From Sphingobacteriaceae bacterium (GTDB lineage Bacteria > Bacteroidota > Bacteroidia > Sphingobacteriales > Sphingobacteriaceae), in assembly GCA_029266635.1 (NCBI GenBank), contig JAQSWM010000002.1, positions 1 to 64,000 of the forward strand: DNA of 64,000 nt. Reading direction: 5' to 3'. Positions 1 to 64,000 of this stretch are shown here, piece by piece (positions within the stretch are counted from its first letter, which is position 1; the number at the start of each line of letters is the position of its first letter). Below the pieces are notes generated by a model. It was not told the DNA's origin and made no database searches. It worked only from the letters and a program-made list of their open reading frames with translations. The translations under genes were made by a program, and so were the position numbers.

Positions 1-50
1 GCCAGAGCCAATGGTACTGCCGTAACAGGTGGGAGAGTAGGTCGGCGCCC
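1..50 (+). rRNA. 5S ribosomal RNA, 3' end (partial)
   Basis: The first bases match the 3' part of a bacterial 5S rRNA: ggtactgccgtaacaggtgg followed by gagagtaggtcgg is the conserved helix IV/V region. The 5' part lies outside the window. A strong hairpin terminator follows within about 10 bases, as expected at the end of an rrn operon. The exact 3' end is uncertain by a few bases. Confidence 0.9.
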
Positions 51-60
51 AATTTTATAA

Positions 61-96
61 AACCCCCGCAGGTTTCCTGTGGGGGTTTTTTGTTTT
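61..96 (+). terminator. Rho-independent terminator of the rRNA operon
   Basis: A 12-bp stem (61-72 with 76-87, one G-T pair) closes a three-base loop and is followed by a T-rich tract. It directly follows the 5S rRNA. The remaining ~210 bases up to the next gene contain nothing I recognise. Confidence 0.9.
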
Positions 97-309
97 AAGG
101 CATGTGGCACTCCCTAGCAGAACAGATGTGGAGGAATCGGAAGGTCAGCGTTCAGCACTATACTTTCTATCCGGAATTTTCTTCTATGGTTCTTGTATAC
201 ATTATTTAGCAATTTCATTGTACTTTCACTTCTATGTAATATTTTAGAAGCTTTACGCATCGGGGAACTGCTTTGAGCATTTCATCGTTTATATCTCAAA
301 ACATAAAGA

Positions 310-1920
310 ATGATTTCATTTAACAAGTTTATAATACTATCAGCTATGGCTGCGCTGCCAAGCTTTGCTATAGCTCAAACAGAAGAGCCTAAGCCTAACT
401 GGCAAAATCTGGATCTGAAAGCGGATGGAGTATTCGGCATTAGCACGGAGAAGGCATATAATGAACTGCTAAAGAACAAGAAAGGGCAGCCCGTAATTGT
501 AGCAGTAATTGATGGTGGCGTCGACAAAAACCATGAGGATCTAAAGTCTGTGATGTGGGTGAATTCCAAAGAGATCGCGGGGAACGGAAAAGATGATGAC
601 AAAAACGGATATGTTGATGATGTAAATGGCTGGAACTTTCTTGGTTCATCGAAGGGAAGCGTTCAGTATGACAATCTGGAGCTGACCCGCTTAGTACGTA
701 AACTGCAGCCAAAATATATTTCTGTTGTAAACTCTACTCCGCTAACAGCTGAAGAGCGCAAAGAGTACAATTTGTATTTGAAGCTGGTCACTGACTACAT
801 GGAGAAGCTTCAGAGCGCTCAGACCGGACAAGCTAACTATACTGCACTTAAAAAATATATAGATCAGATCACGACGAAAATCGGAAAACCGGAGCCTACA
901 GTTGCCGATTTTAACAACTACAATGCTTCAGGTGAAATGGAATCTAAAACTTTAAGGATTATCAAGGGGCAATTAAAAGAGGATCCAAGCTTTAAGAAGT
1001 TTTATACCGAGTTGGAGGACGGAATTAAGTATTTCGATACCCAATTAAAGTACAACCTCAACCTTGAATTTGATCCAAGAGATAGTGTTGGAGACAACTA
1101 TAGCAATAGGCAGGAACGCTACTATGGTAACTCTGATGTGGCAGGTCCTGACGCAGACCACGGAACTCACGTAGCCGGCATTATCGGTGCAGTCAGAAAC
1201 AATGAGCTTGGTATAAAAGGAGTGGCAAATAACGTTCGCATTATGAGCGTGCGGACTGTGCCCAGCGGAGATGAACGTGATAAGGACGTGGCAAATGCCA
1301 TCCGCTATGCCGTGGATAATGGAGCGAAGGTTATTAACATGAGCTTTGGAAAATCATACTCTCCATATAAGTCGCTGGTTGATTCCGCTGTGCGGTACGC
1401 TATTTCGAAAGACGTACTTCTTGTACACGCAGCAGGCAACGATGGAAGCAACATCGATATTGAAAACAACTTTCCAAATCGCAACTATGTTGATACTGCA
1501 GGAGTTACTATAGGCACTTTCGGGCCCTGGATTGAGGTTGGAGCGTCGTCATGGAAGAATGACGATGAACTGGTGGCCGGATTCTCCAACTATGGAAAGA
1601 AGTCTGTTGATGTATTTGCACCAGGCGTAAAGATTAACTCTACAGTTCCTGACTCGAAATACAAAGAGCATGAAGGTACCAGCATGGCATCTCCTGTTGT
1701 GGCAGGGCTTGCAGCTTTGGTACGTTCTTATTATCCTGCGTTAACCGCATTACAGGTTAAGGATATAATAATGAACTCGGTAACCAAGGTAGATCACAAG
1801 GTTAAGATTAAATCTGAGGGGTCAACAAAGAAAGTTGATTTTACAGACGTCTGCATTTCAGGCGGTGTTGTAAATGCCTACGATGCATTGGTGCTTGCAT
1901 CCAGAACTAAGGCACAATAA
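310..1920 (+). CDS. Secreted S8 family serine peptidase (subtilase)
   Basis: 536-residue subtilisin-like endopeptidase with a signal peptide ending near FAIAQ (residues 19-23), so it is exported. The catalytic triad is visible: Asp68 in VAVIDGGVD, His284 in DHGTHVAG and Ser458 in GTSMASPVVAG; the oxyanion Asn lies in HAAGNDGSN. Asp and His are about 216 residues apart, far more than the ~30-40 of classical subtilisins, because a charged, mostly helical insert (about residues 105-260) sits between them. There is no obvious propeptide or C-terminal sorting domain. The ATG at 310 is the only start that gives a full signal peptide. It stands alone between the rRNA terminator and a convergent terminator. 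Substrate unknown. Confidence 0.93.
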   Translation: MISFNKFIILSAMAALPSFAIAQTEEPKPNWQNLDLKADGVFGISTEKAYNELLKNKKGQPVIVAVIDGGVDKNHEDLKSVMWVNSKEIAGNGKDDDKNGYVDDVNGWNFLGSSKGSVQYDNLELTRLVRKLQPKYISVVNSTPLTAEERKEYNLYLKLVTDYMEKLQSAQTGQANYTALKKYIDQITTKIGKPEPTVADFNNYNASGEMESKTLRIIKGQLKEDPSFKKFYTELEDGIKYFDTQLKYNLNLEFDPRDSVGDNYSNRQERYYGNSDVAGPDADHGTHVAGIIGAVRNNELGIKGVANNVRIMSVRTVPSGDERDKDVANAIRYAVDNGAKVINMSFGKSYSPYKSLVDSAVRYAISKDVLLVHAAGNDGSNIDIENNFPNRNYVDTAGVTIGTFGPWIEVGASSWKNDDELVAGFSNYGKKSVDVFAPGVKINSTVPDSKYKEHEGTSMASPVVAGLAALVRSYYPALTALQVKDIIMNSVTKVDHKVKIKSEGSTKKVDFTDVCISGGVVNAYDALVLASRTKAQ

Positions 1921-1938
1921 ACCATTTATCATCTATAT

Positions 1939-1970
1939 AAAAAAGCCCGGCCTAAGCCGGGCTTTTTTGT
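1939..1970. terminator. Bidirectional terminator between convergent genes
   Basis: A perfect 13-bp inverted repeat (1939-1951 with 1956-1968, loop ctaa) with A's on one side and T's on the other. It can end transcription of the subtilase on the + strand and of the long lipoprotein on the - strand. The - strand stop codon (1970-1972) directly abuts it. Confidence 0.9.
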
Positions 1971-4900
1971 TAAAAGAAGAATCCAGACGTTACATTGATG
2001 TACTGCCCCTCTTTGGAAAAGCCATACGATCCTGAGATAATGAACTGCCGAAATAAGTTTATCCATACGCCAGGCCCATATCCCGTGTGCCATTTACCTG
2101 ATTCGGGCAAGTCGCTGTAAACACGTCCGGCATCGAAGAATCCGGTCACGCCTATATCCCCGGTAAAAATGTAGTTTCTAAGGCTTGCCAGCTTAAGCCT
2201 AACCTCACTGTTCTCATAAAGATATGATCTGCCAGTGAAGCGGTTATTCCGATACCCCCTTAAAATTGCGTCTTCGCCTAAGCTCCATGCATTTGTTGAG
2301 TTTCCCAGCGAATTTGCCTGAAAGAAACTGTAGTCGCCGACATTATGTGCAGCGCCAATACGTATAGCATAAGTGAGCGGAAAATTGAGGTTGGGAGTAG
2401 CGTAAAAAGAAAGGTCTGACTTAAGCTGCAGATGCCGGTTTTTTTGCTGATTAAACTCGTTAAAGAAGTTGACTTCGTTTCGCCATCTAACTCCCGCAGT
2501 CGGAAAAATATCATCATCAACAAAGTCCACGTTGGCATAAGAGCGCACTGAGCCAATGCGGGTGCCTCCACTTATCTTTGATATTTCAGTAAAGGTGGGT
2601 TGGCTGGTAATGCGGCCAGGGGTTTTTAGTATTTCATAGTACTCAAAGCCCGGGCCTATACCTACCCTGAATGCCTGGGTAAATCGGTGTTGCAGATATG
2701 CCACCGACTGAAAGGTGTTAGTGCGAATACGATAGAAATCTATATTATCATTGTTGAAGTTAGTTGAATTGCCTTCGCCAAAATAGTTGAAGGTATTTTG
2801 CGGCCCACGGAATAAGCCCTGCACCAACACATCTGTATTTCTCGCGAAAAGTGACACGAAATCACCCGAATATTTCAGGGTAAGTGCATGTGTTTTAGGT
2901 GCGTAATTTCCCAGGATTGTCTGATCAAAGCTGTATGGATCTTTCTTAAATCCATAATGCCGTTTATGTAAGCCTAATCCGATAAAGATTCCATCGTCTG
3001 CCGTGATATTTATTGAAGGTACCTTGCCGGATTGGTCATAATTGAACCATCCCACGGGCTGATAGTCGTTCACCCATTCGCGTTTAGAATGTATTATGGC
3101 TGTGTTAGGACCCTCACTAATGGTATAATCATCTGTGTTATCATAGAACAAAGTGCGATTGGCGTCGGCGGTTGTGTTAATCACATCGTTTCCTTTACCA
3201 CCTACGACTCTGATCTTGACAGGGTTTGATGACGATCCTTCTACAATAACGCTGTCTTTGCCGTCAAGAGCATATAAGTTGATTTCGGATGTTTCAGTAT
3301 TTAAAAATGTTCTTTCATACAGTTTTTTATCAATCTTGTTGTCTTTGTCGAGTTTTTGAACTGTGACTTTGGTGGCATCTTTACTGCGTTCAACATGGAA
3401 AAATTCTTTTTTATCACTCCCAGCAATGGTCACTTCCTTGCTTAACACCTTGTAGTATTCACGGGCAGCATCCGGAAGCTGGTCTCGCCGGGATTTGAGC
3501 TTAGAAGTAATTTCCGCTCCTGATATTTTTGCCACTTCGGGAGGCATACGGGTTACAGCAGTTTCAATTACCTTATCAGTCAGTTTCGTTTTGACTTCAT
3601 TCGCAATATCAATCCAATCTTGTTCAGTTAGTTTGGTCAAAAGGTTCCTGTCAAGGTCTCGTGCACCAATGCCTAAATCTGCAACATTTGCAATATCCTT
3701 CTCGAAGGATTGGAAATACGGATTCAGTTTACTCACTATCCGCGGAAACAAACCGTCATACTTCACAAAAGCCTGATCGCGGTCTCTCGGTATAGGCCTA
3801 TAAATAGCGCCTTTGTCTTTCTTGAATTCTGCCCACCGCCACTGGTCTTCATGCCGGTCCCAATCTCCAATAATGATATCGAACAACCTCGATTTGAGGT
3901 ACATCCGCTGATCTACCTCATTGTCATTATCGTCTCTCAGTTTTTCATACATAGTGTTGGTGCTCACAGCATTTTTGGCATTGCCAAAAGAGCTAAAGTC
4001 CGACACATCTTCATCCGGTTTTGCCTCAATAATGCCGAGTTTGCCTCCAATTTGCTGAATGTAAGGGCCCAATAATGATGAGTAGGGCATATAAACCAAC
4101 TGCGGATTTGTATAGTAAATTCCGATTGCTCTTGCCATTGGAGGAATCATCAGGGCACCATAAGGATGGCCCGACGAAATCTGATCCTGCAAAATATCTT
4201 CGGCGAGCGTTTTCGAAAAGCCTTCCGGCAGCAATTTGCTAGGGTCTTTATCGATCAACCTGAACTGATAAATCACTTTATCTTTTCCCTGCAGCTGCAG
4301 GGATGTAGTTTGGTTTCCACCGCCCATTTTAACAGGCGTTAAGCCACCGGCGAAAGTGTTCAGATCGAGGTAGGGGACACTTACAGGCGTTGCCCATGAG
4401 TCGCGGTAATGTTCTCCAAATACCTTCCTCTTAAAATTGCCGGCTTCGTATTGTTCCCCTGCCGCGATAAACTTGACACTATCTTTGTAGCTTATTGATT
4501 TCTGCGCAAATACATTTACATCTGCTTTAGATGGATTGGCATATAGTGGAGTGCGATACATGAGTTTGCCCGTTGAACCATCGCCCTCTGGTTCCCAAAA
4601 CTCAACCCAGCATTGTCCATTATCATAGTAGTTAAGCCTCGCGAATCCCATATCCCCATGTGCAAACAGGGCATCGTTCCCTTTCACCAACGGATTGGCT
4701 TTGCTCCCTCCGCCACTCACAATGTGGCTAATGTCTTTGTAGCGGTGAAATTGAAGCCCATGCTCATGCCCCGCGGCAATAACTACGTTCTTTTCTTCAC
4801 CTAGAACCGCCAATAGTCCTCTTTTTAGCTGCTGATATTCTTTATTCGCCAAATCCTGCCGGGATATTCCATACTGGCGTAAAAGGGGATAAACTGCACC

Positions 4901-5734
4901 TATTATAGGCAATGGGATATATAAATTGTCCCTGACTAGGGTAAGCGGGAAGAGGTAATCTTTTGGTGTGTAGTAACCACCGTGATTACCATTGCTAAAT
5001 AATGGATGGTGTTCTGCAAGCAGGATGTTTTTGCCTTTATTGCGCAAGACGATGTCTTGTACCTGCTGAATTACTTCCAGGTGAGTTGATGCGCTACAAC
5101 CTTGATCAGAGTCAAGGTTTTTATCGTATTTATCAAGCCACCACTCGCTATCTAAAATAATGAGCGTTAAATCTTTATTTGGATGTAATTCTATAGGGCC
5201 TGCGCAGCCATTGCTTGGCAAAAAGACATCTGCCGAGTCAAGATATTGTTCTATAAAATCTTCTTGTCTTTTTAGGGCAGCCAGCCCACCGTCATGGCTT
5301 TTGTTCCAATCGTGGTTGCCTGGAATAAAGATCTTTAGCCCTTTAATCTCCTTTACAACATTCATCTGTTCGATAATCCTGCGTTCTTTCAGCCGTCGGT
5401 CAGAAGCTGTTGGCTCGGGCATGCCGGTTTCATAAATGTTATCGCCCAGAAATATCACAATGTCTTCCTTGCGGGATGTATTGCCGGTATCTGACGCTGA
5501 CTCGCGATGGTAAATTTGTTTCTGCAGCAGTTTCAGCGTTGGTTCCTGCTTTGAAGTGTCGGGCTTTCCCGCGTCGCCGATCAGGAAAATAGAATACTTG
5601 AGATGCAACGAATCTGGCGAATGGGCTTTCCGCCAATCCAATTCATTTTTGGCATAATATGCTTTGTGTGTGCCGCATGCTGTTATCGCAAGAAGCAAGG
5701 TCAAGAATAAGTTATATAGAACAGTTTTTTTCAT
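1970..5734 (-). CDS. Metallophosphoesterase lipoprotein with kinase-like middle and BamA/TamA-type barrel
   Basis: 1254 residues. The signal ends in a lipobox (LAITAC, Cys20). Residues ~45-385 are a calcineurin-like phosphoesterase with the usual metal ligands: GDAG (Asp53), GDN (Asp98, Asn99), GNHDW (Asn140, His141), EHHP (His242-243) and GHEHG (His323, His325). The C-terminal ~350 residues resemble an Omp85/D15 surface-antigen barrel (DDDIFPTAGVRWR, FFDAGRVYSDLP) and end in Phe, as outer-membrane barrels do. Residues ~475-665 contain GDWDRHEDQW and PIPRDRDQAF, which recall the catalytic and metal loops of atypical kinases such as CotH or HipA; that is inference only. It lies 15 bp downstream of an SdiA-regulated-like lipoprotein gene, probably in one operon. 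The substrate is unknown; the active domain probably sits at the outer membrane. Confidence 0.85.
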   Translation of the reverse strand: MKKTVLYNLFLTLLLAITACGTHKAYYAKNELDWRKAHSPDSLHLKYSIFLIGDAGKPDTSKQEPTLKLLQKQIYHRESASDTGNTSRKEDIVIFLGDNIYETGMPEPTASDRRLKERRIIEQMNVVKEIKGLKIFIPGNHDWNKSHDGGLAALKRQEDFIEQYLDSADVFLPSNGCAGPIELHPNKDLTLIILDSEWWLDKYDKNLDSDQGCSASTHLEVIQQVQDIVLRNKGKNILLAEHHPLFSNGNHGGYYTPKDYLFPLTLVRDNLYIPLPIIGAVYPLLRQYGISRQDLANKEYQQLKRGLLAVLGEEKNVVIAAGHEHGLQFHRYKDISHIVSGGGSKANPLVKGNDALFAHGDMGFARLNYYDNGQCWVEFWEPEGDGSTGKLMYRTPLYANPSKADVNVFAQKSISYKDSVKFIAAGEQYEAGNFKRKVFGEHYRDSWATPVSVPYLDLNTFAGGLTPVKMGGGNQTTSLQLQGKDKVIYQFRLIDKDPSKLLPEGFSKTLAEDILQDQISSGHPYGALMIPPMARAIGIYYTNPQLVYMPYSSLLGPYIQQIGGKLGIIEAKPDEDVSDFSSFGNAKNAVSTNTMYEKLRDDNDNEVDQRMYLKSRLFDIIIGDWDRHEDQWRWAEFKKDKGAIYRPIPRDRDQAFVKYDGLFPRIVSKLNPYFQSFEKDIANVADLGIGARDLDRNLLTKLTEQDWIDIANEVKTKLTDKVIETAVTRMPPEVAKISGAEITSKLKSRRDQLPDAAREYYKVLSKEVTIAGSDKKEFFHVERSKDATKVTVQKLDKDNKIDKKLYERTFLNTETSEINLYALDGKDSVIVEGSSSNPVKIRVVGGKGNDVINTTADANRTLFYDNTDDYTISEGPNTAIIHSKREWVNDYQPVGWFNYDQSGKVPSINITADDGIFIGLGLHKRHYGFKKDPYSFDQTILGNYAPKTHALTLKYSGDFVSLFARNTDVLVQGLFRGPQNTFNYFGEGNSTNFNNDNIDFYRIRTNTFQSVAYLQHRFTQAFRVGIGPGFEYYEILKTPGRITSQPTFTEISKISGGTRIGSVRSYANVDFVDDDIFPTAGVRWRNEVNFFNEFNQQKNRHLQLKSDLSFYATPNLNFPLTYAIRIGAAHNVGDYSFFQANSLGNSTNAWSLGEDAILRGYRNNRFTGRSYLYENSEVRLKLASLRNYIFTGDIGVTGFFDAGRVYSDLPESGKWHTGYGPGVWINLFRQFIISGSYGFSKEGQYINVTSGFFF

Positions 5735-5749
5735 TTTAGTGCCGTAGCA

Positions 5750-6661
5750 TTAAGGAGTATAAACGACCTCTACAATATTGGCGTCGGACTTGTTCTTTCC
5801 TTCGTTTGAAACGAATAGCTTGCCTGTGGAGGGGCTAAAGGCAATGCCCTCGGGCTGGGAGAACTCTTTTCCGTTCAAGTGCATCATCTTTCGGATCTTG
5901 CCTTCGGGTGTTAAAATTGCAATGAGGTTGTTGATTGACGAGAGTAGATATATCTCACTAGTTTTAGGGTTTATCGTCAGCGCAGATGTACGGAATATTT
6001 TGTTCATGTTCTCATTGCCCAGCGCTTTTAGAAACTTTTTAGAACTTTCTTCAAGCCCATCGCCGTGGTAGTAAGCTTCGATATCTTTTAAAAGAATAGA
6101 GTAGACTGGAGTGGTGTTGAGCTTTTTGGTTGCGAGGCTGAATTCGTATATCTCTTTGGTGTCTTTTACATTATCATCAAGGCCTTTATCTTTTACCGCC
6201 AGGAGCAAACGATTTTTGGCAGCATCAAAAGCAAGGCCTTCTATATTATTTTTGCCGTTAAACTCTGTGTTTATTACCTCGGCTTTGTGATCACCGGTGC
6301 GGTAGTTTTTGATAAGATATAATTTGCCGCTGCTATCTACAACATAGATGTCTTGCCCGGCCACAGCTACATCTTCATAGTCTCCGGCTGGTCCAAATTC
6401 TTTCTTAGATGTAACTTTTTGGGCGGTTACATCATAATAATAGAGCTGCCCTTCTTCGTCTTCTATGGCTACCAGCGCGTTGCTATCTATAAATGAAATT
6501 CCGGAAATCTCCGCAAGTTCGTTAGGGACACTCATCACGGTTTTGGCGGAAGCATCGTCTGGCTGTTTACCTGTTTCTTCTGACGATTTTTGCTTTTGGC
6601 TGCAGGAGTATTGTGAAGAAAAGAGTATGGTCGCTAACAAAAGGGCTAAATATTTGTTCAT
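5750..6661 (-). CDS. SdiA-regulated-like beta-propeller lipoprotein
   Basis: 303 residues with a lipoprotein signal (Cys20 in SSQYSCSQ). The rest looks like a six-bladed propeller: repeated strands such as LAEISGISFIDSNALVAIEDE, GDYEDVAVAGQDIYVVDS and GLAFDAAKNRLLLAVKD match the SdiA-regulated family (PF06977) in my reading. The family is periplasmic or surface exposed with no proven reaction; some members resemble phytase-like or esterase-like propellers. It is the first gene of a two-gene unit with the metallophosphoesterase-barrel gene 15 bp downstream, so a phosphate-ester context is possible. The start is the ATG that gives the lipoprotein signal. Confidence 0.8.
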   Translation of the reverse strand: MNKYLALLLATILFSSQYSCSQKQKSSEETGKQPDDASAKTVMSVPNELAEISGISFIDSNALVAIEDEEGQLYYYDVTAQKVTSKKEFGPAGDYEDVAVAGQDIYVVDSSGKLYLIKNYRTGDHKAEVINTEFNGKNNIEGLAFDAAKNRLLLAVKDKGLDDNVKDTKEIYEFSLATKKLNTTPVYSILLKDIEAYYHGDGLEESSKKFLKALGNENMNKIFRTSALTINPKTSEIYLLSSINNLIAILTPEGKIRKMMHLNGKEFSQPEGIAFSPSTGKLFVSNEGKNKSDANIVEVVYTP

Positions 6662-6747
6662 AGTGTTGATTTGTTTTTTAGATGTTTAACCACAAATCTT
6701 CTTTATAACCATTGTAAGGCAACATAGTTTGTTCATAGCAAGTAACA

Positions 6748-7944
6748 ATGAAAAATAGCAATCCAGTAGTAAAAGGCGCTTCAGAGTATGTGTTCAACTT
6801 ATTTAAAGAGAAGTTGCCGGCAAATTATGTTTACCACAATTACAAGCACACCTATGAAACAGTTAAGGCGTGTAAGGAGCTTGCCGCTGAATATAATCTG
6901 ACAAGCCGCGACATGGAAATATTGATGCTTGCTGCCTGGTTCCATGACACCGGATATGTTGAAGCATACGATGGCCACGAAGAACATAGCGTGGTTATCA
7001 TGAAGAACTATCTAAGCGGCGAATATAGAATGGAGGCTCTTGAGGAAATTGAAGCCCTTATTTTATCAACCAAATGGGGACATACTCCTGATGGTACACT
7101 GCAGGAAATACTTCATGACGCCGACTACATTAATATTGGTAAGAAAAAGTTTGTAGAGCGGGCAGAATTGATAAGAATTGAGTGGGAGAGGTCATTAAAT
7201 AAAGTTTACACCAACGAAGAGTGGGCGGAAGAACAATTAAATTTCTTACTCAATACGTCATTTAAAACGGAAGAAGCTTTAGCCAAGTACGATGACCAGC
7301 GGGAGATAAATATCCGCTTGCAGCGGGAGCGGATTGAAGAGCTTAAAAATGAACAGCTTAAGCTTGACGCGAAACTGAATAAGAAAAATGATCCAAAGCA
7401 AAAGATAGGGAGGGGCGTGGAAACGCTTTATCGCTCTGTTTACTCTTACCATATCAATCTTACTTCGATTGCTGATAACAAAGCTCACATCATGATCAAC
7501 ATCAATACAATCATCATTTCGATTGTAATTACGCTGTTTGGTTCAGGATATACTTTTTCAGGAAACGATGGGTTTGGCCATATCCGTTTCGTTTTTCCAA
7601 TGGCGGTTTTGCTGCTTTCAAGCTTGCTAGCGGTAGTTTTCGCAGTTTTATCCGCTCGGCCGTCTGTTACATCCAAACACAAATATGAGCTAACCAACAA
7701 GACAAGCAGCGTTCTCTTCTTCGGAAACTTTGCACAATTACAGCTCAACGATTTTATAAACCGGATCAAGGATTTGAAAGAAGATAACGAGGAGCTTTAT
7801 GACAGCATGAGCATTGACCTTTATCATTTAGGTTCGGTGCTGGTGAAGAAATATCAGCTGATAAGGTGGTCGTACAATATTTTTATGTCAGGCCTGGTAT
7901 TATGTGCCCTGGGCTTTATCGGTATTGTAATATTTTCTTACTGA
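6748..7944 (+). CDS. HD-domain phosphohydrolase fused to Pycsar-type transmembrane effector domain
   Basis: 398 residues. Residues ~25-175 form an HD-family metal phosphohydrolase with ligands His34, His66-Asp67 (WFHDTGY) and Asp124 (LHDADYI). A charged coiled coil (~185-215) follows. The C-terminal half resembles the Pycsar effector/DUF5706 membrane domain: ADNKAHIMININTIIISIVI leads into TM1 (~250-266), with TM2 at ~280-302 and a final TM at ~372-397. In Pycsar antiphage systems a cyclic pyrimidine nucleotide activates such membrane effectors. Here an HD domain, which could hydrolyse a nucleotide signal, sits on the same chain. The gene overlaps the 3' end of a convergent DUF2652 cyclase-fold gene by 7 bp. 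A defence role is inference; the architecture recurs in Bacteroidota as I recall. Confidence 0.82.
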   Translation: MKNSNPVVKGASEYVFNLFKEKLPANYVYHNYKHTYETVKACKELAAEYNLTSRDMEILMLAAWFHDTGYVEAYDGHEEHSVVIMKNYLSGEYRMEALEEIEALILSTKWGHTPDGTLQEILHDADYINIGKKKFVERAELIRIEWERSLNKVYTNEEWAEEQLNFLLNTSFKTEEALAKYDDQREINIRLQRERIEELKNEQLKLDAKLNKKNDPKQKIGRGVETLYRSVYSYHINLTSIADNKAHIMININTIIISIVITLFGSGYTFSGNDGFGHIRFVFPMAVLLLSSLLAVVFAVLSARPSVTSKHKYELTNKTSSVLFFGNFAQLQLNDFINRIKDLKEDNEELYDSMSIDLYHLGSVLVKKYQLIRWSYNIFMSGLVLCALGFIGIVIFSY

Positions 7945-8552
7945 TCTGTATCGCTGTGGATCTTGATGTACTTGTATCTCACCTCGCCAATAAAGTCATA
8001 AGTTTCACAGCCTTCTTTGAATTTCGCCCAGTTAAATAGCTTCTCAGTGTTGGTGCTCCTGGTTTTCTTCAGGTAGTTCTCAGTGAACAGGATATACTCG
8101 CTATCTTTTATCTTGTTCTTTAAAAGTTTGTGAGCTATGATCACATCCTCGCCTAACAACTTAGTGCGCCCTTTGATGTTCGCTGTACTAACTATGCCGT
8201 AGTGGACAATTATCTTTAGGCCTAATTCTCCGTCGGACAAATGCTTCTCATAGTACTCTGGATGCGTTTTCTTTATCTGGGTGATGTAGTCTGTAAAAGC
8301 TTTATAAAATGTTCTGCACTGCTTTACAATTTGTCTGGCAGATGGCAAGCGCCCTGTGCGGTAGAAGAAAATGGCATCCCCCTCGATCTCTGCAATCTGC
8401 AATTTCAAGATATTGGCGTCTATTAACTTACGTAGCAAGGCAGGGATTATCTCTTTGCTGATAGAGATGTCTGCAGTTGCTATCAGTTGAGTAAAGCCGG
8501 TCAGATCGGGCACACAAAACAAAGCCGGGAACAGGTCGTCTTTTTGGTCCAT
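7938..8552 (-). CDS. DUF2652 protein, class III nucleotide cyclase-like fold
   Basis: 204 residues without signal or TM segment. The N-terminus has the class III cyclase pattern: PDLTGFTQLI carries a metal-binding Asp (Asp16) and IEGDAIFF the second (Asp59), 43 residues apart as in adenylate cyclases. Further on, the segment GEDVIIAHKL aligns with the usual VNxAARL motif but lacks the transition-state Asn and Arg (Ile and Lys instead). It may therefore be a binding domain, a cyclase with altered chemistry, or a partner that works with another subunit. Known family name: DUF2652; no proven activity that I know of. It is convergent with the HD-Pycsar effector gene and shares 7 bp with it. Confidence 0.78.
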   Translation of the reverse strand: MDQKDDLFPALFCVPDLTGFTQLIATADISISKEIIPALLRKLIDANILKLQIAEIEGDAIFFYRTGRLPSARQIVKQCRTFYKAFTDYITQIKKTHPEYYEKHLSDGELGLKIIVHYGIVSTANIKGRTKLLGEDVIIAHKLLKNKIKDSEYILFTENYLKKTRSTNTEKLFNWAKFKEGCETYDFIGEVRYKYIKIHSDTDQ

Positions 8553-8610
8553 ATATTATCCCGCCAATATACTGAATCTATAAAATAAATTAATTGTAGT
8601 GAGCTGCCTG

Positions 8611-8982
8611 CTAGGCTAAATCTTTTGAAACGTACAGGTCAATGGTCTGCAACAGATCCTGCAGATTGAAGGGCTTTTCAATGATGGCATCAGAGCCATA
8701 AGTGCCAAGAGATTTCAGCACACGTGAATGGCCTGAAAAAATGATAACAGGTATGTGGCTGGTTGCCGGATTGCTTTTTATCTGATGGCAGATCTCCCCT
8801 CCATTAATATCATCAAGGATATAATCTATGAGGACCAATGATGGCGCAAACTCTTGAATCAAATCAAAAATGCCCCGCGAAGTAGTACTGGTTTTCACTG
8901 AATAACGCTCCTCGGCAAGCGCCTCCTTCATGATATCAAGGATAGCTTCATCATTATCTACTATCAGTATTCTGTTCGACAT
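8611..8982 (-). CDS. Single-domain response regulator (REC)
   Basis: 123 residues when started at the ATG at 8982 (MSNRILIVDNDEA). A longer open frame to 9018 adds 12 residues without receiver character. Receiver hallmarks: acidic pair Asp9/Asp11, phosphoacceptor Asp53 in VLIDYILDD, Ser83 in IFSGHS and Lys103 in IEKPF. There is no output domain, so it acts as a CheY- or Spo0F-like phosphoacceptor or phosphorelay carrier. A PAS histidine kinase lies about 0.9 kb away on the same strand, with a YkvA gene between; they may form a pair, but the spacing argues against one transcript. Confidence 0.9.
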   Translation of the reverse strand: MSNRILIVDNDEAILDIMKEALAEERYSVKTSTTSRGIFDLIQEFAPSLVLIDYILDDINGGEICHQIKSNPATSHIPVIIFSGHSRVLKSLGTYGSDAIIEKPFNLQDLLQTIDLYVSKDLA

Positions 8983-9111
8983 ATATACCCGTGTATGTGG
9001 TAATGATGCTAACAACAAACTAGATGATAGGTTTGTCCAGGCTCTTTTAATTAATTATTTAATGAACTGTAGTTTTGAGAAACAGCCTGTTTTGATTATA
9101 TTGAGATAATT

Positions 9112-9516
9112 GTGAAATTCCTTGAAAGCCTAAAGGAGCAGGCCAGAGCCCTCAAAACTAAGGCAAGTGTTTTGATGATTGCCTATAAAGACAAGCGCAC
9201 GCCTCTTTTGGCTAAGATTCTCATTGGGGTAACGATTGGGTATCTGCTAAGCCCGATGGATCTGATCCCGGATTTTATTCCGGTTTTGGGTTGGTTAGAT
9301 GACTTGATCCTTGTACCTCTTTTGATAAAGGCATCTATAAGCCTTTTACCCGAAGTTGTTTTGTCCGACGCTCAGAAACAGTTTGATGCTGGTGGCGGAA
9401 AGTATGCAAAAACGAATTGGATTTTCGCTGTGTGCATTGTGCTATGTTGGCTCCTGATTTTCGTTTTTGCATATCTGAAAGTCAGATCCTGGCCAATGTT
9501 TAAGTTTCTTCCGTGA
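9112..9516 (+). CDS. YkvA family (DUF1232) small membrane protein
   Basis: 134 residues starting at GTG. The DUF1232/YkvA core is clear: LLAKILIGVTIGYLLSPMDL then IPDFIPVLGWLDDL, with hydrophobic segments at ~37-55, ~65-80 and a C-terminal TM at ~102-122. The family has no established biochemical role. Its last 17 bp overlap the end of the convergent histidine kinase gene. Confidence 0.85.
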   Translation: MKFLESLKEQARALKTKASVLMIAYKDKRTPLLAKILIGVTIGYLLSPMDLIPDFIPVLGWLDDLILVPLLIKASISLLPEVVLSDAQKQFDAGGGKYAKTNWIFAVCIVLCWLLIFVFAYLKVRSWPMFKFLP

Positions 9517-11398
9517 CACTGCCAGAGGGGATGGAAAACCAGAATGTGGAGCCTTGATTTTCCACGCTCTCAACACCGATCTTACCGCCATGCCTAACCA
9601 CAATCTCATTTGATATATACAGCCCCAATCCCAGTCCGGAGAACTTTTGCGATTCCTGTACCCTGAAGAATCGGTCAAATATATAAGGCAGCTTGTCTTC
9701 CGCGATGCCTATGCCATAATCTGTGACCGAAATGGTGAGCTTTTCATCGTCTCTTTCTGTTTTTAAGATGATCTTCTTTCCCTGAGGGGAATATTTGATA
9801 GCGTTAGAAAGAAAGTTTGTAAGCACCTGCTCAATGCGCTCTTTATCGGCTACAACACAAGCTGAGGTATCTCCTTCCAGCAAGAGCTGATGGTTGGAAA
9901 GATTGAAGCGCACCTGATCCAGTGAATCCTGAATCACCTCATGCACTGCAAATTCAGCCATATTGAACCGCATTTTCCCTGCGTGTATTTTGGTTACATC
10001 GAGTAAATCTTCAACCAGATGTGTTAGTTTATCAATCTGCTTGTTGGCCTTAATTACGAAGTTATGGATGCCATTTTGTTCCATGTTTTTTGCACTAAGC
10101 CTTTCAACAATTTGCAAAGCGGCCTTCATGCTTGTTATGGGTGTTTTAAGTTCATGGCTGGCTATGCTCATAAACTCGTCTTTTTGCTGCATTAGTAATT
10201 TGGTTGCCTGCTGCGCCTGCTCCTGCTCGGTGATATCCGTTAATGAACCTATATATCCTTTTCCTTCCTGGCTTAACGGATTGCTTTGAGCTAGCACCCA
10301 CCTGTGTTCACCAGTATTCGATCTAATCCTAAACTTCGATGTGTACGGAATACGCTTATGGAAGCAATCCATAAATTTTTCATATTCTTTTTCGGTATCC
10401 TCCGGATGGAAAGCCGCTCCCCACCCAAGCCCGAGGCTCTGCTCGAACGACAATCCCGTAAAATCGCTCCAGCGTTTGTTGACATATGAGCAGAGGCCAT
10501 CTACACCTACTTTCCAGATCATAAATGGAGATTGATCGGCCAAATCGCGGAAGTAGTCTTCGCTGATCCTCAGCTGCTGGTTTGCGTCTTCAGTCTTTTT
10601 TCGCTCCGTAATATCTACAGAAATATTGATCGCCTGCTCAAGGCGATGATTTTCATCTCTGCTAAATACTATGGAATAAGTGTGCAGCCAGCGGTATGAA
10701 CCATCTTTGTGTTTAACGCGATACTCAAATTCCAGTATTTGATTATCGTTATAGTTCGGAAAATCGTCATTTGCTTTTTCAATCGCTTTCTGATTCTGCT
10801 CCAGGATTCGTGCTGAGTCATCCGGATGCATCAAGGTGATCATGAAGCCAAATCCTTTTTCAATAAAGAGCTGCGGAGAGTAACCCAGCATAGCCTGTGC
10901 TGTATTGTTTACATACAAATACTCACCGGTATTTACGTTAAATACCGTAACTAATGCTGGCGTAACATCAGATATCTTCTGGCTAAAATGCCTTGCGGAT
11001 TCCAATTCGTGCTGCGCTTTTTTAATCTGGGTGATATCATGCATGCTTACAACTGCGCCCAGTACCTTGCCATTTGCATCGGTTATTTGCCTGCCGCTTG
11101 AAAGCACATATTTATCGCCGTTTTGAGATTTGATGAGCATTTCGGCGTTTTCTACATTGTCGCCCTGTAAAGCCTTAAAGAGAGGGATGTCTTCACGGCG
11201 CATCAGCCCAGAACCATCAGGATAATAAAGACTGTAGTAGTTTGCCCAGTTTTCAGGCGTGATTGGTTCGAGCGGCAAGCCAATGATCTTCTCCGTTGCA
11301 GGATTAAAAAGAACCAGCCGTCCATTTTCATCGCATGCAACAATTCCATCAGCAACACTTTGCAGTATGGTTTGCAGAAAGTCCTGGCCAAATCTCAT
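9500..11398 (-). CDS. Cytosolic PAS-PAS-PAS sensor histidine kinase
   Basis: 632 residues, no signal peptide or TM segment. Three PAS folds (~5-125, ~140-265, ~280-395), the latter two followed by PAC-type ends (NISVDITERK, GSLTDITEQE), feed into a HisKA domain with phosphoacceptor His415 in SIASHELKTP. The HATPase_c domain has its N box at Asn532 (FLSNAIKYS), the G1 box DYGIGIAED, an F box (FDRFFR) and G2 box GLGLGLYISNE. It autophosphorylates and passes phosphate to a response regulator; the single-domain regulator at 8611-8982 is a candidate partner. The ligand is unknown. Its 3' end overlaps the YkvA gene by 17 bp. Confidence 0.93.
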   Translation of the reverse strand: MRFGQDFLQTILQSVADGIVACDENGRLVLFNPATEKIIGLPLEPITPENWANYYSLYYPDGSGLMRREDIPLFKALQGDNVENAEMLIKSQNGDKYVLSSGRQITDANGKVLGAVVSMHDITQIKKAQHELESARHFSQKISDVTPALVTVFNVNTGEYLYVNNTAQAMLGYSPQLFIEKGFGFMITLMHPDDSARILEQNQKAIEKANDDFPNYNDNQILEFEYRVKHKDGSYRWLHTYSIVFSRDENHRLEQAINISVDITERKKTEDANQQLRISEDYFRDLADQSPFMIWKVGVDGLCSYVNKRWSDFTGLSFEQSLGLGWGAAFHPEDTEKEYEKFMDCFHKRIPYTSKFRIRSNTGEHRWVLAQSNPLSQEGKGYIGSLTDITEQEQAQQATKLLMQQKDEFMSIASHELKTPITSMKAALQIVERLSAKNMEQNGIHNFVIKANKQIDKLTHLVEDLLDVTKIHAGKMRFNMAEFAVHEVIQDSLDQVRFNLSNHQLLLEGDTSACVVADKERIEQVLTNFLSNAIKYSPQGKKIILKTERDDEKLTISVTDYGIGIAEDKLPYIFDRFFRVQESQKFSGLGLGLYISNEIVVRHGGKIGVESVENQGSTFWFSIPSGSVTEET

Positions 11399-11474
11399 TG
11401 TCGTTGTAGGTTAAACAAAATTTTAAAAGTTTGTGTTTCCGGCCGAATGCGGGTGGCACTTCACGTTCAAACAC

Positions 11475-11482
11475 TATTTTTG
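11475..11482 (+). promoter_or_regulatory. -7 promoter box of mazG
   Basis: TATTTTTG is a perfect match to the Bacteroidota -7 consensus TAnnTTTG and lies 10 bp before the mazG ATG. I see no convincing -33 TTG at the right distance. Confidence 0.4.
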
Positions 11483-11492
11483 AATAAAAAAC

Positions 11493-12299
11493 ATGCCACG
11501 TAATATTGCCCCGCTCTCAGCCGAAACACCAGCTAATGCATTTACCCGCCTGCTTACTATCATGGATACTTTGCGTGAGCAATGCCCGTGGGACAAAAAG
11601 CAAACCCTGCAAACCCTTCGGCACTTAACCATAGAAGAAACTTATGAGCTTTCTGACGCGATATTGGAAGGTGATCTGTCGGAAATCAAAAAGGAGCTTG
11701 GAGATATCATGCTTCATCTGGTTTTCTACGCTCGCATAGCTTCCGAAACGGGTGAATTTGATATCACTGATGTGCTTAATGGGATCTGCGATAAGCTGAT
11801 AAACCGCCATCCACATATCTATGGTGATGTAGATGTGAATGATGAACAGGATGTGAAGCGCAACTGGGAGCAGATTAAGCTGAAGGAAGGAAACAAGTCT
11901 GTGCTGGCGGGCGTACCGTTGTCGCTCCCGGCCTTGGTAAAAGCATCCAGAATCCAGGAGAAAGCCCGGGGGATAGGATTTGACTGGGAAGAAAAGGGGC
12001 AGGTTTGGGAAAAAGTAGAGGAGGAGATGCAGGAGTTCAAAGACGAGTTTAATGTGTCATCTGATGCTGAGATCGATGTAGAGAAGGCTGAAGGTGAATT
12101 TGGCGATTTGTTGTTCTCGCTAATCAACTATGCCCGGTTCATCAATATAAACCCGGAAGATGCGCTCGAAAAAACCAACAAGAAATTCATAAAGCGATTT
12201 AGCTACCTGGAAGGCAAAGCCAGGGAGATGGGCAAGAATCTGAAAGATATGACGCTCGCAGAAATGGATCAATTCTGGAATGAGGCGAAAAAGGTTTAG
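11493..12299 (+). CDS. mazG: Nucleoside triphosphate pyrophosphohydrolase MazG
   Basis: 268 residues, the usual length of two-domain MazG. It hydrolyses (d)NTPs to NMP and pyrophosphate, cleaning the nucleotide pool. The N-terminal domain has EQCPWDKKQT and the metal motif EExxE...ExxD (Glu48, Glu49, Glu52, Glu68, Asp71). The second domain repeats it (EEEMQEFKDE, then EGEFGDLLFSLINYAR). The start is the ATG at 11493, 10 bp behind a TAnnTTTG box. It precedes a group of small lipoproteins and a sigma factor gene that appear functionally separate. Confidence 0.96.
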   Translation: MPRNIAPLSAETPANAFTRLLTIMDTLREQCPWDKKQTLQTLRHLTIEETYELSDAILEGDLSEIKKELGDIMLHLVFYARIASETGEFDITDVLNGICDKLINRHPHIYGDVDVNDEQDVKRNWEQIKLKEGNKSVLAGVPLSLPALVKASRIQEKARGIGFDWEEKGQVWEKVEEEMQEFKDEFNVSSDAEIDVEKAEGEFGDLLFSLINYARFININPEDALEKTNKKFIKRFSYLEGKAREMGKNLKDMTLAEMDQFWNEAKKV

Positions 12300-12340
12300 T
12301 CGCTGTAGCGTTATTGACATTTGGGGCGTAATCAGATAAA

Positions 12341-12751
12341 ATGCATTTGATGAAGTCATGTAAAACGAGGCTATTGTGCACCTTGATAGTGCTGAGCCTT
12401 CTTACGGTAGCCGGCTGCGATAAAGGCAGTAAATCAGAAGAAGACCCTTCATACTCGGTAATAACTAAGGTAGAGGGCCCAGTGTCAGCAAGTATTGGTC
12501 AGGAAATACACATCAAGGTGACCTTGGAAGGCAACAATGGCTGTGCCGTTTCAGGCGAACTTCACGAGATAGTTGCTGGTGATTCACGAACCATAACCGG
12601 GAAAATTAATTATCAGGGAACTGTATGCCCGATGATAATGGTTTATATGATCTCAGATTATAGCTTCAAAAGTACCACGCCAGGAATTTATCAACTAAAG
12701 TTCTTAAAACGCGATGGATCATACATTAATCATTCAGTAACTGTTAATTGA
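12341..12751 (+). CDS. Hypothetical lipoprotein in ECF sigma cluster
   Basis: 136 residues with a lipoprotein signal (LTVAGC, Cys26). The mature part is small and beta-rich, with strands such as EIHIKVTLEG and GIYQLKFLKRDG, like an Ig-like domain; two further Cys (in NNGCAV and GTVCPM) may form a disulfide. I do not recognise a named family. It is the first of five closely spaced genes (lipoprotein, lipoprotein, ECF sigma factor, membrane-barrel protein, lipoprotein). Confidence 0.7.
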   Translation: MHLMKSCKTRLLCTLIVLSLLTVAGCDKGSKSEEDPSYSVITKVEGPVSASIGQEIHIKVTLEGNNGCAVSGELHEIVAGDSRTITGKINYQGTVCPMIMVYMISDYSFKSTTPGIYQLKFLKRDGSYINHSVTVN

Positions 12752-12759
12752 ACGATCTT

Positions 12760-13176
12760 ATGAAAATGTCTCTTTTTTTAGCCTTGGTTTCCTTTACCAT
12801 TTTATCCTGTAAAGAAGAAAGTGTTCAACCTATTGTTGATGGCGAATATGCCGGCAAGTTCTACTATGGCTCTATGTTTGCGGGAACGCAGGAAGCTGCA
12901 GCAAACGTCAGAATAGAAAAGGGCAGGTATACATCTGCCGGAAACAGTAACCATATTCCGGCAGGCGGTTCGGGCAAGGTGGGCCGTGTTGACGATAATA
13001 TACTGCTCTTCTCGGATGAGAATGCCTGGACTGCAAACTTCGACTGGAACTTGATATTAGACGGGAAGTATTCTTTTGAAGTAAAGGGCGACAGTCTTTT
13101 TCTGGATAAAGAGTTTGATGGTAACGGCGGATTTAACCCACCGGTACTCCGATATAGACTGAAGCGCTTGAAATAA
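12760..13176 (+). CDS. Hypothetical lipoprotein in ECF sigma cluster
   Basis: 138 residues from the ATG at 12760; an in-frame TTG at 12748 overlaps the previous stop but adds only MNDL. Lipoprotein signal with Cys in FTILSCKEES. The rest (VDGEYAGKFYYGSMF, SGKVGRVDDNILLFSD, LDGKYSFEVKGDSLFL) reads like a small lipocalin-like or META-type beta barrel. No catalytic motif is visible. Only 4 bp separate it from the sigma factor gene, which suggests co-transcription. Confidence 0.65.
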   Translation: MKMSLFLALVSFTILSCKEESVQPIVDGEYAGKFYYGSMFAGTQEAAANVRIEKGRYTSAGNSNHIPAGGSGKVGRVDDNILLFSDENAWTANFDWNLILDGKYSFEVKGDSLFLDKEFDGNGGFNPPVLRYRLKRLK

Positions 13177-13180
13177 ATCA

Positions 13181-13729
13181 ATGTCCAACCTAAACGGCAT
13201 TACTGAGGAAGAGCTCATTCAGAAATGCAAAGCAGGCAATTTGAAGGATTTAGAAAAGCTATATAAGCATTTCTATGGCTACGCTATGGGCGTTGGATTC
13301 CGATATCTGGCAGATCGGGACGATGTGCTCGAAGTGGTGAACGACGCATTTATTAAAGTGTTTAAGTCAATACACACGTACAACAACACAATGTTTTTTA
13401 AGCCCTGGCTTAGAAAAGTTGTTGTGAATACAGCATTGGACCGGTATCGCAAAAATCAGCGACAAGTAGAGATAGTGGAGCTGGATCAGGCAAACGAAAT
13501 AACAGGAGGGACTTTCCAGGCTGATGATCTTACGGTCAAGGAAATTATGAAGCTACTGGATGCTTTACCTGAGCTACAACGGGTGGTTTTTAACATGTAT
13601 GAGATTGATGGATATAGCCATGAGGAAATCAGTACGATGTTAAATATACCGGCAAGTTCGTCAAGGGTGTATCTCGCGAGAGCGAAAGAAAAATTGAGAA
13701 GTGTTTTACTAAAAGCAGCGCAAATATGA
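13181..13729 (+). CDS. ECF-type RNA polymerase sigma factor
   Basis: 182 residues, the usual size of ECF sigma factors. Region 2 spans ~25-90 (DDVLEVVNDAFIKVFKSI, WLRKVVVNTALDRYRKN). Region 4 spans ~120-175 (LPELQRVVFNMYEIDGYSHE then a helix-turn-helix with SSRVYLARAKEKL). It directs core polymerase to a small regulon. Its stop overlaps the start of the downstream membrane-barrel gene (ATGA), a typical sigma/anti-sigma arrangement, and it follows the upstream lipoprotein by 4 bp. The signal is unknown. Confidence 0.93.
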   Translation: MSNLNGITEEELIQKCKAGNLKDLEKLYKHFYGYAMGVGFRYLADRDDVLEVVNDAFIKVFKSIHTYNNTMFFKPWLRKVVVNTALDRYRKNQRQVEIVELDQANEITGGTFQADDLTVKEIMKLLDALPELQRVVFNMYEIDGYSHEEISTMLNIPASSSRVYLARAKEKLRSVLLKAAQI

Positions 13730-15030
13730 GCGTGCAGGATAAACAGTTAGCTGACAACATCCGCGATGTATTTGACTCATTCGAGGATCAATCTTCGGAG
13801 AGGGGATGGGCGGAGCTGCGCAAAAAATATCCTGAAAAGAATAATCGAAAGTTTGTTTTTTGGCTGAATGGTGTTGCGTTGCTGGCCTTAGTGGGTTTGG
13901 GGATTTGGTATTATTCATGGGCTCCAGAATCAGGGCCTAAAGCGAGAACTCGAACTAAAATTGGAAGGGTGGATAGCCTCCCGCTCCAGTCACAGAGCAC
14001 TCCCGAAATTGGCATGACCGATAGTAAAAATGTAAATTTTGAGCGGGAGATTGTGAAAAAACCTGCAGGGGTTTTAGAGCTTAATTCAACTCAACAAAAT
14101 GCTCCTTCAACCATTAGTACAAATGAGATGGACAAGCCGGTACCTTTGCCTCGTTCAACCGAAATCTCAGATGCCACCTCTCAGGCAGGCTCAACCCTTG
14201 CAGCTAAGCCGCCGATTAAAATGAAGGAGAATTCTGAGGAACCTGCAAGAATAGAACCTGTTAATTCCGGATCATCATCTGTAAACGTGGTTATAGATAC
14301 CGTCGCCTTGAGAGATAAATATCTTGATAAAGGATCATCAACTTCATTGTTGCCGGATACAACCTTCAAAGCCGATTCAACGCGGAGGCGCTTGGAACAG
14401 CAAATAAAAAAGAAAGGCGAGTTCAGCGTTTACGTTTCAGGATATTACAACTTCACCTCAGATGGGCCCGGAACTTACAACGCCGGAGCTGGGGTAGGCT
14501 ATGAGTTGCCCGTCTTTGCAAAGCTCAGGCTTAGCCCAGGCATCGCCCTTCGGCCAGCACATTTCCATTTTGACGGCGATATCCCAAGTACATATTCCGA
14601 TAAGGTTTCCTTGCCCCAACAGAGCTCTGTGTCAACTAATGGAAATGGCAATATAAACTCTGTGGACGCGAGATTGCTTGCGCTCGACATTCCCTTAAAC
14701 CTGGCATATCAATTTAGGTCTAATTCTCAAATGTCTTTAGCCGCAGGAATAAGCTCCTACATCTTTTTAAGTGAGAGATACGCTTATAATGTCTTTGATC
14801 CTGCCCAAACCCCTGTTGTACGAACCTCTTTGCAGAAATTCAACGGCACAAATATTGCGGCATCCCTGAACTTGCTGTCAAGTTTTGTATTGAGGTTAAA
14901 TGGTAGCGAGGGTATTTCCGTAGAGCCCTTTATTAAAATACCTTTAAGAGGCTTAGGCAAAAAGAATATTTTATTTGGATATGGAGGCGTGAACTTGAAA
15001 CTAATTATTCCAAGTGCCGTACAACGGTAA
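13726..15030 (+). CDS. Single-TM protein with C-terminal outer-membrane barrel-like domain, candidate anti-sigma partner
   Basis: 434 residues. The N-terminal ~42 residues are cytoplasmic and charged (ERGWAELRKKYPEKNNRK) and precede one TM helix (~43-65). A low-complexity Ser/Thr/Pro-rich linker (~66-235) follows. The C-terminal ~190 residues show amphipathic strands (FSVYVSGYYNFTSDGPGTY, AGAGVGYELPVFAKLRLSPG, LDIPLNLAYQFRSNSQMSLA) like an OmpA-type or PorT-like barrel. Start overlaps the sigma stop by 4 bp, so translation is coupled. By position the short N-terminus may bind the sigma factor; no zinc-binding anti-sigma motif is seen. The protein could reach from inner to outer membrane, which would be unusual. 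Confidence 0.75.
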   Translation: MSVQDKQLADNIRDVFDSFEDQSSERGWAELRKKYPEKNNRKFVFWLNGVALLALVGLGIWYYSWAPESGPKARTRTKIGRVDSLPLQSQSTPEIGMTDSKNVNFEREIVKKPAGVLELNSTQQNAPSTISTNEMDKPVPLPRSTEISDATSQAGSTLAAKPPIKMKENSEEPARIEPVNSGSSSVNVVIDTVALRDKYLDKGSSTSLLPDTTFKADSTRRRLEQQIKKKGEFSVYVSGYYNFTSDGPGTYNAGAGVGYELPVFAKLRLSPGIALRPAHFHFDGDIPSTYSDKVSLPQQSSVSTNGNGNINSVDARLLALDIPLNLAYQFRSNSQMSLAAGISSYIFLSERYAYNVFDPAQTPVVRTSLQKFNGTNIAASLNLLSSFVLRLNGSEGISVEPFIKIPLRGLGKKNILFGYGGVNLKLIIPSAVQR

Positions 15031-15083
15031 ATACTGAAAATTAAGTATTGTGTAGTCCTTTCAAAGGGCGCTTATTTGTTATA

Positions 15084-15506
15084 ATGAACCAATTATCTAA
15101 AATTAGAATCACTGCATTAGTAGCAGTTATTTTAGCACTTGGCGCATGCCAAAAGGAAAAACAAGATACTGTTGTACGTAGCAGTTTCGATTCCGCATTT
15201 CAATTAGCCGTGTCACAGACCGCCCTTGTTTCTTCCAATTCAGAGCAGTTGTCTATAGAAGCTAAGTACATAAACGATATGCGGTGCAGCACCTGTAGTG
15301 ATCCCGGAAACGTATTGGTGAGAGTGGTGGTTTCAAATTTGAAAGATGCTGTTTCTGAAACTACTTTAAATATTGGCAACTTTAATGGCGAAGTGCATCA
15401 AATAGATACAGTTACAGTAGACCTAAAAGGACATGCATATAAACTCATTTTGCGAAATGTTAGTGCAGAGAGAAAAGCGGAGTTCATGGTTCGAAAGCTG
15501 GATTGA
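15084..15506 (+). CDS. Hypothetical lipoprotein in ECF sigma cluster
   Basis: 140 residues from the ATG at 15084; an open TTG start at 15048 would put 12 non-signal-like residues first. Lipoprotein signal with Cys in ILALGACQKE. The mature domain carries NDMRCSTCSDPGNVLVRV, reminiscent of a small beta-domain with a conserved Cys pair found in other Bacteroidota lipoproteins. No enzyme motif is seen. It lies 53 bp behind the membrane-barrel gene and ends directly against the convergent permease gene. Confidence 0.7.
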   Translation: MNQLSKIRITALVAVILALGACQKEKQDTVVRSSFDSAFQLAVSQTALVSSNSEQLSIEAKYINDMRCSTCSDPGNVLVRVVVSNLKDAVSETTLNIGNFNGEVHQIDTVTVDLKGHAYKLILRNVSAERKAEFMVRKLD

Positions 15507-16727
15507 TTATTTAAAAGCAATTGCTTTCACCGGTGTTATCCGCGTTACCAGCATTGAAGGGATCAGCAAAACCAACAAACATACCAGCAGCGTTCCCAGG
15601 TTTAGGAGCAGGATATCTGTCAAATTAAATTCTACGGGGACGTAACTAATAAAGTAAGATGCCGGATCCAGTTGAAAGATGTGTGTTGTTTTTTCAAGCA
15701 CGCCCAGCCCAATCCCGAGCAAATTACCCAACAGCAGACCGAATCCAATCAGATAGGCAGCATTATAAAGGAATACTTTTTGGATCTCCCAATTATTACT
15801 TCCCAACGCCTTGAAAATGCCGATCATGTTTGTCCGTTCCAGGATAATGATGAGCAGCGCAGAGATCATGTTGATCACGGCTACCGCCATCATTAAAATG
15901 ATAAGTACCTGAACGTTGGTATCCAGCAGCGACAGCCATTCGAAGATGTTCGGGTAATACTCCCGGATAGTGTAGGATTTTAGGCTCAGTCCTAAATTAT
16001 CGTAAACCTTTGCCCCGAGCGCATCCAAGCGGTTGAAATCTTTTATGCGAACCTCGTACCCGCCAACTTCGCCCCCCTCCCATTTATTCAGCCGCCGTAC
16101 AAGCGAAAGGTCACCAATAACATAAATCTTATCGATATCCTCTATCCCGAGGTCGTAAATTCCCACTATCTCGAACTTGCGTTTTTTAAGCGGTTCCTGA
16201 ACAAAGTACATCAGGAAGTCATCGCCCACCTTTAACCTAAGCCTATTGGCGGTGTATTGCGATATCAATATCTGCCGGGTGGCTTTTGTGCTATCGGAAA
16301 AGTCCATAACATGGCCTGCAACCAGGATAGTTTTGAAATATTCCCAATTGTATGTTTTGTCCACTCCCTTCAGCACCACGCCCTCCACTTCATTGTTGGC
16401 ATTGATGATACCCGGTTTGTCGGCTACTGGCTGCAGGTATTCTACTCCTTTAATCGACTTTATTTTGCGGATACTATCAGCGCTGATCCTGATCGGGCTA
16501 TTTTCGTATGATGCGTTGAGATCGTATTTGCGGATGATTATGTCTCCGGCGAAGCCCCGTATCTTTTCCCTGATCTCGGTTTTGTAGCCTTTCATGATGG
16601 CTATCGACAAAATCATCACGGCCAGCCCCAGCATTATGCCAAGAATCGCTATGCGAACACTCAGTTTGGAGAAAGTGCGTTCAGATTTTAAGGTGATTCG
16701 ACGGGCAACAAAGACGGGGAGGTTCAA
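15507..16727 (-). CDS. LolC/LolE-like ABC transporter permease (FtsX/MacB family)
   Basis: 406 residues. One TM helix near the N-terminus (AILGIMLGLAVMILSIAIM, ~26-46) is followed by a ~200-residue periplasmic MacB_PCD domain and three C-terminal TM helices of the FtsX permease core (~270-400). Such proteins release lipoproteins from the inner membrane or move other substrates with a LolD-type ATPase; no ATPase gene is next to it. The start is probably TTG at 16727: there is no ATG nearby in frame and an in-frame stop lies ~20 bp upstream. Confidence 0.85.
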   Translation of the reverse strand: MNLPVFVARRITLKSERTFSKLSVRIAILGIMLGLAVMILSIAIMKGYKTEIREKIRGFAGDIIIRKYDLNASYENSPIRISADSIRKIKSIKGVEYLQPVADKPGIINANNEVEGVVLKGVDKTYNWEYFKTILVAGHVMDFSDSTKATRQILISQYTANRLRLKVGDDFLMYFVQEPLKKRKFEIVGIYDLGIEDIDKIYVIGDLSLVRRLNKWEGGEVGGYEVRIKDFNRLDALGAKVYDNLGLSLKSYTIREYYPNIFEWLSLLDTNVQVLIILMMAVAVINMISALLIIILERTNMIGIFKALGSNNWEIQKVFLYNAAYLIGFGLLLGNLLGIGLGVLEKTTHIFQLDPASYFISYVPVEFNLTDILLLNLGTLLVCLLVLLIPSMLVTRITPVKAIAFK

Positions 16728-16874
16728 GCTTGATGATTTTTTCTACTTTAGCAAAGATGCATTTCGACCAGGCAGCATTTGCATGCAAAACTACACTCTA
16801 CCGTAATGCCTGCAAAATACTTAAAATACAGCAAATCAGTTTTTGTTTGTAGCTGTTTGACGAAGTGAGTTCAA

Positions 16875-17822
16875 ATGACTGAACTGTTAAAATCTATGAA
16901 CAACAGAGCTGCAGTAATCGATCTGGGCACCAATACCTTCCACTTGCTTATTGCTGAATCCGAGAATGGGGTTATGAAGCCAGTTTTCCGACGCACAGAG
17001 GCTGTGAAACTCGGCGAAGGTGGCATAAACGATGGCTTAATACAAGCAGAGCCGTTTGAACGTGGGCTGAGATGTATGGAAAGCTTTGCGGAAGATATTG
17101 CCCGGCACGATGTCGCCAACGTAAATGCCATAGCTACATCTGCTATCCGGAACGCACGCAACCGCAACGACTTTGTTGATGGTGTAAAGCAAAAGGTAGG
17201 AATCTCAATCCGAACTATTGATGGGTTACAGGAAGCCAGGTTTATTTACCAGGGCATCAAGGCAGCGGGATGTTTATCAGCCGATAACTCTCTGGTGATG
17301 GATATTGGCGGCGGCAGTATTGAATTTATCATCGGCAATATCGAAGGTATAAAATGGAAGCATAGTTTTGAGATTGGTGCTGCACGGATGATGGGATTGT
17401 TCCATCAGGTTGATCCACTACCTGACGATGCGATACAGAGTTTGTTTGATTGGTTAGAAGAGAAGTTGCAGATATTGTTTGAGGCAGTCGTGGAGTTTCC
17501 AGTTACTCAGCTAATTGGATCAGCGGGTTCGTTTGAAAGTTTTGCAGAGATGATAGAGTTTGAAAAAGAAAACGAGCTTGATATATCAGCAATGACTTCG
17601 TACAACTTTGAAATGAAGGATTTTCTTTCTCTCGCAGTAAAGCTTTGCAACTCCAGTCATACAGAACGGCTGAAAATGAAGGGGCTGGCATCTTTGCGGA
17701 CAGACATGATTGTAACAGCAGCAATTCTCACGAAGTTCGTAATAGAAAAACTTGGAATTCAAAAGCTATCAATGACAACTTACTCGCTAAAGGAAGGTGT
17801 AATGGCGGAGATGTTAAGCTAA
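16875..17822 (+). CDS. Ppx/GppA family phosphatase (exopolyphosphatase-like)
   Basis: 315 residues, the short (~300 residue) form with only the actin-like ASKHA domains. Phosphate-binding motifs: AVIDLGTNTFHLLIA near the N-terminus and VMDIGGGSIEFIIG near residue 140. The family hydrolyses polyphosphate or pppGpp. A second ATG at 16896 (MNNRAAVID) is an equally plausible start. Its last 9 bp overlap the convergent maf gene. Confidence 0.9.
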   Translation: MTELLKSMNNRAAVIDLGTNTFHLLIAESENGVMKPVFRRTEAVKLGEGGINDGLIQAEPFERGLRCMESFAEDIARHDVANVNAIATSAIRNARNRNDFVDGVKQKVGISIRTIDGLQEARFIYQGIKAAGCLSADNSLVMDIGGGSIEFIIGNIEGIKWKHSFEIGAARMMGLFHQVDPLPDDAIQSLFDWLEEKLQILFEAVVEFPVTQLIGSAGSFESFAEMIEFEKENELDISAMTSYNFEMKDFLSLAVKLCNSSHTERLKMKGLASLRTDMIVTAAILTKFVIEKLGIQKLSMTTYSLKEGVMAEMLS

Positions 17823-18380
17823 TTTAAGCAGCTCCTGATAGACCTTCTCCGTTGGCAGGCCTACCACGTTGGTGTACGAGCCGTCTATCCGCACAATCCC
17901 GATCAGCCCAATCCATTCTTGTATTCCATACGATCCAGCTTTATCAAGCGGATTATATTTCTCTACATAGAACTTGATTTCCTTATCCTTAAGAGGGCGG
18001 AAAAGCACTTCGGATACATCAAAAAACTTATTCCACTTGTGCTTGTGGAAAATGCAGACTGCAGTTATTACCTGGTGTTTACGACCGGACAACTGCTGTA
18101 ACATCTCAATAGCATGTTGCTGGCTTTCGGGCTTGCCGATGATCTGATCGTCAAGCACTACAATTGTATCGGCAGTGATCACGGCTTCATCTGTGATAGA
18201 TTCGTCGAAGGCCTGTGCTTTCTTTTCTGCGATGTAAAGTGCGACCTCTTCCGGGCTCAAGCCGTCCGGAAATGATTCGTCCACATCCTTAAGCACCACC
18301 CGAAAATCAATATTCATCAACCTGAGCAGCTCTTGTCGGCGAGGAGATTTAGAGGCGAGGATTATAGGAGGGAGCTGCAT
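17814..18380 (-). CDS. maf: Maf family nucleotide pyrophosphatase
   Basis: 188 residues from the ATG at 18380; a TTG at 18398 would overlap the kdsC stop. The N-terminal motif IILASKSPRRQELLRLM is the Maf signature and ADTIVVLDDQIIGKP holds the catalytic Asp and substrate loop. Maf proteins hydrolyse non-canonical or pyrimidine nucleoside triphosphates. It lies 14 bp behind kdsC in a - strand group with iscX and fdx. Confidence 0.93.
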   Translation of the reverse strand: MQLPPIILASKSPRRQELLRLMNIDFRVVLKDVDESFPDGLSPEEVALYIAEKKAQAFDESITDEAVITADTIVVLDDQIIGKPESQQHAIEMLQQLSGRKHQVITAVCIFHKHKWNKFFDVSEVLFRPLKDKEIKFYVEKYNPLDKAGSYGIQEWIGLIGIVRIDGSYTNVVGLPTEKVYQELLKLA

Positions 18381-18394
18381 CAATATCTTTGTTT

Positions 18395-18931
18395 TCAACT
18401 CGAAACAATCGTCGAGTCTCCCGCCACGGGATTTGGGTCAAACCACTTATCCTGAACTTTCAGCACTTTCTCAATCACGTCTCTCACACAGCCGTGCCCG
18501 CCGCCTTTTGGCGAAATATACACGCTGATTTCCTTCACCTCTTCCACCGCATCGGCAGGGCACACGGGCACGCCAGCCAATTTCATCACGGGGAGATCAG
18601 GAATGTCATCGCCCATGTACAGTATTTCTTCTGGCGATAAGCCGTGGTCCTCTACAAACTTATTGTATGTGTCGATCTTCTTCGCAATCCCCAGATACAC
18701 ATCTGCCATCCCCAAAGTATTCAGGCGCAACAGAGCTCCCTGCGATTTCCCGCCGGATATAGCACAAATTTTAAATCCGCGTTTTAAGGCTAGCTGAATA
18801 GCGTATCCATCCCGCACATTAAAGCGGCGCAACTGCTCGCCAGTTTCCGTCACATGCACGGTAGCATCCGTTAGAACGCCGTCTATGTCGAGCACGAAAG
18901 CTTTAATCTGATGCAGCTTTTCGAGAAACAT
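18395..18931 (-). CDS. kdsC: KdsC-type HAD phosphatase (KDO-8-phosphate phosphatase)
   Basis: 178 residues from the ATG at 18931 (MFLEKLHQIKAFVLDIDGV). The open frame runs further upstream to 19021 but that part lies inside iscX. HAD type C0 signs: nucleophile Asp15 and Asp17 in LDIDGVLTD, Lys in GIAKKIDTY, and GDDIPDLPVM for the last metal ligand. KdsC removes phosphate from KDO-8-P in lipid A/LPS core synthesis, acting as a tetramer. It starts 1 bp after the iscX stop. Confidence 0.9.
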   Translation of the reverse strand: MFLEKLHQIKAFVLDIDGVLTDATVHVTETGEQLRRFNVRDGYAIQLALKRGFKICAISGGKSQGALLRLNTLGMADVYLGIAKKIDTYNKFVEDHGLSPEEILYMGDDIPDLPVMKLAGVPVCPADAVEEVKEISVYISPKGGGHGCVRDVIEKVLKVQDKWFDPNPVAGDSTIVSS

Positions 18932-18932
18932 C

Positions 18933-19178
18933 TTAGTTCTGATTATCCCTCCACTCGTAAACCCAGGCGGATTGAATCTGCTCCAGGTATCCTTCGTTGC
19001 ATTCCTCGCTTTTGCCAGCAAAGTTGGGGAGGCTCATCACCCAATCCTTAAGATCGGTGAACCGGATACGGTATATTTTTGATTCATTAAAGTCATCGCC
19101 GAACTTCTCGTACAAGCCCATAGCAATGTCTTCAATGTCGTTCCAATGAATTGGAAGCGCAAATTTATCGTTTATCAT
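18933..19178 (-). CDS. iscX: IscX-like Fe-S assembly protein
   Basis: 81 residues, typical for IscX (YfhJ). The pattern LPIHWNDIEDIAMGLYEKFG, then RFTDLKDWVMSLPNF, is the family core. IscX binds iron and the desulfurase IscS and modulates cluster assembly. It sits 8 bp after the ferredoxin gene, matching the fdx-iscX order of isc operons; IscS, IscU and HscB are not nearby, while hscA is 17 kb away in the window. Confidence 0.9.
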   Translation of the reverse strand: MINDKFALPIHWNDIEDIAMGLYEKFGDDFNESKIYRIRFTDLKDWVMSLPNFAGKSEECNEGYLEQIQSAWVYEWRDNQN

Positions 19179-19186
19179 AATGTTGA

Positions 19187-19519
19187 TTAATGTCCAAGGA
19201 ACTGCTTTTGGTTCGGCAAGGTAACTTCAATATCGCCGTCTATGACTACACATTGGCAGCCCAGTCGCGAGTTGATGCGGGGGTTTACAGCACGATCTAT
19301 AAAGTCTTCCTCCTTATCGGAGATTTCCCGGATGTTATCTTCGCCTTTATTAACATAGACATGGCAGGTGCTGCAACCACAAACTCCTCCGCAATTATGC
19401 TGAAGTTCTACGCCATTGTCGAGGCATACGTCCAACACAGATTCGCCTTCAATTATTGGTAATTCTATAGATTCTAATCCGGCTTCTTCGAAATTTATCT
19501 TGAGCTTGTAAACGTTCAT
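19187..19519 (-). CDS. fdx: ISC-type [2Fe-2S] ferredoxin
   Basis: 110 residues of the adrenodoxin/ISC ferredoxin type. Cluster ligands Cys43, Cys49, Cys52 and Cys88 follow the C-x5-C-x2-C...C spacing (HNCGGVCGCSTCHVYV, then LGCQC). It supplies electrons for iron-sulfur cluster assembly. First gene of the fdx-iscX-kdsC-maf run, with a TAnnTTTG box 7 bp before the ATG. Confidence 0.93.
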   Translation of the reverse strand: MNVYKLKINFEEAGLESIELPIIEGESVLDVCLDNGVELQHNCGGVCGCSTCHVYVNKGEDNIREISDKEEDFIDRAVNPRINSRLGCQCVVIDGDIEVTLPNQKQFLGH

Positions 19520-19526
19520 TGCCTCG

Positions 19527-19534
19527 CAAAATTA
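19527..19534 (-). promoter_or_regulatory. -7 promoter box of fdx operon
   Basis: The - strand reads TAATTTTG, a perfect TAnnTTTG, ending 7 bp before the fdx ATG. The transcript would have an extremely short leader. No clear -33 box is seen. Confidence 0.4.
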
Positions 19535-19551
19535 GCAAAATTGAATAAGCC

Positions 19552-20325
19552 TCAGGGTTTATGGTAAAAATTGATGATGTGCTGACTGAGCGTTTCATAA
19601 AGTGCCTGCAACTGAGGCGTTGCCGAAGAGAGAAACTCTAAGTGCTTGTGAATGGTTGCCTGATCGTTGCGGATTGCGGGTCCGGTTTGTACCTCTTTAG
19701 GATTTGAGTGCTGAGCTTTTCGAGCCGTTTCGGCTATGAGCGGGCGGAGCAATTGGAAGTCGAGGCCTTGTGTATCCAGCACTTCCTTTGCTGCCGAATA
19801 CAGGGAATTTACAAAGTTGGAGGCGAACACGGCAGCCACATGCAGGGAAAGCCGCTTTTCTGAATTTACTTCCAGTACCTGCGAGGAGGCGGAGCTCGCA
19901 AGATCTTTCAAAATTTGAACAACCTCTTCTGAATTGCTTTCAATTAGCAACGGAACATGGCTGAAATCTACTTCTTTGTCTTTTGACAGCGTTTGTAACG
20001 GGTAGAGAACGCCAATTTTAGCTGATGAACCCTTTAGGATGTCAATCGAGGTTGAACCTGATGTGTGGACCAGAAGCGTATTTCCAAGGTTTAGCTGCGA
20101 AGCGATGTTTGCAATAGCATCATCTTTAACTGCGATAATCGCTAAGTCGATGTTTTTGTCTATTAGCTCAATCCGCTCAACTGCTTCTGATCTGGTGTGA
20201 TAAGCAAGGAGGCTGGCGTGATGGAAATCTCTGCTCCAAATCTGCACTATATTGTGCCCGGCGTTTGCAAAAGCTGCCGCTAAGTGCGTAGCAACATTGC
20301 CCGAGCCAATAATTGAGATTCGCAT
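19552..20325 (-). CDS. Rossmann-like/DUF2520 oxidoreductase
   Basis: 257 residues. The N-terminus is a dinucleotide-binding Rossmann fold (SIIGSGNVATHLAAAFANAG), followed by VHTSGSTSIDIL and the DUF2520 helical domain (SLHVAAVFASNFVNSL), like the F420/NADP or 6-phosphogluconate dehydrogenase fold. The reaction is not established. The start lies 4 bp after the ccmF stop, so it is probably read with ccmE-ccmF, although a role in cytochrome maturation is not known. Confidence 0.88.
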   Translation of the reverse strand: MRISIIGSGNVATHLAAAFANAGHNIVQIWSRDFHHASLLAYHTRSEAVERIELIDKNIDLAIIAVKDDAIANIASQLNLGNTLLVHTSGSTSIDILKGSSAKIGVLYPLQTLSKDKEVDFSHVPLLIESNSEEVVQILKDLASSASSQVLEVNSEKRLSLHVAAVFASNFVNSLYSAAKEVLDTQGLDFQLLRPLIAETARKAQHSNPKEVQTGPAIRNDQATIHKHLEFLSSATPQLQALYETLSQHIINFYHKP

Positions 20326-20328
20326 GCG

Positions 20329-22764
20329 CTACGCTGTTTTCAGTTCTTTATTCCTCCTGAATATGGATAAAAGAAAACCAACAACCATAATAATTGAACC
20401 AGCCCAGAAAAGGTTGATGTAAGGAAATACTATAGCCTTCAGCACAATCCATTTTTTCTCTGCCGGTTTTTTCTGATAAACCATCAACTCAAGCGTCTTT
20501 TTAGCAGGATCAATTTTTGTGAAGCGAAGTTTTAATCCAGCCTGATCTACATTTTTGCCGAAATCTACAGGCTGTTGGCCAGCTTTAAGGAGATAAATGG
20601 GCTCCGCGTCGTACTTGCCATCCGGTGTATTTACTTCAAGCGCCATCCCTACGGCAATATCATTTTGGTTTAGGCTGATGTCTTTAATCTTCGCATCCTT
20701 GTTGATGCCTTTCACAACTATAAACCCGGTCTTGTAACGAACTGTATCGCCTATATTCACTTCGTGAGTGCTTGGATCTAAATAATTTTCCTCATCAGTA
20801 TGGCCTTCGTGGTCGTGATTTCCTTCGGGCGGCGCAATGCTGCTCAGGTGCGTGTACACGTCGTGGAAGATGTAGTGCTTTGTATCCGGCGACGCGATTA
20901 GCCCCATTTTGGGATTGATCTGAACGTTGGGATACAAGTTAAATTCCTCCGACACTTTGCCATCCTTGTCGTACACTTTGTAATTCACTTTCACGTAGGT
21001 ATTTGGTCCTTCGGTGGTATCGTTCAGGTAAGTAATAGTGTACTTGTCCATTTTGATCGGCTCATTCTGATACATCATCAGGTTTTCACCCGATTTGTTC
21101 TCCTTTTCAAAACCTTTAATTGGAATAGGTCCCGAATTGTTTACCGAGATCACCTTGTTTGTGGCGGCGGCAACTAAAGCTCCTATGAGCAGCAATCCAA
21201 ATCCAATATGGGCTACCGCAGAGCCCGCCAGCTTCCACTTCCCTTTCAGCGCCTCGCCGAGCAATTTGCCGTTGGCGATGATCGAGAACAATCCCGCAAA
21301 GGTTAACAAAATGAACATCGGATTTGAGTAAACCTTGGTGATGTAAACCAATATGCCGGTTAGGATAGCGGCGGCAACCAGGGATACTACAATGCTGATG
21401 AAAAACTTACTGGAGTCCGTGTTTTTGTACTTCAGGAATTGTGCAAAGCCCGAGATAAGTGCAATCACGATTGCGAACGGTACCTGCCATTTGTTATAAT
21501 GTTGAACCGGCTCTACCGGTGGAGCAACTTTTGTCCCGAACATGGCGTTGAAAACCGGGATGGAGGTAGATGATATAATTTGCACACAAGCAACCGTAAG
21601 CACAAGTGCTCCAATGAACAGCCAGAACTCGCGTGAGTAGGTTTCTTCATCCTTTTTAGTGATAGGCAATTCTTTCCATCGCCAAACCAGAAAAGCTACC
21701 GCGATAGCTGCGAAGATGAGCACATCTATAACCAGGTGCCAGAACATCCCCAGATCGGTGAAGGCGTGTACAGATGTTTCGCCTAAAATTCCGCTTCGTG
21801 TCAGGAATGAGGCATAAAGAACCAGCACAAAACTGATGAGCGTTAGAAACGTAGCGGTGAAGTATGAGTGCCCGGAATGTTTGTATGCAAGCAAAACGTG
21901 TACGGCGGCAATGAGCGTAAGCCATGGAATTATTGAAGCATTTTCAACCGGATCCCAAGCCCAGAAGCCACCAAAGTTGAGCGCTTCATAAGCCCAAAAT
22001 GAACCCATCACAATTCCTGTTCCCAGGATCATTACGGCAAACAGAGCCCAGGGCATAACAGGTTTAGTCCACTCATGGAAGCGTTTGGTCCAGAGGCCGG
22101 CTATCGCGTAAGCAAAAGGAACGATCATGGAAGCAAAACCCAGGAAGAGCGTAGGAGGGTGGATAACCATCCAATAGTTCTGAAGCAATGGATTTAAGCC
22201 ATTTCCGTCGGCGATAAGCGATAAATAATCAGGCCTGGCGAAAATAGGTGCCTCAATAGCGCTCCTTAGCAGAATAAAAGGTGAACTGCCCACCCGCGTC
22301 CCGAAAATTTCGACACCCAACAACATTGAAGATAACATTGCCTGCGATACCATCACAATAGTCAGCACCGGGCTCTCCCAGCTCTTGGCTCGCCATATCA
22401 GCACATTGGCCAGCACACCTTGCCAGAACGTCCAAAGCCAAAAGCTTCCTTCCTGACCCTCCCAGAAACTGGAAATAATGTAGTAAACCGGCAGGGCTTT
22501 AGAAGAGTGCGCCCAGGCATAATGATATTCAAAAAGATGGTTGTAGATGATATAGAAAAGGCATGCCCCGATTCCTACCACGGCTGTGGTATTAAGCCAG
22601 GTAGCAATTCGGGCTATACGTCGCCATGAATTGTCAAATGCTCCGGAAATTGTTGCGTAGTAGTAAGAAACAGCCGCCAGGATAGCTGAACCGAAAGAAA
22701 GTATGATAAAGAACTGGCCTAACCTGCCGGGAAGCAGATGTTCGCCTACGAATTGTATGTCCAT
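20329..22764 (-). CDS. ccmF: Cytochrome c heme lyase CcmF/CcsA-type protein
   Basis: 811 residues with about 14 TM helices. The WWD-type heme-handling loop is seen in EALNFGGFWAWDPVENASII, and conserved segments YWMVIHPPTLFLGFA and HSSKALPVYYIISSFWEGQE match CcmF. A large periplasmic domain (~560-780) near the C-terminus includes a His-rich stretch (EGNHDHEGHTDEEN) before the last TM. CcmF attaches heme to apocytochrome c, taking it from CcmE. It lies 61 bp behind ccmE. It is longer than proteobacterial CcmF (~650 residues), as in other Bacteroidota. Confidence 0.93.
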   Translation of the reverse strand: MDIQFVGEHLLPGRLGQFFIILSFGSAILAAVSYYYATISGAFDNSWRRIARIATWLNTTAVVGIGACLFYIIYNHLFEYHYAWAHSSKALPVYYIISSFWEGQEGSFWLWTFWQGVLANVLIWRAKSWESPVLTIVMVSQAMLSSMLLGVEIFGTRVGSSPFILLRSAIEAPIFARPDYLSLIADGNGLNPLLQNYWMVIHPPTLFLGFASMIVPFAYAIAGLWTKRFHEWTKPVMPWALFAVMILGTGIVMGSFWAYEALNFGGFWAWDPVENASIIPWLTLIAAVHVLLAYKHSGHSYFTATFLTLISFVLVLYASFLTRSGILGETSVHAFTDLGMFWHLVIDVLIFAAIAVAFLVWRWKELPITKKDEETYSREFWLFIGALVLTVACVQIISSTSIPVFNAMFGTKVAPPVEPVQHYNKWQVPFAIVIALISGFAQFLKYKNTDSSKFFISIVVSLVAAAILTGILVYITKVYSNPMFILLTFAGLFSIIANGKLLGEALKGKWKLAGSAVAHIGFGLLLIGALVAAATNKVISVNNSGPIPIKGFEKENKSGENLMMYQNEPIKMDKYTITYLNDTTEGPNTYVKVNYKVYDKDGKVSEEFNLYPNVQINPKMGLIASPDTKHYIFHDVYTHLSSIAPPEGNHDHEGHTDEENYLDPSTHEVNIGDTVRYKTGFIVVKGINKDAKIKDISLNQNDIAVGMALEVNTPDGKYDAEPIYLLKAGQQPVDFGKNVDQAGLKLRFTKIDPAKKTLELMVYQKKPAEKKWIVLKAIVFPYINLFWAGSIIMVVGFLLSIFRRNKELKTA

Positions 22765-22825
22765 TAAAATGAGTTTTGCCGATCTGAGGTTTGTGGAAGA
22801 GCCTCAGCGCAGCTTGCGAAAACAA

Positions 22826-23236
22826 TTAAATTTTAGAGGGCTGGGCCGTGTGTGCCGAAACTTCAACCTGGTCCTTATTATATTTAGATGGGCACTTCAT
22901 TAATATTTTGGATGCATGGAATTCGTCGCCTTGCATTTTGCCGGTCAGCACAATCTGCTCTGATTTCTCAAAGTCCTGCGGCTTGGTGCCGTTGAACACA
23001 ACTTTACACTCTACACCGCTTTTGTCTTTCATGTAAAAGGCAAAATAGTTTGCATCCTCTTGTGGATTGTAAACCATTTCTTTTTGTTTGTTCAAGTTGC
23101 CCACCACGTGGAGCTCAGACTGCGTTTTTACTGCTTCAGAAAAGTTAGCATATGTGCTGGAATCGGCGTACGTGCTGATGATTACACCAATCGCAATTGC
23201 GATGATAATAATTCCTATAATGGAGCTTTTTTTCAT
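22826..23236 (-). CDS. ccmE: Heme chaperone CcmE, CxxxY type
   Basis: 136 residues: one N-terminal TM (SIIGIIIIAIAIGVIIS) and a periplasmic OB fold. CcmE carries heme from CcmC to CcmF. The heme-attachment motif is C-P-S-K-Y (Cys115, Tyr119) instead of the His-x-x-x-Tyr of E. coli, placing it in the CxxxY class described for some sulfate reducers and archaea. A good -33/-7 promoter lies just upstream (23276-23308). Confidence 0.92.
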   Translation of the reverse strand: MKKSSIIGIIIIAIAIGVIISTYADSSTYANFSEAVKTQSELHVVGNLNKQKEMVYNPQEDANYFAFYMKDKSGVECKVVFNGTKPQDFEKSEQIVLTGKMQGDEFHASKILMKCPSKYNKDQVEVSAHTAQPSKI

Positions 23237-23275
23237 TGTTTTTCTTTGCAGCCCTTTTAACGGCTTTTAATGGGA

Positions 23276-23308
23276 CAAAAGTACGAAATACTAATCCTTG
23301 GCTACAAA
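23276..23308 (-). promoter_or_regulatory. -33/-7 promoter of ccmE-ccmF
   Basis: On the - strand TTTG (23308-23305) is followed after 21 bp by TACTTTTG (23283-23276), a perfect TAnnTTTG. This spacing fits the Bacteroidota consensus. The ATG lies about 40 bp downstream. It is the best-formed promoter I see in the window. Confidence 0.6.
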
Positions 23309-23348
23309 GTTACCAAATAGGAAGCTTATTAAGAATTAATCTAAACGA

Positions 23349-23375
23349 TTAAGGCGCCGGATTGCGGCGCCTTAA
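23349..23375 (-). terminator. Hairpin after glutamate dehydrogenase gene
   Basis: An 11-bp perfect stem (23349-23359 with 23365-23375), loop of five. It lies between the gdhA stop and the ccmE promoter on the same strand, so it most likely ends gdhA transcription. The following T tract is weak (tcgtttag). Confidence 0.6.
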
Positions 23376-23428
23376 TAAAACTGTTACATAGAAGGTTTTT
23401 TTTAAAACTTTAAAATCGTACTCTTTTG

Positions 23429-24865
23429 TTATGGCCAAATACCCATATTCATGTATGACACGGCTACTTTGTCAATCGAACTTACAAAAGCTGCAGTCCG
23501 CAAGCTGTCAATTTTTGGATTCCGCATCTTAATTTCTCTGATCTCGTGATATGAACGGATCATAGTGTCTTCCAGGCCTGAATTTACCAGCTCAAGTTCG
23601 GAAGCTCCATGTATGATGGTGCTGCGCTGAAGCGGAGTCATGGTAGAACCAGTCATAGATTCAATCATGTTCACGATGTTGGTGCTTGCATTTTCTTCGT
23701 AGCGGCGATCCATGCGCCCGAAAGCTACGTGCGAGAGGTTTTTAAGCCACTCAAAGTACGATACCGTAACACCACCGGCGTTGCAATACATATCAGGGAT
23801 AATGATGCCCCCGCGTTTCAGGAATGCGTCGGCTGCCTGAGGTGAAGTTGGGCCGTTTGCTCCTTCAGCAATGATCTTCGCTTTTACCCTGCCGATGTTT
23901 GCTTCTGTGAGCTGGTTTTCCAGCGCTGCAGGCACCAGGATATCGCATTCCTGCTCAAGCCCTTCTGCCGAGTTTTTAAACTCTTTGGTTGCTCCTTTGA
24001 AATTCAGAATTGAGCCAGTTTCCTTTCTGTGAGCAACTACATCGTCCAGGTATAAACCGTCGGGATTATAAATTGCGCCATCAAACTCGCAAAGGCCTAC
24101 AATAGTCGCTCCATATTCTGTCAGGTATTTAGCAGAGTGATACCCCACATTGCCTAAACCCTGTATGATTATCTTTTTGCCTGCAAGTCCGGCTGTTAAA
24201 CCAAGCGCCTTCATGTCATCAGCAAAGCTTACACATTCGCGTACAGCTATGGCAACACCACGGCCAGTGGCTTCGCGGCGTCCGGCAATTCCGTGAAGTG
24301 CGATTGGCTTTCCGGTTACGCATCCCATCGCGTCAAGCTGCCCCGGGTTCATTGTGTAATAAGTATCAGCGATCCAGCTCATCTCACGCTCTCCCGAGCC
24401 ATAATCCGGCGCAGGCACGTCGATACCCGGCCCAATGAAATTTTTCTTGATCAGCTCAACGGTGTAGCGACGAGTTATGGTTTCGAGTTCGGCGATGGTG
24501 TAGTTTTTCGGATTGATCTTGATGCCGCCCTTAGCTCCGCCGAAAGGCACATTTACAATTGCGCATTTGTAGGTCATTAAGGCAGCTAGTGCCATCACTT
24601 CATCCTCATTCACCATTTCGCTGTAGCGGATACCGCCTTTTGTTGGCGACATGTGGTGAGAGTGTTCTACCCTCCACGCATGGATAACTTCAAAGCTATC
24701 GCCTTTGCGGATAGGAAACTGGAAGCGATACACACTGTTACAAGCTTTAATTTGTTCTAATAGGCCTTTTGGATGGTTTGTGAACTGGGCTGCGTGGTCA
24801 AAGAACTGACATACGTCTCCAAAAAAGTCATTATTTGGAGCAACAGCTTCATTAGGATTTGCCAT
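23429..24865 (-). CDS. gdhA: Glu/Leu/Phe/Val dehydrogenase (glutamate dehydrogenase)
   Basis: 478 residues. It catalyses reversible NAD(P)-linked deamination of glutamate to 2-oxoglutarate. The substrate loop [13 protein letters not shown], the catalytic region [20 protein letters not shown] and the Rossmann motif [16 protein letters not shown] are present. The length is longer than standard ~420-residue GdhA but fits Bacteroidota enzymes of this type. It interrupts the ccm genes (ccmE/F below, ccmD/C/B above) but has its own terminator, so the placement may be incidental. Confidence 0.92.
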
Positions 24866-25022
24866 ATAAATTGGTTGTTATTTGAAGGTTTTAACTGGTT
24901 TTTTGCAAGTTGAGCTAAAAAAAATCAAACCTGCAAATGCTGTATTTACTTAGTGTAAAGCCAACACAATATCGAAAAACCCGCTAAAAATATGTATACA
25001 ACATTTAAAGGCAGCTTTTGAT

Positions 25023-25232
25023 TTATTTGTTACGTTCTAATTTTTTTAATCTTTTATCGATGCTGAAGAGATAAACAGCCAGACCGATAAAAATAATGAG
25101 GATTACAGCAATCACAACGTAGATTTTTCCGGAGCTCCGCATGTCTATCGCTGTGCCTGCAGAGGGCTCCTGGGCAAAAGTAAGGGTAGTAGTTGCCAGT
25201 AGAATAAAGAAGAGGGCGATCAGCTTTTTCAT
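25023..25232 (-). CDS. CcmD-like small membrane protein
   Basis: 69 residues with a signal-like N-terminus (LLATTTLTFAQ) and one TM helix (~37-58) followed by a basic cytoplasmic tail (DKRLKKLERNK). This matches the CcmD-like proteins found next to ccmC in Bacteroidota; CcmD helps release heme-loaded CcmE. Its ATG overlaps the ccmC stop (TAATG), so the two are translationally coupled. Confidence 0.8.
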   Translation of the reverse strand: MKKLIALFFILLATTTLTFAQEPSAGTAIDMRSSGKIYVVIAVILIIFIGLAVYLFSIDKRLKKLERNK

Positions 25233-25906
25233 TAATTCAAATCAAGGTTTTTGTTTTCAATTTTGCGGATGCGGTATCTTAGGGTGGCAATCCAAACTCC
25301 GATGACAGGCCAGGCAATCATGGCCGGGTAAAAGACGGTGCGCATGGTATTGTCCATATCCATTTTGCCAAAAGCAGGGTTGCCTCCGTTGCCGGGATGA
25401 AGAGAATCGGTCATGCGGGGCAGGATCATGATCAATACAATCATGATCGGGTAGGCAAAAATATTGTAGATGGCTGATATTTTTGCACGTTTTTGTTCTT
25501 CTTCAATTGAGTTCCGCAGCACCAGATATGCGCAGTAAACCAGGAACGCGATGGCGGCGCTACTCTGCTTGGGGTCATTGCTCCAGGGCTCGCCCCAGGT
25601 ATAATTGGCCCAAATCATTCCCGTAACTAAGCCCAGCACGTAGAAAATCAGCCCGGCGTTCACGCACTCAACGGCAATCAGATCGTGATCTTCTTTTTGG
25701 GTCACCAGATATCTTATGCTGTAAAAAACCGAAATGCTGAAAAGCACAAGCATTGCCATCCACATGGGCACATGGAAATAAACGTTCCTGATTGTTTCGT
25801 TAACGATATCTAACTCGGGTACAGGAAATAGGAAGCCCGCGATAATGGTATAAATTACAACCAGAACAGCAACTGCTTTCCACCAGGTTTTATAAATGAA
25901 ACTCAT
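25232..25906 (-). CDS. ccmC: Heme exporter/CcmE-loading protein CcmC
   Basis: 224 residues with six TM helices. The tryptophan-rich heme loop is seen as MIWANYTWGEPWSNDPKQSS and flanking His in VYFHVPMWMA. CcmC binds heme and hands it to CcmE. The downstream ccmD overlaps by one base. A -33/-7 promoter is seen ~40 bp upstream, and ccmB lies 86 bp further up on the same strand. Confidence 0.93.
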   Translation of the reverse strand: MSFIYKTWWKAVAVLVVIYTIIAGFLFPVPELDIVNETIRNVYFHVPMWMAMLVLFSISVFYSIRYLVTQKEDHDLIAVECVNAGLIFYVLGLVTGMIWANYTWGEPWSNDPKQSSAAIAFLVYCAYLVLRNSIEEEQKRAKISAIYNIFAYPIMIVLIMILPRMTDSLHPGNGGNPAFGKMDMDNTMRTVFYPAMIAWPVIGVWIATLRYRIRKIENKNLDLN

Positions 25907-25943
25907 AGTATTATCAGCAACGAAACGTAGTTTCAGAATGCTG

Positions 25944-25977
25944 CAAATGTACTACTTGTTATAGTATATGTCACAAA
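25944..25977 (-). promoter_or_regulatory. -33/-7 promoter of ccmC-ccmD
   Basis: The - strand has TTTG (25977-25974), 22 bp of spacer and TACATTTG (25951-25944), a perfect TAnnTTTG. The ccmC ATG is 38 bp downstream. It lies between ccmB and ccmC, so ccmC may be transcribed independently. Confidence 0.5.
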
Positions 25978-25992
25978 CGACTGGCAAAACGT

Positions 25993-26652
25993 CTATTCCC
26001 GCCATAAAAAAGGGAACAGCAACAGAGACACTGTTATCACGATGATATTTATCGCTGCCAAAACACCAATTTCATCCAGGCTGACACTCCTGTCTAAGCC
26101 GTCCATGGCATTTTTGGAAAGCTTAATAAGCAGTATCAACAGTGGAATAATAACCGGGAAGCTCAAAATTGCCATTAGTGTTCCGTTGTTACCTGCCTTT
26201 GAGGCGATGGCTGAAACCATTGTAAAAACCGTGGAAAAACTGATGCTGCCAAGTACCACGGCAAGGAAATAGTATAATGGGTCGCCAAGCGGATTGCGGA
26301 ACACTATCCCATATACAAGGAGAGCCAGGCTGCCCAGTACCAGCATCAGCAAAATGTTATAGATGATTTTTGAAATGATGACGGCTTGTGGACTGGCAAT
26401 TGTGTAGTAATAGAGCTGTCGTCCTTTGCTCTCTTGTACGAAGCTTTTGGAGATTGCATTGATGGCAGCAAAAAGGAGGATGATCCAGAAAAGAGCATTC
26501 CAGATTACGCCGCTTGTTTGTTTAAAGGACAGGTAACACACAAAAATGGTGGAAACAACGTACAGTAGTATTCCGTTCAGGGCATATTTGGAACGCCACT
26601 CCAGAACAATTTCTTTGTGCAAAAGAACTTTAACCTGCGTGAGTAAGTTCAT
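25993..26652 (-). CDS. ccmB: Heme exporter protein CcmB
   Basis: 219 residues from the ATG at 26652 (MNLLTQVKVLLHKEIVLEWR); the open frame extends to 26703 without support. Six TM helices; the motif KEIVLEWRSKYALNG and the SKSFVQESKGRQLYYY loop are typical of CcmB, the membrane partner of the CcmA ATPase. ccmA itself is not in the window. It is divergent from hicA. Confidence 0.92.
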   Translation of the reverse strand: MNLLTQVKVLLHKEIVLEWRSKYALNGILLYVVSTIFVCYLSFKQTSGVIWNALFWIILLFAAINAISKSFVQESKGRQLYYYTIASPQAVIISKIIYNILLMLVLGSLALLVYGIVFRNPLGDPLYYFLAVVLGSISFSTVFTMVSAIASKAGNNGTLMAILSFPVIIPLLILLIKLSKNAMDGLDRSVSLDEIGVLAAINIIVITVSLLLFPFLWRE

Positions 26653-26658
26653 GTGAGG

Positions 26659-26666
26659 CAAAGATA
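26659..26666 (-). promoter_or_regulatory. -7 promoter box of ccmB
   Basis: The - strand reads TATCTTTG, a perfect TAnnTTTG, 6 bp before the ccmB ATG at 26652. The implied transcript is nearly leaderless. No -33 box at the right distance. Confidence 0.35.
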
Positions 26667-26725
26667 TATTCACTTTTTGAATAAAATTGCTTTTAATTTG
26701 CAACTAAAATTCAGTTACTTCGTTA

Positions 26726-26971
26726 ATGAGTAAAAAAGAAAAATTAATTAGCCGCTTTAAAACACAGCCAAATGATTTTTCGTGGGATGAGCTAACGTTA
26801 TTGCTGACTTATTTTGGGTTTGCTGAAGTTAGTAAAGGAAAAACAGCGGGCAGTAGAAGGGCTTTTGTAAACGAAAGAACCAGGCAAATAATCAGGTTGC
26901 ATAAACCGCATCCTGAAAAGGTATTGAAGCAGTATCAAATCAAAGAGATAAAAGAAGTTTTAGGATTGTAA
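26726..26971 (+). CDS. hicA: HicA-family toxin of type II toxin-antitoxin pair
   Basis: 81 residues, a double-stranded-RBD-like mRNA interferase. The core is seen: FSWDELTLLLTYFGFAEV, then a basic loop, then IRLHKPHPEKVLKQYQIKEI. The usual GSH(H) catalytic motif reads G-S-R-R here (Gly42-Arg45), so the common His is missing; variants of this kind occur in HicA relatives as I recall. The hicB start follows 1 bp after the stop. Toxicity is inferred from family only. Confidence 0.88.
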   Translation: MSKKEKLISRFKTQPNDFSWDELTLLLTYFGFAEVSKGKTAGSRRAFVNERTRQIIRLHKPHPEKVLKQYQIKEIKEVLGL

Positions 26972-26972
26972 G

Positions 26973-27311
26973 ATGGAAAATGTTTTGAAATATGATGGCT
27001 TTGTTGGGAGTGTGAAATATAATTCTGATGACAAGGTGTTTCACGGGAAAATAGAGTTTATAACTGACCTCGTGACCTTCGAAGGCCAGACAGTTGCTGA
27101 ACTGGAGGCTGCATTTACTGAGGCAGTGGAGGACTACAAGGAACTATGTTCCGCAGTGTCAAAAGATCCCAAAAAGAGTTTTTCAGGCGTTTTTAACGTT
27201 AGATTAAAACCTGAGTTGCATCAAAAAGCAGCTTTGTTATCTATTGAAAAGGGAGTGTCCTTAAATCAGCTGGTAAATGAAGCTTTGAACACTTATATTG
27301 TACATCAGTAA
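26973..27311 (+). CDS. hicB: HicB-family antitoxin
   Basis: 112 residues. The N-terminal half is a degenerate RNase H-like HicB fold (GFVGSVKYNSDDKVFHGKIE, FEGQTVAELEAAFTEAVEDY). The C-terminus is a ribbon-helix-helix DNA-binding segment (FNVRLKPELHQKAALLSIEK) that probably represses its own promoter. It neutralises HicA by direct binding. It is coupled to hicA with one base between them. Confidence 0.92.
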   Translation: MENVLKYDGFVGSVKYNSDDKVFHGKIEFITDLVTFEGQTVAELEAAFTEAVEDYKELCSAVSKDPKKSFSGVFNVRLKPELHQKAALLSIEKGVSLNQLVNEALNTYIVHQ

Positions 27312-27406
27312 CAGCTCGATATAATTTTGTGGGATGAACGGTAAATTGACTTAGTCTTTTTGCATAAACATCCCACTTTAGTAAATTGCCATTTTTGTGT
27401 GCTGCC

Positions 27407-27883
27407 ATGTTCACCTCAACCCTTCAAACACCTATCGGCCTGTTAGTTATTGAAGCATCTGATGATGCAGTTCAATACATCGGCTTTAAGGATGCTGTTG
27501 AGGAAGATCAAAGTGATTTGACGGAAATTGCTAAAAAACAATTCGAAGAGTACTTCAAAGGCAAAAGAAAGGAGTTTGATTTTCCTTTTTCGCAAGGTGG
27601 AAGCGAGTTTCAGCAGAAAGTCTGGAGCGAGCTGATAAAAGTCCAGCCTGGCAATCCAATCAGCTACGCAGCTCTCTCCCGACAGATGAACAGCCCGCTT
27701 GCCATTCGGGCAATAGCTTCAGCCAACGGTAAAAACAACCTGATGATCGTGGTGCCCTGCCATCGTATCATAGGCAGTAACGGCGACTTGGTAGGCTACT
27801 CCGCCGGATTGTGGCGCAAGAAATGGCTGCTCGACCACGAGGCTAAGATGATGGGCGTGGGGCAGGCGGTGCTTTCCTTGTAA
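27407..27883 (+). CDS. ogt: Methylated-DNA-[protein]-cysteine S-methyltransferase
   Basis: 158 residues from the ATG at 27407; a TTG at 27386 gives seven extra residues of no obvious use. The active-site motif VVPCHRIIGSNG holds acceptor Cys118, and FQQKVWSELIKVQPG plus SYAALSRQMNSPLAIRAIA form the DNA-binding helix region. It removes alkyl groups from O6-alkylguanine in a suicide reaction. No Ada regulatory domain. It ends directly against the convergent gldC gene. Confidence 0.94.
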   Translation: MFTSTLQTPIGLLVIEASDDAVQYIGFKDAVEEDQSDLTEIAKKQFEEYFKGKRKEFDFPFSQGGSEFQQKVWSELIKVQPGNPISYAALSRQMNSPLAIRAIASANGKNNLMIVVPCHRIIGSNGDLVGYSAGLWRKKWLLDHEAKMMGVGQAVLSL

Positions 27884-28222
27884 TTATTTGCTCGGCGGAG
27901 CCAATTCCATCTTTTCAGCAAAGTGCTCACAGTAATCCCGAAGATCGCCGATGATTGCCTCTTCTCCGGTTGCCCGTAAAAAACTGTCGCCCATGGTTTG
28001 TAAGGTTTCGTAAAAAAAGCGCTTCATTTCGTCCACAGGCATATCTTTCGTCCACAGGTCTATTCGCAGAGCATTTTTGTAATTGTGATCCCACAAGGCC
28101 AGCATCATTGATTTCACCGGTAACGCTTCCTTGGTTTTAGAATCTGTAGATTCCCAAAGGATGCTTTCAGGAACATTGTTATCGTCGAGCTCAATAGTGA
28201 GTTTTATTTCTGCTTTTTTCAT
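27884..28222 (-). CDS. gldC: Gliding motility-associated protein GldC
   Basis: 112 residues from the ATG at 28222 (MKKAEIKLTIELDDN). IDLWTKDMPVDEMKRFFYET is the hallmark of GldC, a small cytoplasmic protein needed for or aiding gliding in Flavobacterium. The usual partner gldB is not beside it, and no other gld gene is in the window. GldC is also found in non-gliding Bacteroidota, so it does not prove motility. Confidence 0.9.
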   Translation of the reverse strand: MKKAEIKLTIELDDNNVPESILWESTDSKTKEALPVKSMMLALWDHNYKNALRIDLWTKDMPVDEMKRFFYETLQTMGDSFLRATGEEAIIGDLRDYCEHFAEKMELAPPSK

Positions 28223-28262
28223 TATCGGATTTTGATGCTGATTGCTAAAATCAGCTGAGGTG

Positions 28263-28514
28263 TTATCTTGAAAGTAATAGTATAAAAACGGCAACAAAGA
28301 TGATGAATAGAGCTTCGATAATCCAAATTCGTTTTAGATCCTTTACGAAGCGCCTGAACAGTAAATCGGTTACAAATGTGAGTGCTGCGATCACAAACAT
28401 GGATACTGCTCCCAGAAATCGCATGCCGTTTTCATCCGGAAATAAGAGCATGTAGGCGATTCCGACAATTAGGATTGAGGAAACGATGTTTAAAGGTGTT
28501 AACCTGAATTTCAT
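28263..28514 (-). CDS. Small membrane protein, unknown
   Basis: 83 residues with three hydrophobic segments (~7-25, ~32-52, ~63-81) and a basic loop (FRRFVKDLKR). I do not recognise a family. Its ATG overlaps the stop of the upstream DEAD-box helicase gene (ATGA), so it is translationally coupled to it and lies 40 bp before gldC. Confidence 0.7.
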   Translation of the reverse strand: MKFRLTPLNIVSSILIVGIAYMLLFPDENGMRFLGAVSMFVIAALTFVTDLLFRRFVKDLKRIWIIEALFIIFVAVFILLLSR

Positions 28515-29917
28515 TTCTTCTTCGCCTTGTCGAACTTAATACCCTTCTTCTTCGGCGCAGGCCGCTGTTTACCATCCTTGCCGATGATCATCTTTTTGGC
28601 TTTGTCTGCACCAAACTTTTGATACTTTGCACTGCCGGCTTTTTTGCTCTTGGCGCTATCTGACTTTGTGTTCTTCGCCTTTTTCTCATGAAAAGCACCT
28701 TTGAACTCAGGATTTTCCTTCCGTTTTTGCAGGTCAATCTCTTTGTCGATAGCCTGCCGCTCATCGTAACCTGTTTCTTCCACAAATACTCCTTCCGGAA
28801 TTGGAGAAACGGGGATGGACTGGCGGATCAGCTTTTCGATCTTTCGGATATAGTATTCTTCGGATTTTGTGCAAAATGTGATGGCTTCTCCGAGGTTGTA
28901 GGCTCTGCCCGTGCGTCCTATGCGGTGCACGTAATCCTCAATAATAATAGGCACATCGAAGTTGATAACGTGGCTCACGTGGCTCACATCCAGCCCGCGG
29001 GCAGCAATATCGGTAGCAACCAAAATGCGCACATCGCCATCTTTAAAGGCGTTGATGGAGTTCATGCGGGTGTTTTGGCCTTTGTTCGAGTGGATCACCC
29101 GAACCTGATCCCGCCCGTAACGCCGCTCCAGGTAGTGGAAAATATTATCGGCAACTACCTTGGTTTTGCAGAATATGATCAAGCGGTTAAACTCATCTAC
29201 ATTCTTCAGCAAATGCTGAAGCAAATTTAGCTTGGTTTTCAGGTTCGGCACTTGATACAAAACCTGGTTTACGGTCTCCGCCGGAGTTGCCTGCTCCGCA
29301 ACCTCTACTACAGTCGGAAACTTCAGGAAATCGCCTGATATTTTATGGACCAGCTCGCTCATGGTAGCCGAGAACAGCAGGTTTTGGCGCTTTCGCGGAA
29401 CCACTTCCAGTATCCTGTGTAAAGAGCCGATGAAACCCATATCCATCATCTTGTCTGCCTCGTCTAAAACCATGAACTGCAAATACTGCGTGTTGATATT
29501 TCCGGCAAGGTAAAGATCAAGAAAGCGGCCAGGTGTGGCTACCAGAATGTCTATTCCTTTTTTTATTTCGGCTATTTGCGTTTTCGGTCCGAGTCCGCCA
29601 TAGATAACAGTGGTGCGCAGATCGGTGTATTTTGAAAAAATCCCTATGTGTTCAGCAATTTGCAGGGCTAGCTCTCTGGTTGGAGCAAGGATGAGCGCCC
29701 GGGCATCGTTACCTTGAGCGTACTTCAGCTTCATCAGCATAGGCAAAACGTAGGCTGCGGTTTTGCCGGTGCCGGTTTGTGCGATGCCCATGATATCCTG
29801 GCCTGCGAGGACGGGCGTGATCGCCTTTTGCTGAATGGGCGTTGGCTCAGTAAATCCGGCGTCCGCCACAGCGTTTAAAATTTGCTTGTTCAGCTTAAAA
29901 TCTTCAAATGAAGGCAT
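28511..29917 (-). CDS. DEAD-box RNA helicase
   Basis: 468 residues from the ATG at 29917 (MPSFEDFKLNKQI). All helicase motifs are present: Q motif (EPTPIQQKAITPVL), I (AQTGTGKTAAYVL), Ia (PTRELALQI), II (VLDEADKMMDMGF), III (FSATMSE), IV-V (ATDIAARGLDVSHV) and VI (HRIGRTGRA). The C-terminal ~60 residues are a Lys-rich tail, typical of RhlE-like helicases that act on RNA or ribosome assembly. A TAnnTTTG box lies 5 bp before the start. Confidence 0.94.
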   Translation of the reverse strand: MPSFEDFKLNKQILNAVADAGFTEPTPIQQKAITPVLAGQDIMGIAQTGTGKTAAYVLPMLMKLKYAQGNDARALILAPTRELALQIAEHIGIFSKYTDLRTTVIYGGLGPKTQIAEIKKGIDILVATPGRFLDLYLAGNINTQYLQFMVLDEADKMMDMGFIGSLHRILEVVPRKRQNLLFSATMSELVHKISGDFLKFPTVVEVAEQATPAETVNQVLYQVPNLKTKLNLLQHLLKNVDEFNRLIIFCKTKVVADNIFHYLERRYGRDQVRVIHSNKGQNTRMNSINAFKDGDVRILVATDIAARGLDVSHVSHVINFDVPIIIEDYVHRIGRTGRAYNLGEAITFCTKSEEYYIRKIEKLIRQSIPVSPIPEGVFVEETGYDERQAIDKEIDLQKRKENPEFKGAFHEKKAKNTKSDSAKSKKAGSAKYQKFGADKAKKMIIGKDGKQRPAPKKKGIKFDKAKKK

Positions 29918-29921
29918 GGAA

Positions 29922-29929
29922 CAAAGATA
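29922..29929 (-). promoter_or_regulatory. -7 promoter box of DEAD-box helicase
   Basis: The - strand reads TATCTTTG, a perfect TAnnTTTG, ending 5 bp before the ATG at 29917, which supports that start and implies a leaderless or near-leaderless transcript. No -33 element seen. Confidence 0.35.
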
Positions 29930-30001
29930 GGGTTTTGGATTTGTTGAAGATTGCAGGCCGGGAGGCATGTGTCTGGAATTAAAATCCGAAATTGCGGCAC
30001 C

Positions 30002-31342
30002 ATGTCAACTACGTTAATAAAAGCTGCCACCGTTGTAAATGAAGGAACACAGTTCGTTTCCGATGTTCTGATCAAAGACGGATTTTTTGAGAAAATTGCT
30101 CCGCAAATTAACTCGCACGCTGATCTGGAAGTTAATGCAGAAGGCAAATATCTCTTGCCGGGATGCATTGATGACCAAGTGCACTTCCGTGAGCCCGGGC
30201 TAACACATAAAGCCGACATTTTTTCCGAAAGCCGGGCTGCTGTTGCAGGCGGGATCACCTCGTTTATGGAGATGCCGAACACAGTTCCCAACACGTTAAC
30301 ACAGCAATTGCTTGAACAGAAATATCAAATCGCTGCTCAGAAGTCGCTGGCGAACTATTCTTTTTACATGGGCGCTGCTAACAACAATCTGGATGAGGTC
30401 CTAAAAACCGATGCCCGGAATGTTTGCGGGGTGAAGGTTTTTATGGGATCTTCCACCGGGAATATGCTGGTTGATAATGAGAAAACACTGGAAGGGATTT
30501 TCTCTAATTCTCCGATGCTCATCGCCACACATTGCGAGGATGAAGCAACTATTCAGCACAATCTTCAAAAGTTTAAGGAGGAATACGGAGATGCGCTGAC
30601 TCCCGAAATGCATCCGCTCATCCGCAGTGCCGAAGCGTGTTATACATCCTCTTCATTTGCTGTGAATCTGGCAAAAAAGCATGGCTCTCGCCTGCATGTA
30701 CTCCATATTTCTACCGCGATTGAAACAGCATTGTTTGATAACTCGATTCCTCTAAAGGACAAAAAAATTACCGCTGAAGCCTGTATTCATCATCTTTGGT
30801 TTTCTGATGAAGATTATTTGAAAAAAGGAAACTGGATCAAGTGGAACCCGGCAATCAAAACTGCCGTTGACCGGGAGGAAATCTTAAAGGCTGTTCTGGA
30901 TGGACGTATTGATGTGATCGCCACAGACCATGCGCCGCATACTATCGAGGAAAAGTTTCAGCCATATTCCAAAGCTCCCTCAGGCGGACCGCTGGTTCAG
31001 TATGCGCTCGTAGCAATGCTTGACCTATATCATCAAGGGAAAATAAGTCTGGAACAAGTTGTGGAAAAAATGGCGCATAATCCTGCAGTTTGCTTCAGGG
31101 TGGAGAAGCGGGGTTTTATCCGCGAAGGCTATTGGGCAGACCTCGTGCTTGTTGATCTTGACAAGCCAACTGATGTGAATCGTGATCAAATTCTTTCTAA
31201 ATGCGGCTGGAGCCCCTTTGAGGGTCAGGAATTTCGTTCGTCTGTGAGCCACACGTTTGTGTCGGGGAACCTGGTTTACAGCGACGGGCAGATTGTTGAG
31301 CCTTCAAGAGGGAAAAGGCTGGAGTTCATGGTAGGAAGTTAA
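30002..31342 (+). CDS. pyrC: Dihydroorotase
   Basis: 446 residues from the ATG at 30002; the open frame extends upstream to 29951. It closes carbamoyl-aspartate to dihydroorotate in pyrimidine synthesis. Amidohydrolase landmarks: DDQVHFREPGLTHKAD, a Lys in GVKVFMGSSTGNM (the carboxylated bridging residue), ATHCED, HVLHIST and ATDHAPHT. The first metal His of the usual HxH is Gln59 here; the same Gln is present, as I recall, in Bacteroidota dihydroorotases including the Porphyromonas gingivalis enzyme. CGWSPFEG near the C-terminus is also typical. No other pyr gene adjoins it. Confidence 0.92.
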   Translation: MSTTLIKAATVVNEGTQFVSDVLIKDGFFEKIAPQINSHADLEVNAEGKYLLPGCIDDQVHFREPGLTHKADIFSESRAAVAGGITSFMEMPNTVPNTLTQQLLEQKYQIAAQKSLANYSFYMGAANNNLDEVLKTDARNVCGVKVFMGSSTGNMLVDNEKTLEGIFSNSPMLIATHCEDEATIQHNLQKFKEEYGDALTPEMHPLIRSAEACYTSSSFAVNLAKKHGSRLHVLHISTAIETALFDNSIPLKDKKITAEACIHHLWFSDEDYLKKGNWIKWNPAIKTAVDREEILKAVLDGRIDVIATDHAPHTIEEKFQPYSKAPSGGPLVQYALVAMLDLYHQGKISLEQVVEKMAHNPAVCFRVEKRGFIREGYWADLVLVDLDKPTDVNRDQILSKCGWSPFEGQEFRSSVSHTFVSGNLVYSDGQIVEPSRGKRLEFMVGS

Positions 31343-31517
31343 AACGAAGTCAGATACGAACAAATTTTTCTTCCGCCATTGCATCTTCAATTAAATTCGC
31401 ATTATATTTATTCTTTCAAACTCGCAGAAATCAGCATATTATTGCAAATTCCTGCATTGCAGTTAAAAAATCAAACTATACATATTGAACAAGTAATCTT
31501 ACCCTAATTCAGCAATT

Positions 31518-34500
31518 ATGAAAAAAGCCTTACTTATTTTATGCAATCTCCTGATTTGTTTTTCGGTTATTGCGCAAACCCAAACGGTGACTGGAGTGGT
31601 CACCTCCTCCGGCGACGGGACCACCGTGCCCGGAGCTACTATAACAGTTAAGGGCACAAGCAGGGGCGTGGCAACAGATGCCCGGGGCTCCTATTCCATC
31701 AGCAATGTGCCGTCAAATGCAACGTTAATTATTTCTGCTATTGGTTACGAGAATACAGAGATTTCTGTTAGTGGCCGACAGGTGATAAACGTTGCATTAA
31801 AGGAAAATCTTCAACAGCTCAATGAAGTGATGGTTGTGGCTTACGGAACTGCTAATAAGCAATCATATACTGGTTCGGCAACCGTGGTAAACCAGTCGGA
31901 GATAAAAGATCCCCCGAATACTTCTTTTGAAAGTGCTCTGAGCGGCAAGGTGCCCGGGCTACAAGTTACATCTTCTTCAGGCCAGGCCGGATCTACACCC
32001 AGCATCAGGATACGTGGTATAGGATCTATGAGCGCATCAAATGAACCATTATATGTCATAGATGGAGTTCCGGTTGTTTCAGGGAATGCAGGTCAGTTAA
32101 GTGATTATACTTTTGCTACTAACAACATCATGAGCACCCTGAATCCTGCAGATATCGAGTCTATTACTGTATTGAAGGATGCAGCTGCATCTTCTTTATA
32201 CGGGTCCAGGGCTGCAAATGGTGTAATCCTCATAACCACAAAACGTGGGAAGCAAGGGAAGCCAACTATTAACTTTAAATCTTCAATTGGATTTACCCCA
32301 TCCTGGGCTACTGATAATTATGAACCTGCAGGAGTGCAAGAGCAGATAAATATGTTATACAGCATCCTTTATGATTCGCGTATTACATCGGGCAGAACAC
32401 CGGCACAAGCTAACGAGCAGACGCTGATGAGATTGAATTCCAGAAACTGGTCACCCGGCTCAAGCTATGGAAATCCGACAACTTCGTACGGATTCGGGAT
32501 GCATGGTTACCAATTTTCCACCACTGGGATTAGTAGTAACGAAAATGTAATAATAAAAGGCAAGACCGACGGGGTTGAAAACAGAGACGGGAAATTTTTT
32601 GACTGGGAAGATGCCCTTTTTGAAACAGGTCAGTATCAAACCAACGATCTTTCAGTAAGCGGTGGCGATGAAAATACTACATACTATTCTTCGTTTTCTT
32701 ATACAAAAGACCAAAGCAGGATTAAGCTTAATGACTTTGACCGCATCTCAGGCCGCATAAACCTCTCGCAAAAAGTTGGGAAAGCTGTTGAATTTATATC
32801 AAATGTAAATGTTGCCAGAAGTGGGCAGTCAGGATATAATGACACAAGAAATAATAGCTCAAACTATTTTATGCAGTCCAGAAACTTGCTGTGGCCTTTT
32901 TATTGGCCTACTGATTATAAGACTGGGCAACCGTATACCGCAAGGTTTGGAAGTTTAGCTCAAAACAATGTTTACTATGATAATGAATGGGAGAACAGTT
33001 CTATAACCCGGCGAATAACCGCTAATGAAACGGTTAATATAAAGTTTCTGCCTGAACTGAATCTTCGGTCTATTTTCTCGTATGACAATGCACAAATTAA
33101 GGACCATATCTATTACAGTGCTTTGCATTTCAATGCCGCTGCTACAAACGGAGCAGTTAATGATATGACTACTAATAACAACAAATTAGTGTCGTCTACA
33201 ACGCTGAATTACAATAAGTCCTTTGGCTTGCATAATCTTGGTTTGCTGGTGGGCTTTGAGGCTGAAAAAAATATGACTGACTTTGAGCGCTCTTCAGGAA
33301 CAGATCTTCCGTCTAGTTCATTGCACACTGTGGCTACTGCCGGTGTGCAAACTGCCAACGCTTACGAGTTTGGTAACTCAATATTATCGGGTTTATCTCG
33401 TGCGGAGTACAACTATAATAAAAAGTATTTCCTATCTGCGTCTTACCGCCGTGATGGTTCTTCAAAGCTCGGCCCTGAAACACGATGGGGAGACTTCTGG
33501 TCTGTTGGCGGTGCCTGGAACATCAGCAATGAGACTTTCATGGACAATATGGATTACATCAGCAACTTACGATTGAGAGCTTCCTACGGTACAAACGGAA
33601 CATTGCCGATAAATAACTTTGGATGGAGATCGTTAACCAGCTATACTTCTAAATACAACGGAAAAGCAGGCGGAACAATTAGTACAATTGTGGATCCAAA
33701 CCTTACCTGGGAAACCAGCTATTCGTCGAACATAGGTTTAGAATTTGGACTACTAGACCAACGTATTAACGGTACTATTGAGTATTTCAATCGTGATTCA
33801 AAAGATCTCCTTCAGGACGTGCCAATTTCAATGGTAACCGGATTTGGTTCAACCTTGAAAAATGTGGGTGAAATAAACAACCATGGCCTGGAAATCTCAT
33901 TGGGTGGTGATATTATCCGGAATAAAAACGTAAGATGGAGCGCAAGCATCAACACTGCACTGATAAAGACTAACGTCACTAAACTCTACAAGACCGAGGG
34001 GCAGGCAAATGGCCAGGATATCATTTGGTATGATCCAACCGGCTCAGATTCAAGAGCTCAGTTTATTTATCGCGAAGGGCAGCCAACACTTTCATTTTAT
34101 GGTTATGAGTGGGGAGGGGTCGATCCAACGAATGGAAGAAACGTTTGGTTTGTAAATGATCCACAGAGCTCAACCGCGGGAGATTTTCAACTGGACGGCA
34201 GAGGTGCTACTTACAATTATTCAAAAGCAAATTATACTATCATCGGCAATGCAACACCAAAAGCATATGGTGGATTAAATACCGACGTAGAATTTAAGGG
34301 CATATCTTTAGGGTTGAACTTCAATTATAAAATTGGCGGCGACTTATATGACGGTGCGTATAAAGATGTGGCCGACGACGGATATTATTGGGAAAGAATA
34401 AGGTCGGAAGATTCTTATGAAAATATGTGGACTGCACAAAATCCTACCGGCACATTGCCACGACTGGAGGGCACAGATTTAACGGATCCTCAACAATACA

Positions 34501-34745
34501 GCAGCCGCCAATTACACAGTGCAAGCTTTTTAAGGCTGAAACAGATTACCTTGGGTTATAATATACCTAAGTCCGTTATTGGCCACATCGGAGTGTCAAA
34601 TGCAAGGCTGTATCTGAACGGAACTAACCTGCTCACTTTTTCAAAATACAAGATTGCAGATCCGGAAGTAAATCAGTACGGAACACGTGGCTGGGAAACC
34701 CCATTTGGCAAAACATACACTATGGGAATTGAAATTGGTTTCTAA
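31518..34745 (+). CDS. SusC/RagA family TonB-linked outer membrane protein
   Basis: 1075 residues. Signal peptide ends near VIAQ. A carboxypeptidase-regulatory-like Ig domain (~22-105, SISNVPSNATLIISAIGYEN) is followed by the plug with the SusC hallmark VLKDAAASSLYGSRAANG (~220-240) and a 22-strand barrel ending in Phe (MGIEIGF). It imports oligosaccharides or peptides with TonB energy, capped by the SusD partner. susD overlaps its stop by one base (TAATG). No glycoside hydrolase, sensor or regulator gene adjoins, so the substrate cannot be guessed. Confidence 0.95.
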   Translation: MKKALLILCNLLICFSVIAQTQTVTGVVTSSGDGTTVPGATITVKGTSRGVATDARGSYSISNVPSNATLIISAIGYENTEISVSGRQVINVALKENLQQLNEVMVVAYGTANKQSYTGSATVVNQSEIKDPPNTSFESALSGKVPGLQVTSSSGQAGSTPSIRIRGIGSMSASNEPLYVIDGVPVVSGNAGQLSDYTFATNNIMSTLNPADIESITVLKDAAASSLYGSRAANGVILITTKRGKQGKPTINFKSSIGFTPSWATDNYEPAGVQEQINMLYSILYDSRITSGRTPAQANEQTLMRLNSRNWSPGSSYGNPTTSYGFGMHGYQFSTTGISSNENVIIKGKTDGVENRDGKFFDWEDALFETGQYQTNDLSVSGGDENTTYYSSFSYTKDQSRIKLNDFDRISGRINLSQKVGKAVEFISNVNVARSGQSGYNDTRNNSSNYFMQSRNLLWPFYWPTDYKTGQPYTARFGSLAQNNVYYDNEWENSSITRRITANETVNIKFLPELNLRSIFSYDNAQIKDHIYYSALHFNAAATNGAVNDMTTNNNKLVSSTTLNYNKSFGLHNLGLLVGFEAEKNMTDFERSSGTDLPSSSLHTVATAGVQTANAYEFGNSILSGLSRAEYNYNKKYFLSASYRRDGSSKLGPETRWGDFWSVGGAWNISNETFMDNMDYISNLRLRASYGTNGTLPINNFGWRSLTSYTSKYNGKAGGTISTIVDPNLTWETSYSSNIGLEFGLLDQRINGTIEYFNRDSKDLLQDVPISMVTGFGSTLKNVGEINNHGLEISLGGDIIRNKNVRWSASINTALIKTNVTKLYKTEGQANGQDIIWYDPTGSDSRAQFIYREGQPTLSFYGYEWGGVDPTNGRNVWFVNDPQSSTAGDFQLDGRGATYNYSKANYTIIGNATPKAYGGLNTDVEFKGISLGLNFNYKIGGDLYDGAYKDVADDGYYWERIRSEDSYENMWTAQNPTGTLPRLEGTDLTDPQQYSSRQLHSASFLRLKQITLGYNIPKSVIGHIGVSNARLYLNGTNLLTFSKYKIADPEVNQYGTRGWETPFGKTYTMGIEIGF

Positions 34746-36223
34746 TGAATTATAAGACGAAAATGAAAAAGATAATTATACTATTTACGGGTTTGATCAT
34801 GCTGGGAGCTTCTTCCTGCAGCGATTTTCTTGACGTTAAGCCTACGAATTCTGGCGATTCTAAGGAGTCGGTCAAAACTCCTGCTGATGCTCAAGTGATG
34901 ATCAACGGATTAATGCGTAACATGATCAGCTCTGATTACTATGGGCGGAATTTTGTTTTGTATGGCGATGTGAAAGGCGGAGATCTGACCATCTACTCTC
35001 AGGGACGGGGGCTTGATGGACTTTATACCTTCAATCACCTGCCGAGCACCGGAAGCAACTCCGGCTTCTGGTCGCAGATTTACTATTCCATCCTCCAGGC
35101 GAACAGTTTGCTGGATGGCATTAAAAAGCAAGAAGCTGCGGGAGTATCAGGATTTGACAGTTACAAGGGACAGGCGCTTACAGCCAGAGCTCTAATGTAC
35201 TTCGATTTGGTTCGTTTATATGGAAAGGCCTACGATGATGATAAAACATCTTACGGAGTTCCAAATATCACAGAACCTCTTGATGCCGCCGCTCAACCAC
35301 TGCGTGCAACAGTAGAGCAGAATTATGCGCAAATCCTCGCCGATTTGAAAGCTGGTGCTCCTTTACTTTCCAAAGCAAAAACACCCGGCTATATTAACTA
35401 CTGGACTAATATCGCTTTGCAGGCAAGAGTTTATTTGTATATGAAAGACTATACAAATGCTCTAAAGTATGCAGAGGAGATTATCACAAGCACTGTTTAT
35501 CCTGCCAGTGCACTTTACAGCAATTCAAATTGGGTGAGCTCATGGGCTTCGCAGTCTGGTTCCGAATCTATTTTTGAACTGGTAATTACTCCCACAGAAG
35601 GAGATTTAACCTCCAGCTCTTTAGGATCATATCTGAGGCGCAAAGGACATAACACAAGTACTGTGTTGGGCTGGTTTATGGCAAGTGATTACTACTTAAA
35701 TCTGCTGAAACAAGATCCTACAGATGTAAGGTGGGGTATTTTAGCTGCCGATGAAAGCTCTTCAACACGTCTCGGGGCCGTTTATAAATACAGCGGAAGC
35801 ACCACTTTAGCCGGCGATGGAAAAGGAAACGCAAGTGCTGTGAATATCAAAGTAATCAGGCTCTCTGAAATTTACCTGATTGCTGCCGAAGCTGCTCTTT
35901 CTATCGATAAAGCAAAAGCTGCAAGCTATCTTAACGCAATTCGCAAACGCTCGCCAGCTTTAGTGCCAGCTACTGCGTTGACTGTCAATCTTGATATGAT
36001 TTTGGATGAACGGCGTAAGGAACTCATCGGCGAAGGCCATATATTCTTTGATATGATCCGTTTAAACAAAACCATTACCTTTAATGATGAGTTTGGCGCT
36101 ATCGCGGTAACAACAAGGCCAAAGAATATAACCCGAGCTTTTTATAGAACTCGTCTGCCAATTTCTAATGCTGAAATAAACGCAAACCCGGGGCTGAAAC
36201 CACAGCAGAATTCCGGATATTAG
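34745..36223 (+). CDS. SusD/RagB family nutrient-binding lipoprotein
   Basis: 492 residues; ATG at 34745 overlaps the susC stop and a second in-frame ATG at 34763 starts directly at the signal. Lipobox in LGASSCSDFLDVKPT, a typical SusD start. The TPR-helical body (LTARALMYFDLVRLYGKAY, LQARVYLYMKDYTNALKYAE) and C-terminal RKELIGEGHIFFDMIRLNK match SusD. It binds substrate at the cell surface and lids the SusC barrel. A terminator follows at once. Confidence 0.95.
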   Translation: MNYKTKMKKIIILFTGLIMLGASSCSDFLDVKPTNSGDSKESVKTPADAQVMINGLMRNMISSDYYGRNFVLYGDVKGGDLTIYSQGRGLDGLYTFNHLPSTGSNSGFWSQIYYSILQANSLLDGIKKQEAAGVSGFDSYKGQALTARALMYFDLVRLYGKAYDDDKTSYGVPNITEPLDAAAQPLRATVEQNYAQILADLKAGAPLLSKAKTPGYINYWTNIALQARVYLYMKDYTNALKYAEEIITSTVYPASALYSNSNWVSSWASQSGSESIFELVITPTEGDLTSSSLGSYLRRKGHNTSTVLGWFMASDYYLNLLKQDPTDVRWGILAADESSSTRLGAVYKYSGSTTLAGDGKGNASAVNIKVIRLSEIYLIAAEAALSIDKAKAASYLNAIRKRSPALVPATALTVNLDMILDERRKELIGEGHIFFDMIRLNKTITFNDEFGAIAVTTRPKNITRAFYRTRLPISNAEINANPGLKPQQNSGY

Positions 36224-36241
36224 AACCTCCATAACTTTGTT

Positions 36242-36278
36242 AAAGCCCAAATGCGTTCAGCGTGTTTGGGCTTTTTCT
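36242..36278 (+). terminator. Terminator after SusD
   Basis: A 14-bp stem (36242-36255 with 36261-36274, two G-T pairs), loop ttcag, followed by T's. It ends the SusC/SusD unit about 20 bp after the stop. Confidence 0.85.
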
Positions 36279-36304
36279 TTACCAAAATTCAACATTCCTA
36301 AATG

Positions 36305-36312
36305 TACCTTTG
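36305..36312 (+). promoter_or_regulatory. -7 promoter box of hscA
   Basis: TACCTTTG, a perfect TAnnTTTG, 12 bp before the ATG at 36325. It supports the ATG start over the longer open frame that begins inside the preceding terminator. Confidence 0.45.
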
Positions 36313-36324
36313 CTCATATCGATT

Positions 36325-38169
36325 ATGGCAACAGTTTCTATTAATCTCGCAACAGGGTCTATTCAGAAAGAAGATATTATCGTTGGTATAGACTTGGGTA
36401 CAACCAATAGCCTGGTTGCTTTCATTAATCCTGAAGGCAATCCTCAAGTAATAAATGATACTGGAAAAGGCGTGTTGGTACCTTCCGTAATCCACCTTGG
36501 CAATGAAGTTTCAGTTGGTAACGAAGCTAAAAGCTACCTCACTACAGATCCAACCAATACCATATTTTCGGTAAAACGCCTGCTTGGAAGAGCGTACAAG
36601 GACATTGAATATCATAAGGATTTCTTCTCTTACAAGATTATTGACGATGATTTAGAAAGCCTGGTCAAAATAAAAGCCGGGGATAGCTTCTATTCACCGA
36701 TTGACCTTTCGGCGATGATATTGAAGGAACTGAAAGCCCGTGCCGAACATGCGCTTAAAACTCCTGTAAATAGGGCTGTAATTACAGTTCCGGCTTATTT
36801 CAACGATAGTCAGCGCCAGGCAACCCGCGATGCCGGAAAGCTCGCCGGCCTTGATGTTTTGCGGATTGTCAACGAGCCAACCGCTGCCAGCCTCGCGTAC
36901 GGCATCGGGCTCAACCCGGAAGAAGAGAAGGTAATTGCAGTTTATGATCTCGGCGGTGGAACTTTCGATGTTTCTATCCTGCGGATCCAGAACGGTATTT
37001 TTGAAGTGCTTTCCACCAACGGTAACACCTTCCTTGGCGGCGACGACTTCGACAGGGCAATTCTCAATTACTGGATTGAGCAAAATAAGCTGGACATTTC
37101 TCAACTGGATGGATCAACCTTGCAGGCACTTCGCCTAAAGGCAGAAGAAGCAAAAATTGCCTTAACTCCTCAGAATATTTTCAACGATCGGGTAGGGGGC
37201 ATTCCTTGTGCAATAGCCAAAACTGTGTTTCAGGAATTAATCCTTCCGAAAGTAGAAGAGACAATACTGTGCTGCAAAAATGCTCTTAAAGATGCTGGCT
37301 TAACCGTCGGCGACATCAACGAAGTTATCATGGTTGGCGGTTCCACCCGCACGCCGCTCGTCAAGCAGAAAGTTGCGGAATTATTCCAGCGCCCGGTGCA
37401 TGATCAGATCAACCCTGACGAGGTAGTTGCCCTCGGTGCAGCCATTCAGGCAGATATTCTATCGGGCAACCGAAAGGATATTTTGCTGCTTGACGTTACG
37501 CCGCTCTCTCTCGGAATAGAAACAATGGGCGGTTTAATGGACATCATCATCCCGAGAAATGCCAAAATTCCAACCAAAGCTGGAAGGCAATATACCACGT
37601 CGATCGATGGTCAGGTGAATATGAAAATATCCGTTTACCAGGGAGAACGCGATCTCGTAAAGGAAAACAGAAAACTTGCAGAGTTTGATCTGAAAGGCAT
37701 TCCCGCAATGCCTGCAGGTTTCCCAAAAGTGGATATCAATTTCTTGCTAAATGCAGATGGGATTTTAACTGTTCAGGCGATTGAACTCCGCTCAGGAGTA
37801 AAGCAGCAGGTAGAAGTTAAGCCTACTTACGGGCTCACGGATGAGGAGGTTGAACAAATGCTGTTGGACAGCATTGAACACGCCAAAGATGATGTAAGCC
37901 AACGGATGGTGATTGAGGCTCGCCGCGAAGGAGAGCAGATGGTGTACACGGTTGAACGTTTTTTGGAGAAGAACGGCTCGTTTTTATCTCAGGAAGAAAT
38001 TCAGGCAACCCGAACTTACACCAGCAAATTAAAAGAGTCGCTAAATTCAGGCGATAAGGATATGATCTTAAAAAAGATCGATGAGATTAATGAATATACC
38101 CGGCCCTTTGCAGAGCGGCTGATGGATCACGCCATCAGCCACGCCATGAAAGGGAAGGCGATAGAATAA
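36325..38169 (+). CDS. hscA: Hsp70-family chaperone, HscA-like
   Basis: 614 residues, the size of HscA rather than DnaK (~635). ATPase signatures: [26 protein letters not shown] and [17 protein letters not shown]. The substrate-binding domain starts near [14 protein letters not shown]. The C-terminus lacks a DnaK-like acidic tail. HscA helps transfer Fe-S clusters from IscU. Other isc genes (fdx, iscX) are in the window but 17 kb away; no hscB adjoins. A second-copy DnaK role cannot be ruled out. Confidence 0.85.
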
Positions 38170-38173
38170 TGCC

Positions 38174-38473
38174 TTAAGCGTTTTTTACGGAATCAATAGC
38201 TTCCTGCTCTTTTAAAGCAGTAATATTGTTCTTGCCCTCGAATTTGTCTTTAGCTTCTTCAAACGATTCGAAGATGTTGTTGATTGTGTCGATGACGTCT
38301 GCTGCATTCTGGTGCATGCTCGGAAGTTTCGCATCAAGGGTTTTATTTCCAAGTTCCATATTATCGATCTCGATCTTAGCGATTTTTTGCAGGACGGCTG
38401 TTTGGCTGTTCTTCAAATCGGTAAGTTCCCTCTCGATTTTCTCCATTAATTCGAATTTGGCTAATGTGTTCAT
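38174..38473 (-). CDS. Hypothetical coiled-coil protein
   Basis: 99 residues, highly charged and helical without signal or TM: LMEKIERELTDLKNSQTAVL and FESFEEAKDKFEGKNNITAL suggest a coiled coil. No family recognised. It is convergent with hscA, 4 bp apart, and stands alone. Confidence 0.6.
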   Translation of the reverse strand: MNTLAKFELMEKIERELTDLKNSQTAVLQKIAKIEIDNMELGNKTLDAKLPSMHQNAADVIDTINNIFESFEEAKDKFEGKNNITALKEQEAIDSVKNA

Positions 38474-38669
38474 ATGTAGATTTTTGAACCTACAACTGCA
38501 ATTACTTTGCCAAGAAAGAGCGGTATTGTTGTGAAATTAAAATGAAGAACAGATATTTAACTGAGATTGCTGAGCCATAGCCGTTGGCGATTCTGAGAAT
38601 AGGAAAGATTGTTTGTCAATGATATATAGCCGATATACGATACCTCGCAGGCTGTAAAAAGAAATAAAT

Positions 38670-39224
38670 ATGATTTTAATAATAGTAATCATCATTTCGC
38701 TGCTTGTAATTGCACTTTTTATCTGGGCGGCCATGTCAAACTCAAATCAGACGAAAAAGTTCGCAAAGGATTTTGCAAGAACAGGGCTTAAAATCGGCAC
38801 AAAGGATCTGCTAAATCCCGGGATTGACGAATCATTTATTGCACTAGATACAAAAAAGGAAAACTTAATTTTTATGAAATTAGGTAGTCGAGCTGAAATG
38901 AAGATAATAGAACTTAAAAAAGTCAAGTCTGTAGCGCTTGAAACTGATGGCGAAACAATTTACAAGAAAAGTATAGGTAACACTGCGGCTCGTGCCATTA
39001 TAGGAGGCGTGGTATTTGGCGGATTAGGAGCGGTAATAGGAGCGGTTACAGGAACACCCAGTAAAATCGAGAAACTTAATCGGGCTAGCATTGTCACGGA
39101 TGGTGACTCTGGAGGAAACTGCTATTTGCATTTTGTAGATGATACTATTGCAAAAGCATCCAAAAGGCAACGACTTCAATTAGCCGAGAAATGGGTTCGA
39201 ATTATTGAGAATAATATATCATGA
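38670..39224 (+). CDS. Membrane-anchored glycine-zipper protein, unknown
   Basis: 184 residues. N-terminal TM (ILIIVIIISLLVIALFIWAA), then a soluble region and a glycine-zipper hairpin (RAIIGGVVFGGLGAVIGAV, ~110-130) between beta segments (LDTKKENLIFMKLG, KKVKSVALETDGE). The beta parts recall a PH-like or GRAM-like sensor fold, but this is only an impression. A 21-codon open frame (39221-39286) starts on its stop codon (ATGA). Confidence 0.6.
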   Translation: MILIIVIIISLLVIALFIWAAMSNSNQTKKFAKDFARTGLKIGTKDLLNPGIDESFIALDTKKENLIFMKLGSRAEMKIIELKKVKSVALETDGETIYKKSIGNTAARAIIGGVVFGGLGAVIGAVTGTPSKIEKLNRASIVTDGDSGGNCYLHFVDDTIAKASKRQRLQLAEKWVRIIENNIS

Positions 39225-39347
39225 CTGAGGCAAATACAGTCATAGATACATTGGAAAGGTTTAATATTGATCCTTTAATTTCGTGATGCCCTATTTTGAA
39301 TATATATCCACAGGGCCAGGAACTAATAGACTTGATAAGATTCTAGT

Positions 39348-39938
39348 TCAGATTATCTTTCCCATTAGCCTCGCCACGTACTTCCCAATGATGTCAAATT
39401 CCAGGTTAACAATTGAGCCTTCCCGGACGTGTTTCAGGTTGGTATGCTCAAACGTGTAGGGAATGATTGCCACCGAAAAGCTGTTGCGCTGGGAGTTCAC
39501 CACCGTCAGGCTGATGCCGTTAATGCAGATTGAACCTTTTTCCACCGTCACGTTCCCTTTCGTCGCGTCGTATTCAAACGTGTACTCCCAGCTTCCCCCT
39601 AGCTCTTTGAGGCCTACGCACACGGCTGTCTGATCCACATGCCCCTGAACAATGTGCCCGTCCAGCCGCCCGTTCATTTGCATGCAGCGCTCCAGGTTCA
39701 ACAGCGCTCCTATTTTAAGTTCTCCAAAATTGGTTTTGTTAAGCGTTTCTTCAATGGCAGTGACTGTGTGAGTGCCTTCGCTCATCGCCACCACGGTCAA
39801 ACACACGCCGTTGTGCGCAACAGACTGGTCAATTTTTAACTCGCCCGATATCTCTGATTCGACCGTAATATGAAGATTGCCTTCGGCAGATTGCAGTTCA
39901 ACCACTTTCCCCAAAGTCTCAATTATTCCTGTAAACAT
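39348..39938 (-). CDS. ribE: Riboflavin synthase alpha subunit
   Basis: 196 residues made of two lumazine-binding repeats: MFTGIIETLGKVVEL with HNGVCLTVV, then LDGHIVQGHVDQTA with SICINGISLTVV. It dismutates two 6,7-dimethyl-8-ribityllumazine molecules into riboflavin. Its ATG overlaps the stop of the upstream biotin carboxylase gene (TAATG), so it is translationally coupled. No FMN riboswitch is seen. Confidence 0.95.
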   Translation of the reverse strand: MFTGIIETLGKVVELQSAEGNLHITVESEISGELKIDQSVAHNGVCLTVVAMSEGTHTVTAIEETLNKTNFGELKIGALLNLERCMQMNGRLDGHIVQGHVDQTAVCVGLKELGGSWEYTFEYDATKGNVTVEKGSICINGISLTVVNSQRNSFSVAIIPYTFEHTNLKHVREGSIVNLEFDIIGKYVARLMGKII

Positions 39939-41422
39939 TAAAGTGCTCTTCTGTTTTTCTGCCAGTTTGTAACCTCATTTCCGCTTGCAATGGGCATTGT
40001 TCTTGCCTGCGCTTCCGAGAATAGCTTTACCGCGATCATTGCCGCAATCATCGCTTCCTCCTCATTGTCTTCCACCAACATTTCAGGCTTAAAGTATTTC
40101 GGAACAAAATGCGTATCGAATTTTCCCGACACAAACGCCTCATGCTGCATCACAAATTTGCCGAAGCCAAGTGTGGTTGCAATTCCGGTTATCTCGTATT
40201 CATCAATTGCCCGAACCATCCGTTCAATTGCTTCCGTGCGATCTTTGGCGAAAGTGACCAGCTTGGCTATCATTGGGTCGTAGTAAATCGGGATTTCCAT
40301 GCCCTGCTCAAATCCATCATCTACCCGCACACCCGGACCTTGCGGTATTTTGTACGTCTGAAGTGTCCCAATATCCGGAAGGAAATTATTCGCAGGATCC
40401 TCCGCATAAACCCTCAATTCTATTGCGTGACCGTTAATTGCTAAATCTTCCTGCTTAAAGCTGATCGGTAATCCCTGCGCAATCCTAATTTGTTCTTTCA
40501 CCAGGTCAATACCGGTGATCATCTCGGTTACCGGATGCTCGACCTGTAGCCGTGTGTTCATTTCCAGGAAAAAGAAATCCAGATTTTCATCCAGGATAAA
40601 CTCAACCGTTCCAGCGCCCGTGTAGTTACACGACCTCGCTACATCTACCGCACATTTTCCCATTCGTTCCCTGATTTCAGGTGTCAAAACAGACGAAGGC
40701 GCTTCCTCAACCACCTTTTGATGCCGCCTTTGCACCGAACATTCCCGTTCGAAAAGATGAACAATATTCCCATGTTCGTCGCCTAAAACCTGGATTTCTA
40801 TGTGCCGCGGCGATGAAACATAACGCTCAATGAAAACCGAGCCGTCACCGAAAGCAGAAGTCGCTTCCGAAACAGCAAGTTTCATCTGCTCCTCAAAATC
40901 CTCCGCACGCTCAACAATGCGCATGCCCTTGCCTCCTCCCCCGGCTGCAGCTTTTATAAGGATTGGAAATCCCACCTCCACAGCTCTGTTTTTTGCCTCA
41001 TTCACATCTTTAATGGCTTCCTCAGTACCCGGAACCATCGGGATATTGTACTTCAGGGCAGCAGCTTTCGCGGAAAGCTTATTCCCCATTATTTCCATTG
41101 CTTCCGGCGAAGGCCCGATCAGGATCAAGCCGGCTTCTTTCACCTGACGGGCGAAAGCAGCATTCTCGGAAAGAAAGCCGTAGCCGGGATGAATTGCCTC
41201 GGCACCTGTCTCTTTGCAGGCTTTGATGATGTTCTCACCAACCAAATACGATTGATTGGAAGGTGCCGGACCGATCAGTACGGCCTCATCCGCATAGCGC
41301 ACATGAAGCGCATTTCTGTCGGCTTCTGAGTAAACGGCAACTGTTTTAATACCCATCTCGCGTGCCGAGCGCATTACACGCAACGCGATTTCGCCACGGT
41401 TGGCAACCAGTATTTTCTTCAT
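39938..41422 (-). CDS. accC: Biotin carboxylase subunit (AccC-type)
   Basis: 494 residues from the ATG at 41422 (MKKILVANRGEIALRVM). ATP-grasp features: the glycine-rich loop KAAAGGGGKGMRIV, FIERYVSSPRHIEIQ, ECSVQRRHQKVVEEAPS and EMNTRLQVEHPVTEMITG. It carboxylates biotin with ATP and bicarbonate. The last ~50 residues are an extra tail, and no biotin carrier protein or carboxyltransferase is beside it, so it could serve acetyl-CoA, propionyl-CoA or another acyl-CoA carboxylase. Confidence 0.88.
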   Translation of the reverse strand: MKKILVANRGEIALRVMRSAREMGIKTVAVYSEADRNALHVRYADEAVLIGPAPSNQSYLVGENIIKACKETGAEAIHPGYGFLSENAAFARQVKEAGLILIGPSPEAMEIMGNKLSAKAAALKYNIPMVPGTEEAIKDVNEAKNRAVEVGFPILIKAAAGGGGKGMRIVERAEDFEEQMKLAVSEATSAFGDGSVFIERYVSSPRHIEIQVLGDEHGNIVHLFERECSVQRRHQKVVEEAPSSVLTPEIRERMGKCAVDVARSCNYTGAGTVEFILDENLDFFFLEMNTRLQVEHPVTEMITGIDLVKEQIRIAQGLPISFKQEDLAINGHAIELRVYAEDPANNFLPDIGTLQTYKIPQGPGVRVDDGFEQGMEIPIYYDPMIAKLVTFAKDRTEAIERMVRAIDEYEITGIATTLGFGKFVMQHEAFVSGKFDTHFVPKYFKPEMLVEDNEEEAMIAAMIAVKLFSEAQARTMPIASGNEVTNWQKNRRAL

Positions 41423-41427
41423 CAAAG

Positions 41428-41435
41428 CAAATGTA
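41428..41435 (-). promoter_or_regulatory. -7 promoter box of accC-ribE
   Basis: The - strand reads TACATTTG, a perfect TAnnTTTG, ending 5 bp before the ATG at 41422. The leader would be almost absent. Confidence 0.4.
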
Positions 41436-41524
41436 ATTTTTTAATCTGAAGCTCGCGGCTGCAACCGAATTGACTTCTATGAAACAGAATCGCAGATATC
41501 CTATTATTGTTTAAAATTGCAATC

Positions 41525-42547
41525 ATGAAATACAACTTTTTAGGCAACACAGGTGTGCTCGTATCAGAGCTTTGTTTGGGTACGATGACGTTTGGCGGCG
41601 AGGGAAGGTGGCAGGCAATAGGCGAGCAAAATCAGCAGGAGGTAAATGAAATCCTCAAACTTTCGTTCGATGCGGGTATTAATTTCATCGATACGGCGAA
41701 TGTTTATTCGTACGGTAAATCCGAGGAATTGCTGGGGCAAGGCATAAAAGAATGCGGTTTGAACCGGAATGAGTTGTTTATAGCCACCAAAGTGAGAGGC
41801 AGAATGGGCGAGGGAAAGAATCAGGTTGGGCTGTCGCGATATCATGTGCTTCAGTCTTTGGAAGAAAGCCTGAAACGACTGCAGCTTGATCATGTGGACC
41901 TGCTTTATGTGCATGGTTTCGATTTTGAAACCGACATTGAGCAGGTAATGCACATGCTGCACGATATTGTGGTAAGCGGCAAAGCCAGATATGTGGGTGT
42001 TTGCAACTGGCCGGCCTGGCTGGTGATGAAGGGAATAGCTATCGCGAAAGCCCGCGGCTGGCATACCTTTATCGGAATGCAATACTATTATTCTGCTGCT
42101 GGACGCGATGCTGAATATGAGTTAATCCCGTTGGCTATCGATCAAAAAATGGCTTTTATGCCATGGAGCCCGCTGGCAGGTGGCTTCCTCTCAGGGAAAT
42201 TTACCAGAGAGCAGGCAAATACCGGCGGCGAGTCGCGGAGAGACAAGACTGATTTTCCGCCTGTAAACAAGGAGCCCGGTTTCAATATCGTAGATGCAAT
42301 GATCGAGATCGGGAAGGAACACAATGTTTCGGCTGCGGAAATCGGGCTGGCTTGGGTGCGGCAGCAAAAAGGCGTAACCAGTACGATCATAGGTGCTAAG
42401 ACAATTGAACAGCTTAAATCGAATATCAAATCAGTGGAAACTGCTTTGTCTCAGGATGAGATTAACAAGATCAATGAGTCGTGTGGGCTGAGGTTGCCAT
42501 ATCCATCGTGGATGCTGGAGCGACAAGCTGCCGATAGGAAGTTATAA
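41525..42547 (+). CDS. Aldo/keto reductase
   Basis: 340 residues from the ATG at 41525 (MKYNFLGNTGVLVSEL); a TTG at 41507 is less likely. AKR (beta/alpha)8 fold with catalytic Asp-Tyr in FIDTANVYSYGKSEELLG, Lys in FIATKVRG, His in LLYVHGFDF, and the NADPH loop STIIGAKTIEQLKSN. It resembles YajO/Gpr-type reductases of broad carbonyl substrates. Stands alone before a bidirectional terminator. Confidence 0.93.
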   Translation: MKYNFLGNTGVLVSELCLGTMTFGGEGRWQAIGEQNQQEVNEILKLSFDAGINFIDTANVYSYGKSEELLGQGIKECGLNRNELFIATKVRGRMGEGKNQVGLSRYHVLQSLEESLKRLQLDHVDLLYVHGFDFETDIEQVMHMLHDIVVSGKARYVGVCNWPAWLVMKGIAIAKARGWHTFIGMQYYYSAAGRDAEYELIPLAIDQKMAFMPWSPLAGGFLSGKFTREQANTGGESRRDKTDFPPVNKEPGFNIVDAMIEIGKEHNVSAAEIGLAWVRQQKGVTSTIIGAKTIEQLKSNIKSVETALSQDEINKINESCGLRLPYPSWMLERQAADRKL

Positions 42548-42550
42548 ATG

Positions 42551-42577
42551 AAAAAGCGGGCTTGCCCGCTTTTTGTT
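42551..42577. terminator. Bidirectional terminator between AKR and threonine aldolase
   Basis: Perfect 10-bp stem (42551-42560 with 42565-42574), loop cttg, with A's and T's on either side. It serves both convergent genes. Confidence 0.88.
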
Positions 42578-43595
42578 AATATATTTTCTTCAGCGTTTCT
42601 ATAACGTGATCGATCATTGTTGTGGAGACATCCAGGTGCGTTACAAAACGCACCATCTGCTTGCCGAACGTGTTGCATTTAATGCCGTGGTGCGCCAGCT
42701 TTTCTACAAAATGTTCTGCATTTTGTGATTCGTCCAGCCGGAAAATCACGATGTTAGTATCAACGGGCATTACGCTCGCCACGTAAGGGAGTGCAAGGAG
42801 CGCCTCGCCTATTGCCCGGGCATTTGCGTGATCTTCTTTTAAACGATCAACATTATTGTCTAAAGCGTAAATCCCTGCAGCAGCCAGAAATCCCGCTTGC
42901 CGCATTCCCCCGCCCAGCACCTTCCGGATGCGCTTAGCCTTCTTAATAGTTTCCTTTCTGCCCAGAAGCACAGAACCTACGGGTGCGCCCAAGCCCTTGG
43001 AAAGGCAAACGGAAATTCCATCAAATAGCTCTCCGTAAGCTTTCGGGTCATCGCCGGTTTCAACGAGTGCATTGAATATCCTGGCACCATCCAAATGCAG
43101 TTTTAGTCCTTTCAATTTGCACAAATGATAGATCGGCTCAATATCGCTCAGGTAATAGTAACTCCCGCCGCCGCGGTTAACTGTATTCTCAAGCACAACC
43201 AGGGAAGAAACAGGGTTGTGGATGTTGTCGGGGTTTATTGCCGGTTCAATCAGCTCGGGCGTAAGCCGACCGCGATCACCATACAGCAATCGCACTGATG
43301 CCGCTGAATTAAATGCGATCCCGCCGCCCTCATATCTGTAAACATGTGCGGTTTCATCAGCAATAACCTCGTCCAGCGGATTGGTAAAACATTTAATCGC
43401 TATCTGGTTCGTCATGGTCCCGGAAGGGCAGAACAGACCGCATTCCATCCCGAAAATATCAGCTGTTTTTGCTTCGAGCTCCAGAACAGTTTCATCTTCG
43501 CCGTACACATCGTCCCCGACTTTGGCGCTCATCATGGCCGCCAGCATAGCCGGGCTCGGTTTGGTAACGGTATCGCTTCTTAAATCAACTATCAT
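42576..43595 (-). CDS. ltaE: Threonine aldolase family PLP enzyme
   Basis: 339 residues from the ATG at 43595 (MIVDLRSDTVTKPSPAM). An ATG at 43604 lies only 4 bp from a -7 box and may not be in the transcript. The PLP Lys is in SVCLSKGLGAPVGS, and HLDGARIFNAL binds the cofactor ring. It splits threonine or allo-threonine to glycine and acetaldehyde. The fold is type I aminotransferase. Confidence 0.92.
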   Translation of the reverse strand: MIVDLRSDTVTKPSPAMLAAMMSAKVGDDVYGEDETVLELEAKTADIFGMECGLFCPSGTMTNQIAIKCFTNPLDEVIADETAHVYRYEGGGIAFNSAASVRLLYGDRGRLTPELIEPAINPDNIHNPVSSLVVLENTVNRGGGSYYYLSDIEPIYHLCKLKGLKLHLDGARIFNALVETGDDPKAYGELFDGISVCLSKGLGAPVGSVLLGRKETIKKAKRIRKVLGGGMRQAGFLAAAGIYALDNNVDRLKEDHANARAIGEALLALPYVASVMPVDTNIVIFRLDESQNAEHFVEKLAHHGIKCNTFGKQMVRFVTHLDVSTTMIDHVIETLKKIY

Positions 43596-43608
43596 GCTTT
43601 GCATAAAG

Positions 43609-43641
43609 CAAAAATATAAACTTAGCCGCTTTGCGGCACAA
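43609..43641 (-). promoter_or_regulatory. -33/-7 promoter of threonine aldolase
   Basis: On the - strand TTG (43641-43639) precedes, after 22 bp, TATTTTTG (43616-43609), a perfect TAnnTTTG. Its position favours the second ATG (43595) as start. Confidence 0.5.
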
Positions 43642-43709
43642 TTAATATCATCGGCTAAAAACGATATTCGGGCAAATTTTATACTTTAGCGAAACGAAAA
43701 AAAAGCGAG

Positions 43710-44567
43710 ATGATCATTATTGCCGACGGCGGTTCTACCAAGACAAACTGGTGCCTGATAAACGATGAAGGAAAGAAGATTTACTTCAATACAGAAGGTT
43801 ACAATCCTTACTTTGTAGATCAGGCTTACATAACCGATTCGTTAAAAAAGGGACTACCTGAGGATATCGAGTACAGCAGAGTAACTGAAGTTAATTACTA
43901 TGGTGCCGGGGTGCATAATGAGGAAAAAGCGAACATTCTCAAAGAAGCTATGCAGGCAGTTTTTACGCACAGCGAAATTAACATCGGGCATGACCTGCTG
44001 GCCGCCGCACGGGCTTTGCTGGGTCGCAAGCCTGGTTTCGCAGCTATCCTGGGCACTGGCACAAACTCATGCCTGTATGATGGCGAGAAGATCATCCACC
44101 AGATTGATTCAGGCGCTTATATTTTAGGCGATGAAGGCAGCGGCTGCTACATCGGCAAGAAACTGTTGATTGATTACCTCCGCGGCTACATGCCGGAAGC
44201 AATTCGTGCTAACTTCTGGGAAACTTATCAATTAACTCCGGACCAGATTGAGGATCAGGTTTACACCCAGCCTCTTCCCAACCGTTTTTGCGCCAGCTTT
44301 GCCAAATTTGTGTACGATAACAATGTAAATATCGAATATACCCGCAACCTGGTTAAAACATCGTTTGACGACTTCTTCAGAAACCTGGTAAGCCATTATC
44401 CAAACTACAAAAGTCATTCATTTAACTGTATCGGCTCGGTAGCTTATAACTTTAGAAACGTATTAGAAGAAGTTGCTGAAGAATGGGGGATGAAGATGGG
44501 AACTTTGTTGCGTTCGCCGATAGACGACCTGGTGAAATACCACCTGGAAAAAGCGAACGTTGATTGA
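43710..44567 (+). CDS. BadF/BadG-type ATPase, N-acetylglucosamine kinase-like
   Basis: 285 residues, ASKHA fold. Phosphate-1 motif IIADGGSTKTNWCL (Asp6, Thr10, Lys11, Thr12), catalytic Asp95 in IGHDLLAAAR, phosphate-2 motif AILGTGTNSC and DEGSGCYIGK. It probably phosphorylates an amino sugar such as GlcNAc. A paralogue of the same length with a broken ATP motif lies 2.7 kb downstream at 46474-47322, aligned without gaps over the first 100 residues. No transporter adjoins. Confidence 0.88.
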   Translation: MIIIADGGSTKTNWCLINDEGKKIYFNTEGYNPYFVDQAYITDSLKKGLPEDIEYSRVTEVNYYGAGVHNEEKANILKEAMQAVFTHSEINIGHDLLAAARALLGRKPGFAAILGTGTNSCLYDGEKIIHQIDSGAYILGDEGSGCYIGKKLLIDYLRGYMPEAIRANFWETYQLTPDQIEDQVYTQPLPNRFCASFAKFVYDNNVNIEYTRNLVKTSFDDFFRNLVSHYPNYKSHSFNCIGSVAYNFRNVLEEVAEEWGMKMGTLLRSPIDDLVKYHLEKANVD

Positions 44568-44574
44568 AAGTTCT

Positions 44575-44671
44575 GAGTTAAGAGTATAGAGTATTCTTGC
44601 TACCGTACTAAGCGCACTGGAACACTCTTCTTAACCGCACTGAAACATTCTTAATTCTGCATTCTTAACTC
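44575..44671. repeat. Intergenic inverted and tandem repeat
   Basis: Ends gagttaagagt (44575-44585) and attcttaactc (44661-44671) are inverted copies (10 of 11 bases). Inside, cgcactggaacactcttctt (from 44613) is repeated imperfectly as cgcactgaaacattctt (from 44636). It fills the gap between two convergent genes. It looks like a small dispersed palindromic element and may also act as a terminator. Confidence 0.5.
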
Positions 44672-44681
44672 GTAACTAAAC

Positions 44682-45377
44682 TTACTTATTAAAAGACAAT
44701 TCCTTCTGGAATAACCTCGCATATTTCCGTTTGTCGAATTTGTAAAGCGTAGCCGCCCGGTAGGAAACCCCACGCTGTTTTTCGTCCAGTTCTTTCAGGA
44801 TACCGTAGTTGAGCATCTTCTTGCGAAAGTTCCGTTTGTCGAGCTTGGTATTGAGGATAAGCTCGTACAGGTGTTGCAATTGAGTAAGCGTAAATTTCTC
44901 CGGAAGCAACTCAAAAGCAATAGGTTGGTAGCTGATCTTTCTGCGGATCTTTTCCAGGCTTCTTTCAAAAATCTTTGTGTGGTCATAAGCCAGTTTTGGC
45001 AGTTCATTCACCGGATGCCAGAACGCCTTACGGGCATAGGTATTCACAGGCTTCAGCTCTTTTTGTCCGTTCAACCGGATCATCGCGAAATACGCAACCG
45101 TAATTACCCGGCCCTGCGGATGCCTGTCAACATCGCCAAACGTATAAAGCTGTTCCATGTAAATATCGCGTAAGCCCGTAAGCTCATACAGAATACGGCC
45201 AGCGCCATGGTCTATGCTCTCTTCCTGCTCAACGTAATAGCCCGGCAAGGCCCACCAACCTTTAAACGGCTCTTCGTTGCGCTCAATCAGCAATATTTTC
45301 AGTTCGCCTTCATCAAACCCGAATATTACGCAGTCGATGGTGAATACGGAATCGAACTTTGGAAGATTTTCCTGCAC
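44682..45377 (-). CDS. NrtR-like Nudix-domain transcriptional regulator
   Basis: 231 residues starting at GTG (no ATG in frame nearby). The N-terminal Nudix fold (~10-145; FKGWWALPGYYVEQEESIDH) has a degenerate Nudix box: after Gly-x5-Glu the expected REUxEExGU reads RILYELTGL, so catalytic Glu residues are lost. The C-terminal ~80 residues form a winged helix (FTLTQLQHLYELILNTKLDK, NFRKKMLNYGILKEL). This is the NrtR/AraR pattern, in which a dead Nudix domain senses a sugar or nucleotide metabolite. It is divergent from pfkA, with a palindrome in between. Confidence 0.88.
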   Translation of the reverse strand: MQENLPKFDSVFTIDCVIFGFDEGELKILLIERNEEPFKGWWALPGYYVEQEESIDHGAGRILYELTGLRDIYMEQLYTFGDVDRHPQGRVITVAYFAMIRLNGQKELKPVNTYARKAFWHPVNELPKLAYDHTKIFERSLEKIRRKISYQPIAFELLPEKFTLTQLQHLYELILNTKLDKRNFRKKMLNYGILKELDEKQRGVSYRAATLYKFDKRKYARLFQKELSFNK

Positions 45378-45448
45378 GTTGATGGTTTTAAAGGTTAAAT
45401 ATAAGGATTGCGCATTGTGGGGTGAAATATAGTGAAATAATTCCCTTA

Positions 45449-45463
45449 GTGTAGAAAATACAC
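45449..45463. promoter_or_regulatory. Palindrome, candidate operator of the Nudix regulator
   Basis: GTGTA-gaaaa-TACAC lies between the divergent regulator and pfkA genes and ends 2 bp before the pfkA -7 box. With flanking bases it reads TTAGTGTA...TACACAGT. Binding there would block RNA polymerase at pfkA. Assignment to the adjacent regulator is inference. Confidence 0.45.
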
Positions 45464-45465
45464 AG

Positions 45466-45473
45466 TATATTTG
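45466..45473 (+). promoter_or_regulatory. -7 promoter box of pfkA operon
   Basis: TATATTTG, a perfect TAnnTTTG, 15 bp before the pfkA ATG at 45489. There is no good -33 TTG, which fits a regulated promoter. Confidence 0.5.
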
Positions 45474-45488
45474 TACTTAATTAATACC

Positions 45489-46472
45489 ATGGCTACAATT
45501 AAGAAAATAGGGGTTTTTACTTCAGGCGGCGACGCTCCCGGTATGAATGCTTGTATCAGGGCTGTTGTGCGGACAGGTATTTTTTCGGGCGCTGAGATGG
45601 TTGGTATCCGCCAAGGCTACCAGGGAATGGTTGAAAACCAGTTTCTTCCCATGGATGCCCGGTCGGTTTGTAATATTATCCAGTTAGGCGGTACGATTTT
45701 AAAAACTGCACGGTGCGCTGAATTCCGCACGCCGGAAGGAAGAAAAAAAGCATTTAAGAACTTACAGAAGAACGGAATTGATGGCCTTGTTGCCATTGGT
45801 GGCGACGGCACATTCACAGGCGCCGAGCTGCTCTCACGCACATACGATATTCCGGTAATTTGCATCCCGGGAACTATTGATAACGACCTTTACGGAAGCG
45901 ATTTTACCCTAGGCTACGACACTGCCAACAATACGGTAATTGAAGCAATCGATAAGATCCGCGACACAGCAGCATCGCACGACAGAGTATTCTTTATTGA
46001 GGTAATGGGCCGCGACTCAGGCTGCATTGCGCTACAGGCCGGTATTGCCGGCGGCGCTGAGGCTATCCTGCTGCCGGAAACCGATGAGGGAATAGAGCAC
46101 CTTTTGCACAAACTTGAAGACGGCGAAAAGATCAACAAATCCTCAAGTATTGTAATCATTGCCGAAGGCGATAAAAATGGCGGCGCTTACAACGTTTCTA
46201 AAATTGTAAAGGAAAAGTTTCCTGCCTACGATATTAAAGTTACTATTTTAGGCCACCTGCAACGCGGCGGCAGCCCAACTAGTTACGACCGTGTTTTGGC
46301 CAGCCGCTTAGGTTATGCCGCGGTAAAGGCTTTGCTTGCAGGCGAGACCCGCAAAATGGTTGGCATACGCGGAAATAAAATAAAACTCACCGGTTTGGAG
46401 GAGGCTCTAAACCACAAAGAATTTAAGCTTGAAGCAGATCTGCTCGAAATGTCGGGCATTCTGACCATATAA
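45489..46472 (+). CDS. pfkA: ATP-dependent 6-phosphofructokinase
   Basis: 327 residues from the ATG at 45489 (MATIKKIGVFTSGGDAPGMN). Motifs: GGDAPGMN (ATP), GGDGTFTGAELL, catalytic PGTIDNDLYGSDFTLGYDTA, and VMGRDSGCIAL for fructose-6-phosphate. The Gly after GGD (GGDGT) is the usual ATP-enzyme residue rather than Asp of PPi-dependent forms. It commits sugar to glycolysis. Only 1 bp separates it from the degenerate kinase gene; gapA follows 1 kb on. Confidence 0.96.
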   Translation: MATIKKIGVFTSGGDAPGMNACIRAVVRTGIFSGAEMVGIRQGYQGMVENQFLPMDARSVCNIIQLGGTILKTARCAEFRTPEGRKKAFKNLQKNGIDGLVAIGGDGTFTGAELLSRTYDIPVICIPGTIDNDLYGSDFTLGYDTANNTVIEAIDKIRDTAASHDRVFFIEVMGRDSGCIALQAGIAGGAEAILLPETDEGIEHLLHKLEDGEKINKSSSIVIIAEGDKNGGAYNVSKIVKEKFPAYDIKVTILGHLQRGGSPTSYDRVLASRLGYAAVKALLAGETRKMVGIRGNKIKLTGLEEALNHKEFKLEADLLEMSGILTI

Positions 46473-46473
46473 G

Positions 46474-47322
46474 ATGATAGCAGTAGTTTACAGCGGATCC
46501 AGATATGCGAATTGGAAGCTTGCCGAAAAGGGCAAAGTGGTGGCCGACTTCAAAACCGAAGGCATCAATCCATATCTGAGCGATTCCGCCTCCATTGTAA
46601 ACCTGCTGAATAACACCAATGATTTGATCACCTACGCCGAGAAGATCAAGCGTATCTATTTTTTTGGTGCCGGGGCTTCATCGCGGCAACGCCAGGAAAT
46701 TGTCCATTCTGCTTTCACAGAGTTTTTCAGGTTTGGCAAAACGGTAGTTGAACACGATTTAAAAGCTGCCGCAATTGCAACCTGTGGCGATAATCCGGGC
46801 ATCGTAGGGATTTTGGGAAGCGGTTCTAACGCTGCTTTCTACACCGGAAAATCGGTAAAAGAGAATAACCACGGATTAGGTTTTATCCTGAATGATGAAG
46901 GTTCGGCTAACTGGCTCGGTCGACGCCTGCTGAAGGCCTATCTCACCGAAACAATGCCCACTTCTTTCCGGAATACCTTTCAGAAGAAGTTTACTTTAGA
47001 CAGGAAACAAATATTAGATAAAGTATACAAACAACCTCAACCCGTATTATTTTTGGCTTCCTTTTCCGAGTTCCTGCATGAGAATAGAAACCAGGATTAC
47101 GTGAGCGCCTTAGTAAAAGAAGGCTTCAGCCTGTACTTTGAAAATTATATAATGCCTCTGGCACAACAATACCCTGATGCTCCACTGCATTTTGCCGGCA
47201 CCGTAGCTTCGGGATTTGAAGATCTGCTCAAAGAAACAGCAGCGAGCCGCAGCCTGCAGATCCGGTCCATCGTAAAGGCGCCGCTCAACAGAGTGCTGAA
47301 TTATTATACGCATAAGAATTAA
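46474..47322 (+). CDS. Degenerate BadF/GlcNAc-kinase-like paralogue
   Basis: 282 residues, a gapless counterpart of the kinase at 43710-44567 over the first 100 residues (TEGINPYLSDSAS vs TEGYNPYFVDQAY; YFFGAGASS vs YYGAGVHN). The phosphate-1 motif DGGSTKT is replaced by YSGSRYA (Tyr6, Arg10, Tyr11, Ala12). The position of the catalytic Asp95 (VEHDLKAAA) and the second loop GILGSGSNAAF are kept. It may be a pseudokinase that binds sugar, or a kinase with altered nucleotide binding. It starts 1 bp after pfkA, so it is co-expressed with it. Confidence 0.85.
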   Translation: MIAVVYSGSRYANWKLAEKGKVVADFKTEGINPYLSDSASIVNLLNNTNDLITYAEKIKRIYFFGAGASSRQRQEIVHSAFTEFFRFGKTVVEHDLKAAAIATCGDNPGIVGILGSGSNAAFYTGKSVKENNHGLGFILNDEGSANWLGRRLLKAYLTETMPTSFRNTFQKKFTLDRKQILDKVYKQPQPVLFLASFSEFLHENRNQDYVSALVKEGFSLYFENYIMPLAQQYPDAPLHFAGTVASGFEDLLKETAASRSLQIRSIVKAPLNRVLNYYTHKN

Positions 47323-47340
47323 GCCAGGCTTAGGCACACA

Positions 47341-47370
47341 ATGTCATCCTGAGGCACTCGAAGGGTGGGT
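47341..47370. repeat. Dispersed GTCATCCTGAG-type repeat copy
   Basis: The sequence atgtcatcctgaggcactcg followed by aagggtgggt resembles the copy at 52772-52803 (atgtcatgctgag...tcgaagcat). Such short elements recur between genes in many bacteria. It lies in the gap before gapA. Confidence 0.5.
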
Positions 47371-47433
47371 TAAAAAACAAAGAATACTCCGAATCAACCC
47401 GGATGTTTATAGAAAAGAGAATTACAACATTAA

Positions 47434-48444
<1,011 letters not shown>

Positions 48445-48467
48445 TTCAAACAAACCTTACATAACAG

Positions 48468-48499
48468 AGCCTCGCTAAGAAATTAGTGGGGCTTTTTTG
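48468..48499 (+). terminator. Terminator after gapA
   Basis: An 11-bp stem with two G-T pairs (48468-48478 with 48483-48493), loop gaaa, followed by a run of T's. Confidence 0.85.
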
Positions 48500-48537
48500 T
48501 AATAAGGCTTATTGTAATCCCTGTGTTCGGCAGAGAA

Positions 48538-50090
48538 TCAGCTTACTGGTCGTTCAAACAATGGAGTCCAAGTCTTACTTTGTGCCCAGAGGATCGGCAA
48601 TGAGTTGTTTGGGATTGTGCGAGGGAAAACTACAAGAGACTGGCAATCACCAAAGCCGAGGGGATTTTTTTTGACCAAAGATGAACCGATACTATAGCAT
48701 TTGGCTCTGGCGGAATGCCTTTCTGCGGGAATAGTGAATATTTTCGACGATTCATCAAACGCCTTGTCTGAGGAGGTCAAAAGATCACATATGTGAACGG
48801 AGAAGTTGATTTTTTGCCGTTTCATCTTTGTTAAGATCACGTTTTTTGCCTCTTCAAAACCACAAACAACTCCGAGATGAAACTGAATATTTTCATTAGA
48901 GAAGAGGTTCGGGAATGTTTCTATCAGCTTCGTTAAGTTGGCCGTTACAGAAGTTCCGGTACCTAAGTAATCGTCGATAAATATTATTGAATGAATTTCG
49001 GTGTTGCTGGATAAAGCCCTCTCTAATCTTTCTGGTGCTAAAACATTTCGCTGATTGATTCTATTTTGATCTGCAAATAACTTAGCATATTCAGGGCCAC
49101 TTTTCGCAACAGAGTCTTCTAGATAGCTGACTAGGATATCTTTTCTTGTTAGGGCGTCCGGCTTAATTGTTCTAACAGTGCCGGCCTTTACAAAAGATTT
49201 TTTAATAATCTGAAAGATTTCATCCATCTTTTGCTTGATTTCGAAATCTGAATAAAAATGTAAGTGCTGAAGTAGTTTAAACATCAACCTTTGATTCCGG
49301 TTGTCTCCAAATTGTTCTAACCATGACCTCACTATATCTGTTGTTATCTCCGCTCCTCTATAGGTCTTCCACGACCGGGCTAAATCAACGATTTCCTGCG
49401 ATGTTACCTTTGCACCCTCCTCTTTAAGTTTTTCTTGGTCAAGTCTATCGCTTTCAACCAGTGTAGTTCTAAGTTTATCAACTCCTCCGTTTAAAAGCCA
49501 GTCTCTAAAAAAAGCCACTTTGAAGTCTAACTTGTTATCCTTTAAAATTAAAACATCCCGATCAATAAACTCATTGAGTGTTGATATAGCGGAAGTCTCT
49601 TGGAAGCCTGCAAGCACAGCATTATCTATGATGTCGTCATAGGGTGATATCCCTTTTTTCTTGAGAACATCTATTAAATGAATTAACATTTTTCGCCTAT
49701 TTGATGCAATTTCTTCTTCATTAACCAGAAGATCACGGATGCCATCTTTCCAAAAATGAGCAAATATCTGCTCACCTGTGTTGTTAATAGCCGCGTTAGT
49801 TGCCTCTCTCACTTCAGTTATACTAATAAAGCTATCTCTTTTGTTAATCATCAGAGTTAGTAACTCTTCACAGATCACCTTTGTAAAAAAGGGGTTGCCG
49901 CTAGTCTGATCATATAGGAAAGCAACCGCATCATTTGTGATTTCGAAAAGGTTTTCGATTGGTCTAGTTACTAAATCGGAGAAATCAGTCCAATTGGTTT
50001 TTTTATCAAAATAATCTACCCTAAAAGATCGAAATTTATTCACCTCTTGGCTTTGATCCCGCATAATGTATTCCATTCTTTCCCCCCCCA
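48538..50090 (-). pseudogene. 3' part of frameshifted ATPase-PRTase gene (lid, helical region and phosphoribosyltransferase domain)
   Basis: This frame continues the ATPase encoded at 50036-51730 after a one-base shift at the G8 run (50082-50089). It starts in GGERMEYIMRDQSQE, then the ATPase lid with the STAND/AAA-like phrase YDQTSGNPFFTKVICEELL, a helical/winged-helix stretch, and a C-terminal ~200-residue phosphoribosyltransferase fold. The PRPP-type loop is IIFIDDYLGTGTSV (around 48940-48985), and the end GFGDCQSLVVFPRTIPNN with ILWAQSKTWTPLFERP matches, as I recall, the PRTase-CE domain linked to biological conflict systems. With one G removed the whole gene is an unbroken 1063-residue ORF (48538-51730). 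It is convergent to gapA. Confidence 0.8.
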
Positions 50091-51730
50091 ACAAGCAGAA
50101 AGCCATATGGTCCTTTGTTGCTGATCGCTCTAATAGTTTCAAAGAATGAGTCGCCGATCTGTCCCTTTTGGTACATTTCCGCCGGAATTTTATCGAATTC
50201 ATCAAGTATAATCACAATTTTACATTCAGGCAAGATTGCGGAAACCTGCTCTAAATATTCTGTAATAGGGCTTAATGCGCCTGCGAACTCAGGGATAGGG
50301 AGTGTTTTTAATCGGGAATCGAAGTTTTGAATTTTTCGACAAATATTGTTGGCAAGTTGGTTTATAGTTTTATCGGAGTTAGGATTTTTGAAATCTCCTG
50401 TCTCTTGATAGAAAAATATCAAATTGCGAGGAAGTTTTTTTTCTAGTTTGGTCTTTAGAGTCTTTACGATAGAGCTCTTCCCAACCCTGCGTTGACCGTA
50501 AATGTATGCCGAACCAACCTTCTTTCCCTCAATTCTGGAAGCCAATAAGTTGAGAATTTCCCGTCTACCAATTAGTTCATTTTCTGTTTCAACTGCTTCG
50601 GTGCTGTAGATTTCATTCGGAATTAGGTTGTCCCAGTCAAGCTTATTCTTTTGTCCGTGAAGTATCAACTCGAAATCCTCACTAGATGTGCTCCCATCAA
50701 AGTTCGTCCAAGCAACGTTAAGCTCTACAATAGTGTCAGGTGCTGGCTTTAGCATTTTGCAGGTGAAGTCTATTTGAGACTCCTCTAAGCCGACAGTTCC
50801 AATTACTTTGTCTTTTTCAATCTCCGACTCGCTAGTAAATTCTTTAATCGTTATTCTGGTATTGTAGGCGTATCCAGTTCCATTGTTTTTTATGACAAAA
50901 GAAATCTTAAATTCAGTTAGTGTTTGTCCAAACGGGTATTTTTTCGTTAACCCTAAAATTTCTAAAGAAGCGGGCTTACTATAGGGTGAACTTTCGAAAT
51001 CTCTGTTGAGCACAAGCTTAATTTTTTGGAAGCACTTTGCAATAAATCCATCACTATAAGCCGTTCCAAATTCGTTTGCCTCATTTATCAATCGATCTAG
51101 ATCCGCAATTAACGTGGAGTAAGTTTGAGTTTTGTGCTCTTTAGAGGAGTTTATATAATTTTTTGCAGCTGAGAAAACGTTATCTATCTTTAAATTTATA
51201 TCAAAAGGCAAAAAAGGATGGATAAAGACTTTTGCGTTTATCGAACGTATGGCGGCTAGAAAACTTTTCTTAAAATCTTCTAATTGCGTTAAGTTCAGTA
51301 TCTCAAAATTTATAAGGCTTGAAATTTTTTCCTCCAGTCCGCTGATGAAGTCCTTTACTTTATTGACTTTTATATAACTCTGATCGCTTTGTTTTATGTT
51401 TAAGTCCTTAAATCGGCGGTCACTGAGATACACTTCCTCTATCAACTTTAACGATTGCCGTTGGAAATCTGGGAACTCGATAAACAAACTCTCATCAGAG
51501 CTCCACAACCTTAAGAGACATACGACTATAAATTCTTTTTTGGCTGAAGAGTTATGATCATCGAAGATTGGATTTTTGTGGTGTCTGTTGAGTTCCAATC
51601 CCTTTTCTTCGATAATGTAATTACATAATTTTTTGACGGCTGCTTTTTTCTCGGCACTGCTTAACTTTGCAGAACCATTTTTTAGTTGCAGAATAATTTT
51701 GTCGATCTCAAGAAGGTTGCTATTTCTCAT
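50036..51730 (-). pseudogene. 5' part of frameshifted ATPase-PRTase gene (helical, CARDB-like and P-loop NTPase domains)
   Basis: 564 residues in this frame. Residues 1-~230 are helical without known motif; ~255-360 look like a CARDB/Ig-type beta sandwich (KYPFGQTLTEFKISFVIKNN, TIVELNVAWTNFDG); ~385-548 are a P-loop NTPase: ENELIGRREILNLLASRI, Walker A IYGQRRVGKSS (412-419) and Walker B IVIILDEFDKI (~505-512). Frame is lost in GFLLVGGGKNG; the last 16 residues are out-of-frame. No signal or TM segment. The gene is AT-richer than its neighbours and has no operon partner, suggesting an accessory insertion. It may be phase-variable, decayed, or a homopolymer sequencing error. Confidence 0.8.
50082..50089. 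repeat. Homopolymer C8/G8 tract at the frameshift
   Basis: Eight C on the + strand (eight G in the coding strand). Seven G would give LVGGERMEYIM and restore the frame between the two halves of the ATPase-PRTase gene. Such tracts are hot spots both for slipped-strand phase variation and for sequencing or assembly error. Confidence 0.9.
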
Positions 51731-51870
51731 TGGCTACATTTATATCGTAAATATAAAAATTGCCGATGCAATTATCTAGCGAAATCGCGATTGTAATGGC
51801 ATTCTGCCTACACCCGATTGGGACGCAACAAAAAAGTCCCATTCTTCATCTTCACGTCATGTTGGCGAAA

Positions 51871-51878
51871 TAGCTTTG
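51871..51878 (+). promoter_or_regulatory. -7 promoter box of DUF4382 lipoprotein
   Basis: TAGCTTTG, a perfect TAnnTTTG, 22 bp before the ATG at 51901. No matching -33 box seen. Confidence 0.4.
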
Positions 51879-51900
51879 TTACGTTACTAATTCTACCGAC

Positions 51901-52659
51901 ATGAAAAAACTTTTTATAATCCCCGCACTGGCTTTGCTGGCCCTGTTTTCATCGTGTGAAAACGACAGCAAAAGCTCTTTAACCCGCGTTAACATAAAGA
52001 TGACTGATGGCCCCGGCTCTTACGACGCACTTTTGATCAACGTTAAAGAAGTCCACGTGATCACCTCCGAAGGCGAGAGCGTGCTGCCCGTCAACTCAGG
52101 TACGTTCGATATTTTGAAATTCCGTATGGGCAAAGACACTTTGCTCGCTTCGCAGGATATTCCCGCAGGCAAGCTCCAGGAAATCCGCCTCGTGCTGAAT
52201 GACGGCAATAAGGTGGTTGTAGGTGGTGTTCCGTACAATCTTACTACCCCAAGCGCACAATCATCCGGACTGAAATTAAAAATTAATGACGACCTGAGCA
52301 GCGGCATTGAGTACACGCTGACCCTCGATTTTGACGCAGCTAAATCTATCGTGCAAACCGGAAACGGAAAATACATTTTAAAACCTGTAATCAGGGCTAT
52401 CCCGAATGCTGTTTCGGGAGCCTTGGCGGGCACAGTGGCGCCTGCAGCATCGGCAGCTAAAGTGTACGCAATTGTTGGCACTGATACTACCGGCGCAATT
52501 GCCGACAGCACAGGCAAGTTCTTTTTGTCGGGAATGCAGGCGGGCACCTACAAAATTGATATTGTACCTCAAAGCCCTTATCAGCCTAAGAGCTTGTTGA
52601 GTGTACAAGTAAATACAGGTTCAGTTACGAACCTGGGCACCATTACTGTTGCTCCATAA
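51901..52659 (+). CDS. DUF4382 domain lipoprotein
   Basis: 252 residues with lipobox Cys in ALFSSCENDS. Residues ~25-165 match DUF4382 (VNIKMTDGPGSYDALLINVK, ILKFRMGKDTLLASQDIPAG), a beta-sandwich of unknown role. A second CarboxypepD_reg-like beta domain follows (~170-252; GKFFLSGMQAGTYKIDIVPQ). Probably surface or periplasmic. Ends before a strong terminator. Confidence 0.88.
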   Translation: MKKLFIIPALALLALFSSCENDSKSSLTRVNIKMTDGPGSYDALLINVKEVHVITSEGESVLPVNSGTFDILKFRMGKDTLLASQDIPAGKLQEIRLVLNDGNKVVVGGVPYNLTTPSAQSSGLKLKINDDLSSGIEYTLTLDFDAAKSIVQTGNGKYILKPVIRAIPNAVSGALAGTVAPAASAAKVYAIVGTDTTGAIADSTGKFFLSGMQAGTYKIDIVPQSPYQPKSLLSVQVNTGSVTNLGTITVAP

Positions 52660-52677
52660 TGTTTTGGTGGTTTGATG

Positions 52678-52713
52678 GCCCTGCCGGTTGGTACCCGACA
52701 GGGCTTTTTTGTT
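52678..52713 (+). terminator. Terminator after DUF4382 gene
   Basis: Stem of 6 plus 3 bp with one A-C mismatch (52678-52687 with 52695-52704) followed by TTTTTT. Confidence 0.85.
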
Positions 52714-52719
52714 TTAAGC

Positions 52720-52803
52720 GTCATTCCGCACAAATGCAGAAGAGATTCCTGCTTTCGCAGAAATGACTAAAATGTCATGCTGAGCCTGTCGAAGCATCCA
52801 CCC
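52720..52803. repeat. Composite dispersed repeat with palindromic ends
   Basis: gtcattccgcacaaa (52720-52734) is an inverted relative of tttcgcagaaatgac (52753-52767), forming a hairpin; it is joined to atgtcatgctgagcctgtcg (from 52772), which also resembles the copy at 47341. The element runs into the DUF2452 gene and supplies its stop codon. Confidence 0.6.
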
Positions 52804-53206
52804 TCGTCCACTTATGATCCGTATCTTGCTTAAAAGAACCTAAATATTCCTGCTTCCAGGTATTGGGCGGCACCATTGATAAGAACAGTGAGCCATCGGC
52901 TTTGCGGTAGAGGTGATAGGTCTCGCCCATTACGGGGATAAAGTTGTATTTGGAAGAGTAAACCAGCTCGTTAATGTTCACCTCGTTCACCAGCCGGTCA
53001 AACTCTGCTTTGAACTCTTCAAATTTGGTCTTGAAATTCTTGTTTGCGACTTCGGCATTCGCATGTTTCCAACCGCTGATGTTTTCAATGTTAATTGCGG
53101 GAGCGCTCACATTGCTGCCATAGCTCAGCCCTTTCTGGTAATAACCTTTCTCCTTATCCCAAACAACAAGGTCGGGCTTATCCTGCTTTTCTTTTTCTTC
53201 GTCCAT
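52775..53206 (-). CDS. DUF2452 domain protein
   Basis: 143 residues, no signal or TM. The pattern GLSYGSNVSAPAI and FIPVMGETYHLYRKADGSLF, then WKQEYLGSF, fits DUF2452 as I know it; the function is unknown. The last residues (VDASTGSA) and the stop are encoded by the dispersed repeat at 52772-52803, so the native C-terminus may have been altered. Stands alone. Confidence 0.75.
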   Translation of the reverse strand: MDEEKEKQDKPDLVVWDKEKGYYQKGLSYGSNVSAPAINIENISGWKHANAEVANKNFKTKFEEFKAEFDRLVNEVNINELVYSSKYNFIPVMGETYHLYRKADGSLFLSMVPPNTWKQEYLGSFKQDTDHKWTRVDASTGSA

Positions 53207-53355
53207 GTTTCAATAATAATTTAAAATCCGCCGATCTGTTTTGCTCGGTTCAAAAAGCAGCACAAAGTAAAATTAAAGAATGTTCATCGTGGCATATATC
53301 GAAATTGGATTTCTGCCGTTCTTGCACAGAAGTTTAAATAACTATCTTTCCCCTA

Positions 53356-54912
53356 ATGAAAAGATTTCTAATCATTCCCGGGCTGTTGCTGGCTCTGAGC
53401 AGTGCGATGGCGCAGCAGAACCCGGATGCATTAAAATACGGCGCCTTGATCACGCCGGAAAGTGCTAAAACACATCTCAGCATCATCGCTTCTGATGATT
53501 TTGAAGGCCGCGAAACCGGAACTCCCGGAGCCGAAAAAGCCGCCCAATACCTGGCTGATGAATTCAAAAAGCTCGGGTTAGAAGCTCCTGTAAAAGGTTC
53601 TTATTTTTTGCCGGTGCCGCTTATTGAAAACCGATTGTCGGTGGATTTTACGGTAAATGGCAAAACTCCTGTACGTACGGTGGATTATTTCACCCAGGAG
53701 GTAACCACAAACCGCGACATCAATGTTCAGGAAGTGCTTTTTGTTGGTTATGGAAGTGATGTGGAAATCGGTGATGCAAACCTGAAAGGCAAAGTTGTGC
53801 TGTGGATCAACGAGGATATGCCGCGGGTAGACAATAGTGTGTACACCGGATTTCAGCCTACAGCAGAACGGTACGCAAGGCTGCGGGCGCTTATGCGGAT
53901 GGGACCAGTGATGATCCTGGCTGTTAATAAAGAACTGCCTGAGATATTGAAGAAGTATGGCGATGCCTTATTGGATGATCCGATGATTTTGAAGCCTGAG
54001 AAACCTCAGCAGTTTTCAAAAGATCCGTTGGTCGTGAATATTACCTATGCACTGGCAGATCAATTGGTAGCACCGGTTCAGAAAACTTACCTGCAACTGG
54101 TTCGTGCAGCGGCAGGAAAAGGCGAAGTGGTGAGGCCAATAGCGGCAAGTGTGAAGATGAAATACACTGTTTCTCCGCAGGAACTTACGGCTAACGAAGT
54201 GCTTGCCTATCTACCGGGAACGGATCTGAAGGATGAAGTTTTGGTGCTCTCAGCACATTACGATCACATCGGATTAACCGGGAAAGAAGATGATAAGGTA
54301 AACAACGGTGCGGATGATGATGGCTCGGGAACAACTGCGCTGCTGGAGATAGCAAAGGCATTTATGGCTGCGAAAGCTGAGGGAAAAGGTCCGCGGAGGA
54401 GCATTTTGTTCCTTGGTAACGTAGGCGAGGAGAAGGGATTGCTTGGCTCGGAGTATTACACCAAAAATCCGGTGTTCCCGCTCAAGAAAACCGTTGCCAA
54501 TTTGAACATGGACATGATTGGCCGCGTTGGGCCTGATTACGTGGGCATCCGCGATTCCGCGAACTATGTGTATGTGGTTGGTCCGAGCATTATGAGCAAG
54601 GAATTGAAGCAGATCAGCGAAGATGTGAACTTTAATTATGACCAGCTTCACCTGAATTACAAATACGACGATGTGGAAGAGCCGGAGCATATCTTCTTCC
54701 GCTCAGACCACTACAACTTTGCAAAAGAAGGTGTTCCGATCATTTTTTATACAGATGGCGAACATCCGGATTACCACAAAGCCAGCGATGAGGTGAGCAA
54801 GATAAACTTCCCATTGTTGGTCAAGCGGGCACGGCTGGCTTTTTACACGGGTTGGGAACTGGCAAACCGGGAGGGCAGGCCTAAGGCTGAGACGATCAAG
54901 AAGGCAAGGTAG
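53356..54912 (+). CDS. Secreted M28 family zinc aminopeptidase
   Basis: 518 residues with a signal peptide (LLLALSSAMAQ). A PA-like insert (~100-230) precedes the M28 domain with the two-zinc ligands: His301 in LSAHYDHIGL, Asp in NNGADDDGSGT, Glu pair in VGEEKGLLGSEYY, Asp in NLNMDMIGR and His in HPDYHKASD. It removes N-terminal amino acids from peptides in the periplasm or outside. Single gene with a terminator. Confidence 0.93.
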   Translation: MKRFLIIPGLLLALSSAMAQQNPDALKYGALITPESAKTHLSIIASDDFEGRETGTPGAEKAAQYLADEFKKLGLEAPVKGSYFLPVPLIENRLSVDFTVNGKTPVRTVDYFTQEVTTNRDINVQEVLFVGYGSDVEIGDANLKGKVVLWINEDMPRVDNSVYTGFQPTAERYARLRALMRMGPVMILAVNKELPEILKKYGDALLDDPMILKPEKPQQFSKDPLVVNITYALADQLVAPVQKTYLQLVRAAAGKGEVVRPIAASVKMKYTVSPQELTANEVLAYLPGTDLKDEVLVLSAHYDHIGLTGKEDDKVNNGADDDGSGTTALLEIAKAFMAAKAEGKGPRRSILFLGNVGEEKGLLGSEYYTKNPVFPLKKTVANLNMDMIGRVGPDYVGIRDSANYVYVVGPSIMSKELKQISEDVNFNYDQLHLNYKYDDVEEPEHIFFRSDHYNFAKEGVPIIFYTDGEHPDYHKASDEVSKINFPLLVKRARLAFYTGWELANREGRPKAETIKKAR

Positions 54913-54921
54913 AGGTTAAGT

Positions 54922-54965
54922 GCGACGAAGTCGCTCGACCACGATAAGCACTCGTTGCAAACGAG
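54922..54965. repeat. Two short hairpins in intergenic region
   Basis: gcgac-gaa-gtcgc (54922-54934) and ctcgtt-gca-aacgag (54951-54965) lie between the M28 stop and its terminator. They look like a small degraded palindromic element. Confidence 0.4.
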
Positions 54966-54980
54966 CGCAATAAAGAACGC

Positions 54981-55010
54981 AAAAGCCGATGAGAATCATC
55001 GGCTTTTATG
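54981..55010 (+). terminator. Terminator after M28 peptidase
   Basis: Perfect 12-bp stem (54981-54992 with 54996-55007), loop gaa, ending in TTTT. Confidence 0.8.
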
Positions 55011-55067
55011 TTATCATGAATTTCGCTGTAGTTTCTGTGCCCAATTATTTCTGTCGAGACGCTGTTC

Positions 55068-55096
55068 TTGCAGAAAGTAAATTAATTTTAGATTTG
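55068..55096 (+). promoter_or_regulatory. -33/-7 promoter of small PLDc_N protein
   Basis: TTG (55068-55070), 18 bp, then TAGATTTG (55089-55096), a perfect TAnnTTTG. The ATG at 55144 is 47 bp downstream. Confidence 0.45.
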
Positions 55097-55143
55097 TTTA
55101 GAGATCACCATTTCAGGATAAATTTATTCATTAAACCCGTTGT

Positions 55144-55356
55144 ATGTTGAAGCTAATCGTCCTTATCGCAGCTATGCCAATCATTTGTTTGGACATTTGG
55201 GCAGTACTGGACATATCAAAGGTTTCTTATAAGAAGAGAAGAGAAAAGTGGCTCTGGACTAATATTGTGCTGCTATTCCCGCTCTTCGGTGTATTTGTTT
55301 ATGTGTTCTATGGAAGAGCAGTGCTTAGAACAACAGGCATAGACGTGTTAAAGTAA
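55144..55356 (+). CDS. PLDc_N-like small membrane protein
   Basis: 70 residues with two TM helices (~3-24 and ~38-57) separated by a basic loop. The pattern LDIWAVLDISK and WTNIVLLFPLFGVFVYVFYG is that of the phospholipase D N-terminal (PLDc_N) domain found alone in many small proteins. No catalytic HKD motif, so no enzyme activity. Its 3' end overlaps the RDD gene by 9 bp. Confidence 0.8.
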   Translation: MLKLIVLIAAMPIICLDIWAVLDISKVSYKKRREKWLWTNIVLLFPLFGVFVYVFYGRAVLRTTGIDVLK

Positions 55357-55953
55357 CCTTCCCTTCACCACCAGCGTTCCCGCTATTGTATCGTGCAAAC
55401 ATTGTTGCTTTTTGTTAAAAAACCCGCTCACGTAGCCAATCCCCAAAGTTGCCATTGAAAGTATCTTCGCCAGGTTTCGCACCAGCGACTGACCGAAACT
55501 GATCGCCATCCCACGCTCATCACACACCTTTAATCCCAGCCAAAACTTGCCGTAGGTTGCCTGTCGCGGTGAAGCTTCCATTATAATTGCGTAAATCATT
55601 TTTGATAAGGGAATAAGCACAAGCCCCGAAGCGGAGATTGCCAGCCTCAGGAATTGCCCGCTCACAAATGCTACAGCAATAACTGCTAAAAAAGCATAAA
55701 CGATGGTGATTATGAAGTAATCGAGTGCTACAGCCAGCAACCGGATGTCGAGCGTGGCAAAATATTGTGGCAAGGTTATCCTCCTCTTAAAACCAAACAG
55801 CTCCCGAAGCTCAGCTATTTCATGGGCTTCTTTGTAGTCGTCCATGGCTGCGGTTTTAACAAAAGTGCCCGGGACAATGCCCAGGCTCCTTATTTGTTCA
55901 AATGTGTACGGACCGGCGGGTTTGCCGTCTATCACTACAAACCATTCGTCCAT
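55348..55953 (-). CDS. GYF_2-RDD membrane protein
   Basis: 201 residues. N-terminal GYF_2/DUF4339 domain (WFVVIDGKPAGPYTFEQI, ~1-55) binds proline-rich ligands in other proteins. The RDD domain follows with TM helices at ~75-95, ~100-120 and ~165-180 (DIRLLAVALDYFIITIVYAF, RQATYGKFWLGLKV). Function unknown. Last in a probable - strand unit after the PspC and LiaF-like genes. Confidence 0.85.
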   Translation of the reverse strand: MDEWFVVIDGKPAGPYTFEQIRSLGIVPGTFVKTAAMDDYKEAHEIAELRELFGFKRRITLPQYFATLDIRLLAVALDYFIITIVYAFLAVIAVAFVSGQFLRLAISASGLVLIPLSKMIYAIIMEASPRQATYGKFWLGLKVCDERGMAISFGQSLVRNLAKILSMATLGIGYVSGFFNKKQQCLHDTIAGTLVVKGRLL

Positions 55954-55954
55954 A

Positions 55955-56908
55955 TTAATACCGCGATACGTTGAAGTCAGAAAGCCCGCCTTCTAGAGAA
56001 ATGATAATCTTTTGGCTGCTGGTCTTAAAGTTTGAGGTGCTGTAACTGCCGTCCTCCTGCTTTTCAAAGCCGTTAAAATCTTTCGAAGATAAGCCCGAAT
56101 CAACTTTGATCTGGCAGGCTGCTTCTTTCGGAACGGCAATTTTTACCTCTGCAACACCTGTTTCAGCAGTCACGTTAGTTACAGTTTGAGGCATTCCCAA
56201 TTTGATCTTGAACGATGCTGCTCCGCCTTCCAGGCGCACGCCTGAAACTTTGAATTTGCTCAGGTCAAAATCGCACTCTCCGGCGCCCATTTCCAGGTTT
56301 ATATCCCAAACAGGATTGGCGTTAAGCTTCATGTTAGCTGCTGTTTCATCGCTGTCGCTGAAATTCAGCTTCTTCTTACCGGATTTCATGTCGAATTTCA
56401 ATACCACCGAGCTGTCGGAAGTGCTTTGATTTAACGAATAGCCCGAGTCGCGGTGCTTCACATTAATATCAATCAGATTTGAAGAGCTGTCCTGGATTTT
56501 GTAGGTCGTTGCTCCGCCGGATATTTCCAGGCGTGCATTTTTCATGGTGCTCAGGTAAGGTTCTGAAAAGCTGTTTTTCTTCCAGTTCGCGGATGTGGTT
56601 CGGTCGTCATTATCGTTATCATCATTGTTGTACCTGAAGTGCATCCAACGGTAAGGTTCATATTGACCGTAAACACCCTGGTAAGCGATAAAGCAAAGAC
56701 ATGCCACCGTTATTGCGATCCCGGCAAAGGCTCCAGCCCGGTGCGCTGAGCGGTTGATGATCATGTTGGCGCCAACGATGATCAGGATCAATGGCCAAAG
56801 GTGAACAACTGCTCTCCAGTGAAAATCTATCACGTTAAAGTTTTGAAGCAGCAGGATGCCCCCAATAAATACAAGAATCAACCCCCAAACAATTTTTTCT
56901 GTTTTCAT
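55955..56908 (-). CDS. LiaF-like envelope-stress membrane protein
   Basis: 317 residues. Four short N-terminal TM segments (IVWGLILVFIGGILLLQNF, LWPLILIIVGANMII) form the LiaI-LiaF-like domain (~1-85). A cytosolic or periplasmic adhesin-like beta domain follows (~120-317; LEISGGATTYKI, LEGGAASFKIKLG, LEGGLSDFNVSRY), which repeats as in the LiaF C-terminal/DUF4097-type beta helix. It begins 6 bp after the PspC gene, so the two are an operon. LiaF and PspC relatives act in cell-envelope stress responses. Confidence 0.82.
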   Translation of the reverse strand: MKTEKIVWGLILVFIGGILLLQNFNVIDFHWRAVVHLWPLILIIVGANMIINRSAHRAGAFAGIAITVACLCFIAYQGVYGQYEPYRWMHFRYNNDDNDNDDRTTSANWKKNSFSEPYLSTMKNARLEISGGATTYKIQDSSSNLIDINVKHRDSGYSLNQSTSDSSVVLKFDMKSGKKKLNFSDSDETAANMKLNANPVWDINLEMGAGECDFDLSKFKVSGVRLEGGAASFKIKLGMPQTVTNVTAETGVAEVKIAVPKEAACQIKVDSGLSSKDFNGFEKQEDGSYSTSNFKTSSQKIIISLEGGLSDFNVSRY

Positions 56909-56914
56909 GATTTC

Positions 56915-57481
56915 TTAGTTTATGGTGCTGTCTGTATTTGTGTTTGTTGGTTCTGAAGCAGCTTGTGCAAAAGGCTGAGCCGGCTCTGCAGCATCGTTAA
57001 AAGCAGTACGGTTGCTGTTGCCGGCTTTAGTCAGGATCAGGATACCTGGGATGATCAGCGCCAATGGCCATAGCTTGTGGAAACTGAACCAATACGGCAG
57101 AATGTCCAATTGATGTAAGAGAAAGCAAAATCCCATAATGATTAGGATTGTGCCGGCAATGAGGCTTCCGTTGCCTTTACGTTTAACCGGTTGCTGGTAT
57201 GCTGTGTAACCGGGATTGACTGCAGAAGCAAACGGCTGGCTGTAGTTAGGGTCATCGTAAACTTTGTAGTCAGCAGTTCCATTCCCAAACGGGTTGAAGA
57301 GCTTTGCCGGAACTGCAATCCATAAGATAATGTAAGCCAGTACGCCTGATAGCCCGGCAAGCACAGCTATGATAAAGCCCAGCCTTACCCATGTTACGTC
57401 TATGTCAAAATACTCGGCAAGGCCGGCAGCCACGCCGCCAATCATCTTGCTATTTTCGTCTCTTTGGAGTTTCTTTTCCAT
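56915..57481 (-). CDS. PspC-domain membrane protein
   Basis: 188 residues. The N-terminal PspC domain (KMIGGVAAGLAEYFDIDVTW then a TM with LAYIILWIAVPAK, ~1-65) is followed by a linker and two TM helices of a LiaI-LiaF-like region (~100-155). PspC acts in phage-shock/envelope stress. It is followed directly by the LiaF-like gene and lies 30 bp after an SDR gene on the same strand. Confidence 0.88.
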   Translation of the reverse strand: MEKKLQRDENSKMIGGVAAGLAEYFDIDVTWVRLGFIIAVLAGLSGVLAYIILWIAVPAKLFNPFGNGTADYKVYDDPNYSQPFASAVNPGYTAYQQPVKRKGNGSLIAGTILIIMGFCFLLHQLDILPYWFSFHKLWPLALIIPGILILTKAGNSNRTAFNDAAEPAQPFAQAASEPTNTNTDSTIN

Positions 57482-57511
57482 TTTTTTAGTTTTTAGGTTT
57501 ATGCACCACGC

Positions 57512-58216
57512 TTAAATCTCGCCTTTCACCGGCCTGATCAACAGTTCGTCAACGTTGCAGCCAATACTCATGTTCAGGCAGTTCAAAACTGCCGAGGCGA
57601 TGTCTTCAACCAAAACAAAACGCTCTGGCGGAATGTCTGTGCCTGCCCATGAATCGCTTAGCGTTGATCCCGGAAGGATGGCCGTAACTTTTACGTTGTG
57701 CGGCATCAATTCTTCGCGTAATACTCTCGTTAGACCTAAGAGCGCAAATTTTGTTACAGTGTAAGCTCCGGCACTTGCGATGGGCTTCACCGCGGCAACC
57801 GAGCAAATATTGATGATATGGCCGTGCTGCTGGCTGCGCATTATTCGCCCAAAGAACTTGCTTAAGAAATGGGCTGCGTACAGGTTGAGCTTCATTTGGC
57901 TTTCGAGCACATCGTCGTTAGTCTCATCGAGGATAGAAGCCGGGATAAAAGTGCCGGCGTTATTAATCAAAACATCCACTGCGGCAAAGTGTTGTTGTAC
58001 AAAGTTTGCAAAACGGGTTAACTGAACACGATCTGATACATCGGTTTGCAGGCCAACGGCATTGATAGACGGGTTTATTTGTTTAAGCTGCGCCAGGCAC
58101 TCGTCAAGTTCCGACTGGTTTCTTGCACAAATTGCTAAATCGTATCCTGCTTCTGCGAGCTTAATCGCGATAGCTTTGCCCATGCCTTTGCTTGCTCCTG
58201 TTATAATTGCGTTCAT
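57512..58216 (-). CDS. Short-chain dehydrogenase/reductase (SDR)
   Basis: 234 residues from the ATG at 58216 (MNAIITGASKGMGKAIAIKL). NAD(P)-binding TGASKGMG, structural NNAG (VLINNAGTFIP), and catalytic Tyr-x-x-x-Lys in ASAGAYTVTKFALLGL. Length fits sepiapterin-reductase or ketoreductase-like SDRs; the substrate cannot be told. It precedes the PspC-LiaF unit by 30 bp. Confidence 0.9.
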   Translation of the reverse strand: MNAIITGASKGMGKAIAIKLAEAGYDLAICARNQSELDECLAQLKQINPSINAVGLQTDVSDRVQLTRFANFVQQHFAAVDVLINNAGTFIPASILDETNDDVLESQMKLNLYAAHFLSKFFGRIMRSQQHGHIINICSVAAVKPIASAGAYTVTKFALLGLTRVLREELMPHNVKVTAILPGSTLSDSWAGTDIPPERFVLVEDIASAVLNCLNMSIGCNVDELLIRPVKGEI

Positions 58217-58270
58217 GTGTAAGTTAGCTGGCTGTTTAAAAAAAGCTATTTTAGTCAAAAAATACTGTAA

Positions 58271-59005
58271 ATGATATTTCACCCTTTTGGCAAATACATC
58301 CTTCTGTTAAAAGCAGTATTCCGCAGGCCCGAAAAATGGTCTATTTACCGCAGGGAGATTTTCAGAGAAATGGATTCAATAGGGGTTGGTTCTTTGTGGA
58401 TTATCTCTATCATTTCAGTTTTCCTTGGTGCTGTAACCACTGTGCAAACAGCCTTTCAGTTGGTGAGCGATTTGATTCCGAAGTCTGTGATTGGGGGAAT
58501 TGTGCGGGATTCAAGTATTCTTGAACTAAGCCCTACTATTTCGGCTATTGTGCTGGCGGGAAAGGTTGGATCGAGCGTCTCGTCTCAGATTGGCACGATG
58601 CGGGTAACCGAGCAGATCGATGCGCTTGAAATTATGGGCATCAACTCGCCGGGTTATTTGATACTTCCTAAGATCATCGGAGCTGTAGTTACAATTCCTT
58701 TGCTGGTCATTATTTCTATCGCGTTAAGCATTTTTGGCGGCTATCTTGCCGGAACCTTGTCGGGAGCGGTAACGCCCGCAGATTTTGTCAACGGGCTTAA
58801 ATCCGGATTTGTTCCTTTTACCTTCACTGTTTCGATGGTGAAATCGGTGATTTTTGCTTTCATTATTACCACGGTTTCTGCTTACCAGGGCTTTTACACC
58901 GAAGGCGGCTCGCTTGAAGTGGGCATAGCAAGCACGCGGGCAGTGGTTATAAGCTGTATTATGATATTGGTTGCTGATTACATAACCGCTCAATTGTTGT
59001 TATGA
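58271..59005 (+). CDS. mlaE: MlaE-type ABC transporter permease
   Basis: 244 residues with five to six TM helices. The MlaE signature is clear: VGSLWIISIISVFLGAVTTV, VGSSVSSQIGTMRVTEQIDA and PGYLILPKIIGAVVTIPLL. It forms the permease of MCE-type systems that move phospholipid between the inner and outer membrane. Its stop overlaps the mlaF start (ATGA). The MCE-domain protein MlaD is not in the window. Confidence 0.93.
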   Translation: MIFHPFGKYILLLKAVFRRPEKWSIYRREIFREMDSIGVGSLWIISIISVFLGAVTTVQTAFQLVSDLIPKSVIGGIVRDSSILELSPTISAIVLAGKVGSSVSSQIGTMRVTEQIDALEIMGINSPGYLILPKIIGAVVTIPLLVIISIALSIFGGYLAGTLSGAVTPADFVNGLKSGFVPFTFTVSMVKSVIFAFIITTVSAYQGFYTEGGSLEVGIASTRAVVISCIMILVADYITAQLLL

Positions 59006-59754
59006 TAGAGATCCAGGATATACATAAGATTTTTGGCGAGAACCATGTGCTGAAGGGCATTTCTGCGAAGTTTGAAGCAGGGATGAACAACCTGATCATC
59101 GGTGGCTCCGGCTCCGGTAAAACTACTTTGCTTAAGTGCATGGTGGGATTGCACGAGCCGGATGAAGGTCACGTGATTTACGACGGGCGGGATTTTACCC
59201 GGATGAATTTTGAGGAGCGGATTGAAATCAGGAAAGAAATCGGGATGCTTTTTCAGAGCTCGGCACTTTTTGACTCGATGACAGTAGAGGAAAATATCAT
59301 GTTCCCTCTGAATATGTTCACCACTCAGAACAAGAAAGACCGGATGGAGCGGGTGAACTTTTGCCTCGAACGGGTAAATCTCGAGGGGAAAAACAAGCTT
59401 TTCCCATCAGAGCTTTCGGGCGGGATGAAAAAGCGGGTGGGCATCGCCCGGGCCATTTCCATGCAGCCTAAGTACTTGTTTGTGGATGAGCCGAACTCAG
59501 GGCTTGACCCCAAAACTTCCATCGTAATTGATGAGCTGATCAATGAAATTACCGATGAATACAACATCACAACCGTGGTGGTTACTCATGATATGAACTC
59601 GGTAATGGGAATTGGAGAGAATATTGTTTTCCTGTTCAACGGGCAGAAAGAGTGGGAGGGATCGAACAAAGAAATTGCCCACACCGACAACAAAGAACTA
59701 AACGATTTTGTATTTGCGAGCAAGTTTACACAAGCAGCTAAGGACAAACTATAA
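59002..59754 (+). CDS. mlaF: MlaF-type ABC transporter ATP-binding protein
   Basis: 250 residues. Walker A IGGSGSGKTTLLKC, Q loop LFQSSALFDSMTVEEN, signature LSGGMKKRVGIARAI, Walker B LFVDEPNSGLDP and the H loop VVVTHDM. It powers the MlaE permease. Coupled to mlaE by a 4-bp overlap. Confidence 0.95.
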   Translation: MIEIQDIHKIFGENHVLKGISAKFEAGMNNLIIGGSGSGKTTLLKCMVGLHEPDEGHVIYDGRDFTRMNFEERIEIRKEIGMLFQSSALFDSMTVEENIMFPLNMFTTQNKKDRMERVNFCLERVNLEGKNKLFPSELSGGMKKRVGIARAISMQPKYLFVDEPNSGLDPKTSIVIDELINEITDEYNITTVVVTHDMNSVMGIGENIVFLFNGQKEWEGSNKEIAHTDNKELNDFVFASKFTQAAKDKL

Positions 59755-59778
59755 TCAAGAACTTAGCGATATTTGTGC

Positions 59779-60669
59779 ATGATCCAACTCCTCACCCCAG
59801 AACACTGGAAAGATTACCAACTTATTGACTGCGGCGATTTTGAAAAGCTGGAGCGGTTTGGGAACGTGATACTGATACGCCCAGAGCCACAAGCTGTCTG
59901 GAAGAAGCTATTGTCCGAATCCGAATGGCAAAAGCTCCACCACATCAAGTTCCGGGGGCGCTCGGCTACCTCGGGCGAGTGGATAAAAAAAAACAAGTCC
60001 ACTCCCGACCGCTGGCACATCAGCTATAAAAACAACGATGTTGAGATAAAATTTCGCCTTGCGCTAACGTCCTTTAAACACCTCGGTATTTTTCCGGAGC
60101 AGGCTGTAAACTGGGATTACATCACCAAAAGCATCAAAAGCTTCAAAAATCCTGAGCCAAAAGTGCTCAACCTCTTTGCTTACACAGGCGGCGCCTCCCT
60201 GGCAGCACGGGCAGCAGGCGCAGACACCACCCACGTTGACTCGATCAAACAGGTTGTCACCTGGGCGAACGAAAACATGGACTTATCGGGCTTAAAAGAC
60301 ATCCGTTGGATGGTGGAAGATGCTTTGAAATTCGTAAAACGGGAAATTAAACGCGGCAAAAAATACAATGGGATCATCCTCGATCCGCCCGCTTATGGTC
60401 ACGGCCCGAACGGCGAAAAATGGAAGCTGGAAGACAGTATCCAGGAAATGATGGGCGATGTTGTGCAGCTTTTGGATGAGCAGGAACACTTCCTCATACT
60501 CAACACTTATTCCCTCGGTTTTTCTTCTGTGATTGTTGAGAATCTTATTTTATCTTCTTTCCCCAAAGCAGACAACCTTGAGACGGGCGAGTTATATTTG
60601 CAGGCAAGCTCAGGCTGTAAACTACCCTTGGGTGTTTTCGGCAAGTTTTATAAAGGCACATTGAAATAA
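59779..60669 (+). CDS. Class I SAM-dependent rRNA methyltransferase (RlmI/RlmK-like)
   Basis: 296 residues from the ATG at 59779; a TTG at 59773 adds two residues. SAM-binding VLNLFAYTGGASLAARAAGA and the acceptor motif GIILDPPAYGHGPNGEKW match the Methyltrans_SAM family that methylates C5 of cytidine in 23S rRNA. The N-terminal ~110 residues form a small RNA-binding beta domain shorter than the E. coli PUA domain. Substrate base is inferred. Confidence 0.88.
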   Translation: MIQLLTPEHWKDYQLIDCGDFEKLERFGNVILIRPEPQAVWKKLLSESEWQKLHHIKFRGRSATSGEWIKKNKSTPDRWHISYKNNDVEIKFRLALTSFKHLGIFPEQAVNWDYITKSIKSFKNPEPKVLNLFAYTGGASLAARAAGADTTHVDSIKQVVTWANENMDLSGLKDIRWMVEDALKFVKREIKRGKKYNGIILDPPAYGHGPNGEKWKLEDSIQEMMGDVVQLLDEQEHFLILNTYSLGFSSVIVENLILSSFPKADNLETGELYLQASSGCKLPLGVFGKFYKGTLK

Positions 60670-60672
60670 ATC

Positions 60673-62274
60673 GTGACATCAGCATCAAATAAAATATCGA
60701 TTCTAAAATGCCTGAGCGTTTCGCTGCTGCTGATTTCGCCTTTGTGCTCATTGGCGCAGCGGGCAGATATTTTAATTAAAAATGGGCGGATTATCGACGG
60801 TGCCGGAAATCCGTGGTTTTATGGCGATGTTGCTGTTAAGAAGAACAAGATCATCGCCGTAGGAAACCTGGAAAATTACAGAGCCAAAAAGATTATCGAT
60901 GCTCATAAAAAGATAATTGCTCCTGGCTTCATCGACGTTCATACGCATATAGAAGGCGATGAAAAAGTAACTCCAACTGCCAACAACTTCATTTACGATG
61001 GAGTAACTACAGTTATTACCGGCAACTGCGGCTCATCCAACGTGGATATCAAAAAATATTTCAAGCGGCTCGACAGTATCAAGTTGTCGATAAACGTTGC
61101 GTCTTTCATTGGGCATAACGACGTTCGGGAAGCAGTTTTGGGGACAGAGAATCGTGCGCCCAATGCTGAAGAACTGCACAGGATGGAAGGGATTGTTGAG
61201 AAGGCGATGAAAGATGGCGCTGTCGGCTTTTCCACCGGGCTCATCTATATCCCGGGCACTTACGCCAAAACTGATGAAGTTGCAGCCCTCGCGAAAGCCG
61301 CCTCAAAATATCACGGTATTTATACTTCGCATATTCGAAGCGAAAGCCAGCAGGTTTTTGCCGCTATCAACGAGGCTATCGACATTGGAAAGCAGGCGAA
61401 CATGCCGGTTGAAATATCGCATTTCAAAATCGGTAAACCTTATTGGGGCAAATCAGACAGCACGCTGGGGTTGGTGAAACAGGCTCGTAAAGACGGCTTC
61501 GACGTAACCATCGACCAATATCCGTACACAGCCAGCAGCACATCGCTTAGTTCCATTGTCCCATCGTGGGTTCTGGCCGACGGGAGGGATTCTATAAAGG
61601 CACGGCTTAGCAATCCTGTAGTTCACAAAAAGATCGTGGATGAAATGATTGACGACATGACTAAACGCCAACGTGATGATTTCAGCTACGCAGTTGTTGC
61701 CAGCTATAGCGCAGACCCATCATTCAACGGAAAAAACATTTCAGAAATTAACCTGATCAAAGGGCGCAGCCAGAGCATTCCCAACGAAATTGAGACTATT
61801 CTCGATATGACCGCTAAGGGAGGCGCTTCCATGGTTTTTCATAGCATGGATGAAGCCGATGTTCAGAATATAATGAAATATCCTTTTACGATGATTGCTT
61901 CGGATTCGGGAATCCGTGAATTTGGAAAAGGCGTTCCGCACCCGCGTGGCTATGGCAGCAATGCACGGGTGCTCTCAGATTACGTTCGCGATAAGCATGT
62001 AATCACGCTTGAAGATGCTATCAGACGAATGACTTCGCTGCCCGCTCAGAAGTTTGGTTTTTCAGATCGGGGCTTGCTGCGCAAAGGCATGGCAGCCGAT
62101 ATTGTGGTCTTCGATCCGGAAACGGTGAACGATGAATCAACTTATCAAAAACCACATGCCTACTCTTCGGGTTTTGAGTACGTGCTGGTAAACGGCAAAT
62201 TAACAGTAGACAATTTCAAACACACAGGTGTGCGGAACGGAAACGTTCTGTATGGCTCAGGACACAGTAAATAA
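60673..62274 (+). CDS. N-acyl-D-amino acid deacylase family amidohydrolase
   Basis: 533 residues starting at GTG, 3 bp after the methyltransferase. A signal peptide (LLLISPLCSLAQ) exports it. Metal and catalytic signs: GFIDVHTHIEGD, TTVITGNCGSSN (Cys ligand), YTSHIRSESQQV, VEISHFKIG, DVTIDQYPYTASST and TMIASDSGIREFG. The family hydrolyses N-acyl-D-amino acids or related dipeptides. Actual substrate unknown. Confidence 0.88.
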   Translation: MTSASNKISILKCLSVSLLLISPLCSLAQRADILIKNGRIIDGAGNPWFYGDVAVKKNKIIAVGNLENYRAKKIIDAHKKIIAPGFIDVHTHIEGDEKVTPTANNFIYDGVTTVITGNCGSSNVDIKKYFKRLDSIKLSINVASFIGHNDVREAVLGTENRAPNAEELHRMEGIVEKAMKDGAVGFSTGLIYIPGTYAKTDEVAALAKAASKYHGIYTSHIRSESQQVFAAINEAIDIGKQANMPVEISHFKIGKPYWGKSDSTLGLVKQARKDGFDVTIDQYPYTASSTSLSSIVPSWVLADGRDSIKARLSNPVVHKKIVDEMIDDMTKRQRDDFSYAVVASYSADPSFNGKNISEINLIKGRSQSIPNEIETILDMTAKGGASMVFHSMDEADVQNIMKYPFTMIASDSGIREFGKGVPHPRGYGSNARVLSDYVRDKHVITLEDAIRRMTSLPAQKFGFSDRGLLRKGMAADIVVFDPETVNDESTYQKPHAYSSGFEYVLVNGKLTVDNFKHTGVRNGNVLYGSGHSK

Positions 62275-62279
62275 CCATT

Positions 62280-63356
62280 ATGATAAACAAAAAGCAAATC
62301 CTCTCTTTGACTGCCAGCGCCCTTGCAGCATTTACAATTTTTATAAGCTGCAGCAACAACGATGCGAAAACGAAAAGCACATCGAAAAACGATACAGCTT
62401 CAACTCAATCGGCAGCAGGTGAAGAGGCTAAAAGCGAGCCGATGAAGGCTGCGTCATCGGATTATCCGCCGATAGACAAAAAGAAGTACGACGAAATGCT
62501 AAAGTATCTGGCAAACGGCGATACTACAGGCAAGTGGCCTGTTAAAAATCAGCCATATCCGCTTCCGGGCGCTATACTTCCGTTCAAAAGAATTGTGGTC
62601 TACTATGGTAATATGCACTCAAAAAAAATGGGAGCTCTTGGCGAGTATGCGCCTAAGGAGATGTGGAGAAGGTTAAACGCCGAGGTGAAGAAGTGGGAGA
62701 AGATTGATCCTAAGCTTCCTGTGCAAAAGGGCATTCATTACATTGCCACAGTAGCCAGTGGCGAAGCGGGAAAAGATGGAGCCTATGTTAACCGTATGCC
62801 CGAGAAGCAACTTGATTCTGCACTTGCAATCGCCAAAATGGAAAATGCTATTTTATTTATAGACATTCAGGTCGGCTTAAGCACGATACAGAAAGAGCTG
62901 CCCCGGTTCGATAAGTACCTTAAAATGCCGCACGTGCACTTGGGAATTGATCCTGAATTCGCGATGCGTAAGAAAGGTGTTAAGCCGGGTAGGAAAATTG
63001 GGACCTATGATGCTGAAGAAATCAATTACGCGACAAATTATTTAGCAAGAATTGTACGAGAAAATAATCTGCCACCCAAGGTGTTCGTTCTGCACAGATT
63101 TACTCAGGGGATGGTAACCAATTACCAAAACATCAAGCTGCACCCCGAGGTTCAATTTGTTATGCACATGGATGGCTGGGGCGAGCCAGAATTAAAGCTT
63201 GGCACGTACAGAAACCATATCTACAAAGAGCCAGTGCAGTTCACAGGATTCAAGCTATTCTATAAAAACGATTTAAAGAAGGCCCCTAACCGGATGATGA
63301 CTCCCGAAGATCTGAATAAGTTAAAGCCTAAGCCGAGCTATATACAATATCAGTAA
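62280..63356 (+). CDS. Hypothetical lipoprotein
   Basis: 358 residues. Lipobox Cys in FIFISCSNND, then a low-complexity linker and a globular domain from ~75: FKRIVVYYGNMHSKKMGALG, HYIATVASGEAGKDGAYVNR, ILFIDIQVGLSTI, MPHVHLGIDPEFAM. This alternating strand/helix pattern with conserved Asp and His looks like a TIM-barrel or glycosidase-like fold, but I cannot name the family. It starts 5 bp after the D-aminoacylase gene and is probably co-transcribed. Confidence 0.7.
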   Translation: MINKKQILSLTASALAAFTIFISCSNNDAKTKSTSKNDTASTQSAAGEEAKSEPMKAASSDYPPIDKKKYDEMLKYLANGDTTGKWPVKNQPYPLPGAILPFKRIVVYYGNMHSKKMGALGEYAPKEMWRRLNAEVKKWEKIDPKLPVQKGIHYIATVASGEAGKDGAYVNRMPEKQLDSALAIAKMENAILFIDIQVGLSTIQKELPRFDKYLKMPHVHLGIDPEFAMRKKGVKPGRKIGTYDAEEINYATNYLARIVRENNLPPKVFVLHRFTQGMVTNYQNIKLHPEVQFVMHMDGWGEPELKLGTYRNHIYKEPVQFTGFKLFYKNDLKKAPNRMMTPEDLNKLKPKPSYIQYQ

Positions 63357-63360
63357 ATCC

Positions 63361-63382
63361 GAAGCCGGCGAAAGCCGGCTTC
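63361..63382 (+). terminator. Hairpin after hypothetical lipoprotein
   Basis: 9-bp perfect stem (63361-63369 with 63374-63382), loop gaaa. No T tract follows, so termination may be weak. Confidence 0.5.
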
Positions 63383-63394
63383 ATCACTAAAAAT

Positions 63395-64000
63395 ATGCAA
63401 AGGGCAAGCATCTTTATTTTGTTTATTGCGTTCGTCCCAATATTCTCATTGGGGCAAGAAACGAAGAAAGTAATTGATAAGGAGAAGAACGAGACTTATT
63501 ATGTTCTTAAATCTGACAAGGCAACGAAACACGGCGAGTATCAAAAGTTCGGCTACAACAATGCTCTAATTCTAAAAGGTAATTTTAAAAACGGGATAAA
63601 GGATGGAGTGTGGGAGTGTTATGATTTCGATGGCGCACTAACACTTAGATATGATTACAGCGGTAAGAACCTGCTTTTTTATAAAGCACGTGGCGCAAGA
63701 GAAGCTACAAAATGGTATGGTGTAGCAGGCGCAGATACAAGCTTAACCCGGCCAGCCATATATCTAAACGGCGGTGCGTTTATTGCATCTGAGATAATCA
63801 AGAACCTGAAAATGCCGAGGGCAGCTGTTGAGAATAGAAAGTCCGGGAGGGTCAATGTTCTATTTACAGTGGACAGATCTGGAAAGACAACTAAACACCG
63901 TGTTGATGAGCCCGTGGGCTTTGGGATGGATGAGGAAGCTATCCGTGTTCTAAAACTTATCCCTGAGGATTGGTTGCCGGCAGTATCAAAGGGGCAAGTC
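63395..64000 (+). CDS. TonB-like protein with MORN-type repeats (partial)
   Basis: Runs off the right edge; 202 codons are visible from the ATG at 63395. Signal peptide (LFIAFVPIFSLGQ), then MORN/YwqK-like strands (GNFKNGIKDGVWECYDFDG, LTLRYDYSGKNLLFYK). The visible end resembles a TonB C-terminal domain (VLFTVDRSGKTTKHRV, GMDEEAIRVLKLIPEDW). Proteins with this layout are common in Bacteroidota; they lack the TM anchor of classical TonB, so a true energy-transducer role is uncertain. Confidence 0.75.
   Translation, partial: MQRASIFILFIAFVPIFSLGQETKKVIDKEKNETYYVLKSDKATKHGEYQKFGYNNALILKGNFKNGIKDGVWECYDFDGALTLRYDYSGKNLLFYKARGAREATKWYGVAGADTSLTRPAIYLNGGAFIASEIIKNLKMPRAAVENRKSGRVNVLFTVDRSGKTTKHRVDEPVGFGMDEEAIRVLKLIPEDWLPAVSKGQV

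Follow-up and report, generated by a model that had tools for sequence, protein, structure and literature searches.

The gene at positions 1970 to 5734 of the window – the whole 64,000-nucleotide stretch of Sphingobacteriaceae DNA analyzed here – encodes an outer-membrane lipoprotein that carries a kinase-fold core of the CotH/PI4K-II/HipA type. This exported core sits on an Omp85-type barrel and is joined to an N-terminal purple-acid-phosphatase-like module, and we propose that the protein serves polyphosphate/phosphate metabolism. If the kinase-fold domain is active, it would be a kinase that works outside the cytoplasm, unlabelled until now, in bacteria from several phyla, and often encoded next to polyphosphate-metabolism genes.

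Organization of the fusion protein

The features of the gene and its upstream neighbors, in window coordinates, are as follows.

1970..5734, minus strand: whole gene, a 1254-amino acid lipoprotein (phosphatase, kinase-fold domain, beta linker and Omp85 barrel)
5675..5734, minus strand: signal peptide with lipobox AITA-C20, residues 1–20 (from the sequence)
4550..5587, minus strand: purple-acid-phosphatase-type calcineurin-like domain, residues 50–395 (Pfam PF00149; 1ute fold)
3440..4381, minus strand: kinase-fold domain, residues 452–765 (AlphaFold2 and fold matches; K496 and E570 conserved)
3833..3868, minus strand: predicted catalytic loop GDWDRHEDQWRW, residues 623–634 (D624, D626, Q631)
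3767..3796, minus strand: predicted metal loop PIPRDRDQAF, residues 647–656 (D651, D653)
3083..3436, minus strand: beta-rich linker from kinase to barrel, residues 767–884 (predicted structure)
1973..3034, minus strand: 16-strand Omp85 barrel with LRGY motif and C-terminal Phe, residues 901–1254 (PF01103; NF047779 below cut-off; 8xnb)
5750..6661, minus strand: next upstream gene, an SdiA-regulated/phytase-like lipoprotein (Pfam PF06977, PF13449)
6748..7944, plus strand: gene for an HD + PycTM membrane protein (Pfam PF01966, PF18967)

The open reading frame fills positions 1970–5734 exactly, encoding 1254 amino acids from an ATG start with no internal stops. The initial annotation described one lipoprotein chain joining a phosphoesterase, a middle segment and an outer-membrane barrel, and this description agrees with the single reading frame, its lipobox and Pfam matches to Metallophos (residues 50–261, E = 5e-7) and Omp85 (residues 980–1227, E = 6e-7). 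As had been observed, the calcineurin-type motifs are complete (D54, GDNIY at 97–101, GNHDW at 139–143, HH at 242–243 and GHEH at 322–325) and the Omp85/D15-like C-terminus closes with a terminal Phe (...TSGFFF). The two motifs singled out in the middle segment lie at residues 623–634 and 647–656, with D626, D651 and D653 correctly numbered. Pfam searches, even at E 10, gave no match between the Metallophos and Omp85 domains, and an NCBIfam search returned the below-cut-off Omp85 model and chance-level rows, leaving the middle segment without a match. A full-length model of residues 55–1254 had a pLDDT of 86.5 and a pTM of 0.79. A PADLOC match to the protein was short and weak (E = 0.0099) and was taken as chance.

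In the full-length model the phosphatase module matches the mammalian purple acid phosphatase 1ute in fold (Z 24.8, 258 residues aligned, 21% identity), and its ligand set is present (D54, D98, Y101, N140, H242, H323 and H325). We take the five-block ligand set with the GDxxY tyrosine to be the purple acid phosphatase motif. The module is purple-acid-phosphatase-like, resembling the mammalian ACP5 type in fold, GDxxY tyrosine and other ligands, but differs in being part of an outer-membrane fusion.

The barrel resembles BamA/TamA in its 16 strands (Z 24–26; Z 26.0 for 8xnb), which, together with the Pfam match, places the protein in the Omp85 superfamily. Unlike in BamA and TamA, the enzymes and the beta linker appear to sit where POTRA domains normally are; a Pfam search of the protein gave no POTRA match before the barrel. 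Because the N-terminus of an Omp85 barrel is on the periplasmic side, both enzymes probably face the periplasm rather than the surface, where the initial annotation had placed them, unless they are exported through the barrel.

A predicted kinase fold in the middle domain

We modeled residues 405–900 with AlphaFold2, using an alignment of 83 related segments as input (pLDDT 91.6, pTM 0.92). The best solved structure in a Foldseek search with this model was the H. pylori kinase CtkA (E = 6e-7), followed by HipA, PI4K-II alpha and bacterial Ser/Thr kinases. Over residues 452–765, a second aligner matched PI4K-II beta (Z 15.1; 246 aligned, 4.2 Å), CotH (5jd9; Z 14.7; 255 aligned, 4.0 Å), CtkA (Z 13.8) and HipA (Z 11.6). 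The AlphaFold2 model, Foldseek and the second aligner all indicate that the middle domain, residues 452–765, is a two-lobe kinase fold. This predicted fold holds the expected kinase residues – the beta3 lysine K496, the catalytic D626 with Q631 at +5, and the metal residue D653.

The initial annotation had likened GDWDRHEDQW and PIPRDRDQAF to the catalytic/metal loops of CotH/HipA-like atypical kinases within a kinase-like segment at residues 475–670, and had suggested structure prediction and a fold search, with part of a POTRA domain or the barrel as the contrary outcome. At the level of fold both motifs fall on those loops. The kinase character of the segment stood, with kinase folds matched, but its extent did not, since the domain covers about 452–765. 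A POTRA or barrel reading of 475–670 is ruled out by the model and the kinase fold matches.

Profile–profile comparison with CotH gave a weak score (E = 0.008), in which DWDRHEDQ fell on the catalytic loop of CotH and PRDRDQAF on its metal loop, with PIPRDRDQAF aligned to CotH ILWDVNETF. DWDRHEDQ aligned to HipA NTDDHLKN at a weak E of 0.25, and the CotH and HipA profiles are themselves weakly similar (E = 0.003). Because the scores against CotH and HipA fall below any usual threshold, the fold matches carry the case. A sequence search of solved structures with the protein returned no useful match.

The Pfam models for CotH (PF08757) and HipA (PF07804) found no match in the protein at E ≤ 10 and none in its own genome. 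Because neither model matches, we place the kinase-fold domain in a family of its own, separate from CotH and HipA but sharing their fold. It is like CotH in fold over about 255 residues, and its two active-site loops align in register with those of CotH, but it is fused to a phosphatase and a barrel and has the signature D-W-D-R-H-x-D-Q-W-x-W. With PI4K-II, CtkA and HipA it likewise shares the fold, including a HipA-like spacing from Asp to Gln/Asn, but it differs from them in its export-type N-terminus; the resemblance to PI4K-II is one of fold only, not of family.

The kinase as the conserved core

Conservation was read in two sets that were not selected by motif: 34 relatives gathered by whole-protein similarity, and a phylum sample of 148 genomes in which 55 carry the domain (70 matches; 69 proteins were read, with the weak match G091 left out). 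K496, D651 and D653 are kept in all 34 relatives, and E570, D624, D626 and Q631 in 33. Of the 69 phylum-sample proteins, 56 keep the full heptad K496/E570/D624/D626/Q631/D651/D653. As read from the 34 relatives, conservation of K496, D626, D651 and D653 is far beyond chance.

The 13 departures from the heptad include conservative ones (N at 624 in the own-genome paralog and N at 631 in L148), changes at E570 (L175, L177) or D626 (L157, L180.18), and degenerate heptads (L149, L151, L154, L155, L156, L158 and L165.2). Because several of the 13 are clearly degenerate, predicted pseudokinase members exist in the family. The 80 named-genome loci were found with the patterns DWDRHxDQ or PRDRD, so counts over the 83 rows are biased; in this set D626 is Gly in five rows.

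These 80 loci hold 85 related open reading frames, comprising 58 phosphatase–kinase–barrel proteins, 20 kinase–barrel proteins and 7 with the kinase only, some of the last being cut by contig ends. Among the 69 phylum-sample proteins, 39 have all three parts, 22 have kinase and barrel, and 8 have the kinase only; in 30, no phosphatase is on the same chain. Nearly all (67 of 69) have an export-type N-terminus, either hydrophobic or with a lipobox, including all eight that lack a barrel. The barrel-less kinases L150, L152 and L153 have an N-terminal membrane anchor, and one genome carries a cluster of three barrel-less kinase genes, of which at least one encodes a lipobox. The fusion protein's own genome also encodes, on other contigs, a kinase–barrel paralog and a lone phosphatase paralog. 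In G007, and at loci from Ignavibacteria and Longimicrobiaceae, the phosphatase has a gene of its own. The tree omits two short rows, together with rows that share an identical stretch.

In the 58 fused rows (the window protein and 57 relatives), phosphatase ligands depart from the scored set in 16, or 15 once L120, which starts late and is uninformative, is set aside; in some of these 15 the only change is in the tyrosine or in a single His of the HH pair. All seven kinase residues are kept in 57 of the 58, and in 14 of the 15 with altered phosphatase ligands (the exception is L108). Because the kinase part is conserved and many members have lost or changed the phosphatase, these comparisons identify the kinase, not the phosphatase, as the core of the protein. 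Phosphatase and kinase do occur on one chain, as first described, but for the same reason a balanced pair is doubtful.

Recurrent linkage to PPK1

We counted neighbors within four genes at 113 loci, retaining twice-covered places (e.g., L024 and L045). The HD-PycTM gene was present at 55 loci, the phytase-like lipoprotein gene at 43 and the gene for polyphosphate kinase 1 (PPK1) at 25 (with PP_kinase_C in 24 of the 25), followed by an S8 peptidase (12), a His phosphatase (10) and DUF2652 (9).

PPK1 occurs in 136 of the 148 phylum-sample genomes, so its mere presence says little. In this sample it lies within 20 kb of the kinase in at least 17 of the 55 kinase-bearing genomes, from six families, versus about 0.9 expected. 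Twelve of these genomes belong to one family, with a gap of 11–14 kb, and thus count as one lineage. Among the matches listed, PPK1 is not within 20 kb in at most 38 of the 55.

In L014 and L016–L019 the order on one strand is PPK1, phytase-like gene, kinase gene and GAF-type protein, and in L098 it is GAF, PPK1, phytase-like gene, kinase gene and HD-PycTM. In L089 a separate phosphatase gene is followed by the kinase gene and PPK1. L034 has a single open frame of 1856 amino acids that encodes PPK1 and then the whole phosphatase–kinase–barrel protein, an in-frame fusion that could reflect a lost stop or a sequence error. Because kinase–barrel genes without a phosphatase also adjoin PPK1 (L037, L041, L138 and L163), the link is with the kinase. 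In the fusion protein's own genome PPK1 is not adjacent; the one match (G000:C13:86509) lies ~41 kb from a paralog, on a different contig from the fusion gene. The family, whose relatives occur in several phyla, is thus linked to PPK1 recurrently, in part of its members.

Proposed function and alternatives

In the reading we favor, the kinase-fold and phosphatase enzymes would both work in the periplasm. The kinase domain would transfer phosphate to an envelope substrate – a protein, lipid or glycan – and the phosphatase would release phosphate from that substrate or one related to it, the module as a whole serving polyphosphate/phosphate metabolism. This reading draws on the kinase fold, the conserved active-site residues, the export-type N-termini and the PPK1 linkage in part of the family. 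Against it count the pseudokinase members, the weak profile similarity to CotH and HipA, the concentration of PPK1-near genomes in one family and the distant PPK1 in the fusion protein's own genome; nor is the periplasm known to contain ATP.

The protein could instead be an envelope lipid or inositol-phosphate kinase/phosphatase rather than a protein kinase, a possibility that we take seriously but consider less probable. PI4K-II ties with CotH as the best fold match (Z 15.1 versus 14.7), though substrate does not follow from fold rank. The phytase-like lipoprotein is a recurrent neighbor, but the Pfam match behind its label is weak. At four of nine loci (L003, L026, L027 and L028, all from one family), a stand-alone phosphatase paralog neighbors a DAGK-type lipid kinase, but these neighbors belong to the phosphatase paralog, not to the fusion gene.

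A kinase fold that is an inactive pseudokinase scaffold, holding the phosphatase to the barrel or gating it and leaving the phosphatase as the working enzyme, seems unlikely to us. The periplasm is not known to contain ATP, which favors a scaffold, as do the degenerate heptads of five kinase–barrel members (L149, L151, L154, L155 and L156) and, in the biased set, the glycine at D626. Against a scaffold, it is the kinase heptad that the fused rows keep and the phosphatase ligands that they alter, and in the 30 phylum-sample proteins noted above the kinase occurs with no phosphatase on its chain.

We give somewhat less credence again to an Omp85-type role in secretion or in assembling the outer membrane, in which the enzymes would be passengers or regulators of the barrel in a T5d-like surface display. 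The BamA/TamA-like barrel is in line with such a role, as is the display of an enzyme by Omp85 fusions of the PlpD type (PMC4104836). However, Pfam gives no POTRA match, barrel-less members exist that still have export-type N-termini, and the neighbors are phosphate/polyphosphate genes rather than assembly factors. Finally, it is highly improbable that two short motifs resemble those of kinases by chance: the middle segment's lack of a Pfam or NCBIfam match would fit, but the high-confidence model, its matches across the whole domain to four kinase families, and the conservation of the Lys, the catalytic residues and the metal residues all argue otherwise.

Returning to an active exported kinase, one speculative idea is that the family comprises extracytoplasmic phosphotransferases that use polyphosphate from the neighboring PPK1 instead of ATP. 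We regard this as improbable as it stands, though a polyphosphate donor would account for a kinase working in the periplasm. Should the domain prove active, the phosphate donor of an exported bacterial kinase becomes a testable question, as does a link between polyphosphate and envelope phosphorylation.

Relation to the Omp85 'Metallo' subfamily

The main text of Heinz and Lithgow 2014 (PMC4104836) describes an Omp85 'Metallo' subfamily with PF00149 N-terminal to an Omp85 barrel, calls the PF00149 part a metalloprotease and gives the subfamily as conserved solely at the genus level. The window protein has this same PF00149–Omp85 barrel fusion, and the 'Metallo' proteins are very likely the same proteins as the present family, although the relatives found here span several phyla. 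The word 'kinase' is absent from the main text of that paper. The combination had been put forward as new in the initial annotation; the phosphatase–Omp85 fusion has in fact been known since 2014, and it is the kinase part that appears new. Searches of open-licence PubMed Central turned up no description of the kinase domain, though subscription papers could contain one, and the KINtaro database of kinase-like proteins, from its description (PMC10870513), could list this family. The present assignment corrects the reading of the 'Metallo' group as proteases given in the 2014 main text.

Architectural variants among relatives

Some relatives of the phosphatase-kinase-barrel lipoprotein consist of the kinase domain only, preceded by an N-terminal membrane anchor:

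L150, 429 aa
L152, 429 aa
L153, 426 aa

The gene for polyphosphate kinase 1 (PPK1) lies ~6 kb from the kinase-only gene of L150. A single genome (L180) carries a cluster of three kinase-only genes, at least one of which encodes a lipobox. At another locus, PPK1 and the whole phosphatase-kinase-barrel protein share one open frame:

L034 10998-16565, 1856 aa

This frame represents either a true PPK1 fusion or the loss of a stop codon.

Two further relatives, L108 and L157, share the kinase-site residue pattern KEDGNDD, in which D626 is replaced by Gly. Because L108 has also lost its phosphatase ligands, both of its enzymes appear, from these residues, to be dead.

Genomic context

Genes neighboring the main gene within the window include:

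310-1920, S8 subtilase, adjoining the main gene
6748-7944 (+), membrane protein with HD and PycTM (Pycsar effector-type) domains
7938-8552 (-), DUF2652 gene

Of 113 loci, 12 keep the subtilase beside the main gene, and most of these come from close relatives. The HD-PycTM and DUF2652 genes overlap at their ends, tail-to-tail. PADLOC matched the HD-PycTM protein and returned no match for the DUF2652 gene, whose product appears to resemble a nucleotide cyclase domain in sequence. Together, the two could constitute a Pycsar-like pair.

DAGK-type lipid kinase genes adjoin stand-alone paralogs of the phosphatase part in four of the nine paralog-containing loci inspected (L003, L026, L027 and L028).

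Follow-up and report, generated by a model that had tools for sequence, protein, structure and literature searches.

A frameshifted gene joining a predicted ORC/Cdc6-type ATPase to a PRTase-CE domain: a candidate single-chain anti-invader system

Between gapA and a lipoprotein gene, the 64,000-nucleotide stretch of DNA analysed here (the window) carries an AT-rich gene that is read in two overlapping frames. This raises the question whether the gene encodes a single protein and whether such a protein could serve in defence. A preliminary description of the locus had proposed a P-loop ATPase fused to a phosphoribosyltransferase domain of the PRTase-CE type, as part of a candidate conflict system. 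We consider it probable that the gene is a horizontally acquired anti-invader system made of a single polypeptide, which would combine a sensor region, an ORC/STAND-type ATP switch and a PRTase effector.

The whole gene extends from 51730 to 48538 on the minus strand (the strand of all gene parts given below) and comprises about 1063 codons plus a stop codon, interrupted by one frameshift. Its upstream frame (51730..50036) encodes 564 amino acids and overlaps the downstream frame (50205..48538), which encodes 555; the two frames are joined at GTTGGGGGGGGAAAG. The frameshift is located in a run of eight G (50082..50089), after the sensor-1 strand (FLLVGG). Four intact full-length relatives (1060–1070 amino acids) read LVGGE or LIGGE across this point without a break, and the window therefore contains one gene with a single lesion. 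No further stop or shift was found over the approximately 1063 codons of the gene, and no second copy was found in its own genome. The overlapping frames and the length of the intact relatives thus confirm the frame-corrected protein of 1063 residues given in the preliminary description, and all motifs quoted there were recovered (GQRRVGKSS, IVIILDEFD, SGNPFF, FIDDYLGTGTS and GFGDCQSLVVFP).

The C-terminal domain (48550..49332) matches the PRTase-CE family PF24390 over the full profile (positions 1–253 of 253) with 172 bits, compared with a gathering cut-off of 27, and an E-value of 2.7e-50. Five PADLOC models for the PRTase of type III-A retrons match the C-terminus as well (best E 3.2e-42). 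An AlphaFold2 model of this domain, built from the window sequence with nine relatives in the alignment, reached a mean pLDDT of 89.6. Its top Foldseek matches were orotate, xanthine-guanine-hypoxanthine and uracil phosphoribosyltransferases. The rows returned by VIA-align were PRPP synthetases, PyrR and PRTases for uracil, orotate and purines; the best of them aligned 143 residues at 3.2 Å with Z 10.9. The motif FIDDYLGTGTS (48949..48981), in which the DD pair and the last G are invariant across all intact fusions, is placed in the model at the strand 143–151 and the helix starting at residue 155; in type I PRTases, this strand-loop-helix position is the PRPP-binding site. Further towards the end of the protein lie PNNSLPILW (48586..48612), a C-terminal motif of PRTase-CE with a core that is invariant in the homologue alignment, and the end motif W.PLFER (48550..48570), which is invariant across all intact fusions. 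The pattern P(N/D)N(S/T)LP gave 15 matches, leading to eight PRTase-CE loci confirmed by tblastn. Judged by profile and model, the C-terminus is a PRTase-CE domain with a type I PRTase fold and an intact acidic pair in the PRPP loop, for which phosphoribosyl transfer is the predicted activity.

The middle of the protein contains an AAA+/STAND ATPase core with the start of the lid (approximately residues 385–624; 49858..50578), which matches AAA_22 (9e-9) and ATPase_2 (1.8e-6) in Pfam; ATPase_2 is above its cut-off in three homologues (L050, L084 and L085). Since the only full-length model is an AlphaFold2 model of the homologue L050 and not of the window protein, structural comparison of the ATPase refers to that homologue: its ATPase part aligns with Aeropyrum ORC2 (1w5t; Z 15.1, 165 residues, 2.9 Å), and the NB domains of plant NLR resistosomes align lower (Z 11–12). 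The full-length model has a pLDDT of 55, and the domain arrangement and oligomerisation are therefore without structural support. The Walker A motif GQRRVGKSS (50471..50497) follows a GQ(K/R)RVGK(S/T)S pattern in six homologues, the DEFD of the Walker B motif VIILDEFD (50192..50215) is invariant in the same number, and the GNPFF motif of the lid (49885..49899) appears as invariant GNP(F/Y) in the homologues. Together with the sensor-1 strand, these elements are kept in six of six homologues compared. PF24389, the ORC-CDC6-like family, gave no Pfam match in the window protein. The motifs and the homologue's fold indicate that the middle region is an ATPase of the ORC/Cdc6-type AAA+ (STAND-like) group with intact Walker A and B motifs. 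Between it and the PRTase domain, the secondary structure of the L050 model suggests a helical or winged-helix-like linker (approximately residues 625–770; 49420..49857): helices and two strands are predicted after the lid at low confidence, and some ORC chains align up to residue 756 with poor rmsd.

The N-terminal part is defined less sharply. An all-helical region (approximately residues 1–245; 50996..51730), which we propose as the sensor and protomer-contact part, has no Pfam match; its helices, also listed in the preliminary description, are present in the L050 model at low to moderate pLDDT. It is followed by a β-sandwich of the Ig/CARDB-like type (approximately residues 250–360; 50651..50983). 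The sandwich itself, for which eight strands are predicted in the L050 model, agrees with the earlier proposal, but its CARDB label holds up poorly: the best CARDB match in the window has an E-value of 0.14 and 12.8 bits (Pfam cut-off 22.7), and four relatives gave no CARDB match in Pfam. The two central assignments fared better. The profile searches and structural comparisons that the preliminary description had put forward as checks returned both a PRTase hit (PF24390, with a PRTase fold in Foldseek and VIA-align) and a STAND/AAA hit (AAA_22, with the ORC match of the L050 ATPase).

The composition and the site of the gene are consistent with acquisition from elsewhere. The gene has a G+C content of 37.8% and the remainder of the window one of 44.6%; for the homologue L102 the values are 51.4% in the gene and 66.7% in the flanks, and in six of six hosts the gene lies below its flanks. 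The neighbours are gapA (47446-48444, plus strand) and a DUF4382 lipoprotein gene (51901-52659, plus strand), the position already given in the preliminary description. The nine relatives inspected at gapA share the order of a BadF-type kinase and then gapA, and the content downstream of gapA varies among many of them. None of these nine sampled relatives from the same family has the fusion gene after gapA. Where both could be read in relatives, DUF4382 was located elsewhere than gapA; because the two genes are not adjacent in the relatives inspected, this comparison does not prove an empty site. These observations fit the insertion of one gene at a variable spot after gapA, in line with the AT-rich, single-gene cargo described before. 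The 64,000-nucleotide window contains no tRNA that could provide an attachment site. Nor is there a convincing flanking repeat at the ends of the gene: an imperfect inverted repeat of 14 nucleotides roughly flanks it (48487-48500 and 51828-51841; 13 of 14 positions complementary, with a T run), one arm of which partly coincides with the likely gapA terminator.

The fusion is rare. Four intact full-length homologues were found (L050, L084, L085 and L102; 24–40% identity). Among 395 genomes of the window's phylum, the fusion is present in the window genome and two others, one of them (G350) with a degenerate copy; 197 genomes of another family contributed one additional intact copy, and 398 genomes of the order of that family no further fusion. 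A pattern scan of genome contigs with the N-terminal part detected no close relatives, tblastn against phage and plasmid records found no fusion but matches to the PRTase domain alone (22–31% identity, seven plasmids), and searching the PDB sequences by means of the family profile gave nothing convincing. In the degenerate copy (L036:124-3213, minus strand), the PRPP-loop and KSG residues are lost and the ATPase is retained; since the sequence stops near the contig end, a pseudogene, a truncation or an inactive variant are all possible.

The neighbourhoods of the homologues link the fusion family to defence islands and mobile elements. L050, from a Melioribacteraceae MAG, is flanked by the type I restriction-modification (R-M) genes HsdR and HsdS, an AbiZ-like DUF6161 gene, Mrr (PDC-S02) and a HipA-like kinase. 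Two homologues are located on viral contigs: L102 adjoins a tyrosine integrase gene (PHROG integrase, E 2.2e-30), and L084 follows tail, endolysin and spanin genes. This link does not extend to the window copy and to L085, which is 39% identical to the window protein and lies near ruvA (neighbour read by eye). Of the five copies that are intact or frameshifted, these two have housekeeping surroundings in which no other defence gene was seen nearby, and no phage genes were found near either. The homologues are thus found in a restriction-modification island and prophage contigs as well as in housekeeping contexts, where the preliminary description would have been contradicted by housekeeping contexts throughout.

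For the window protein we infer a role in defence and a substrate, and for the proposed system also the sensing, the assembly and the abortive outcome, as follows. The helical N-terminus and the β-sandwich would supply the sensor and the contact surfaces. The ORC/Cdc6-type (STAND-like) AAA+ ATPase would serve as an ATP-gated switch that assembles upon a signal from an invader; this signal might be foreign nucleic acid, since ORC relatives bind DNA. Assembly of the ATPase would turn on the C-terminal PRTase-CE domain, which might use PRPP, or reverse phosphoribosyl transfer, on a base or nucleotide, and its action would halt growth or phage replication. Our best reading is that the window gene encodes a rare form of PRTase-CE defence in which the gating ATPase is part of the same chain. 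Only tentatively do we suggest that it might represent an undescribed class of one-protein receptors, in which the ORC/Cdc6-like ATPase would detect invader nucleic acid and directly activate the fused PRTase, and which prophages would have spread between distant phyla.

Other functions are conceivable as well. The PRTase-like domain might be non-catalytic and act as a nucleotide or PRPP sensor, similar to PyrR, while the ATPase or the N-terminus would do the killing or blocking. PyrR proteins are indeed among the structural matches of the PRTase model, and L036 (G350) has kept its ATPase without the DD..G.G loop and the KSG motif. However, the L036 sequence ends near the contig end, and five of the six fusions have kept the DD, KSG and C-terminal motifs at 22–42% pairwise identity. 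Furthermore, PRTase-CE is common to very different sensors (reverse transcriptase, ORC/CARF and NADAR) and is the constant part across them, as expected of an effector; we regard a PyrR-like role as unlikely. It might also be that the gene is equipment of a prophage or mobile element, serving superinfection exclusion or lysogeny maintenance and not host defence, of which the window genome would have kept a remnant. The location of two homologues at prophage edges (one on the integrase side, one after the lysis cassette) would agree with this, but the window copy and L085 have no phage genes nearby, and L050 lies inside a type I R-M island. Moreover, prophages commonly carry defence genes (PMC9122126), and being cargo of a prophage does not exclude a role in host defence. 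Such equipment appears to us an improbable explanation too, and we retain the reading as single-chain, ATPase-gated defence.

For the window copy itself, the origin of the lesion has to be considered as well. In the present assembly this copy is probably inactive, since the frameshift cuts the chain within the AAA+ core of the ATPase. As the origin of the lesion, a sequencing error appears about as likely as a true mutation of recent date. That an assembly error alone accounts for the frameshift and that the gene is whole in the organism is a serious possibility, if somewhat short of even: the lesion is of the homopolymer type, all motifs are intact, and no second lesion interrupts the approximately 1063 codons. 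The 3.6 Mb assembly contains six G/C runs of at least 8 nucleotides, however, and the one in the window is the only run that breaks a frame. The other five (8–10 nucleotides; C1:528516-528525, C1:32970-32978, C10:25220-25228, C6:1331-1338 and C13:107615-107622) all lie within intact open frames, and the assembly is therefore not generally wrong at such runs. The exceptional position of this run would also suit a contingency tract, in which slippage switches the gene reversibly on and off (phase variation) or translational frameshifting rescues the product; in addition, the in-frame ATG of the downstream part is preceded by a purine-rich run. We consider this very improbable, since the relatives encode the Gly-Gly at this position as GGTGGT, GGTGGA or GGGGGT and lack the G run, runs of such length are scarcer than expected from composition alone, and the break sits within the AAA+ core. 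A conserved contingency tract was rejected because the Gly-Gly codons of the relatives differ and the G run is not kept; a phase switch at the run would be possible, with conservation lending it no support.

PRTase-CE, which a 2020 paper in the Journal of Bacteriology is said to have probably named or defined, also occurs in other settings. Among the PRTase-CE loci of the phylum that were read, six adjoin a retron reverse transcriptase (assigned by eye), and others, L037 among them, adjoin an ORC-CDC6-like ATPase and a CARF protein. In five genomes of the phylum (L038, L039, L040, L041 and L042), PRTase-CE is located next to a NADAR-type gene as a recurrent pair; NADAR was confirmed by Pfam for L038 and assigned by resemblance for L039 to L042. 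This pair may give a hint at the chemistry. In a 911-residue protein (L035:7128-9860, minus strand), which is another single-chain architecture, PRTase-CE is joined to an N-terminus that looks HD-like by eye. A 569-residue protein (L106:829-2535, plus strand), whose gene adjoins phage tail-type genes, contains two PRTase-CE stretches according to Pfam and is perhaps a tandem PRTase-CE. Four IMG/VR contigs (L104, L105, L107 and L108) carry rows of a DNA methyltransferase, PRTase-CE, an ORC-CDC6-like ATPase and a gene resembling CARF; an upstream position of the methyltransferase is not common to all four, and Pfam identities are available for L104 and partly for L108.

PRTase effectors are found in retrons, in DprA-PRTase systems and in ORC/CARF loci, and their mode of action is described as unknown (PMC9122126). 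A switch and an effector in one chain would offer the simplest setting for asking how the PRTase acts and how its ATPase activates it. Among known systems, the type III-A retrons supply the best PADLOC match to the PRTase domain (E 3.2e-42), with a similar PRPP loop and a PNN.LPI.W end motif. The window protein differs from them by a fused ATPase in the place where the retron has RT-DNA; no reverse transcriptase or winged-helix partner was found among the neighbours of the gene, and positions 47000-53000 gave no Rfam match to a retron or other RNA. The combination of DprA and a PRTase confers on E. coli protection against T7 and lambda (PMC9122126). In this system of P2-like phages, carried at a phage hotspot, a PRTase is likewise the presumed effector, accompanied by a separate sensing protein (PMC9122126); DprA is encoded by a gene of its own and is no ATPase switch, unlike the ATPase of the fusion. 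The PRTase domain is also similar to the DS-32 phosphoribosyltransferase-like anti-phage protein (NCBIfam NF053875; E 8.5e-10), the name of which marks it as anti-phage. With 38.3 bits against an equivalog cut-off of 250 for DS32_1_antiphage, the domain is therefore a distant relative of DS-32 and no member.

In its layout, the window protein can be compared with the STAND/NLR single-chain immune receptors (resistosomes), which likewise have a STAND-like NTPase and an effector in one chain; in the window protein, the effector is a PRTase located at the C-terminus, and a repeat sensor (TPR, LRR or WD40) was not found. Avs, a STAND-type single-chain immune receptor with an NTPase and an effector, is comparable in this respect. 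The loci of PRTase-CE, ORC-CDC6-like (PF24389) and CARF genes resemble the window protein in combining an ATPase of the ORC-Cdc6 type with PRTase-CE as the effector: at L104, the genes for N6_N4_Mtase, PRTase-CE and the ORC-CDC6-like ATPase follow one another, and L037 contains PRTase-CE, ORC-CDC6-like and CARF6 genes (Pfam and PADLOC). In these loci, ATPase and PRTase are on separate genes with a CARF partner, often together with a DNA methyltransferase. The window protein, in contrast, is a single chain with AAA_22/ATPase_2 instead of PF24389 and with an added sandwich and helical N-terminus, and its gene is flanked by gapA and DUF4382, with neither a CARF nor a PF24389 gene. The comparison across these contexts argues that PRTase-CE is a common effector plugged onto different sensors. 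The combination of an ORC-Cdc6-type ATPase with PRTase-CE thus already exists in the form of separate genes, and the window gene unites a related pair within a single chain.
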